From Prevotella sp. (GTDB lineage Bacteria > Bacteroidota > Bacteroidia > Bacteroidales > Bacteroidaceae): a stretch of DNA of 33,272 nt. Positions 1 through 33,272 of this stretch are shown one piece after another. The position numbers and the translations under genes are program-made. Numbering within the stretch: the first letter of the stretch is position 1; every line of letters begins with the position of its first letter. Below the pieces are notes generated by a model. The model saw only the letters and a list, made by a program, of their open reading frames with translations. It ran no database searches and was not told the DNA's origin. The stretch covers positions 1 to 33,272 of the forward strand of contig JAFZRU010000033.1 in assembly GCA_017619755.1 (NCBI GenBank), in the 5' to 3' direction.

Positions 1-140
1 GAGCGACGAGTAGGAGCGGTTGAGCCCCCTCCCGATGTCGGGAGGGGGACGGGGGGAGGGTAGGTACCCCTCCTTAGGACCAGGAGGGGGCGGGGTGGTT
101 GTGAAAAATCCTTAGGACAAGGAGGAAACGGGGTGGTTGT
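1..140. repeat. Dispersed GC-rich repeat, copy 1 (cut by window edge)
   Basis: This roughly 140-base stretch recurs in the same orientation at 25331-25472 with only a few differences. It contains a strong palindrome (CCCTCCCGA, TG, TCGGGAGGG) followed by two CCTTAGGA-containing blocks and two GGGGTGGTTGTGA-like blocks. The left end is at the window edge, so the true start is unknown. No reading frame in it looks protein coding. It is probably an intergenic palindromic repeat family of this genome; its role is unknown. The two copies bracket about 25 kb. Confidence 0.8.
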
Positions 141-210
141 GACCATCCAAGCCATAGGCTTGGAAAAACGTTATTCGTCACTCAACTACAAAATAAAAAC
201 ATATTTTTAT

Positions 211-241
211 TTTGTAGTATCTTCGGTTTGCATTACCTTTG
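211..241 (+). promoter_or_regulatory. Bacteroidales-type promoter for the TPR gene
   Basis: TTTG at 211-214, a 19-base spacer and TAccTTTG at 234-241 match the -33/-7 consensus of the Bacteroidales primary sigma factor. Transcription would start near 248, giving a leader of about 80 bases. This supports the ATG at 331 over the in-frame start at 133, which lies upstream of the promoter. Confidence 0.75.
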
Positions 242-330
242 CAAATTCAAGGCATGTGTGGAAAAAGAGAATGTCCGACGATAGAAACAGCACATCCACA
301 TGCTCTTTGAAGTATAAACAGAATAGTAAT

Positions 331-2373
331 ATGAAAAGGCTGATAATCTTGCTGGTAGCCATGGTTGTGACTGCCGGTGCCTTCGCCCAAAAGGAAAAGG
401 CGAAGAAGTATGAGACTTACAATTATCTACGTGGCATGGAGAGTGTGGAGGAGGAGGACTATTCCACCGCCCTCTCGTTCTTCCAAAAAGACGTGGAGCA
501 AAACCCCAAGAGCGGACACGCACATTTGATGATCGCCATTTCGCAAGCCGCTCTCGGTGAGAGTGGCGAGGCCATGGGGGCGGTGGAAAAGGCCATTGCC
601 CTGTTGCCGAAGAAAGACGAGCATCTCGCTGATGCTTACGAACTCAAGGCACACGTACACTTGGAGATGGAGGATACCATTAGCGCCCTTGACGACCTGG
701 CCCAAGCCATCAAATGCAATCCCAAGGATGTGGAACTCTACCAAAACCGTGGGCAAATCTACTACGAGCAGAAGAAATACGACCTCTCCAACGCCGAATA
801 TCAAAAATGCATCGACATGGAGCCTGGCGACGTGGTGGGTTACATGGGTTTGGGACGCAACGCCAATATGCAGGAGAAATGGGAAGAGGCCATTCCCTAT
901 TTCGACAAGGTGGAAAAACTCTCCAATGATTACAACAAGCAGTTCGTCTTCAGGGCTCAGAGCTACATCGGACTGAAGAAATTCAACGAAGCGGTGGACG
1001 ACCTCATCAAATTTGAGCAACAAGAGCAGGACTACAGCATCGTGCCCCTCCTGCGCGACTTGCCTTCCGAGGGGTGGGCCGTTGCAAGAACAAAGCTCAA
1101 ACTCAAGATGCTGCAAAATCCCACCGAGGCTTGTTGGCCGTTTTTCCTCGCTGTGATTGAGGAGAAAATGGAAAACTACAAGACCGCCATTGACTATTAT
1201 TCCAAGTCCGATGAACTGGATGGAACCAATGGTTCGCTCACCAACATCGTGGATTGCTGTAAGGAAATGGGAGATTACAAAAGGGCAATGAACCTTGTGG
1301 AAAAGGCTCTCGAAGAGGACTCCACCAACTACTCTTTGATTGTTAGTAAGTTGATCATCCTTGAAGAATTGGGAAGGTATGAAGAGGCTGCCCAGGAGGC
1401 GGAGAAAATCTTTGATGACGGCGACTCCTACAATGCCACCAATTTCTTCATCAGGGGCAGTGCTCGTTACAGGGCGGACAAGTTGGAAGATGCACTCGAC
1501 GACCTCACCATGGCCATTACCGATATGGATGGTGTGCCGGAAATGTATTACGTCAGGGCACGCATACACGAAGCCATGGGCAACGACGACCTTGCCAAAG
1601 TTGATTACACAAAGGTGCTTGAATTGTTGGAGGATACCACAGTTGTCGAAATCGCATACGCACAACTCAAACTGGGCGAAAAGGACAAGGCTGTAGAAAT
1701 GATGGAGGCCGTCCTCAAGGCCGACGAATCGAAGGGAAACCTCTACGATGCCTGCTGCATCCATTCGCTTCTTGGGGAAAAGGAGAAAGCGCTCGAATAC
1801 TTGGAAAAAGCTTTGGAGAAAGGATGGAGGTCCTTTGAACACATGGAGCACGACACCGACTTGGACAACATCCGCGACATGCAGCAATACAAGGACCTCG
1901 TGGAGAAATACAAGGCACTGCTCGAAAAGGAACTGTCGGATAATGCCAACCAAGGAGCAAACACCGACAACAACACTGAAAAAACAGTGGCGGAGGTGCC
2001 TTTCACCAAGGAGGGAGGCGTGTGCAAGGTGAAATGCCAGGTCAACGGACTTCCGCTCCACTTCGTTTTCGACACGGGGGCAAGCGATGTCTCCATTTCA
2101 TTGGTGGAGGCAAACTTTATGTTCAAGAATGGGTATCTCTCCGCTAACGATGTCGTAGGGAGACAGCACTATCTCGATGCCAACGGAAATGTCACGGAGG
2201 GTACCATCGTCAACATCAAGAAGGTCAATTTCGGCGGCCTCGATCTCACCAACGTCCGCGCTTCCGTGGTGGGCAACCAGAAAGCACCGCTCCTCCTCGG
2301 ACAGAGCGTGTTGGGGAAACTTGGGAAAATTGAAATCGACAACGCGAAGAAAGTGCTTAGAATCACTCATTGA
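331..2373 (+). CDS. Exported TPR protein with C-terminal retropepsin-like aspartyl protease domain
   Basis: The product is 680 residues. An N-terminal signal peptide (basic MKR, hydrophobic stretch, cut near AFA-Q) sends it to the periplasm or outer membrane. Residues about 30-550 are degenerate tetratricopeptide repeats (motifs such as A...L..A....P), a protein-interaction scaffold. The last 120 residues form a clan AA aspartyl protease-like domain with the active-site motif FDTGAS (Asp at about 581) and a second hydrophobic LLLG motif about 75 residues later, as in retropepsin-like bacterial domains that act as dimers. The ATG at 331 is chosen because it follows the promoter and opens the signal peptide. 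The MerR-like gene follows after 21 bases, probably on the same transcript. The substrate is unknown. Confidence 0.85.
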   Translation: MKRLIILLVAMVVTAGAFAQKEKAKKYETYNYLRGMESVEEEDYSTALSFFQKDVEQNPKSGHAHLMIAISQAALGESGEAMGAVEKAIALLPKKDEHLADAYELKAHVHLEMEDTISALDDLAQAIKCNPKDVELYQNRGQIYYEQKKYDLSNAEYQKCIDMEPGDVVGYMGLGRNANMQEKWEEAIPYFDKVEKLSNDYNKQFVFRAQSYIGLKKFNEAVDDLIKFEQQEQDYSIVPLLRDLPSEGWAVARTKLKLKMLQNPTEACWPFFLAVIEEKMENYKTAIDYYSKSDELDGTNGSLTNIVDCCKEMGDYKRAMNLVEKALEEDSTNYSLIVSKLIILEELGRYEEAAQEAEKIFDDGDSYNATNFFIRGSARYRADKLEDALDDLTMAITDMDGVPEMYYVRARIHEAMGNDDLAKVDYTKVLELLEDTTVVEIAYAQLKLGEKDKAVEMMEAVLKADESKGNLYDACCIHSLLGEKEKALEYLEKALEKGWRSFEHMEHDTDLDNIRDMQQYKDLVEKYKALLEKELSDNANQGANTDNNTEKTVAEVPFTKEGGVCKVKCQVNGLPLHFVFDTGASDVSISLVEANFMFKNGYLSANDVVGRQHYLDANGNVTEGTIVNIKKVNFGGLDLTNVRASVVGNQKAPLLLGQSVLGKLGKIEIDNAKKVLRITH

Positions 2374-2394
2374 CAAACGCAAAACAACAGAACC

Positions 2395-2748
2395 ATGCCG
2401 ACAAGCAAGACGGAACCCAAGACGAAAAAAATATATTATTCCATCAAGGAGGTGGCGGAGATGTTCTCCGTCAACGAGAGCCTGTTGAGGTATTGGGAGA
2501 AAGCCTTCCCGCACATTCGACCCCATGTGGGTTCCAACAATGTGAGGCAATACACCCAGAAGGACATCGACAAGGTGGCTACGGTCTATAACCTTGTCAA
2601 GGTGAGGGGCTTCAAACTTGAGGCCGCCCGGAAAATGTTCAACGAGAACCGCGAGGGCGTGGAGAAGACCGCCGCTTTGCTCGACACCCTTATTGCCGTA
2701 CGCGAAGAATTGACCATCCTGCGCCAACAACTCGACAGATTGTCATAG
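2395..2748 (+). CDS. MerR-family-like DNA-binding protein
   Basis: The product is 117 residues. Residues about 14-75 hold a winged helix-turn-helix of the MerR type: a YYSIKEVAEMF first helix, a recognition helix with LLRYWEKAFP, then RQYT.KDID and a second hydrophobic helix (VRGFKLEAARKMF). The C-terminal 35 residues are a short amphipathic helix likely to dimerise. There is no separate effector domain and no conserved metal-binding cysteines, so the inducer cannot be guessed. Such short MerR-like proteins are widespread in Bacteroidales. The gene ends in TAG, showing that amber is a normal stop codon in this chromosome. Confidence 0.85.
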   Translation: MPTSKTEPKTKKIYYSIKEVAEMFSVNESLLRYWEKAFPHIRPHVGSNNVRQYTQKDIDKVATVYNLVKVRGFKLEAARKMFNENREGVEKTAALLDTLIAVREELTILRQQLDRLS

Positions 2749-2779
2749 GGATTGTTGAGGAAAGGATTTTGTAAAATAC

Positions 2780-2811
2780 AAGGCCGGCGTCATCATCGTG
2801 ACGCCGGCCTT
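2780..2811. terminator. Bidirectional hairpin between convergent genes
   Basis: A perfect 13-base-pair stem (2780-2792 with 2799-2811) with loop TCATCG lies between the stop of the MerR-like gene on the plus strand and the stop of the OPT transporter on the minus strand. It is well placed to end transcription from both sides. T-runs beside it are weak. Confidence 0.75.
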
Positions 2812-2830
2812 GACGTAGGTTCTGGAGGGT

Positions 2831-4840
2831 TTATTCCTTCTTGCTTGGCTTTGTGGCTTGGATGAAGTAGGCGATAAGTAGAATGTAAGCCACTAAGGAG
2901 AGTACCTCGGAGAGGTGGTTGGCCAACCAACCCTCGTCGATGGGGTTGTAGCCGAAGAAGCGCAGCAAGGCGCTCACCACGCCCATCAAGGCACCTCCGG
3001 CGATGAAGCCGCTGGCTATCAACGTGCCTTTCTCGCCACGAGCCTCGTTCACAGCCTTGTCCTTGCTACGGGTGGTGACATACCAGTTGATGGCGCCGCC
3101 GACGAGCAGGGGGGTGTTGAGTTCCAAGGGGATGAACATGCCAAGGGCGAAAGCTAAAGCCGGAACCTTGAGGAAGGTAAGCACGATGGCAATGGCTGCA
3201 CCGATGGCGTAGAGCAGCCAGGGAGCACCCACGCCGTTCATCAGCGGGTCGATGACAGCGGCCATCGCATTGGCCTGGGGAGCCGCCAACTGCCCGCTGG
3301 CGAAGCCGTAGGTTTCGTTGAGCAGAATCATCACGCCACCCACCGTGGCGGCTGACACCAAGGTGCCAAGGAATTTCCATGACTCTTGCTTGCGGGGAGT
3401 GGTGCCAAGCCAGTAACCCACCTTCAAGTCGGTGATGAACGCACCGGCCATGGAGAGGGCGGTGCACACCACGCCGCCCATGATGAGGGCGGCCACCATG
3501 CCGGCGGTGCCTTTCAAACCCACTGCCACCATCACGACGGAGGCGAGGATGAGCGTCATCAGCGTCATACCGGAGACAGGGTTGCTGCCCACAATGGCGA
3601 TGGCGTTGGCTGCCACCGTGGTGAAGAGGAAGGCGATGACTGCCACCAAGAGGATGGCCATCGTGGCAAACAGCAGGTTGCCCTTCATCACGCCCAACCA
3701 GAAGAAGAGGTAGGTGACCAAGATGGTGACGATGCTGCCAATGGCGATGACGCGGAAGGAGAGGTCGCGGCTGGTGCGCTCCACTTCGCCTGCTTCGGCT
3801 CCTTTGCCCTTCATTTCCTTAGCGGCCAAGGAAACGGCGCTCTTGATGATGCCCCACGACTTGATGATGCCGATGATGCCGGCCATGGCAATGCCGCCGA
3901 TGCCGATGCTCTTGCCGTAGCTGCGGAAAATTTGTTCAGGACTCATCTCGCCCACGGTGCTGGTGATGGACGGATCCCAGGCGTTGAGCACCTGGTCGCC
4001 GAAGAGCAATGCCATGCCGGGAACGATGAGCCACCACACGCAGAGCGAGCCAAGGCAGATGATGAAGGCGTATTTCAATCCCACGATGTAGCCCAAGCCC
4101 ACAACGGCGGCGCCCGTGTTCACCTTGAAAACAAGTTTGCCCTTGTCGGCCAACTGTTCGCCAAACGACACCACGCGGGTGGTGAAATTCTCGTTCCACC
4201 ATCCAAAGGTGGCTACGATGAAGTCGTAGAGACCGCCCACGATGCCGGCGATGAGCAGCGGCTTGGCTTGGTTGCCGCCCTTCGCACCGCTCACCAACAC
4301 CTGCGTGGTGGCGGTGGCCTCCGGGAAGGGGTATTTGCCGTGCATCTCCTTGACGAAATACTTCCGGAAGGGAATGAGGAAGAGGATGCCTATGATGCCA
4401 CCCAAGAGGGAGGAGAGAAACACCTTGAGGAAGGAGGCGGTCATCTCCGGGTCGTTGGGGTACTTGGCTTGGAGGATGTAGATGGCCGGGAGGGTGAAGA
4501 TGGCGCCGGCCACCACGGCACCGGAACAGGCGCCGATGCTCTGGATGATGACATTCTCACCCAAGGCGTTCTTGCGACGGACGGCGGTGGAGGCTCCCAC
4601 GGCGATGATGGCGATGGGGATGGCGGCTTCGAACACCTGGCCGACCTTCAAACCCAAGTAGGCGGCTGCGGCGGAGAAGAGTATGGCCATCACCACGCCC
4701 CACGTCACCGACCAGGCGTTTACCTCGGCGTACTCGCGCTCAGGTCGCATGATGGGATGGTAGCTCTCGTTTGGAGCCAACTCGCGGAAGGCGTTCTCCG
4801 GGAGTTGCAATTGTTCGTTCTCTTTCTCTATTTCTCTCAT
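2831..4840 (-). CDS. OPT-family oligopeptide transporter
   Basis: The product is 669 residues, the usual size for the bacterial branch of the OPT family, which takes up small peptides or metal chelates across the inner membrane using the proton gradient. After a polar N-terminus of about 40 residues the protein is a succession of hydrophobic segments (I count roughly 14-16) rich in Gly and Ala. Conserved-looking stretches include the AYLGLKVGQVFEAAIP region near residue 60 and the GKYPFPEATATTQVLVSG motif near residue 170, typical of this family. It lies 37 bases downstream of the small HExxH protein on the same strand and may be co-transcribed with it. The substrate cannot be told from sequence. 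Confidence 0.92.
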   Translation of the reverse strand: MREIEKENEQLQLPENAFRELAPNESYHPIMRPEREYAEVNAWSVTWGVVMAILFSAAAAYLGLKVGQVFEAAIPIAIIAVGASTAVRRKNALGENVIIQSIGACSGAVVAGAIFTLPAIYILQAKYPNDPEMTASFLKVFLSSLLGGIIGILFLIPFRKYFVKEMHGKYPFPEATATTQVLVSGAKGGNQAKPLLIAGIVGGLYDFIVATFGWWNENFTTRVVSFGEQLADKGKLVFKVNTGAAVVGLGYIVGLKYAFIICLGSLCVWWLIVPGMALLFGDQVLNAWDPSITSTVGEMSPEQIFRSYGKSIGIGGIAMAGIIGIIKSWGIIKSAVSLAAKEMKGKGAEAGEVERTSRDLSFRVIAIGSIVTILVTYLFFWLGVMKGNLLFATMAILLVAVIAFLFTTVAANAIAIVGSNPVSGMTLMTLILASVVMVAVGLKGTAGMVAALIMGGVVCTALSMAGAFITDLKVGYWLGTTPRKQESWKFLGTLVSAATVGGVMILLNETYGFASGQLAAPQANAMAAVIDPLMNGVGAPWLLYAIGAAIAIVLTFLKVPALAFALGMFIPLELNTPLLVGGAINWYVTTRSKDKAVNEARGEKGTLIASGFIAGGALMGVVSALLRFFGYNPIDEGWLANHLSEVLSLVAYILLIAYFIQATKPSKKE

Positions 4841-4877
4841 TGCTTGATATGTTTTGATGGTTGATGTCGTTTTCTTT

Positions 4878-5213
4878 TCAACGGGAGGCCGTCATGTCTT
4901 TGGTGTATTTCCACCAGGCGTAGTGCTTTCTTTGTTCGAGGTATTTCCTGTTGTATTCGTTGCGGTATGCCTCTCTTTCAAAGGAGATGTTGAAATAGGC
5001 GTTGCCGCGGCATGCCAAGCGCACGGTCCATTCCACAAGATACCAGATGTAGAAGAAGATGAAGCCCATCTCCACCATTTGCGCCGTATGGATGCGCTCG
5101 TGGTTGATGAGCCTCGGGGTGAGCCTCGTGCCGGGGCGGCAGAAGAGTACGCCGAAGAGGTTGACGGCAGAGAAGCCGGGGAAGGGCAGGTATTTGTTGC
5201 GAATGATGATCAT
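4878..5213 (-). CDS. Small HExxH-containing conserved hypothetical protein
   Basis: The product is 111 residues if it starts at the ATG at 5211-5213; the frame is open to an ATG at 5297, which would give 139. I prefer 5213 because a TAccTTTG promoter box lies at 5245-5252, inside the longer version, and related Bacteroidales proteins as I recall them begin close to this MIIIRNK. The protein has a possible zinc-peptidase signature, HERIH at residues 38-42, then a hydrophobic segment (about 50-62) and FEREAY near residue 80, where Glu81 could be a third ligand. It resembles a family of short Bacteroidales proteins of unknown function. Peptidase activity is an inference from the motif alone. Confidence 0.7.
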   Translation of the reverse strand: MIIIRNKYLPFPGFSAVNLFGVLFCRPGTRLTPRLINHERIHTAQMVEMGFIFFYIWYLVEWTVRLACRGNAYFNISFEREAYRNEYNRKYLEQRKHYAWWKYTKDMTASR

Positions 5214-5244
5214 GTAAAGGCCGTTTGGGAGACCGTTTGGCATG

Positions 5245-5252
5245 CAAAGGTA
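5245..5252 (-). promoter_or_regulatory. -7 promoter box for the small HExxH gene
   Basis: On the minus strand the sequence reads TAccTTTG, an exact Bacteroidales -7 element. The -33 element is not clear. Transcription would begin near 5238, about 25 bases before the chosen start codon. Confidence 0.5.
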
Positions 5253-5310
5253 ATCAATAATTGGTAAAAAGCGGAATGGTGATGTGCTTTTTGTCATTCT
5301 CCCTTAAAAA

Positions 5311-6573
5311 TCACAGCTCTTCCAAATGCGCCCTCATCCAGTCCATCCTATGGATGAGCCATTCCTTGAGCTTTTCCACTTCCTCGCGATAGGCGGTCTC
5401 CGTCTGTTCCATGGTGGCCGATTTTTGTCCAAGACGCCCCCAAAGGCAGTTGTCGAGAAACACTTTCGACTCCAAGAGTGCGGCGGTGGAGTCGATATGG
5501 GCGAGCAACTCCTCGCGGTGGCCATCATAGTGGAGGAAACGCTCCTTCACAAGGGCCTTGAAGGAGGGGTCTTCAAAAAGACGCTCATACCACTGGACAT
5601 GGCGAAGGTAGAAACCCTCCGGGTCGTTGACAATCTTCCTTCGGTTCTTGTAACGGTAATCGCCGAAGGACAAGTCGAAGTCCCATGGGGGACCCATCCG
5701 CAACTTGCCACCCCAGGCGAAATGCAGGAAACAACTGGTGTAGAAAGCGGCGTCGTTGTTCTTCGCTATCTCGTTCACCAAGTACCATTCCACGAAAGAA
5801 CCTACATCGAGGTATGAGCGGTAACCCTCCACGGCATCGGTGAAATGCTCGCTGAATAAGGCGTCTTCCGCACGTTGAACGTAGGAAGTGATGGCTTGGA
5901 AAGTGGCATCATCGGGCGACACCTCTGGGAGATGGATGGTGAGGGGGTGGTAGAGATGGGAAGTATGAAACGTCGTCTCATGGTAGCGGGCCTTGCCATC
6001 TACCTCCAATATCACGTCGGCACCCATGCGTGAGCAGACACCTTCCACGCTCTCGCCCCATTGGTAAATGCCACGGTAGAGGTTGTTGACGAAAAGGTCC
6101 ACGAAGCAGGTCTGGGGAACGTCGGAATTGCCACCTGCCACGCTACCAAGGTAAAAGGCAAGGCTGTTACGCAACTGGGCGGGGTCGTGGTAGTTGGCCA
6201 AGAGAACCCACGAACGGCCTGAAGGGAGGTTGAAAGGCGAACGTGGTTCGTCAAAGGTGATGGAGTAAGGCTTTTTGGGGGCGATCCAACTCGTGTTGCC
6301 GCGACCCTTCACTGTGGCACTGAAGGAGTGCGACATGTCGCTTCCCGGCTCCATCAACTCCAACATGGCATCCATGTCGTTGCGCGTGATGTCGGCGCCA
6401 TCGGGAGTGTTGAGGCAGACGAAGGGAAGGCCAGTGTGAGGCACGTCGGAGGGTGTGCCTTCGTAAGGCTCGTCGGCGCACGACAAAAAGAGGAACAGCA
6501 GCATGGCGGTCAACCAACTGCCGGCATCCCATGCGCCGTGTGCCATTCTCCTTGTCCATCCCTCCATGCTCAT
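5311..6573 (-). CDS. CotH-kinase-family lipoprotein
   Basis: The product is about 420 residues. The N-terminus holds a hydrophobic run ending in FLSC (Cys32), a lipobox, so it is predicted to be a lipoprotein. The body matches the CotH family of atypical protein kinases: KGRGNTSW and KKPYSITFD early, WVLLANYHDPAQLRNSLA in the nucleotide-binding part, DLFVNNLYRGIYQ, EVD, and the metal-binding MGPPWDFDLSFGD near residue 285. The start at 6573 gives an ATGA overlap with the stop of the upstream DUF2490 gene, a sign of translational coupling; an alternative ATG lies at 6588. CotH and DUF2490 proteins often accompany a VTC polyphosphate polymerase, but none is seen here. The target protein is unknown. 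Confidence 0.85.
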   Translation of the reverse strand: MSMEGWTRRMAHGAWDAGSWLTAMLLFLFLSCADEPYEGTPSDVPHTGLPFVCLNTPDGADITRNDMDAMLELMEPGSDMSHSFSATVKGRGNTSWIAPKKPYSITFDEPRSPFNLPSGRSWVLLANYHDPAQLRNSLAFYLGSVAGGNSDVPQTCFVDLFVNNLYRGIYQWGESVEGVCSRMGADVILEVDGKARYHETTFHTSHLYHPLTIHLPEVSPDDATFQAITSYVQRAEDALFSEHFTDAVEGYRSYLDVGSFVEWYLVNEIAKNNDAAFYTSCFLHFAWGGKLRMGPPWDFDLSFGDYRYKNRRKIVNDPEGFYLRHVQWYERLFEDPSFKALVKERFLHYDGHREELLAHIDSTAALLESKVFLDNCLWGRLGQKSATMEQTETAYREEVEKLKEWLIHRMDWMRAHLEEL

Positions 6574-7346
6574 ATCTTTACTTGCCATGAAACACCCACC
6601 ACATGGCGGTGGGGGTTGTCGTCTTCCACATCGGCCTCGTGCTGATAGTGGTAGCTGACGTCCACCACGTGGTGCTTGTTGATTTTCCACTCCACGCCAG
6701 TCGTGTAGCGCGTCTGTTCCAAAGACCATGCGTGCCACGTCTCCACGCTGACGAAGGGCGTTAGAGGACAGTGACGGATGTCGTATTCAGCCGACAGGCG
6801 GCTGCGCAGCGTGTTTTTCGCTTGGCCATGGTAGAGGTGGGGGACATTGTCGCTTTTCCGATAGACATAGTTGTAACGGCCATCTACAATTTGTTCGGGA
6901 CGGTAGGTGTATTGCCAACGCTCACGAAGGGACATGCGCCAACGGCCAAAGCGCCATTTCGCCGTGGCGGAGGCGTGAAGACGGTGGCGAATGCCCCAAT
7001 ATTCGCGCAGGTTCTTGCGGTCGCCGGGGGAGGCCATGCCCCTTGTCACCTCGCGGTCGCCTGCCTCGTAGTGAGAGATGCGCTTGTTGTGGTCGCCTAA
7101 AAACACATAACCACCCGCCAACTTCAACCACGGCAACACCTTGTAGTCGGCATATACTTCGGCGGAAAGGCGGTCGATGGAGGATAAGTCGTCCCGTGTG
7201 CGCATCTCCAACTCAATGCCACACTGCCAACGCTCGTCAAGGGATTTCTGCAACTCCACACTTGTCTCGCTGCGGAAGTCGCTCTGGCTGAAAGCCACGC
7301 ATGGAAGCAGAACAGCCAATGCCCATATCTTGCACCTCTTTCCCAT
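6570..7346 (-). CDS. DUF2490-family outer-membrane beta-barrel protein
   Basis: The product is 258 residues. It starts with a signal peptide (cut near AFS-QSDF) and continues as alternating hydrophobic/polar strands with many aromatic residues, ending in a terminal Ile after VGVSWQVKI, as outer-membrane barrels often do. The pattern (DERW...LE...R, LKLAGGYVFLGDHN, RHRLHASATAKWRFGRWRMSLRERWQYTYRP) matches DUF2490 proteins of Bacteroidetes. It is the first gene of an operon with the CotH-like lipoprotein (4-base overlap). The -7 promoter box at 7355-7362 ends only 8 bases before the start codon, so the mRNA may have almost no leader. Confidence 0.8.
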   Translation of the reverse strand: MGKRCKIWALAVLLPCVAFSQSDFRSETSVELQKSLDERWQCGIELEMRTRDDLSSIDRLSAEVYADYKVLPWLKLAGGYVFLGDHNKRISHYEAGDREVTRGMASPGDRKNLREYWGIRHRLHASATAKWRFGRWRMSLRERWQYTYRPEQIVDGRYNYVYRKSDNVPHLYHGQAKNTLRSRLSAEYDIRHCPLTPFVSVETWHAWSLEQTRYTTGVEWKINKHHVVDVSYHYQHEADVEDDNPHRHVVGVSWQVKI

Positions 7347-7354
7347 TTCGATTG

Positions 7355-7362
7355 CAAAGATA
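7355..7362 (-). promoter_or_regulatory. Promoter -7 box for the DUF2490-CotH operon
   Basis: On the minus strand the box reads TATCTTTG, with a TTTC 19 bases upstream as a weak -33 element. Only eight bases separate it from the start codon at 7346, which implies a leaderless or nearly leaderless transcript. Confidence 0.6.
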
Positions 7363-7410
7363 AAAAAAACGAGAGAAAAGTGAAAAGAAAGTTTGCTTTT
7401 CTTTCCTTAA

Positions 7411-7462
7411 GCGCCACCTATGTCCTCACGGAGATAGGTGGCGCCCTCGCGATTCCATCGCG
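7411..7462. repeat. Two adjacent hairpins in the divergent intergenic region
   Basis: The first hairpin pairs GCGCCACCTA (7411-7420) with TAGGTGGCGC (7435-7444), extended inside by TCC/GGA around loop TCAC. The second pairs CGCGAT (7448-7453) with ATCGCG (7457-7462) and is followed by CTTTTG. They sit between two divergently transcribed genes, so they are not obvious terminators for either. They may be a small RNA, a protein-binding palindrome or a dispersed repeat unit. The rest of 7347-7806 is AT-rich and non-coding, apart from the two promoters. Confidence 0.6.
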
Positions 7463-7682
7463 CTTTTGTGGTACCTTAAAAAATTAAACCTAAAATCATT
7501 CTAATAACTATAATGCAAAGATAACCCCTTTTTCCAACAGCGAGGTGGAAAAACTAACCAGATGGGTGAAAAAATTGTCCAAAAGAGGGAAAAATGGTTC
7601 ATAAAACAACTTTTTTCCCCCATTTAGCATTTTTTACACATTTTTTGATGGAAATTTCTACCTCTAAATTGCAAATAATTGC

Positions 7683-7690
7683 TAATTTTG
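7683..7690 (+). promoter_or_regulatory. Probable -7 box for the susC operon
   Basis: TAATTTTG fits the Bacteroidales TAnnTTTG box. A good -33 TTTG is not present at the right distance, which would fit a promoter that needs an activator, as is usual for polysaccharide loci. The leader to the start codon would be about 110 bases. Confidence 0.45.
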
Positions 7691-7806
7691 CAAAGAATAT
7701 TTAAACAATCGGCAGAAAAGGCAGGTCCCGCTGCCTCGATGACCTCAAAAACAACTACTCGAAATTAATTTTTCATCAATCAATATTAATTAAAAACCTA
7801 ACATGT

Positions 7807-10800
7807 ATGAATCACGCAATGAGACTATTATGTAAGATTTGCATCTTAGCCGCATTCTTTGTGCTCGCACCACCAGAGGCGCTGGCACAGACTGTTGCGA
7901 AAGGGCAAGTCGTTGATTCAAGTGGTGAGCCGATTATCGGAGCTACTGTGGCGGAGAAAAACGCGCCAGGAAATGCTACTGTCACCGACATTGACGGCAA
8001 CTTCTCGTTAACGCTTCACAAGGCAAAACAAGTTGTCATCACCTACATCGGCATGGTAACGGAGGAGGTGGACGCATCCTCGGCCATGAACGTTGTGCTA
8101 AAGGATGACGTCGCTTCCATGGAGGAGGTCGTCGTCGTCGGTTACACCAGCAGGGCAAGAAAGGACCTCACAGGTTCCGTCGGCTCCGTCTCGGGACAGA
8201 AACTCGCCATCGTGCCGGTGTCCTCAGCAGCCGAGGCTCTCCAAGGAAAAATCGCCGGTGTGCAGATCACCACCGTGGACGGACAGCCGGGTGCCGACAT
8301 CAACATCCGTGTTCGTGGCGCCACGTCCGTCACATCGGAGAACAGACCCCTTTACATCATCGACGGCTTCGAGGCCGACAACATCAATGACATCCCGCCC
8401 AGCGACATCGCTTCCATCGACGTCCTCAAGGATGCCTCCCTCACCGCTATATATGGTGCACGCGGTGGCAATGGCGTTATTGTTGTCACCACCAAGTCGG
8501 CACAGGCCGGAAAGGTGCAGGTGAGCTTCAACGGACGTCTCTCCGTCAGCCACCTTTCCAAGACGCTCGACCTGATGAACACATCGGAGTTCGTGCGCTA
8601 CCAGTGGGACCGCGCTGCCGCCGGCTCCACTCGAAGCAATGCCGCCAAGTATTTCCGTGGCAATTTCGGCAACCGCGACGATATGGATGTCTATGACCGA
8701 GCCGTCACACACGACTGGCAGGACGAGGTGATGGGCGAGACACCGCTTAATTATATGGCCAACGTCACCATCGGTGGTGGTAACGAAAAGGTGAAATTCA
8801 ACGTCTCCTTCACACAGACCGACGACAAGGGTATCATCCTTAGTTCGGGTGTGAGAAGAACGAACATCAACACCAAGTTGATGGTCAACATCACCGACAA
8901 CCTCTCCTTCACCTACAATCCCAAGTTCACCTACCGTCGTGACATCGGAGCCGGTGGTGACGGCGTGGGCTCAGGAGGTATCATCGACGTGCTGCGCTAC
9001 CGTCCCACCAATGGATTGAGGGAGTTTGCTTTCTGGGACCCCAAAACGGTGGACCCCGACGACGAGGCCATCTTTGCTTACACCAACCCCAAGAGCGACA
9101 TCGGACAAAACCAGCGCAAGCAGCACCAATACACCTACGTCAACCAAATCTCACTCAACTGGCAACCCATCGCAGGTCTGAGACTGAAGACCGACTTCGC
9201 TCACTCCATGTCATTCCGCGACAAAAACGAGTTCTGGGGATTTATGACAAAAAATGGGCAAGCCAATAACAACCTCGGCGTGGCTGCCATCACCGACAGC
9301 CGCTCCACTTCTTATACGTGGACCAACACCGCCGCTTATGACTTCACCGTGGCCGACGACCACAACCTCTCCTTCCTCCTCGGACAGGAAATCCATGACA
9401 GCCAGTACAAGCAGGAGTACATGCGCAACCGCTATTTCGGACGCGACATCGACGCTGCAAGTGCATGGGCCAACATGACCCTTGGCTCCGCATGGAACGC
9501 CGAAAGCACCCTCAGCACGGCGGACAGGATGGCTTCCTTCTTCGGACAGGCAGCATACAACTACATGCACAAGTACCTCCTCTCCGTCACCATGCGTGCC
9601 GACGGCAGCTCCAAGTTTGCACCGGGACACCAGTGGGGCTACTTCCCCTCCGTATCGGCTGGTTGGGTCGTCTCTCAGGAGAAATTCCTCAAAGACGTGG
9701 ATTGGATCACACAACTCAAGGTGCGCTTCGCCATCGGCCTCTCCGGTAACAACCGTATCGGAGACGACCTCTGGAGATACCTCTACACCATCAATGCCAC
9801 CGGCGGTCCGGGCTTCGGAGAGAGCACGGCACTTGGAGAGCCGTATTACAGCGTGGGCAACACACTGCCCAACGAGGCCATCAAATGGGAGACGACACTC
9901 ACCCGCAACCTCGCCTTGGACATCAGCCTCTTCAACGGAAGACTCACGCTCACACCGGAAATCTACTGGAACAACACGCGCGACCTCCTCTATTCGTCGC
10001 CTCTGCCCACCACCAGCGGATACACCCAGCAGACCCAGAATATCGGCGAGGTCTCCAACAAGGGATACGAACTCACCCTCAACGCCGACCTGCTCCGTGG
10101 AAAGGACTATGTGCTTAGTGCCAACCTCACCTTCGGACACAACAAGATGGTCGTCGAGAAACTCAACAACACCGACAACATCCTCTGGAACCAGAATAGC
10201 AGGTGGAAGTCAAGTTATAACGACTACTGCCTGAAAGTGGGTGACGAGGTGGGTCTCATCTACGGCTTCGTCTATGATGGACTTTACTCACCCGACGAGT
10301 TTGACTTCGACCCCAACCAGAACTTCCTCGCCGTGCCAAAGGCTGGTACCGTCATCAACAACGTCTTTGACGACTCCAACTCCGGCGTGGCTACACTCCC
10401 CGGCAAAATCAAGTTCAAGGACCTCAACGGTGACGGACAAATCACTGCCTCCGACGACCCCAACATCACTGACGACCGCAAGGTCATAGGCAACACCAAC
10501 CCCAAATACCAAGGCGGTTTCGGACTTAGCGGACAGTGGAAGGATTTTGACTTCGCATGCAACTTCACTTACATGCTCGACTTCGACATCAACAACGCCA
10601 CCGCATACGCCCTCTCATCCGTCTCTGGCGCCAAGGGAAGCACATCCTTCACCAACGTGCTCTCCAAGTTCACCAACGGATGGAGATACACCCGTGACAG
10701 CGACTATGAGAACGTCTATAAGAACTACTACGACGACGGGGCTACGGACGAGTACATCGCCATGAATGCAGGAAAGACACTCTGGAACCCCTCCGATGTC

Positions 10801-11076
10801 ACCAACAACGTCACACACTCCTATTTCATCGAGGACGGTTCCTTCCTCCGTCTCTCCGACGTCACCATCGGATACACGCTGCCCGCAAAGGTCGTCAAGA
10901 AAATCGGCCTCTCAAAGGCAAGGTTCTACCTCAGCGCATCCAACCTCTTCATCATTACCGACTATTCCGGATATGACCCCGAGGTGGACATCCAGACAGG
11001 ACTTACACCGGGTATGGACTACAACCGCTACCCGCGTAGCCGCCAATTCGTATTCGGTACTAACATCACCTTCTAA
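7807..11076 (+). CDS. SusC/RagA-family TonB-dependent outer-membrane transporter
   Basis: The product is 1089 residues, the normal SusC size. In order: signal peptide (about 1-28, ending ALA-Q); a carboxypeptidase-regulatory-like domain (about 32-105, with GEPIIGATV and TDIDGNFSL); a TonB box (EEVVVVGY near 108); a plug domain with the RVRGATS and PLYIIDGF signatures and VLKDASLTAIYGARGGNGVI; then a beta-barrel to the C-terminus. It imports oligosaccharides through the outer membrane with energy from TonB, with the SusD-like lipoprotein as lid. The start could also be the in-frame ATG at 7819. The susD-like gene follows after 18 bases. The genes around it point to pectin-derived glycans as substrate (inference). 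Confidence 0.95.
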   Translation: MNHAMRLLCKICILAAFFVLAPPEALAQTVAKGQVVDSSGEPIIGATVAEKNAPGNATVTDIDGNFSLTLHKAKQVVITYIGMVTEEVDASSAMNVVLKDDVASMEEVVVVGYTSRARKDLTGSVGSVSGQKLAIVPVSSAAEALQGKIAGVQITTVDGQPGADINIRVRGATSVTSENRPLYIIDGFEADNINDIPPSDIASIDVLKDASLTAIYGARGGNGVIVVTTKSAQAGKVQVSFNGRLSVSHLSKTLDLMNTSEFVRYQWDRAAAGSTRSNAAKYFRGNFGNRDDMDVYDRAVTHDWQDEVMGETPLNYMANVTIGGGNEKVKFNVSFTQTDDKGIILSSGVRRTNINTKLMVNITDNLSFTYNPKFTYRRDIGAGGDGVGSGGIIDVLRYRPTNGLREFAFWDPKTVDPDDEAIFAYTNPKSDIGQNQRKQHQYTYVNQISLNWQPIAGLRLKTDFAHSMSFRDKNEFWGFMTKNGQANNNLGVAAITDSRSTSYTWTNTAAYDFTVADDHNLSFLLGQEIHDSQYKQEYMRNRYFGRDIDAASAWANMTLGSAWNAESTLSTADRMASFFGQAAYNYMHKYLLSVTMRADGSSKFAPGHQWGYFPSVSAGWVVSQEKFLKDVDWITQLKVRFAIGLSGNNRIGDDLWRYLYTINATGGPGFGESTALGEPYYSVGNTLPNEAIKWETTLTRNLALDISLFNGRLTLTPEIYWNNTRDLLYSSPLPTTSGYTQQTQNIGEVSNKGYELTLNADLLRGKDYVLSANLTFGHNKMVVEKLNNTDNILWNQNSRWKSSYNDYCLKVGDEVGLIYGFVYDGLYSPDEFDFDPNQNFLAVPKAGTVINNVFDDSNSGVATLPGKIKFKDLNGDGQITASDDPNITDDRKVIGNTNPKYQGGFGLSGQWKDFDFACNFTYMLDFDINNATAYALSSVSGAKGSTSFTNVLSKFTNGWRYTRDSDYENVYKNYYDDGATDEYIAMNAGKTLWNPSDVTNNVTHSYFIEDGSFLRLSDVTIGYTLPAKVVKKIGLSKARFYLSASNLFIITDYSGYDPEVDIQTGLTPGMDYNRYPRSRQFVFGTNITF

Positions 11077-11094
11077 TCCTAACACAACGGAAAT

Positions 11095-13077
11095 ATGAAA
11101 CTTAGAAATATATTGCTCACCGGTGTCGCCCTGGTCTCGCTCACTGCTTGCAACGACTACCTCGAAGTGGATGCGCCTTCCCGGCAGACCAACGAGTACA
11201 TCTTCACCAAAGAGTCGGAAATCAAAACTGCGCTGAACAACGTCTATGTACAGATGTTCAACAACGACACCTACGGACAGACCTTCTGGGTGGGGCTGTG
11301 TATGAACAATGACGTGGAGTTCGCTGCCAACTCCAGCGATGTGGCCACCGAAACAGGATACCAACGCTTCGAATGTACCAGTCAAGGTGGTGCCATCAAC
11401 AAGGCATGGACTGCACTCTACAAGGGAATTGAGACTGCCAACAACTTCATCTACAACCTCGAAAAGAGCGACCTCTACAAAGAGGGCAATGAAGAGGTGG
11501 TGCAGATGATGGGAGAGGCCAAGTGCATCAGGGCCATCTTCACCTCTGACCTCGTGTGGTACTTCGGAGACGTGCCTTTCTCTCTCGAACCCACTTACTA
11601 CCGTGAGGGCGACTTCGTCCTTCCCGTGGTGGAGCGCAACAACGTGCTCGACCAAGTGCTGGCCGACCTCAAGGAAATCGCACCTCGTATGCAATCCTCC
11701 AAGGAGAGCACCGTGGAGCGCTGCTCACAGGAACTCGCCAACGCCCTCATCGCCCGCATCGCTCTTCAGGCTGGTGGATACACCCTCAGGCCCAACACGA
11801 GCGACCCCGCGTTCAGAGGCTCCATGGAGCGACCCGCCAACTACAAGGAATACTACCAGACGGCCATGGAATATGCCAAGAAGGTCATCGATGCAGGAAC
11901 ACACAAGTTGGAGAAATCCTACCGCCAGGTGTTCATCGACGAATGTAACTATGTTGTTGACAACGGCGACGACCCCATCTTCGAGATTCCTTTTGCCTAC
12001 AAAGCTTCCGGCAACGTCGGCTACAACCAAGGACCCAGCTGCTCCCTGTACGAAGGAACAACCACAGGTGCCAACATCTGGGGCGGATCCAGCGGAAACG
12101 CACGCCTCAACGCCTTCTACCGCTTCACCTTCGACACCCTCGACCTCAGACGCGACTATGTCAACGGTCTCTGGTACTACCAATATGACGGTACGCCCAT
12201 CATCCGTGCTGACTACACCGTACACAACAACAAATGGTCGAAGTTCTGGTCCAACACCAACACCGACCCCACCAGCGAGGGTGCCACGGGCATCAACTTC
12301 CCCTACATGCGCTACGCCGACGTGCTGCTGATGTATGCAGAGGCGGCCAACGAAATCAACGGTGGACCCACAGCCCAAGCCAGGGACGCCGTCAAGGAAG
12401 TACGCAAACGTGCATTCCCCGCCGAAGCATGGGCTGACAAGGTTGAGACCTATGTGGATAACGCCAACAGCAAGGAGGCTTTCCTCAACCTCGTGCTGAA
12501 CGAGCGCAAGTGGGAACTGGCCGGCGAGAACTCCAGATGGCGCGACCTCGTACGCAACAACAAATATGCAGAGGTGGTTTACTGGACTTACCTCCGCTAC
12601 CTTGCAGTGGCTGAGGAGGCTGGTGGCTCGTCCGACTATATGGATGCGGTCATCGCCTACGACGGAGTGCCGGGGTCCATGGAACTGCCCTCCTACATGT
12701 ATTACAACGTTGTGGCTAATCCCAAAAACACCAGCTTCTATCCCAACACCCAACTCCAAGTGCTCGACATTCTCAACCCATACGAGAATGTGCGCTCACA
12801 CACCGGTTACGACAGCTATGCCAACTTCTACGCTTGGTGGAACGACGGAGTGGGTGCTCCAAGGGCACAGTGCCTCTACTCTCTCTATGGCTTCGCAAGG
12901 GGTGATGAGACCGGAAGGTCATACATCGTCAACAACTACGGACAACTCGAGTCCCTGCCGTTCCCGCTTGCCAGCGCAAGCCAGCTGCCTGTCGTCAGAT
13001 ACATCCTGCCTTATCCCAATGCTGCCATCCAGCGCTCGGCAGGTGCCTACAAGAACTACTATGGCTATGCCAACTAA
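11095..13077 (+). CDS. SusD/RagB-family nutrient-binding lipoprotein
   Basis: The product is 660 residues. A lipoprotein signal ends in LTAC (Cys19), followed by NDYLEVDAPS, the usual start of SusD-family proteins. The TPR-like helical N-terminal half contains AWTALYKGIETANNFI, and the C-terminal half has the family hallmark YMRYADVLLMYAEAANEI and NERKWELAGENSRWRDLVR. It binds glycans at the cell surface and closes over the SusC barrel. At 660 residues it is longer than the classic 550, as is common in pectin loci. It lies between susC (18 bases) and the third operon gene (21 bases). Confidence 0.95.
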   Translation: MKLRNILLTGVALVSLTACNDYLEVDAPSRQTNEYIFTKESEIKTALNNVYVQMFNNDTYGQTFWVGLCMNNDVEFAANSSDVATETGYQRFECTSQGGAINKAWTALYKGIETANNFIYNLEKSDLYKEGNEEVVQMMGEAKCIRAIFTSDLVWYFGDVPFSLEPTYYREGDFVLPVVERNNVLDQVLADLKEIAPRMQSSKESTVERCSQELANALIARIALQAGGYTLRPNTSDPAFRGSMERPANYKEYYQTAMEYAKKVIDAGTHKLEKSYRQVFIDECNYVVDNGDDPIFEIPFAYKASGNVGYNQGPSCSLYEGTTTGANIWGGSSGNARLNAFYRFTFDTLDLRRDYVNGLWYYQYDGTPIIRADYTVHNNKWSKFWSNTNTDPTSEGATGINFPYMRYADVLLMYAEAANEINGGPTAQARDAVKEVRKRAFPAEAWADKVETYVDNANSKEAFLNLVLNERKWELAGENSRWRDLVRNNKYAEVVYWTYLRYLAVAEEAGGSSDYMDAVIAYDGVPGSMELPSYMYYNVVANPKNTSFYPNTQLQVLDILNPYENVRSHTGYDSYANFYAWWNDGVGAPRAQCLYSLYGFARGDETGRSYIVNNYGQLESLPFPLASASQLPVVRYILPYPNAAIQRSAGAYKNYYGYAN

Positions 13078-13098
13078 TCATCAAACAGGAATACAGAT

Positions 13099-15399
13099 AT
13101 GAAGAAAACATTTTTATATGCGTTGATGATCCTCATGAGCGTGCCTGCACTCAACTCATGCAAGGATGACGACGATGATGTAAGCGCAGCATCCGAGCGC
13201 GAATTCATGACCATGTTCCGACTCAACGAGAACACGGGAAAGGGCGAGTATCCCAACGACCCCTACGCTTGTCACGTGGAAGACCTCAACACCATCAAAC
13301 TCTACTGGTATGGTGTGGATGGGTGCGCCGGATATGAGATCAAAATGTCCATTCCCGCATACGTCGCCAGCGGTGAGCCGGTCGATTGGGAGGACCCGAA
13401 TAAAATATTGTGGGACACCATCGTAGGCCCGGACGTGCTGGAACTTTCCATCAAGAACCTCGAATATGCCAACGACTACCGCTTCGCCATTCGCACGCTC
13501 TCCAAGAAGGGCGAGGCTTACCACTCACACTGGTATGGTTACGGAGCTGGAAGACGCTGGGCAGAGTACTGCGGCATCACCACCGACGAGCGCTATCCCG
13601 TACCGGCCATCCTCTCGCAGTCGGAAATCACCAAGACTTCCTTCCGCATCAACATCGATCCCACATACGATGCCAATGAGGATGCCACAGAGGGATACAC
13701 CGAGCACTTCAACCTCACCGAAGATGGAACAAAGTACAAAATCGACATCCTCAGAATAGTGCCTTCCGCAGCCAACCCCAATGCCGCCATACCGGCAGGA
13801 TGGGACCGCCATGTGCTCACTCCGCAGGAACTTGAGGATGGATACGTGGTCATCACTGGCCTCGACGAGAACTCTGTGTATAATGTCAACGTGGAGGACT
13901 CCAGCAATCCCGTGGCCCAGGTGGACAAGTATTACAACACGCTCTCCGTCCGTACCGACGGCACACCGGGTGAGCCTATCCTCATCGAGCATTCTGTCAA
14001 CGGTGCCACCATCACACGCAGTGCCGCCACCATCACCGATGAGGAGAAGGCCGCCGCTGCTCAGTGGAACGCATGCCGCATCGACGATGTCATCAACGAC
14101 TTCATCAACGACCCGACCATGGCTGAGGGTACCATCTTTGAACTTGAGGGTGGCAAGGTGTATTATTTCGCCACCAACGTCAGCCTCTCCAAGGGATTCA
14201 CACTGCGCACAAGGCCGGAGGACTTGGCTGCCGGAAAGCCCAAGGCCAAGGTTTACATGAACGGCATCGTACCCAACGGAAATGCTTACTCTTCCTGCAA
14301 CTTCATGTTCGGACGTCAGCCGCTGAGCGGAGAAAGCCCCTCCATCATCATTTATGTCAAGTCGCTCATCTTCGAGGACATCGAATTCGACGCACCGAAG
14401 GCTGTCTTCTTCAACGGAGCATCTAATGGTACAGGTAACTATTTCATCAACATGTACTCCAACGGCATGGGTGTCACTCTCCAGTCGTTCGAGATGCGTC
14501 GCTGCACGCTGCAGCGCATGGTGCGTGGTTACATCCGTGTGCAAGGCTCCAGAATCAAGACTTTCGAGAATGTGATCATCGAGGACAATGAGTTCTACAA
14601 CTGCGGCTTCTATGACAACAACGGACGTGGTTACGCATGGATTGCAGGTGATGGCAACTCTGCCAAGTCCAACATCTACAAGAACATGGTGGTGCGCAAC
14701 AACACCTTCTACGACAGTCCGAGAACCTGTATGTTCACCGACAATGGTAAGAACCTTGACTGGAAGCCCAACATCCAGTACAAGATCACCTTGGAGAACA
14801 ACACCTTCGTCAATTTCTCTACTCGTACCAGCGGGCGACAGATCTTCGACATCAGGTACATCCCCACAGGGAGCAGCATCACCTGCAAGAAGAACCTCTT
14901 CATCCTCACCAAGAAGCCGAATGACACCAGGCCGCTCTTCCAGCAGGGTGCCGACATCCGACAAATCAATGGCGAGCCGGGAGAAATCGAACTGCACTTC
15001 GCTGACAATTACTCCACCAACACCAACCTCACCGGCAACAGCATCTTCTCAGGTACGGCATTCGAGGCCACTGGAAATGCCTTGGGCAAGTGGAGCTATT
15101 GGAACACCATCGACGGAGTGGAGTATCCCGAGGGTCTGGTCACCATCGTTGACGACATCTCACCGGAGGAACTCATGCACCAACCCAACCCCGTGCATGT
15201 CACCACCAATGCCGCAGGTGACGGCACCGACGTGCTCGACGAGAGCCTCGGTTACATCACCATGCACAGCACAAGTGGCATAGAGGGCAACGCCGGAGAC
15301 GACAACAACCTCTACTACCGCAACACTGACAAGGTCCGCAACAGTGCCATCTACCAGAAGGGCATCGGCGCCTCCAAGTGGCGCGAGGGCATCAGGTAA
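13099..15399 (+). CDS. Surface lipoprotein with DUF4957/DUF5123-like beta-helix regions
   Basis: The product is 766 residues. The N-terminus is a lipoprotein signal ending in LNSC followed by KDDDDD, an acidic tract like those that export lipoproteins to the cell surface in Bacteroidetes. Residues about 45-290 look like two fibronectin type III-like domains (IKLYWYGVDGCAGYEIKM; LDENSVYNVNV). From about 320 on, repeated short strands of the type FENVIIEDNEFYNCGF and VRNNTFYDSPRTCMFTDNG indicate a parallel beta-helix, matching DUF4957 then DUF5123. Such proteins are common third members of SusC/D operons that target pectin and probably bind the glycan. No lyase catalytic residues could be assigned. 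A strong terminator follows 26 bases after the stop. Confidence 0.8.
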   Translation: MKKTFLYALMILMSVPALNSCKDDDDDVSAASEREFMTMFRLNENTGKGEYPNDPYACHVEDLNTIKLYWYGVDGCAGYEIKMSIPAYVASGEPVDWEDPNKILWDTIVGPDVLELSIKNLEYANDYRFAIRTLSKKGEAYHSHWYGYGAGRRWAEYCGITTDERYPVPAILSQSEITKTSFRINIDPTYDANEDATEGYTEHFNLTEDGTKYKIDILRIVPSAANPNAAIPAGWDRHVLTPQELEDGYVVITGLDENSVYNVNVEDSSNPVAQVDKYYNTLSVRTDGTPGEPILIEHSVNGATITRSAATITDEEKAAAAQWNACRIDDVINDFINDPTMAEGTIFELEGGKVYYFATNVSLSKGFTLRTRPEDLAAGKPKAKVYMNGIVPNGNAYSSCNFMFGRQPLSGESPSIIIYVKSLIFEDIEFDAPKAVFFNGASNGTGNYFINMYSNGMGVTLQSFEMRRCTLQRMVRGYIRVQGSRIKTFENVIIEDNEFYNCGFYDNNGRGYAWIAGDGNSAKSNIYKNMVVRNNTFYDSPRTCMFTDNGKNLDWKPNIQYKITLENNTFVNFSTRTSGRQIFDIRYIPTGSSITCKKNLFILTKKPNDTRPLFQQGADIRQINGEPGEIELHFADNYSTNTNLTGNSIFSGTAFEATGNALGKWSYWNTIDGVEYPEGLVTIVDDISPEELMHQPNPVHVTTNAAGDGTDVLDESLGYITMHSTSGIEGNAGDDNNLYYRNTDKVRNSAIYQKGIGASKWREGIR

Positions 15400-15425
15400 T
15401 TGTTGTATCGCTCAATTTGACAATA

Positions 15426-15455
15426 AAAGGAGGTGTGACTTTTCACACCTCCTTT
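15426..15455 (+). terminator. Terminator of the SusC/SusD operon
   Basis: A perfect 13-base-pair stem, AAAGGAGGTGTGA with TCACACCTCCTTT, and a CTTT loop lie 26 bases after the stop of the third operon gene. The stem itself ends in TTT, as in intrinsic terminators. Confidence 0.85.
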
Positions 15456-15473
15456 GCATGTTACACCCAAGAT

Positions 15474-15547
15474 GCCGGTGCAGCTGTAGGGGTGGACTTT
15501 ATGTCCATCCGCTCGCCCGATAGGGCGAATGTTTGACACATGGCCTC
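15474..15547. repeat. Dispersed palindromic repeat, copy 1
   Basis: About 75 bases recur almost unchanged at 16718-16794, in the same orientation. The core contains a GGTGGAC/GTCCATCC hairpin and a GCCC...GGGC hairpin. It has no convincing reading frame. Sequences of this type, with a palindromic 'TTTATGTCC' core, are common intergenic repeats in gut Bacteroidales genomes. Confidence 0.75.
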
Positions 15548-15575
15548 TTGGCGTAAAGAAGGAAAAACCAATTGA

Positions 15576-15600
15576 ACACCCTACTTTCGACATAGGGTGT
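15576..15600 (-). terminator. Possible terminator of the phosphoribosyltransferase-like gene
   Basis: ACACCCTA (15576-15583) pairs with TAGGGTGT (15593-15600). Read on the minus strand, the hairpin lies about 80 bases after the stop at 15682 and is followed by a T-rich stretch (TTGGTTTTT). It could equally belong to the repeat family beside it. Confidence 0.4.
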
Positions 15601-15681
15601 CCCATATTATGTGATCCTTTTTAAAACTCTTATGAAGCGATTCTGACGTTATCCAATAGCACCAAATAAGCAGAACGAGAG

Positions 15682-16485
15682 TCAAAATGATTCTGCCATT
15701 AAGTCTTTTCGACCAATGAGGCTGAAGATGGTGATTTCGTTGTCTTCGTTGAGAATACGGAGCGTGCGGAGGACCTCATTCAATGTCGAGCCGCTGGTGG
15801 TAACATCATCGATAACCAGAACGTTTTGCTGTCGAATCATTGAACAAAGCTCCCGCTCTTCCTCTGATTCAAATCTCAGGAAGTTCATAATGTACGGACG
15901 AAGTCTACTCTTCTTCACGTCCTTGGCAATGGTGAAATAATCCTTCTGATGAATCATCTCAAGCATGGCATTGATGGAACTCTTTGCCTGTTCTTTCGCT
16001 GCTGGGCTATAACGAGGCATCCCGTTCTCCAGAATATCGTCAAGATATTGCTTCTCATAGGCTTTCATATCGAATGAGATGTTTGAAGGGAGAGCCTTGA
16101 CAAGAGTCATCTTATATAACGTGGGCTGCGCAAATCGGTAGATATAGCGCAGCATATATTTGTTCACCTCACTCTTCGATTCTGGCATCACCACTAAGTC
16201 ATAGTTATAAAGATTAATCTTCTTATGAAGATTATCTACCGCTTTCTTAATAAAATTGGTCAAATCAGGGGTATCCTGCAATGCTTCTGTGAATTTCACA
16301 TACTTAATGAAAGCGGTACGTACAGAACTTTCCACCTGTTCAGAGAACTCATAACCATAATAGAAGCATTTGCCAAATGCTTCAACTTGATAGCCATTAC
16401 CTGTAAGGCTGACAATATCTTCAGCACCATCATGCTCGAAATCGAACACAAATTTCTTCTCTGTATCGTCAAATGTTACGCCCAT
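15682..16485 (-). CDS. Phosphoribosyltransferase-like protein
   Basis: The product is 267 residues. The clearest motif is VLVIDDVTTSGSTLNE at about residues 222-237, the PRPP-binding loop of type I phosphoribosyltransferases such as ComF. The N-terminal half (residues 1-120, FDFEHDGAEDIV...YGYEFSEQVESS) is not one I recognise. The start at 16485 is chosen because a TATCTTTG promoter box sits at 16510-16517; the frame stays open further upstream only because it runs through repeats. The gene uses normal stops (TGA) and contains no internal TAG. It lies next to the cassette array and points the same way, but whether it belongs to it is unclear. Confidence 0.7.
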   Translation of the reverse strand: MGVTFDDTEKKFVFDFEHDGAEDIVSLTGNGYQVEAFGKCFYYGYEFSEQVESSVRTAFIKYVKFTEALQDTPDLTNFIKKAVDNLHKKINLYNYDLVVMPESKSEVNKYMLRYIYRFAQPTLYKMTLVKALPSNISFDMKAYEKQYLDDILENGMPRYSPAAKEQAKSSINAMLEMIHQKDYFTIAKDVKKSRLRPYIMNFLRFESEEERELCSMIRQQNVLVIDDVTTSGSTLNEVLRTLRILNEDNEITIFSLIGRKDLMAESF

Positions 16486-16509
16486 ATCACTAATATTTGA
16501 ATGACTTGG

Positions 16510-16517
16510 CAAAGATA
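16510..16517 (-). promoter_or_regulatory. -7 promoter box for the phosphoribosyltransferase-like gene
   Basis: On the minus strand this reads TATCTTTG, an exact Bacteroidales -7 box, giving a leader of roughly 18 bases before the ATG at 16485. The -33 region is weak. Confidence 0.6.
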
Positions 16518-16596
16518 GCAATAAAATGAGAAAATAACCGCATTTGGCGGAATAAATTCGACCTTTACGAATGAAAATTTCGAGCTGTAAGAATGG

Positions 16597-16685
16597 ATTT
16601 TGTGCATAGACGGCCTGAAGAGCCAACGAGATACCAGCCCAGGGCAACGCCTTGGGTAAATGACAGAGTAGATTGCGCCGACAGG
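16597..16685. repeat. GCCCAGGGCAACGCC repeat, isolated copy
   Basis: One unit of the family that occurs again at 16849-17005 and three times in tandem at 21798-22137. It carries the block GTGCAwAGACGGCCTG followed by GAGATACCAGCCCAGGGC and a hairpin around CCCAGGGC-AAC-GCCTTGGG. Open frames through it are artefacts of the repeat. Confidence 0.75.
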
Positions 16686-16717
16686 TTTTTGTGCAAAGAC
16701 AGCAGAAGGGCCAAGAG

Positions 16718-16794
16718 GCCGGTGCAGCTGTAGGGGTGGACTTTATGTCCATCCGCTCGCCCGTCAGGGCGAATGTTGTTTGACACATGGCCTC
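16718..16794. repeat. Dispersed palindromic repeat, copy 2
   Basis: Near-identical to 15474-15547 (same core with the GGTGGAC/GTCCATCC hairpin; GCCCGTCAGGGC in place of GCCCGATAGGGC). The two copies flank the phosphoribosyltransferase-like gene as direct repeats about 1.2 kb apart. Confidence 0.75.
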
Positions 16795-16816
16795 GTTAAG
16801 ATTGAACATAATAATA

Positions 16817-17005
16817 TAATTTCGTCCTGTTCGGATGGCTTTTGTGCAAAGACGGCCTGTAAGGCCAGCGAGATACCAGCCCAGGGCAACGCCCTGGGTC
16901 AATAGCGGAGTAGTAAATTGCGCCCTGCAAGGGCAAAAGCATTATGACATTATAACACGAACCGCTTAGCAGGCGGACGCTATCACCAATCAAGCATTAC
17001 TCTCC
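16817..17005. repeat. Long copy of the GCCCAGGGC repeat with tail
   Basis: Contains the repeat unit with a perfect CCCAGGGC-AAC-GCCCTGGG hairpin, then a tail with the GCCCTGCAAGGGC hairpin and the ACGAACCGCTTAGCAGGC block, ending ATCAAGCATTACTCTCC. The same order recurs at 21777-22137. The two copies are direct repeats on either side of the inner cassette array and each is followed by a 100-base element (17008-17107 and 22206-22305). Confidence 0.8.
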
Positions 17006-17007
17006 AT

Positions 17008-17107
17008 AAGAGTGGCTTCGAGCGGTTTTATCTCTACTTTATAATGCTCACATATTGCATCTGACTGCCCCAGTTATTGCACTATCCCGGTATCAAGCTT
17101 CACTCTT
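17008..17107 (-). repeat. Cassette-end element a (100 bp)
   Basis: The ends AAGAGTG and CACTCTT are a perfect 7-base inverted repeat. Next to one end is the core TATCAAGCTT (17091-17100), and next to the other GGCTTCGAGCGGTTTTA. The element begins three bases after the TAA of the gene ending at 17111. Its interior matches element d (22206-22305) closely and differs from b and c. It could be a recombination site, a structured RNA or a processing/terminator element. Confidence 0.85.
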
Positions 17108-17110
17108 CTT

Positions 17111-17578
17111 TTATATGTCTTGTTCTCTAACGCATTTGGCAAGATAATCTATATCGAAATTGTCTGAATAGATGTCGATGTTATTTCGCTCGAAGAAATT
17201 AAAGACTCTTTTACATACATCTTTATACTTAAGAAGTCGATGTTGCTCTTCTGTGGTATATCTTCCACTATGAAGATGAAACATAATAGCTCTATATATC
17301 ATGTCCCATTTTAAATCAAGAATATTATTAGTAGAATCTTTCCTACATTCCATACCTCCATATTTAAGTATTGTATGCGAATTTTCTTCTGCAATACGAC
17401 GACTCTCTATAGATTCACTAAATGAACCTGGATGTAATAACTCTAATATTGCTCCAAATGCTAAAAGAAGCATCGCACCTAAAAAACATGTTACTTTTCC
17501 GAATGTTGTATGGTCTACAATGTAATCAAATATTCTCTCAGACTTTGTAGGAGGGCCTAATAATTCTAAATTTTTCAT
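17111..17578 (-). CDS. Single-pass membrane protein next to the amber-rich gene
   Basis: The product is 155 residues and I do not recognise a family. Residues about 30-48 are a transmembrane segment (CFLGAMLLLAFGAILELL), with a polar N-terminal tail of 29 residues and a largely helical, charged C-terminal part. It starts 5 bases after the TAA of the amber-rich gene (17584) and contains no TAG codon itself. The close spacing, the small size and the membrane segment would suit an immunity or partner protein for the larger neighbour, but this is an inference from layout. The gene ends in TAA directly before element a. Confidence 0.65.
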   Translation of the reverse strand: MKNLELLGPPTKSERIFDYIVDHTTFGKVTCFLGAMLLLAFGAILELLHPGSFSESIESRRIAEENSHTILKYGGMECRKDSTNNILDLKWDMIYRAIMFHLHSGRYTTEEQHRLLKYKDVCKRVFNFFERNNIDIYSDNFDIDYLAKCVREQDI

Positions 17579-17583
17579 TGTGG

Positions 17584-19008
17584 TTATTCCATTAAAGTTT
17601 GACCTAACCCGTATTTTTCTGCATGAGCAGGATCATAAAATAGTCGCCAATTACTATTTTTATCGAGAAGAATACCCTATCTATATGTAAAGGGCTTGTA
17701 TCCAAGAAGCCAACATAAATTGGCTCCTCCAAATTTATCTAACCAAGGAACTTTTGTTTCAGAAGAAACATGTAATATGTGTTTTTTTATCCAGTCTGCT
17801 ACCTAATATTGTGGATTTAACTTTTGTTCATCACGAAATTCCCATACTAATGAACGGGGATTATTTTGTCGAAGTATATAATCACTATGCTCTCCACCCA
17901 CAGAAGTAAGCCAATCTTGTTCATTTATACTCTATCCTTCACTTATTCTACTTAAAACGTCCTTATCTTTCAAACCTGCCATTTCTTCAAAAGGAATCTT
18001 GGTACTTTGTTCAGCATTTTCAATAGCCCCTCTTGTAAATCGATATGTTCCATCAACATTCTTCTAAATAAGAGTTCGAGGAACTTCATTTTCTGGAATA
18101 CCTGCCCAAATTGCTCCATTTTGAAAACGTATTTCGTCGTCATTAAAAAATCCTTGATTTCCATACCATTGTGGTTTTCTTCCATTAAAGAAAGTTGGAG
18201 GTTTAGTATAAAAGGGTTTAGTAAATACATCTTTTAATCTAGCAAAATAGTTGCCATATCCTCTTGGATCAAGATAATTTAACGTATATCTGCCAAGATG
18301 TCCGAAATTGTTGCCTACCCATCCTCCATAGAACATTCCTGGATTTGTCCATACTGACAATTCTGTTGGTAATCCTGTCCAATCTGACACATTGTCAGCC
18401 CATGATTTACCTGTGAATAACCTTGAACCTGTGTTTACAGCTGCGTCGCCTAATGCACCTCCAACAAGACCTGTTCCTAAAACGATAGGTTGAGTGAGTC
18501 CTGCTCCAAGTCCTAATGCTGTTGCTCCAGTTAATCCTACTCTTACATTATCTGCTGCTGTAGGTTTTAATTCATAAGGCATATCTTCTCCAGTCTAATC
18601 TTTCCAAAACTATTCGGGACCATAAGCGTGGTATCCACCAAAAGGATCGACTGCATAATTTAATGGAATTCTCATATACCAAGGATTCCCCTACTTCTTT
18701 TCTTCTTCTTCTCTTTCCTATTTAGCTTTATCTAATTCTACTCTTAAAACATAGTCTTCTATACCTTCTGCGTTTCTATCTAATTCGTCTAATATTCTTC
18801 TTTGTTGCTCTATGCTTTGAGCAGCATTTCCGACTACATCTCTTGGAATTTCCTAATATGGACTTCTTCTTGTAGTTGTTTGAACTGGTTTATTTCTTGT
18901 AGGCATTTCATAAGGGAAAAACATTATTTTACCAGAATCAGTATCAACGGTTGTTATTTTTCCTCTTCCCTATTTTTATTGTTGATGTTTTTCAATTAGT
19001 TTTTTCAT
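17584..19008 (-). CDS. Amber-recoded gene: 474-codon frame with ten in-frame TAG codons
   Basis: Under the standard code this looks like scattered fragments; the largest plain piece is 18064-18582. Reading TAG through gives one frame from the ATG at 19008 to the TAA at 17584-17586. TAG falls at codons 13, 52, 97, 106, 133, 138, 315, 359, 402 and 444. Glutamine is otherwise always CAA (16) and never CAG, and about 14 Trp codons are intact with no TGA. One TAA sits at codon 11, so translation may begin later (ATG at 18924 or 18906), or that codon is a mutation or readthrough site. The protein has a charged N-terminus (KLIEKHQQ), an acidic coiled stretch near 97-105, a Gly/Ala-rich hydrophobic region (about 157-187) and a soluble C-terminal part. 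No family recognised; the style recalls proteins of TAG-recoded gut phages. Confidence 0.75.
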
Positions 19009-19087
19009 AACGTTACCATTATTATTTCTTTCTCTTTTCTTTTGGTACTTTTCTTTTCTCTTTCTTTTTTGGCAAGCTGTTAAAAGA

Positions 19088-19188
19088 AGAGTGGCTTCGA
19101 GCGGTTTTACCTCTACTTCACAGTCTTGGTTTACTGGCTAAGCTCAAGTTAAACTAGTACTTACGTCCCGGTATCAAGCTTCACTCTT
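19088..19188 (-). repeat. Cassette-end element b (101 bp)
   Basis: Same ends (AAGAGTG/CACTCTT), same core TATCAAGCTT (19172-19181) and same GGCTTCGAGCGGTTTTA block as element a, but a different middle (ACAGTCTTGGTTTACT and ACTAGTACTTACGTCCCGG) shared only with element c. It begins two bases after the TAA at 19191. The short Lys-rich stretch at 19028-19087, between this element and the next gene, could be the tail of a lost gene (frame ending PKEKRKK then TAA). Confidence 0.85.
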
Positions 19189-19190
19189 TT

Positions 19191-19898
19191 TTAGATAATT
19201 GATTTTTTACTAATAAGTTTCCCTCCTCTTCTATTTTTAGGAATAGATAAAGATGTTATTCCTAAATTGTATTTTGTTCCAATTAAATCAGAAAGAGGAT
19301 CTTCCATTATATCTCCATGAAAGTTATGTCTTACTACCCATTTATTTCCATTATATACAAGTAGTCCTGTATGAGTTCCTTCGGACCATGAATTTCCTTT
19401 TGACCTAGATTTGTAATCCCAAGGACTTCCAGCATAGTACATGTTTACTACATAAGTTTGTGATTTGTCTAATTGATTGACATTGAACTTTCTTTTAAAG
19501 TTATCAGCAGCATCAAGATTGTAAGAAAAATGGTTTTGATAGTTACTTCCATTTCGATTAGTTTTTGATATTCCTTTATAACCATCAATATAAGGAGTTG
19601 TATAAGTATGATTCCACGCACTTCCTCCTGGAATTTGATTTAATAATCTATTTACATAAACAGCACATTCTGGACTAAAAAATGTTCCTATTTTATGCAT
19701 TTTATATATTTCTTTTCCTCTTCTTTCAGAGTACGAATTATTATTAAACATTGATGTTCTCGGATCTGTTCCAGGATTTGACGGAGCTATCATATCTAAT
19801 ACTCCTAATACTTTTTTACCAGTTTCTATAACAGATCTTCCAATATTTCTAATTGTCTTTCCTATTTGGTGTTTTTGTATTAACTATTTATTCTTCAT
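19191..19898 (-). CDS. Possible NlpC/P60-like cysteine peptidase, amber codon at position 5
   Basis: From the ATG at 19898 the frame gives 235 residues if the TAG at codon 5 is read; otherwise it would have to start at 19793 (200 residues). I prefer the longer one because its N-terminus (LIQKHQIGK) matches the start of the amber-rich gene (LIEKHQQ.K) and the ATG overlaps the upstream gene by 11 bases. A possible catalytic set is Cys78 (PECAVYVNRLL), His176 (GTHTGLLVYNG) and His191/Asn192 (RHNFHG), in the order seen in NlpC/P60-like amidases. The tail NRRGGKLISKKSII is strongly basic. Glutamine codons are CAA (6) and TAG (1), no CAG. Peptidoglycan hydrolysis fits the L,D-transpeptidase-like neighbour but is not shown. 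Confidence 0.6.
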
Positions 19899-20484
19899 AA
19901 TATGCAATTAATTTAGTTTTATCAGAATCGTCTAACATATAATATTTAATTACTTCAAATGTATGATAACTAACAGCAAAACATCCGTTGCTAGTATTGT
20001 TTAATGGGAAATTCACTTTGGGCAGATTGAATGGCAACAGTGTCGCCATTATGCAAGGATGAATGTATATTCCTCTTATTTCGGCATTGGAATTGGTATC
20101 GCTCCATCCCTTGAGTTTGATAGCTTCCATTCCGTTTTTCATCCTTACAAGTCCCTCCAAAGTGAACACACCGAGTGAAGAGCAGTTGCTGCCAATCTCA
20201 TTGCTGAACTCTGGCTTTGAGGGCGTGCTGTTTCCACCCTGTCCATGAAGAACAACTCCAGAATAGACTAAATCTGCATCAAAGTCCAATTTATAAATGA
20301 AAAGTCTATCTTCACAAGATGGTTTTGAGAAGTCAACTGCTATCTCATAAGTATTTTTACTTATATTCTCTTTGATGTATTTTGATCTTTTATGAATCCA
20401 AATCGGCCCCCCTTTGGGAATGCAGTAAGAGAGAACAACACATACCATGAAAAGATAGCCTATACGTTTTATTATTTTTTTCAT
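19888..20484 (-). CDS. L,D-transpeptidase-like lipoprotein (YkuD_2 type)
   Basis: The product is 198 residues. The N-terminal hydrophobic run ends at LSYC (Cys21), a likely lipobox. The middle has VVLHGQGG, then FSNEIGSNCSSLGVF (about residues 93-107), followed by IHPC and SNGCFAV (Cys168). This order is that of the murein L,D-transpeptidase catalytic family found in Bacteroidetes, where the Cys in S.GC is the nucleophile and the paired His lies upstream. It uses CAG for glutamine and no TAG, and its base composition is closer to the host genes, unlike its downstream neighbour. It has its own promoter at 20506-20536. Likely an envelope peptidoglycan-modifying or related protein. Confidence 0.8.
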   Translation of the reverse strand: MKKIIKRIGYLFMVCVVLSYCIPKGGPIWIHKRSKYIKENISKNTYEIAVDFSKPSCEDRLFIYKLDFDADLVYSGVVLHGQGGNSTPSKPEFSNEIGSNCSSLGVFTLEGLVRMKNGMEAIKLKGWSDTNSNAEIRGIYIHPCIMATLLPFNLPKVNFPLNNTSNGCFAVSYHTFEVIKYYMLDDSDKTKLIAYYEE

Positions 20485-20505
20485 TGTTGATTATTTTTGT
20501 TGGCA

Positions 20506-20536
20506 CAAAGGTATTTCATTTTAGCTCCTTTTCCAA
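20506..20536 (-). promoter_or_regulatory. Promoter of the L,D-transpeptidase-like gene
   Basis: On the minus strand: TTGG, 19 bases, TACCTTTG (20506-20513). The -7 box is exact; the -33 is one base off. The leader would be about 16 bases. This shows that at least one array module has a host-type promoter of its own. Confidence 0.65.
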
Positions 20537-20581
20537 GAAAAAGCAATGACTTTGTATCAAACCTCCTATTTAGTGTATGAG

Positions 20582-20677
20582 AAGAGTGGCTTCGAGCGGT
20601 TTTATCTCTACCTCAAAGTCTTGGTTTACTACTCAAGTTAAACTAGTACTTACGTCCCGGTATCAAGCTTCACTCTT
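20582..20677 (-). repeat. Cassette-end element c (96 bp)
   Basis: Same ends AAGAGTG/CACTCTT and core TATCAAGCTT (20661-20670); the middle matches element b (TCTTGGTTTACT, ACTAGTACTTACGTCCCGG) apart from a short gap. Unlike a, b and d, it is not directly after a stop codon; the diverged structured stretch 20679-20881 separates it from the gene ending at 20882. Confidence 0.85.
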
Positions 20678-20678
20678 T

Positions 20679-20881
20679 ATATTGGTTGATTAATTGGCTC
20701 AACCGTAAGCCTCGATAGATATAAACCTGGTTGCAACTAACTACTTTATTGGCTTCATAGGATTCGAACCTAAATCTACCAGCTACCCAGTAGGATTAAC
20801 CATTTATACATCAGCTACTAATTTCGTCAGGTTTATATTTGGGTGTACGACAGATTATCTTGGTATCATGCTTCACTTCAT
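20679..20881 (-). other. Non-coding structured stretch with tRNA-like T-arm and diverged element e
   Basis: Just after the stop at 20882 the plus strand has TATCATGCTT (20864-20873) followed by CACTTCA, a diverged form of the cassette-end core. Further on, an 11-base perfect inverted repeat (20719-20729 and 20828-20838, ATATAAACCTG/CAGGTTTATAT) encloses a segment that, on the minus strand, contains TTAGG-TTCGAAT-CCTAT, a typical tRNA T-arm. A weak D-arm (GATG...AATC) and anticodon-like arm (CTACT...GGTAG) can be drawn upstream, but the loop has eight bases and no acceptor stem closes. I see no protein-coding frame. Confidence 0.45.
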
Positions 20882-21244
20882 TTATATAAGGAACAGAAGC
20901 ACTGCATATATAAGCAATGGCAATGCGACGCAGATGATGACAGATGCTTTCCAGTAGTCCCATCCTATTCTCTTAAAGGAGAAAAGGTATTCCTGAGACA
21001 GCCTGAACGCCTTATCGCACCATTGCCTGAAGAATTTCCGCTTTGTCCAAAATATGTATATCCACAGAATACTCCATAATGGAGTAAAGACTGGGAATCG
21101 GACAATGATGTCGAGCATGACACACCATGACATAGGAATAATGAGATAATAGACAATGATATTGACCTCATTGTATGTCAGGTGTGTCCATTTGGCTACT
21201 TTGAGAAGTGCCGTAGCTACTGAATTAAAGATGGAATTGATCAT
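20882..21244 (-). CDS. Small membrane protein with two or more transmembrane segments
   Basis: The product is 120 residues, not recognised. Hydrophobic segments lie at about residues 28-48 (NIIVYYLIIPMSWCVMLDII), around 53-67 (VFTPLWSILWIYIFW) and at the C-terminus (ASVIICVALPLLIYAVLLFLI). A short basic loop rich in Arg and Lys separates the last two. The start overlaps the previous gene as ATGA (21241-21244), which points to coupled translation of the two. Its stop (TAA) is followed at once by the diverged element e. Small membrane proteins in arrays like this are often immunity proteins, but nothing here proves it. Confidence 0.65.
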   Translation of the reverse strand: MINSIFNSVATALLKVAKWTHLTYNEVNIIVYYLIIPMSWCVMLDIIVRFPVFTPLWSILWIYIFWTKRKFFRQWCDKAFRLSQEYLFSFKRIGWDYWKASVIICVALPLLIYAVLLFLI

Positions 21245-21447
21245 AGGATGAAGTCAGGGTCGGACAACAATATATGATCAGCCATTTCTTCTGACATTCC
21301 TGCTTCCATCTGTTCTTTCTTCCATCGTTCGCATCTCTCAATATGTGCTTCTTCAAGTAATTGAGCAAAATAACGAATAGCTAATACAATAAGCAAAACT
21401 ATTCCACAAATAGTTACAAATCCTTCGATAATTATAGAGTCTGTCAT
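21241..21447 (-). CDS. Small single-pass membrane protein
   Basis: The product is 68 residues: a hydrophobic N-terminal helix (about residues 7-26, EGFVTICGIVLLIVLAIRYF) and a charged helical tail with EEAHIERCERWKKEQMEAGM. It has no close family that I recognise. It is the upstream member of an ATGA-coupled pair with the 120-residue membrane protein and is preceded by a poor-matching AT-rich spacer without a clear promoter box. Confidence 0.6.
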   Translation of the reverse strand: MTDSIIIEGFVTICGIVLLIVLAIRYFAQLLEEAHIERCERWKKEQMEAGMSEEMADHILLSDPDFIL

Positions 21448-21461
21448 TTGTAAAGATTTTA

Positions 21462-21714
21462 TTATTTGTTATTAATTTTGGGATTATCGATTGTTGTTTT
21501 AACAGTAGGAATTTCTCCTCCAAACGATGTCATCATTTCCAATTTTCTTAAAAATGGTAAATGTTCAGTTGGTTTTGGATTTTTAGGGCTTGCGTAAGAA
21601 TACTTTGTACCATCGTAATCTTTTCCTCCCCACTGCCTTCGTATGGCATTAACTTTGTCCATATCTACTCCTACTGTTCCATCTCCATTTCCACAAAAAT
21701 TGTGCCATTCTTAT
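21462..21714 (-). pseudogene. 3' remnant of an unidentified gene
   Basis: From about 21714 the minus-strand frame reads EWHNFCGNGDGTVGVDMDKV and continues to a TAA at 21462; the only ATG is at 21662, which would give 66 residues. The sequence looks like real protein (HNFCGNGDG, RRQWGGKDYDGTKYSY) but has in-frame TAA codons just upstream (near 21715 and again about 30 bases further), and 60 bases further on it runs into the repeat at 21777. It is best read as the tail of a cassette gene whose 5' part was lost. The family is unknown. Confidence 0.5.
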
Positions 21715-21776
21715 TTTGCGGTAATCTCATAGCTTTTTTAAATTACCATATCTCGAAATTCAGCAGCTAATCCGAT

Positions 21777-22137
21777 TTAATTCGTCCTGCGGATGGTTTT
21801 TGTGCAAAGACGGCCTGCAAGGCCAACGAGATACTAGCCCAGGGCAACGCCTTGGGTAAATAACGGAGTAGATTGCGCCTACAGGATTCTGTGCAAAGAC
21901 GGCCTGCAAGGCCTACGAGATGCCAGCCCAGGGCAACGCCTTGGGAAAATAGCGGAGTAGTGCGCCGACAGGATTTTGTGCAAAGACGGCCTGCAAGGCC
22001 AACGAGATACCAGCCCAGGGCAACGCCTTGGGTAAATGATGGAGTTGATTACGCCCTGCAAGGGCAAAAGCATTATGACATCTATCACACGAACCGCTTA
22101 GCAGGCTGACGCTATCACCAATCAAGCATTACTCTCC
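21777..22137. repeat. Three tandem GCCCAGGGC units plus tail
   Basis: Three units of about 86-90 bases stand in a row (from about 21798, 21888 and 21974), each with GTGCAAAGACGGCCTGCAAGG and the CCCAGGGCAACGCCTTGGG hairpin. The last is followed by the tail with GCCCTGCAAGGGC and ACGAACCGCTTAGCAGGC, as at 16817-17005. The units are adjacent without spacers, so this is not a CRISPR array. Confidence 0.85.
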
Positions 22138-22205
22138 CTACGCATAGCTCGATATATGTCAAGATACACCGAGCTATGAAACTCAATCTATTTATAGATG
22201 AGCAA
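22138..22205. other. 68-base spacer with two hairpins, only in this copy
   Basis: This piece separates the repeat tail from element d; at the other copy (17006-17007) the two are nearly joined. It holds a 9-base inverted repeat, CATAGCTCG (22143-22151) with CGAGCTATG (22170-22178), and ATCTAT-TT-ATAGAT (22186-22199). It is either an insertion here or a deletion at the other end. Confidence 0.55.
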
Positions 22206-22305
22206 AAGAGTGGCTTCGAGCGGTTTTATCTCTACTTTATAATGCTCACATATTGCATCTGACTGCCCCAGTTATTGTATTATCCCGGTTTCAAGCTTCA
22301 CTCTT
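22206..22305 (-). repeat. Cassette-end element d (100 bp)
   Basis: Ends AAGAGTG and CACTCTT; core TTTCAAGCTT (22289-22298), one base different from the other copies. The interior (ATAATGCTCACATATTGCAT, CTGACTGCCCCAGTTATTG) is nearly identical to element a and unlike b and c. It begins three bases after the TGA of the 50-residue frame ending at 22309. Confidence 0.85.
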
Positions 22306-22308
22306 TTA

Positions 22309-22461
22309 TCATTTGTTTCTAAGACCTTTAACAAGATAAGCCATTGATATGGCTTCTTCCTTTAAGATAGGATTAGTCTTACATTCTTGAAGGAAGTTTT
22401 GTTCTTCCTCCGATGACATTCTTCCAAGAAGATAGTCGTCGATGATGTCTTCGTATTGCAT
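22309..22461 (-). CDS. 50-residue protein resembling an anti-sigma-type N-terminal segment
   Basis: Starts at the ATG overlapping the stop of the upstream frame (TAATG at 22459-22463) and ends in TGA. The sequence (MQYEDIIDDYLLGRMSSEEE, then a helix with NPILKEEA) resembles the short cytoplasmic start of Bacteroidales anti-sigma or TPR membrane proteins, which have the pattern Y..I..YL.G.Ms..E...F, but the protein stops where a transmembrane segment would be expected. It may be a stand-alone regulator or a truncated gene. The TAATG junction suggests coupled translation with the upstream gene. Confidence 0.55.
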   Translation of the reverse strand: MQYEDIIDDYLLGRMSSEEEQNFLQECKTNPILKEEAISMAYLVKGLRNK

Positions 22462-22700
22462 TATTCTATTGGTGTCCATAATATATTTCGTGAAAAATCA
22501 AAAAGTGTATTAAAATTATCATCATCTTCAGGAAAATTTCCTAAGTAACAATGATAATACTTGTCTATAATATCAATAGATTCTCCAGGATCACCTTTTG
22601 AATTGTAAAGCATAACTAATGTTTCAGTTACAGCTTCTTCTGCACTTAATATATAATAATAATCTTGATGAAGTTCTGGATGTTTTGCAAGTTCTTCCAT
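22461..22700 (-). CDS. Small acidic hypothetical protein, start uncertain
   Basis: From the ATG at 22700 the product is 79 residues, rich in Asp, Glu and Tyr (HQDYYYILSAEEAVTETLVM, ESIDIIDKYYHCYLG), with no recognised family. The same frame carries protein-like sequence further upstream (GRSDIIIANPLKI, VCKSFFKKD) but without an ATG and with a TAA near 22779. An ATG at 22771 in another frame reaches this frame if a -1 shift occurs at A AAA AAG (22742-22748), giving about 104 residues. It ends in TAA, overlapping the next ATG. Confidence 0.5.
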   Translation of the reverse strand: MEELAKHPELHQDYYYILSAEEAVTETLVMLYNSKGDPGESIDIIDKYYHCYLGNFPEDDDNFNTLFDFSRNILWTPIE

Positions 22701-22829
22701 TATCTTTAGAGGATTTGCAATTATTATATCTGAACGTCCATCTTTTTTAAAAAAACTCTTACAAACTTCATATTCCCATTTTTAATTTATTATATCATTA
22801 ATTGCCCAAAATACAAAAAAGTAATCAGT

Positions 22830-22979
22830 TTATTTGTTTTTTATCAATCTTTTTAACATTTTTCCTCCTTTTTTCAAAACTGGCCTAACTCCATTTGCTT
22901 GAAAAGTAACCATTCTATCAAATGGATTTGGTCCAACGCTACTTATACTGCAAACATTTTTAAAAGTTGAAGACGAATA
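22830..22979 (-). pseudogene. C-terminal remnant of a cassette gene
   Basis: A frame open from the TGA at 22980-22982 to the TAA at 22830 reads as a protein tail: SSVGPNPFDRMVTFQANGV, then KKGGKMLKRLIKNK. The basic GGK-containing end resembles that of the peptidase-like gene (RRGGKLISKKSII). The 5' boundary coincides with the core AAGCTTGATA (22978-22987), as if the front part of the gene had been replaced by recombination at that core. Confidence 0.5.
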
Positions 22980-22986
22980 TCAAGCT

Positions 22987-23046
22987 TTACAAAAGACCAA
23001 GCTTATCGCTTTCCTTGTAGTGGTGCTTTCCGTATTCGCCACACAT
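22987..23046 (-). CDS. 19-residue leader frame at the promoter end of the array
   Basis: ATG at 23046 to TAA at 22987: MCGEYGKHHYKESDKLGLL. The stop codon runs directly into the core AAGCTTGATA, the same arrangement seen at cassette ends. A TAATTTTG promoter box ends four bases before the ATG, so the transcript would be leaderless or start inside this frame. It may be the front of a truncated host gene or a leader peptide; its expression is uncertain. Confidence 0.35.
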   Translation of the reverse strand: MCGEYGKHHYKESDKLGLL

Positions 23047-23049
23047 CGG

Positions 23050-23057
23050 CAAAATTA
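23050..23057 (-). promoter_or_regulatory. Possible promoter box reading into the array
   Basis: On the minus strand the sequence is TAATTTTG, matching TAnnTTTG. A clear -33 TTTG is missing. Its position at the upstream border of the array, pointing the same way as all the array genes, would let it drive the first module. Confidence 0.4.
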
Positions 23058-23105
23058 CAAATATTTTTGATACAACAATCTATCATCCCCACCTTTTATT
23101 TATTA

Positions 23106-23342
23106 TTATCTAATGCAACCCATGAACAGCCAATTATGACATCCATGAGGTGGCACGGGATTATCACACCAACCAAAGCCCAATGAATCAACATCCCCAG
23201 AACTTCCCGGGTAAGTACCATTACTGAATTCTCTGCCACATTATGGAAAAATAGCCATATCGCATACTCCCGAAGTTCCAGTGGATTTCAATCGGTCGAA
23301 AGCTGAAATGTCTTGGCCGGTTGCGCTGTAGTGGTATCTTGG
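23106..23342 (-). other. Weak Cys-rich reading frame with one internal TAA
   Basis: In the frame that overlaps the end of the 73-residue gene, the minus strand can be read as YHYSATGQDISAF ... GVCDMAIFP, TAA (23241-23243), CGREFSNGTYPGSSG ... GWCDNPVPPHGCHNWLFMG, ending at TAA 23106. It looks more protein-like than the alternatives but has no start codon of its own. It could be a decayed gene or chance. Nothing else is seen between 23058 and 23287. Confidence 0.25.
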
Positions 23343-23509
23343 TTAGTAGAGTCAACAGCCAAAGATGTTCCGTGATCACAGGCGGCGCAGGTGCCGGCAC
23401 AATCGCCCTCGTAATGGCATTCATTCGGACTGTAATTGATGTCGTTGGCCTGCGCTATCTTGCGACGCACTTCCTTCAACGCTTCGCAAACGGCTTTTCC
23501 TCTTTTCAT
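23288..23509 (-). CDS. Small cysteine-containing conserved hypothetical protein
   Basis: The product is 73 residues. The first 48 residues (MKRGKAVCEALKEVRRKIAQ, then ECHYEGDCAGTCAACD) match a short Bacteroidales family, as I recall it, with the pattern MK.GK..C..LK..R..IA and ECH.EG.C.GTC..C; its function is unknown. The usual Glu/Leu-rich continuation is replaced here by a Thr/Gln-rich tail (about residues 53-73), which suggests a changed C-terminus. The cysteine spacing could bind a metal. No promoter box is visible in the 160 bases upstream, so it may be read through from the gene ending at 23672. Confidence 0.65.
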   Translation of the reverse strand: MKRGKAVCEALKEVRRKIAQANDINYSPNECHYEGDCAGTCAACDHGTSLAVDSTNQDTTTAQPAKTFQLSTD

Positions 23510-23671
23510 TGCTGTGCTTTTATGTTCTTTTATCTGCTAATACATACAAAATCCTTTCTCCTTGTCGCATAGGTTGACAAGACCCTTCACCTGGCAAACG
23601 ACCTCCACGAAATCCTGAGCCGATAGGACGGTGAACCGAACGAGAAAAACAAGAGACATGAAGATTCTTGC

Positions 23672-24589
23672 CTATTCTATCCATGTGAGTTTGCCTGAGA
23701 CAATGGTCCATTCGCCATTCTGTTTTTCCAAGATTACTTCACCACCCTCGTAGACGAATCGAAAGAAAACGACAGCACGTTGCATTTGGGAATCAATAAC
23801 GATGAATGAGGCTCTGGGATAGGTTTCATATTGCCAATAGCCTCCCCAGTGTCCGTAGAATATCCTGGCGGCAGTGTTGACAAAATCCATCTTTTCCCGG
23901 CTTTCACCTTTTGAATAGGCGACTTGCATGATGCTCTTTTTTGCAAAACCGACATGCTTGTCACCCAAAAAGCCGTTGAGCAACCGTTTGTACTTTTCGG
24001 TCAGATAGACAATTTTCCTGTTGGGGAAGTGCACGGGAGGGCGAAAAGTAATTTTTGAACCCACCTTGGTGGTAGGGATTTTTGTCCAAGAATCGCCCTC
24101 CCATTCAAAATCAAAATCAGGGTCCGAATCTCCTCTTTCCATTACTTTCCGAAGATAACCCAGATTTTTATTGCGAATGCTGTCTTCCAGGTACATCTGG
24201 TTGATACGATTTGTGAAATAGGCTTCATACTCAACAGGGCCATGCGGTATGGCATCCGCCACGTAAATCGCATCCAATGTGCCTTGCAAAATAAAATACG
24301 GCATATCTTCATACAGGTCTTTGTCCTCGCTTCTACAACCGATTTTCTCTAATTTGAGAGGCTGATAGAAAGCAGCAAAAACCTTATGGGCCTCGGCCAC
24401 CCATTTGTTTTTTGCCTCGTTCTCATTAGATGAAACATCATTAGACCAATTGTCAAAAAACTGATACAACAACGATGTCGAGTTTTTCTTATAGGCCTTT
24501 CTCAACAAGGTTGCCTGTGACCGGTATTGTCCCTGGATGGTGGTGCACAAAACTAGAAAGATGCATAGAAGACTGACTTTTTTTGGCAT
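23672..24589 (-). CDS. Exported hypothetical protein
   Basis: The product is 305 residues with an N-terminal signal peptide (KKVSLLCIFLVLCTTIQG-Q). The mature part is mixed alpha/beta and ends with strands of the kind VVFFRFVYEGGEVILEKQNG. I do not recognise a named domain; the layout suggests a Bacteroidales-specific secreted or periplasmic protein. It has an almost perfect promoter (24614-24644) and ends in TAG, a genuine amber stop just outside the array, since the codons after it do not extend the protein sensibly. It uses normal host-like codons. Confidence 0.7.
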   Translation of the reverse strand: MPKKVSLLCIFLVLCTTIQGQYRSQATLLRKAYKKNSTSLLYQFFDNWSNDVSSNENEAKNKWVAEAHKVFAAFYQPLKLEKIGCRSEDKDLYEDMPYFILQGTLDAIYVADAIPHGPVEYEAYFTNRINQMYLEDSIRNKNLGYLRKVMERGDSDPDFDFEWEGDSWTKIPTTKVGSKITFRPPVHFPNRKIVYLTEKYKRLLNGFLGDKHVGFAKKSIMQVAYSKGESREKMDFVNTAARIFYGHWGGYWQYETYPRASFIVIDSQMQRAVVFFRFVYEGGEVILEKQNGEWTIVSGKLTWIE

Positions 24590-24613
24590 GGTATTAAGTA
24601 GGAAATTTCACTG

Positions 24614-24644
24614 CAAATATACAAAAAATAATATTTGCTGCAAA
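24614..24644 (-). promoter_or_regulatory. Consensus promoter of the exported hypothetical protein
   Basis: On the minus strand: TTTG (24641-24644), exactly 19 bases, TATATTTG (24614-24621). Both boxes match the Bacteroidales consensus. The leader would be about 18 bases. Confidence 0.8.
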
Positions 24645-24837
24645 ATAAAACGCATTTTTATGAGCACAATTGTTGGAAATTTCAACCCTATTTTCCTCAC
24701 TTGATGAATGAAAAGTAAAATAAGGTTTAATGAGATGAGTGCGCTCATGAATAATTGGGTAAGCTTATGTCAAGAAAGCGTAAGTCTAAAGAGCAAAAGC
24801 CGAAACAATAAAGGATATGTGCCATACTGGGTTAAGT

Positions 24838-25143
24838 GTATGTAACTGGTATGTAACTGGAGGAATGTTTTTATATTTGGCAGAGAATGAAAGTATCCAT
24901 AAATAAAGGTTTTCCCATATGTTGTCAGTATGTAACTGGTATGTAACTCATATTATCGTCAATTGGCTTTTGGGTGAAGACCCGCCAATTTTCATTAGGG
25001 AGGCAGCAGATTACAATAAAGATGGTAAAATCACCATTACCGATGCTACGGCATTGATAGAATACTTGTTGAATGGATCATCTTCTGTCAACCTGCATCA
25101 GTTCATAGACCATGAAATAATGGGAATTGATTGGGTACAGTAG
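24838..25143 (+). pseudogene. Remnant of a dockerin-like C-terminus behind a duplicated 20-mer
   Basis: From 24919 a frame of 74 codons ends at 25143. Its central part (NWLLGEDPPIFI, then ADYNKDGKITITDATALIEY) is the second half of a dockerin-like pair: D.N.DGKI.ITD.T.LI is a calcium-binding EF-hand-like loop. The first repeat is cut after its final helix and replaced by sequence containing TATGTAACTGGTATGTAACT, which also stands about 90 bases earlier (24839 and 24928). No signal peptide or other domain is attached. The upstream stretch 24622-24837 shows no gene. Confidence 0.5.
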
Positions 25144-25174
25144 TAAATGGATAATAGTAATGATAATTGGAATG

Positions 25175-25209
25175 AGTGTGTGTCAATATCTTTTTGGCAC
25201 ACACTTTTT
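25175..25209 (+). terminator. Intrinsic terminator after the dockerin remnant
   Basis: AGTGTGTG (25175-25182) pairs with CACACACT (25198-25205), extended by CAA/TTG around an unpaired base, and is followed by TTTTTGG. It is 31 bases after the frame's stop, consistent with this once having been the end of a real gene. Confidence 0.75.
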
Positions 25210-25330
25210 GGTAGTACAGTATGAATAATGCAGGCAATCGCGAGGTGGTGGGCGAAGCCCATAGGAAATCGTAACTCTGTTGCGTAACAATCACCCCGAC
25301 CCTTTGATGGGTCGAGGGTACCTTAGTGTA

Positions 25331-25472
25331 TGAGCGACGAGTAGGAGCGGTTGAGCCCCCTCCCGATGTCGGGAGGGGGACGGGGGGTGGGTAGGTACCC
25401 TTCCTTAGGATAAGGAGGGGGCGGGGTGGTTGTGAAAACTCCTTAGGATAAGGAGGATACAGGTGGTTGTGA
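25331..25472. repeat. Dispersed GC-rich repeat, copy 2
   Basis: Matches 1-140 in the same orientation, including the CCCTCCCGATGTCGGGAGGG palindrome and the CCTTAGGA blocks. It ends immediately before the stop codon of the pectate lyase gene on the other strand, so it could also end that transcript. The preceding 25210-25330 is non-coding, with hairpins GGGC-GAA-GCCC and CGACCC-TTTGAT-GGGTCG. Confidence 0.8.
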
Positions 25473-25474
25473 TA

Positions 25475-27682
25475 TTATTTCACCACCACCTTCTTGTTAT
25501 TAATGATATATATTCCTTTTCCTGTGCGGTTCACCCTTTGCCCTTGCAGGTTGTAGGTGGCGTTGTCCAAACGAGTGGAGATGGTTTCAATTTCTGCAAT
25601 CCCTGTGGTGAGTTTCTTCACCTCGCCGGTGACGCAGACGTTGGCGAGACCCACTTGCTTGCTGCTGCCCAACTTGTAGATGCAGAGTTTCAGGCAGCTT
25701 GTGCCGGTGGTGGAACTGATGTCGGAGATGTCCTTGCTATAACTTGTGAAGCCCTTGTTGTTGCGCTCCGGGGAGAGGGCGGCATCGATGTCGTGCTGTC
25801 CGTTGGCGTCCTTCCAGAAGATATCTACAAGGCCACCATCGGTGCCTATGCGCGTGGTGTTGAAGGAAATTTTGGTGGGGCGGAAATAGCAACCATCCTG
25901 TGGTGTGATGCAGAACGACACGGCATTGTCGTCGTTGGAAGAGGCTTCGTTGTTTGCGCTCGGTTGAAACAGGGTGAATGTCACGTCCTGGATGGTGCGG
26001 GTGCCTTGGTAAGCCAACGTACTGCCCTTGAGCACCTCGTTGTTGGCGATGAGATTGCCCATGTCACCTACGATGGTGGCAGTTTGGCCAGCCTCGCCGC
26101 TGTTGAAGGGCCAGAGGATGTCGCCGTCGGTCAGTTTGGAAAGACCCTCTTCGTCGCCGTCGCTGTTGGGAGCTTTCTCGATGTAGCCTTGTGCCTCACC
26201 ACCGGCATATTGGTCGGCAGTGATGTGCGCCACGAGCGAGTTGAGATACACCTCCAAGTTGGTGTAGCCCTCCCTGTTCACGATGTTGCCGTCGTTGGCA
26301 TCGTTGGGGTTCAAGCCATTGGCCGTCTCCCACTCGTCGGGCATGCCATCACCGTCGCTGTCGGCTGGAGCGGTGGTGCTGTTGAGCGTGGGCCAGGCGC
26401 TCCAGTCGTCACCGGCGTTGGTGGGCTTGTTGTCATCTTGGGAATTGATGAAACCACTGCTAAGACCCTTGCCGGTGAAGGAGGCGCGGGTGTTGCGCGT
26501 GTCGTCCACCATCAAGGCGTCATGGCTGTCACGGGAGAGCGATGCGCCGGCATAGAGCAGCACCTTCTCGTAAGCCTGCTCCGCACTGTGCGTCGTGGTG
26601 TAAACGAAAGGAATGGGCTCGGCGAGTTTCATGGTGTCCTTCGTCGTGGCGGTGAAAAGGTTGTCGTTGTCAGACGAGTTGATTTGCGTGTAGATGCCGT
26701 AGGTCCAGTTGTCGTTGCTCACGTCGGTGTATTTCGAGTTCTTGTTGCCCTCCACGAAATATTTCCCCCAGATGTGCAGGGCCGGGGCGTAGGAGGGGTT
26801 GTTGGCGACATACTCGTTGGTGCGTATGCCGATGGCGGCGATGCGCTTGCCCTTGTAGTTGGTGGGAGAGCCGGGGCCGGGCTTGTAGTAGTTGTTCACG
26901 ATGTTCACCTTCATCGCCTCGCCACCGTAGCAACCGTTGCCGCCGAAATTGTAGATGACGTTGTTGCGGTAGTCCATCCGCTCGTCCAACTGCGTGGTGG
27001 GGCGCGGGCCAAGGCGCGGCGTGCGCGAGGTGTGGTGAGCCAACAGGTTGTGGTGGAACGAGGCTCCGCTGCCGCCCCAGTTGCCGCCGTAGCCGTGGGC
27101 GCCCTTCGAGTGGCCGGAGTTCACCAAACTCTGCGAGACAAGGCACCACTGAACGGTGGTGTTGTGGTTGCCCAAGACGGAGAGACACTCGTCGATGGAC
27201 CAGCTCACGGAGCAGTGGTCGATCATCCAGTCTTTCTGGTCGAAGCCGCCGAAGCCATCCCAACCGTCGGCGCCGTCCTTCGTCACGTTCTTGTTGCCTA
27301 AACGGAAGCGTATGTAGCGCACGATGACGTTGTTGCCCTTGATGGAACAGGGGTAGTCGGCCACGCAGATGCCGTCGCCGGGGGCTGTCTGCCCGGCCAC
27401 GGTGGTGTTCGACGGGATGGTCAGGGCGGAGGTGAGGTGGATGGTGCCGGAGACGTCGAAGACGATGGTCTTCGCACCACTTCTGCCCAAGGCCCAGCGC
27501 AGGGAGCCTGTGCCGGAGTCGTTGAGGTTGGTCACATGATAGACGGCCCCGCCGCGACCGCCGGTGGTGTAGCGGCCAAAGCCCTCGGCACCGGGGAAGG
27601 CGGGGGTCTTTTCCTGCCCGTAGGCAGCCGGAGCTATGAGCAGGACGGCTGCCAGGGCGAGTGAATGGATGTTTGTTTTCAT
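25475..27682 (-). CDS. Secreted PL1-like pectate lyase with T9SS C-terminal tail
   Basis: The product is 735 residues. After a signal peptide (cut near AYG-QEK), residues about 28-440 form a right-handed beta-helix of the polysaccharide lyase family 1 type, starting FPGAEGFGRYTTGGRGG and including GDGICVADYP, DHCSVSWS and SFHHNLLAHHTSRTPRLG with the catalytic-type Arg region. It would cleave de-esterified homogalacturonan by beta-elimination. A Ca-binding-like linker (DSDGDGMPDEWE, about 445) and a beta-sandwich follow. The end (NLQGQRVNRTGKGIYIINNK) is a type IX secretion signal typical of Prevotella. It lies 34 bases downstream of the PL11-like gene and is probably co-transcribed with it. 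Confidence 0.9.
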   Translation of the reverse strand: MKTNIHSLALAAVLLIAPAAYGQEKTPAFPGAEGFGRYTTGGRGGAVYHVTNLNDSGTGSLRWALGRSGAKTIVFDVSGTIHLTSALTIPSNTTVAGQTAPGDGICVADYPCSIKGNNVIVRYIRFRLGNKNVTKDGADGWDGFGGFDQKDWMIDHCSVSWSIDECLSVLGNHNTTVQWCLVSQSLVNSGHSKGAHGYGGNWGGSGASFHHNLLAHHTSRTPRLGPRPTTQLDERMDYRNNVIYNFGGNGCYGGEAMKVNIVNNYYKPGPGSPTNYKGKRIAAIGIRTNEYVANNPSYAPALHIWGKYFVEGNKNSKYTDVSNDNWTYGIYTQINSSDNDNLFTATTKDTMKLAEPIPFVYTTTHSAEQAYEKVLLYAGASLSRDSHDALMVDDTRNTRASFTGKGLSSGFINSQDDNKPTNAGDDWSAWPTLNSTTAPADSDGDGMPDEWETANGLNPNDANDGNIVNREGYTNLEVYLNSLVAHITADQYAGGEAQGYIEKAPNSDGDEEGLSKLTDGDILWPFNSGEAGQTATIVGDMGNLIANNEVLKGSTLAYQGTRTIQDVTFTLFQPSANNEASSNDDNAVSFCITPQDGCYFRPTKISFNTTRIGTDGGLVDIFWKDANGQHDIDAALSPERNNKGFTSYSKDISDISSTTGTSCLKLCIYKLGSSKQVGLANVCVTGEVKKLTTGIAEIETISTRLDNATYNLQGQRVNRTGKGIYIINNKKVVVK

Positions 27683-27716
27683 AAAATTGTTTTTGTTGTA
27701 GTTTGGTTTTTAAGAG

Positions 27717-30700
27717 TTATCTCACTACCACTTTCCTTCCGCGCACGATGTAGATGCCGGCGGGCAGGCCTTCCATGGAGGTGGCGTGCTTGCGGATGAG
27801 GCGACCATTCAGGTCGTGGATGTCGGCGGGCTGTTGCGGAGAGACGGTGACATGGGTGATGCCATCGGAGACGGAGACGACGAAGAGGAGACCCTCGCTG
27901 ATGCGGCTGGTGTCCCATTCCACGCCAGAGGGGAGGTCCAACTTGGGCGTGCCGGAAAGGCTGTTGGCTCTCCACAGGCGGAGGGAGTCGCCAGTCTGCA
28001 ATGTGTGGTTGTTGATGAGGCTGACGCGGATGGTGCCGTTCATCGTCAGGCGGTTGATGTCGGCGATGGTCGTGTTGCCGATGCTGGTGGCAGTGGCGCA
28101 CGAGCGGGCGGTCACTTCATAGACGCCGTTCTCGGAGAACGTGACGTTCTTCCCACCGAAATAGAGCGCGCCGGTGTAGGAGGTGGCGGTGGCTCCGGGG
28201 CGCAGGGTGCCGTGGATGGTGACGGTGGGGTTGGTCAGCGGCTTCGTGTCCTTGTTGGTGCCGGAGAGGATGGCCCCTTGGCTCACGGTGAGGTTGCCGG
28301 TGCCTAATACGCCGGAAGAGATGAGCAACTCACCTTGGCTGATGATGTTGGTACCGGTGTTGTCGCTCGTGCCGCTGAAGGTGATGCGACCTTCACCCAT
28401 CTTGGTGAAGTTGGCGTTGGAGGTCACTTTCCCTGCCCATGTGAAATTGGTCTCGTTGCCCACCTGCCACGTGTTGGCGCCGACTGACGCACCATTGCTG
28501 AAGGTGCAGGAGCCGCCAAGGCTGCCGGTGCCGGTCACGCGGCCGATGCGATAGACACGACCGCTGTTCTGAACTTCCACGCCGGCGGGGATTTCCATCA
28601 CGCCTTTGGGAAGGCCGTAGCTGTTGTCAAGAGTGAAGCGGGTATCGCTGCTGTGCACCTTGCAACTGATGGTGCCTTCAAATTCCGACCAGTTGCCGGT
28701 GATTTGCGTGCGTGTGGCGTTCCAGGTGCTGCCCACGACGATGGGGCAATACACGGTGAGCGTGCCTTTGCCGGTGAGCTTGTTGCCGTAGGAGCCGCGG
28801 TCCACCAAGTTCCAGGTGCCGCGTTTCCCTTGTGGCACGTCAATGGCATAGCTCGAACCGGTGTTTTCTGACAGTGTGCCGTTTTGGAACTCCACGGTCT
28901 GGGCCGGGATGTTGCAGTTGACGCACTGCACCGTGCCGCCGGCGATGACAAGGCGTTGCAGACCGCTGTTGTTCACGTTGAGCTTCATCCAGCCGGAGCC
29001 TTTCTTCGTCACCTTCGTACCGAGCATCGGACGGTCCACGACGAAATCACCCAAGTTGTTGATCTGGCCGCCCTCTTCGCCGACAAAGGTGATGTTGGAG
29101 CCGTTGGTCACGGCAGCTGTGGTGCGAAGTTCGGCGCCGTTCTCAATGATGAACTTGTTGGTGCCGAGGGCGAGGGCGCCGAGGTGTCCCTTCGCCTGGT
29201 TTGCATTCGACAGGGAGGTGACGGCCACCGTGCCGCCGGAGATGCGTGTGCCGCCGGTGTAGGTGTTGTCGGTCATGATGGTGAGGGAACCGCCACCGCG
29301 TTTCACCAAGGTGGTGTTGCCCACCAAGGAACCGCTGCCCTTGAAGATGTAGGTGCCGTTGCTGTTGTCAACGATGACGCTGTCGGCCTCGATCTCGCCG
29401 GAGAGGTTGATGGTGTAGTAATTTGCTCCATCGCCGAAGGTGACGACGTCGCCGCTCACGAAAACGTCCTTCTCACCGGAGGCGTTGACGAAGTTCTCCG
29501 TACCGCTCACATCCCATGTGTCGCTCTCAGAGCCGCTCCACACGATCTCGCCGTTGGCGCGCATGGTGGAGATGTCGAGGTATAGTTTCCCGTTCTCTAT
29601 GACGAGCGTGCACTTGTGTTTCGTGCCAAGGCCTTCGAGGCGGATGTCTGAGAGGTCGCCCTCGATGCTTGCGGCCTCGCCGAGGAGGTAACGACCGGGG
29701 GTGGCATCGCTCTCCCCATGGTTGACAAATTCAAAGACGGGGGTGAGGTATTCAGGGCCGTATTTCCAATCTTTTGTCTCAATGGTGAGGAGGCGGGTGG
29801 ACACCTGGTCGGCGCTGAAGTCGTTGTAGATGTCGAACACCACGCGGGCGCCGAAGCCAAGGAGCAGGGAGTCGGTGCTCACCACGCCCTTGTGGTCGGC
29901 GCGACCGGGGCGAAGGATGGAGGCGTAGTCCATCTTGATGCTGCGGAACTGCCCGCCATCGCTGTTGAGTTCGGCGAAGCGGTTGAGCCACAATGGGGAT
30001 TGCAGCATCGTGCCGTCGAAATTCACCACGCCGGCCCAGATGTCGGTGTTCCCTGTATGCTGCTCTGCCACCTTGGGAAGGTTGAGCGTTCCGTCGCCTT
30101 GCTTCACCAAACGGGTGGAACCGCTGAAGGCCCCGCCCTCCACCTCGCAGGTGTAGTATTGTCGCTTGATGGATGGATTGCCGCTGGTGTTGGAGCTGTT
30201 GGTGCCTTGAATCCAAGAGGGGATGTTGAACGTGGCGACCCAGGGACTGGCGCCGTCGCTAACACTCACTTTCGTATCGTTTGTCTCGCATACGATGACG
30301 TGCTGACCGTCGAGAGAGGAACTGATGGTGCCGCCGTTGGCCACTTCCGTACGACCGGTTATGGTGAGGGGCGGGGGGGCGACGGTGATGCCTTCCAACT
30401 CGCCGAGGAAATAGCTGGCGTGGGGAGGCTGGTTGTAGCCCATCGATTCCCACACCATACCCTGGCGGTACTGGTGGTCGTGCCAGAGCGTGTAGTTGCG
30501 CCAGGGGGTGGCGATGTCGGTGGTATAGACGCGGATGTATTTGTTGTCACTGGTGCGCACGATGATCTCCTCGCGCCAGTCGCCGATGATGTCGCCGGTG
30601 GCGGAGGGGGTGTTCTTCGTCCAGTTGCAGTTGGCGGTGCCGGAGGCGGTGAACACCGTCGTACCGTCGGCCTTGAATACGCGGCTGGCTCCCTCGCGGC

Positions 30701-32237
30701 TGCTGGCACCGTCGAGGGCTTCTTCCAAGAGGTCGCCGTCCCAATAGATGCGGAAATTCATGGCGAAACCGTTCGGGCCGTTGGTGATGACCTTGTCAGA
30801 AACGCAGGAAACAACGCCGGACTGTGAGGAGTGGCCGATGCACCCGGGGTAGTCGTTGGAGAAGTTGCCGCAGACGGCACGGCCATCGTCACCGGTGGAC
30901 TGCAGACGGTAGTAGATTTTCGAGGTGGTGGCGTTGCGGTAGTTCATCGCCGGATGGTCTTCGTTGCAGGCGAAGATCTCCTGTCCGTGGCGGTAGGGGT
31001 CGAAATCGCTGCAATGCTGCGCGTCGCCGTGTCCCAGACCGGTGGTGGAGAGGCCCTTGCCGTTATCGTCGATGACCATCGAACCAAAGACGATTTCGTC
31101 ACGTCCGTCCCAATCTACATCGGCGATGCCGAAATTGTGGTAGCCCTGGCCGAACCAGGGGCCTGAGTTGCCACTGTTCCACTCCCAGTAGAGGGTGAGC
31201 AGATGGCTGGCCGGATCCACACTGAATGCTTTCATGTGGTGCTTGGTGTAGCAGCCGCGTCCGAGGAAGATGAAAGGGTGGCGGCCATCGAGGAAGGGGG
31301 CGCCGAAATAGTGCTTCGTGCTGCGGTGGCCGTAGCCGTCGCCCCAGTCGTTGGCGTCGCCACGGGGGAGGGGATAGGCCATCCATTTCGCACCGCTCGG
31401 ACCAATGGCGTAGGGCTTGGCAGTGGCGCCTTCCATATAGAGCAGGTATTCGGCACCGCTGTTGGTGTAGTTCATGTTGGCGCTGTGCAGCACCGTGTTG
31501 CGGGTGTTCACCTTCATGTTGCCTATCTCGGTCTTCGTGCCGTCGCCATGGTGGATGATCATGTTGTCGGCGCCGCGCATGAGCACCTCGGCCTTGCCAT
31601 CGCCGTCCCAGTCATAGCCCACGATGTCGTATTGCTCGTCGGGACCGCTGCACATGTTGGGGCCAAGGTCGATGTACCACAGACGCTCGCCGGAGAGGGT
31701 GTAGCACTCCAGGAAGTTGTAGGCGGAATCGTTGGCCAAGGGACTGGGGCCTGAGTCATCGCTGTCAAGGTTGTAGTTGCGTTTCACCAAGAACTCCGAC
31801 ACGCCGTCGCCGGTCACGTCGGCCAAGGCGATGTCGTTGATGCTGTAGTCATTGGTGATGTTGGTGCCGCGACGCGAATAGATGGGCTTGACGGCAAACT
31901 GGAGATATTGTTGCGACTGCCGCATCACGGCGGGGCATCTTTCCTGCTCCACGCCGCGAACAACGGGGGCCACTTCATATTGGCTGCCGGGGCGACCATA
32001 GGGGTCGCTGATGTTGGAGACGTTCAGAGGGGTGTCGTTCACCTTTACGCCGTTGCGGTAGAGGTTGTACTGGGTGTCGTAGTATTCCTCGGCGAAAATG
32101 CGCCAACTCACTAAAGTGGAGGAGCCGGAAGGCACGGCTACAAGGCCGCGGTCGAGCTTGTCCGTGGTGCGTTGGGCAGTAGAGGACAGGGCACACAGCA
32201 CCAGCAGCATCGCCAATAGTAGTAATTTCCTTATCAT
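27717..32237 (-). CDS. Giant PL11-like rhamnogalacturonan lyase with autotransporter-type repeats
   Basis: The product is 1506 residues, over twice the usual 600-650 of PL11 enzymes. Signal peptide: about 1-21. Residues about 22-620 match rhamnogalacturonan endolyase of family PL11 (DRGLVAVPSGSSTLVSWRIF, YNLYRNGVKVNDTPL, GNSGPWFGQGYHNFGIADVD, WDGRDEIVFGSMVIDDNG, ATGDIIGDWREEIIVRTSDN). From about 650 to 1430 runs a long stretch of Gly/Thr/Asn-rich strands like autotransporter-associated repeats (KRGGGSLTIMTDNTYTGGTR, KMGEGRITFSGTSDNTGT). The tail (DLNGRLIRKH ... GIYIVRGRKVVVR) is a type IX secretion signal. It likely cuts rhamnogalacturonan I backbones outside the cell. A promoter precedes it (32265-32296). 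Confidence 0.9.
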   Translation of the reverse strand: MIRKLLLLAMLLVLCALSSTAQRTTDKLDRGLVAVPSGSSTLVSWRIFAEEYYDTQYNLYRNGVKVNDTPLNVSNISDPYGRPGSQYEVAPVVRGVEQERCPAVMRQSQQYLQFAVKPIYSRRGTNITNDYSINDIALADVTGDGVSEFLVKRNYNLDSDDSGPSPLANDSAYNFLECYTLSGERLWYIDLGPNMCSGPDEQYDIVGYDWDGDGKAEVLMRGADNMIIHHGDGTKTEIGNMKVNTRNTVLHSANMNYTNSGAEYLLYMEGATAKPYAIGPSGAKWMAYPLPRGDANDWGDGYGHRSTKHYFGAPFLDGRHPFIFLGRGCYTKHHMKAFSVDPASHLLTLYWEWNSGNSGPWFGQGYHNFGIADVDWDGRDEIVFGSMVIDDNGKGLSTTGLGHGDAQHCSDFDPYRHGQEIFACNEDHPAMNYRNATTSKIYYRLQSTGDDGRAVCGNFSNDYPGCIGHSSQSGVVSCVSDKVITNGPNGFAMNFRIYWDGDLLEEALDGASSREGASRVFKADGTTVFTASGTANCNWTKNTPSATGDIIGDWREEIIVRTSDNKYIRVYTTDIATPWRNYTLWHDHQYRQGMVWESMGYNQPPHASYFLGELEGITVAPPPLTITGRTEVANGGTISSSLDGQHVIVCETNDTKVSVSDGASPWVATFNIPSWIQGTNSSNTSGNPSIKRQYYTCEVEGGAFSGSTRLVKQGDGTLNLPKVAEQHTGNTDIWAGVVNFDGTMLQSPLWLNRFAELNSDGGQFRSIKMDYASILRPGRADHKGVVSTDSLLLGFGARVVFDIYNDFSADQVSTRLLTIETKDWKYGPEYLTPVFEFVNHGESDATPGRYLLGEAASIEGDLSDIRLEGLGTKHKCTLVIENGKLYLDISTMRANGEIVWSGSESDTWDVSGTENFVNASGEKDVFVSGDVVTFGDGANYYTINLSGEIEADSVIVDNSNGTYIFKGSGSLVGNTTLVKRGGGSLTIMTDNTYTGGTRISGGTVAVTSLSNANQAKGHLGALALGTNKFIIENGAELRTTAAVTNGSNITFVGEEGGQINNLGDFVVDRPMLGTKVTKKGSGWMKLNVNNSGLQRLVIAGGTVQCVNCNIPAQTVEFQNGTLSENTGSSYAIDVPQGKRGTWNLVDRGSYGNKLTGKGTLTVYCPIVVGSTWNATRTQITGNWSEFEGTISCKVHSSDTRFTLDNSYGLPKGVMEIPAGVEVQNSGRVYRIGRVTGTGSLGGSCTFSNGASVGANTWQVGNETNFTWAGKVTSNANFTKMGEGRITFSGTSDNTGTNIISQGELLISSGVLGTGNLTVSQGAILSGTNKDTKPLTNPTVTIHGTLRPGATATSYTGALYFGGKNVTFSENGVYEVTARSCATATSIGNTTIADINRLTMNGTIRVSLINNHTLQTGDSLRLWRANSLSGTPKLDLPSGVEWDTSRISEGLLFVVSVSDGITHVTVSPQQPADIHDLNGRLIRKHATSMEGLPAGIYIVRGRKVVVR

Positions 32238-32264
32238 CTTGATTTCGTTTTAGGTTCTATCGTG

Positions 32265-32296
32265 CAAAGATACGAATAAACCGCTGAAAGGCCAAA
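32265..32296 (-). promoter_or_regulatory. Promoter of the PL11-PL1 operon
   Basis: On the minus strand: TTTG (32293-32296), 20 bases, TATCTTTG (32265-32272). The spacing is one base longer than optimal. The leader to the start codon at 32237 is about 20 bases. Confidence 0.7.
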
Positions 32297-32329
32297 ATTT
32301 CTCCCATTTTTCATAGTGCAACACGCATT

Positions 32330-32426
32330 CTTTAAAGTCTTTAAAGACCTTAATGACCTTAAAGTCCCTAAAGACCTTAGCGACCTTAAACCCTTAAACT
32401 CCTTAAACCTTTAAACCCTTAACCCC
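32330..32426. repeat. Degenerate short-period repeat rich in CCTTAAA
   Basis: About 95 bases consist of variants of a 7-9 base unit (ACCTTAAA, ACCCTTAAA, CTTTAAAG), with roughly a dozen repeats. It stands between the stop of the porin-like gene and the PL11 promoter on the same strand. Such heptad-like stretches occur between genes in many Bacteroidales; their function is unknown. They could act as a weak terminator, a slippage-prone spacer or a protein-binding array. Confidence 0.7.
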
Positions 32427-32427
32427 T

Positions 32428-33272
32428 TCAATTGAAAAAATTCCACGACAGTCCGAAGCGGAAGATGCGCTCGTTGATGGGATAGTGAGGAGTGATGAAA
32501 TAGTTGCCACCTTCGGCTGAGTGGTTGACATGGCTGAGCATGACGAAGAAGCGGGTGTGCTTGAGGAAGAAATTGGCATAGAGATTGGCTACAGCAATGT
32601 TGCCGATATCTACACGGCTGTCGGCATTTTCCTGCACGGCATACTGACCAATGCCCGGCACGTAGTCGGGGGCGTGGTATTTGGTGAAATACCGCACGTC
32701 GGCTCCCAAGTCGCAGTCCAGCACGTGGGCGATTTTGAAGCGAAGGAAGGCGTTGACGTAGGCGTTGAAGTCCGGGACGGGGATGATGTCGTCCTTGCTC
32801 GACTTCTGATAGGTGAGTTGCGCGTCAAGGTTGACGAGCCCAAAGCGAAGCTGTTGGCCCAAGGTGGCGGTGAGCAAGCTGATGTTGTCGCCGCATTGAC
32901 GGACTGATGCCTTGTTGCGCAGGCGGTAAACGTTGTCGCCGTTGACCTCCACGTCGTAGCTGGTGCCGAAATAGGTGTAGTTGCTCAGGTTGTCAAAGGC
33001 CACGCGCAGGCGTGTGCCGGTGCGCCGAAGGGAGAACGTGCCTTGAATCTTCGTGTGGGTGATTTTGTCTAAGTCGTCGTTGTCCCACCAGAAATGCTTG
33101 GAATGGTAATGTTCGTGATAGAACGTGGGGTCGTTGAGGTGGAAGAAACCGTTGGCGGCCAGTTGGATGGTGTCGCCCCACAGGCGGAAATTGAGGTCTG
33201 CCTCGCCGTCGATGTTCACATCGCCTATTCGGGCGCCGGCTACCTCCACCTCGCCGGTGACGTTGTAGTGAA
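32428..33272 (-). CDS. Putative porin (Porin_10-like), 5' end beyond the window
   Basis: The visible 281 codons are the C-terminal part of a beta-barrel: alternating strands, turns with Asn/Asp/Gly (NDDLDKITHTKIQGTFSLRR, YDVEVNGDNVYRL), and a final aromatic-ended strand (FRFGLSWNFFN). The pattern matches the putative porin family common in Bacteroidetes. The frame stays open through the right edge of the window, so the start is not seen; the GTG at 33249 is not the real start. It ends in TGA followed by the CCTTAAA repeats. A relation to the pectin genes is possible but not shown. Confidence 0.7.
   Translation of the reverse strand, partial: HYNVTGEVEVAGARIGDVNIDGEADLNFRLWGDTIQLAANGFFHLNDPTFYHEHYHSKHFWWDNDDLDKITHTKIQGTFSLRRTGTRLRVAFDNLSNYTYFGTSYDVEVNGDNVYRLRNKASVRQCGDNISLLTATLGQQLRFGLVNLDAQLTYQKSSKDDIIPVPDFNAYVNAFLRFKIAHVLDCDLGADVRYFTKYHAPDYVPGIGQYAVQENADSRVDIGNIAVANLYANFFLKHTRFFVMLSHVNHSAEGGNYFITPHYPINERIFRFGLSWNFFN

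Follow-up and report, generated by a model that had tools for sequence, protein, structure and literature searches.

A probable late gene of a TAG=Gln crAss-like phage stranded in a standard-code Prevotella-type chromosome

The stretch of DNA analysed here (the window: 33,272 nt of contig JAFZRU010000033.1, Prevotella sp. assembly GCA_017619755.1) carries on its minus strand a gene (19008–17584) that, one TAA apart, stays open over 474 codons if TAG is taken as a sense codon, probably for glutamine. The initial annotation had pointed to this gene with correct coordinates and without a strand, and our recount agrees with its figures: ahead of the terminal TAA there are ten TAG (codons 13, 52, 97, 106, 133, 138, 315, 359, 402 and 444), a single TAA (codon 11), no TGA, 16 CAA, no CAG and 14 TGG, and the terminal stop lies 5 nt ahead of the next ATG (position 17578), with which a 155-aa ORF begins. 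Both contexts that it quoted (YGPE-TAG-FWKD-TAG-TGED and NPQY-TAG-VADW) are present as cited. The residues that follow the codon-11 TAA are referred to below as P0002.

The remaining five frames of 17584–19008 hold 18 to 41 stops each (TAA and TGA together 9 to 35), and in 5000 dinucleotide-preserving shuffles of the stretch the mean numbers of stops were 15.3 for TAA, 8.8 for TAG and 11.4 for TGA, with one or fewer TAA plus TGA in none (0/5000). TAG thus stands at the number that chance would give, whereas there is hardly any TAA or TGA, and this is the pattern expected of a reassigned TAG. An ordinary pseudogene of a standard-code gene, struck by stops at random, would suit the one TAA and the standard code of the host; nevertheless ten TAG beside no TGA and one TAA, the outcome of the shuffles, and the phage relatives with the same pattern in long late-type frames (see below) leave this explanation practically no probability. 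The codon usage of the gene is phage-like, its distance being 0.74 to 42 TAG-rich phage ORFs as against 3.17 to the 13 host ORFs of the window. For the TAA at codon 11, decay after transfer is the preferred explanation, the alternative being a sequencing error.

The gene lies in an island of low GC content (30–41% at 17–23 kb, the flanks being mostly 50–60%), all the features of which described here are on the minus strand and in which a structured element, described below, recurs four times as a repeat of about 105 bp between genes. On the 3' side of the recoded gene is the 155-aa ORF (17111–17578; no family match); element copy 1 (17006–17110; 94.9 bits) begins a few nucleotides past its stop and is followed directly by the 5' half of a tRNA-Ser(GCT)-like gene (16955–17005, ends approximate), which matches a tRNA-Ser in another assembly (L018:356–443) and runs out into host repeat DNA. 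Upstream of the recoded gene, element copy 2 (19085–19191; 90.0 bits) lies directly behind P0001 (19191–19898), a 235-aa frame matching no family and containing one in-frame TAG at codon 5 (MKNK-TAG-LIQKHQIGKT). Under the standard code P0001 can still be read over 200 aa from an internal ATG (19793), but its phage-like N-terminus requires TAG as sense. Next comes a gene of the YkuD_2 L,D-transpeptidase family (19888–20484; Pfam PF13645, E 1.2e-21), related to a gene of the phage record G151 (L023; 47% identity, E 2e-33) that adjoins a TAG-rich ORF with a LysM domain. Beyond element copy 3 (20580–20680; 87.7 bits), a degenerate 5' half of the element with a tRNA-like T-arm remnant (20700–20880, approximate) can be made out by eye, unmatched by our element model (R1) or by ARAGORN, and it is followed by a 120-aa ORF (20882–21244) whose relative in the phage record G150 (L034; 48% over 106 aa, E 9e-30) likewise adjoins TAG-rich ORFs.

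At the far end of the island a second 5' half of the tRNA-Ser-like gene (22089–22136, ends approximate) follows element copy 4 (22204–22308; 97.0 bits) after about 67 nt and again leads into host repeat DNA, and the only long matches of this half-gene in its own genome are these two places (16955–17005 and 22069–22136). Copy 4 adjoins a 56-aa gene (22309–22479) with relatives in the phage record G152 (60% over 48 aa, E 3e-14) and in the Prevotellaceae MAG contig L018 (76% over 49 aa, E 7e-22). Then follow a 79-aa ORF (22461–22700), probably decayed, from which protein-like sequence goes on upstream across an in-frame stop, and what is probably a C-terminal piece of another late-type protein (22839–22945; ..RPVLKKGGKMLKRLIK), a similar C-terminus being found, by eye, beside a cassette in the genome G063. 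The eight further minus-strand ORFs that we assigned to the phage part (three through a phage relative, the rest by position) stop at TAA (six) or TGA (two). P0001, the 155-aa ORF and the other small ORFs of the island had no match in the phage stretches at E 0.01. Units of a host-type repeat (111-nt family) flank the phage part at 16593–16945 and 21793–22079, and the last 18–19 bases of the host repeat recur at 12 other places of the same genome (95% identity, E 1.4 each). Elsewhere in the window, minisatellite arrays (units of 8–9 and 17–18 bp; 32332–32428) lie beside a long minus-strand gene.

The window is part of a 106,685-bp contig with host-like GC content and syntenic host genes, and is not carried on a phage genome. 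TAG is a regular stop there: in the rest of the contig 40 long ORFs end with TAG (12), TGA (18) or TAA (10), and within the window two of the 13 host ORFs stop at TAG. The host-type ORF 24589–23672 ends in TAG. Together with flanking host genes that are colinear in an island-free relative, this upholds the view in the initial annotation that the gene sits in a standard-code chromosome whose neighbouring genes use TAG as a stop. Two pattern searches for an amber-suppressor tRNA, in a genome that is 86% complete and with patterns that are not exhaustive, gave 2 and 5 places (one shared), and ARAGORN recognized a CTA tRNA at none of the seven loci inspected.

The island-free relative, G403, in which a 766-aa neighbour is 87% identical, has the flanks of the island colinear and about 2.9 kb apart versus about 10.2 kb in the window, and the element was not found at this locus. 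The 2.9 kb between the flanks in G403 does not match window DNA and so does not provide an exact empty site; G019 has a single host gene in common with the edge of the island, and G197, G193 and G045 were unhelpful in this respect. Two other MAGs have a phage-type gene and the element beside host-like DNA. In G063 (L017, a 96,831-bp contig) a single cassette (L057:1690–2940, ends approximate) within a Prevotella-type chromosome consists of a C-terminal piece, which we take for a late-type protein remnant, an ADP-ribosylglycohydrolase gene (PF03747) and the element, after which host DNA resumes. The host genes around this cassette are neighbours without it in G209; an exact junction was not found, and in G049 and three more distant genomes the examined stretch held the left gene only. 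In L018 the order is the 56-aa gene, then the element, then a tRNA-Ser.

These observations bear on whether assembly or binning could have spliced part of a code-15 phage contig into the interior of a bacterial one. The genome is a 67-contig assembly, the fall in GC coincides with the island, and repeats (host units and element copies) lie at both of its sides, where short-read assemblies err; L018 is itself a contig of 5,040 bp that starts inside the phage-type part. A chimera must, however, have landed between two host genes that are near neighbours in G403, and the same association of phage-type gene, element and host-like DNA is seen also in G063 and in L018, the latter with the same arrangement of element and tRNA-Ser. 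Considering, moreover, that a truncated tRNA and pieces of genes are unexpected in a working phage genome, we judge such an artefact very unlikely.

The phage relatives that carry the argument were reached through the DNA element, three protein-based scans of viral contigs having returned none. Nothing useful was found for the recoded protein in PHROGs, Pfam or PADLOC; a sequence search of the PDB gave best E-values of 0.25 (query A2) and 0.75 (P0001); tblastn against named phages gave two matches for P0002 (E 0.2 and 0.3), one for P0001 (E 0.1) and, at 1e-5, none for the YkuD protein. An 18-base piece of the element is present in eight IMG/VR contigs, and each of the eight has a bipartite site in which a left and a right conserved box enclose a variable middle. 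Six of the right boxes are exact; that of L011 is altered at one base and that of L008 at several. A search of the whole records (up to three mismatches) found one copy in each (8/8).

TAG-rich long ORFs occur in four of these eight records (G150, G151, G152 and G155), and no convincing one was seen in the examined parts of G153, G154, G156 and G157. The stretches L019–L035 contain 42 frames that are 300 aa or longer and have at least four in-frame TAG, and their Gln-type codons are TAG 632, CAA 805 and CAG 76. ARAGORN, applied to all eight records (to parts of G150, G153, G154 and G157), recognized tRNAs with a CTA anticodon (labelled Pyl) in four of the eight records, namely G151, G152, G155 and G157, the last of these though its examined part shows no convincing TAG-rich ORF. 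A tRNA with the anticodon TTA, of the ochre suppressor type, lies in G154 (L037:12135–12209), of which the 20 kb examined are free of a convincing TAG-rich late ORF. Read with TAG as Gln, the terminase and portal proteins of G151, both from TAG-rich frames, match PHROGs 6681 and 6547. The portal matches 17 records of the phage collection, and among the 12 listed three unannotated human faecal scaffolds are 52–60% identical and the named phages 22–28%; since the named matches include cr108_1, placed by taxonomy in the Crassvirales, the element-bearing phages appear to be crAss-like or near relatives of that group.

One direct relative of the recoded gene was found, in G152 (L007:6803–8182; 44% over 71 aa to P0002, E 6e-11), which has 11 in-frame TAG, 8 CAA and no CAG; the similarity is short, and the aligned block (residues 148–218 of P0002) spans none of the TAG codons of the recoded gene. 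Its product (P0003) in turn matches the human faecal phage MT835539.1 (E 4e-10), in which the corresponding frame has 10 in-frame TAG. That public record, which has no annotation, shows over L084:446–7480 a run of frames with several in-frame TAG each, the P0003 homologue among them. With the relative in G152 and three other island genes that have relatives in element-bearing phages, the phage derivation suspected in the initial annotation is supported.

What TAG stands for in these phages was approached by comparing frames between the element-bearing records and MT835539.1 (BLASTP, E 1e-20, identity at least 35%). Opposite in-frame TAG, 400 alignment cells held TAG in 110 (TAG–TAG cells being counted from both sides), Gln in 95, Glu in 34 and Lys in 20, the remaining 141 being other residues or gaps, so that TAG or Gln accounts for 205 of the 400 and nearly half are other residues or a gap; Gln is by far the commonest residue. 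These alignments, with the CTA tRNAs of four of the eight records, indicate that TAG specifies Gln in the element-bearing phages, in line with the glutamine reading of the initial annotation, and this agrees with the code described for crAss-like phages in PMC7886860 and PMC9523058.

The newest part of the find is the structured element itself. It is 75–120 bp long; on the sense strand AAGAGTG, two bulged A and GCTT form one end and AAGC and CACTCTT the other, and between them a variable stem is enclosed by two conserved strands; 44 positions are invariant and seven nearly so across 15 copies, several of which lie behind unrelated genes. Over these 15 sites 93.3% of the cells pair, versus 37–54% in slid controls, and 6 of 16 pairs have changed on both sides (four of five in the inner stem and two of 11 in the outer, where nine pairs never vary). 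For the inner stem 80% of cells are paired, a value favoured over slid versions because the register of this stem had been selected as the best among 12 offsets. Folding of the four window copies as single-strand DNA gave z-scores of −0.46 to −2.07 over both strands; since these energies are unsupportive, the structural case rests on covariation. In ten of the 15 copies the start lies between −25 and +10 nt from the stop of an ORF on the same strand (50 aa or longer), compared with 8% of random positions, and two copies directly precede a tRNA gene (in G154 and L018).

Among 84,980 species genomes a 21-base piece of the element occurs in three assemblies, a Bacteroidaceae MAG from horse faeces (L016), a Prevotella MAG from water-buffalo rumen (L017) and the Prevotellaceae MAG of L018, and with a covariance model the element was detected in two of 299 genomes of the genus, the present one (four copies) and G063 (one). 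The copy in L016 (6132–6211; 42% GC) has paired changes in the outer stem and lies about 3 kb from a gene that, by eye, is serine-recombinase-like. No further copies were found on the rest of the contig (C45), none in named phages (queried with the L007 copy) and none in plasmids (queried with a window copy); Rfam 15 gave no match at the gathering threshold, and weak ones, some overlapping copies, at loose E-values. Within the island the copies at 17006 and 22204 are 93% alike and those at 19085 and 20580 are 94% alike, with 76% between the pairs, which fits duplication. Three candidate identities of the element, namely tRNA, known ribozyme and integron attC site, were each set aside by inspection.

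Cassettes of integrons consist of an ORF followed directly by attC, an imperfect inverted repeat that has a two-base bulge and a central stem of variable sequence, and such units are co-oriented; the attC core is GTTRRRY/RYYYAAC. The island shares with them the ORF with its imperfect inverted repeat, the two-base bulge, the variable middle stem and the single orientation, but the terminal boxes of our element are AAGAGTG/CACTCTT, alignment and inspection of the copies reveal no attC core, and each phage record has a single copy. Phage morons are accessory genes with a hairpin directly 3' of the stop, a placement common to both, whereas the conservation of the element (44 plus 7 positions) exceeds what a terminator needs. 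Most likely, we suggest, the element forms the structured 3' end of an RNA, or a terminator, and in addition offers homology for module exchange; second in likelihood would be a recombination or insertion tag. A more far-reaching proposal, which we consider rather doubtful, is that it represents a new mobile 3' tag (attC-like, or the 3' end of a retro-inserted transcript) that moves single phage genes, each as a cassette with its element, from code-15 phages to Prevotella-type chromosomes or back, across the change of code; in the boldest form of this proposal the chromosomal arrays would be code-locked genes, readable only upon infection by a suppressor-bearing phage.

A related possibility is that the host, or a phage satellite, keeps the island as a weapon or for exploitation, its genes being translated only when a code-15 phage supplies the suppressor tRNA. 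The otherwise intact frame of 474 codons, the intactness of P0001 apart from its TAG, the presence of a peptidoglycan-type gene and the CTA tRNAs encoded by related phages would all be in keeping with this. A CTA tRNA would not, however, read the TAA at codon 11; the neighbouring genes are decayed and the tRNA genes are halves; PADLOC gave no match for the three proteins tested; and neither an integrase nor a replication gene was recognized in the 10 ORFs tested from the island and its edge. The head, tail and packaging genes of an intact prophage were likewise not seen among these 10, no PHROG match being better than E 0.02. We accordingly grant such a code-gated function little probability.

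Taking the evidence together, we propose, with a probability of roughly 0.85, that the gene at 19008–17584 originated as a late gene in a crAss-like phage with TAG=Gln and became stranded in a standard-code Prevotella-type chromosome, most likely as a silent and decaying insertion. Within the phage, early translation would halt at TAG, and once the phage CTA tRNA had been made the late TAG-containing genes would be read through with Gln, a scheme published for such phages and suggested here by the tRNAs and alignments. After a transfer that presumably ran from phage to host, the gene would now stand among other phage genes in an array separated by the phage element, with the tRNA-Ser halves at two places, and in the bacterium its translation would end at codon 11. 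Since the host uses TAG as a stop and no suppressor was found, the gene should be silent. The codon-11 TAA, the stop above 22700–22461, the tRNA halves and the late-protein remnants point to decay without selection; several ORFs of the island are intact, so that decay has not been uniform. As to the product, a virion- or lysis-linked role may be proposed because, in the phages, relatives of the neighbouring island genes adjoin TAG-rich ORFs, one with a LysM domain. Considering that the island has four element copies and each phage record one, it cannot simply be a piece of one such phage, and several captures or a duplication must be assumed.

The code-15 crAss-like phages described in PMC7886860 and PMC9523058 have in common with the present case the use of TAG as Gln mostly in late genes, suppressor tRNAs of the CTA type and a portal of the Crassvirales type; the present gene differs in that it is found apart from the phage, inside a bacterial chromosome, shows signs of decay and is accompanied by four copies of the element. 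Integration has already been considered, PMC7886860 noting that some matches between phage and Bacteroidetes sequences might stem from integrated crAss-like prophages. The Zeta crAss-like phages similarly have suppressor tRNAs within large tRNA sets and recoded genes (PMC12386605), but the passages concerned mention no chromosomal copies, and the word ‘prophage’ occurs 0 times in the main text of that report. In the titles and opening lines of abstracts that our literature searches listed, we found no code-15 gene described from a chromosome with the standard code.

The locus would thus represent gene flow across a genetic-code barrier, from a phage that reads TAG as Gln into a standard-code chromosome, caught before decay past recognition; annotation under the standard code hides such recoded genes. 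It would also tie the recoded phage group to a Prevotella-type host, the present genome and G063 belonging to the same genus. Beyond the gene itself, a structured element without an Rfam match is found in phages and in their presumed hosts alike, often directly behind the stops of unrelated genes, and, if this element moves genes, it would constitute a new mechanism of exchange between phage and host.
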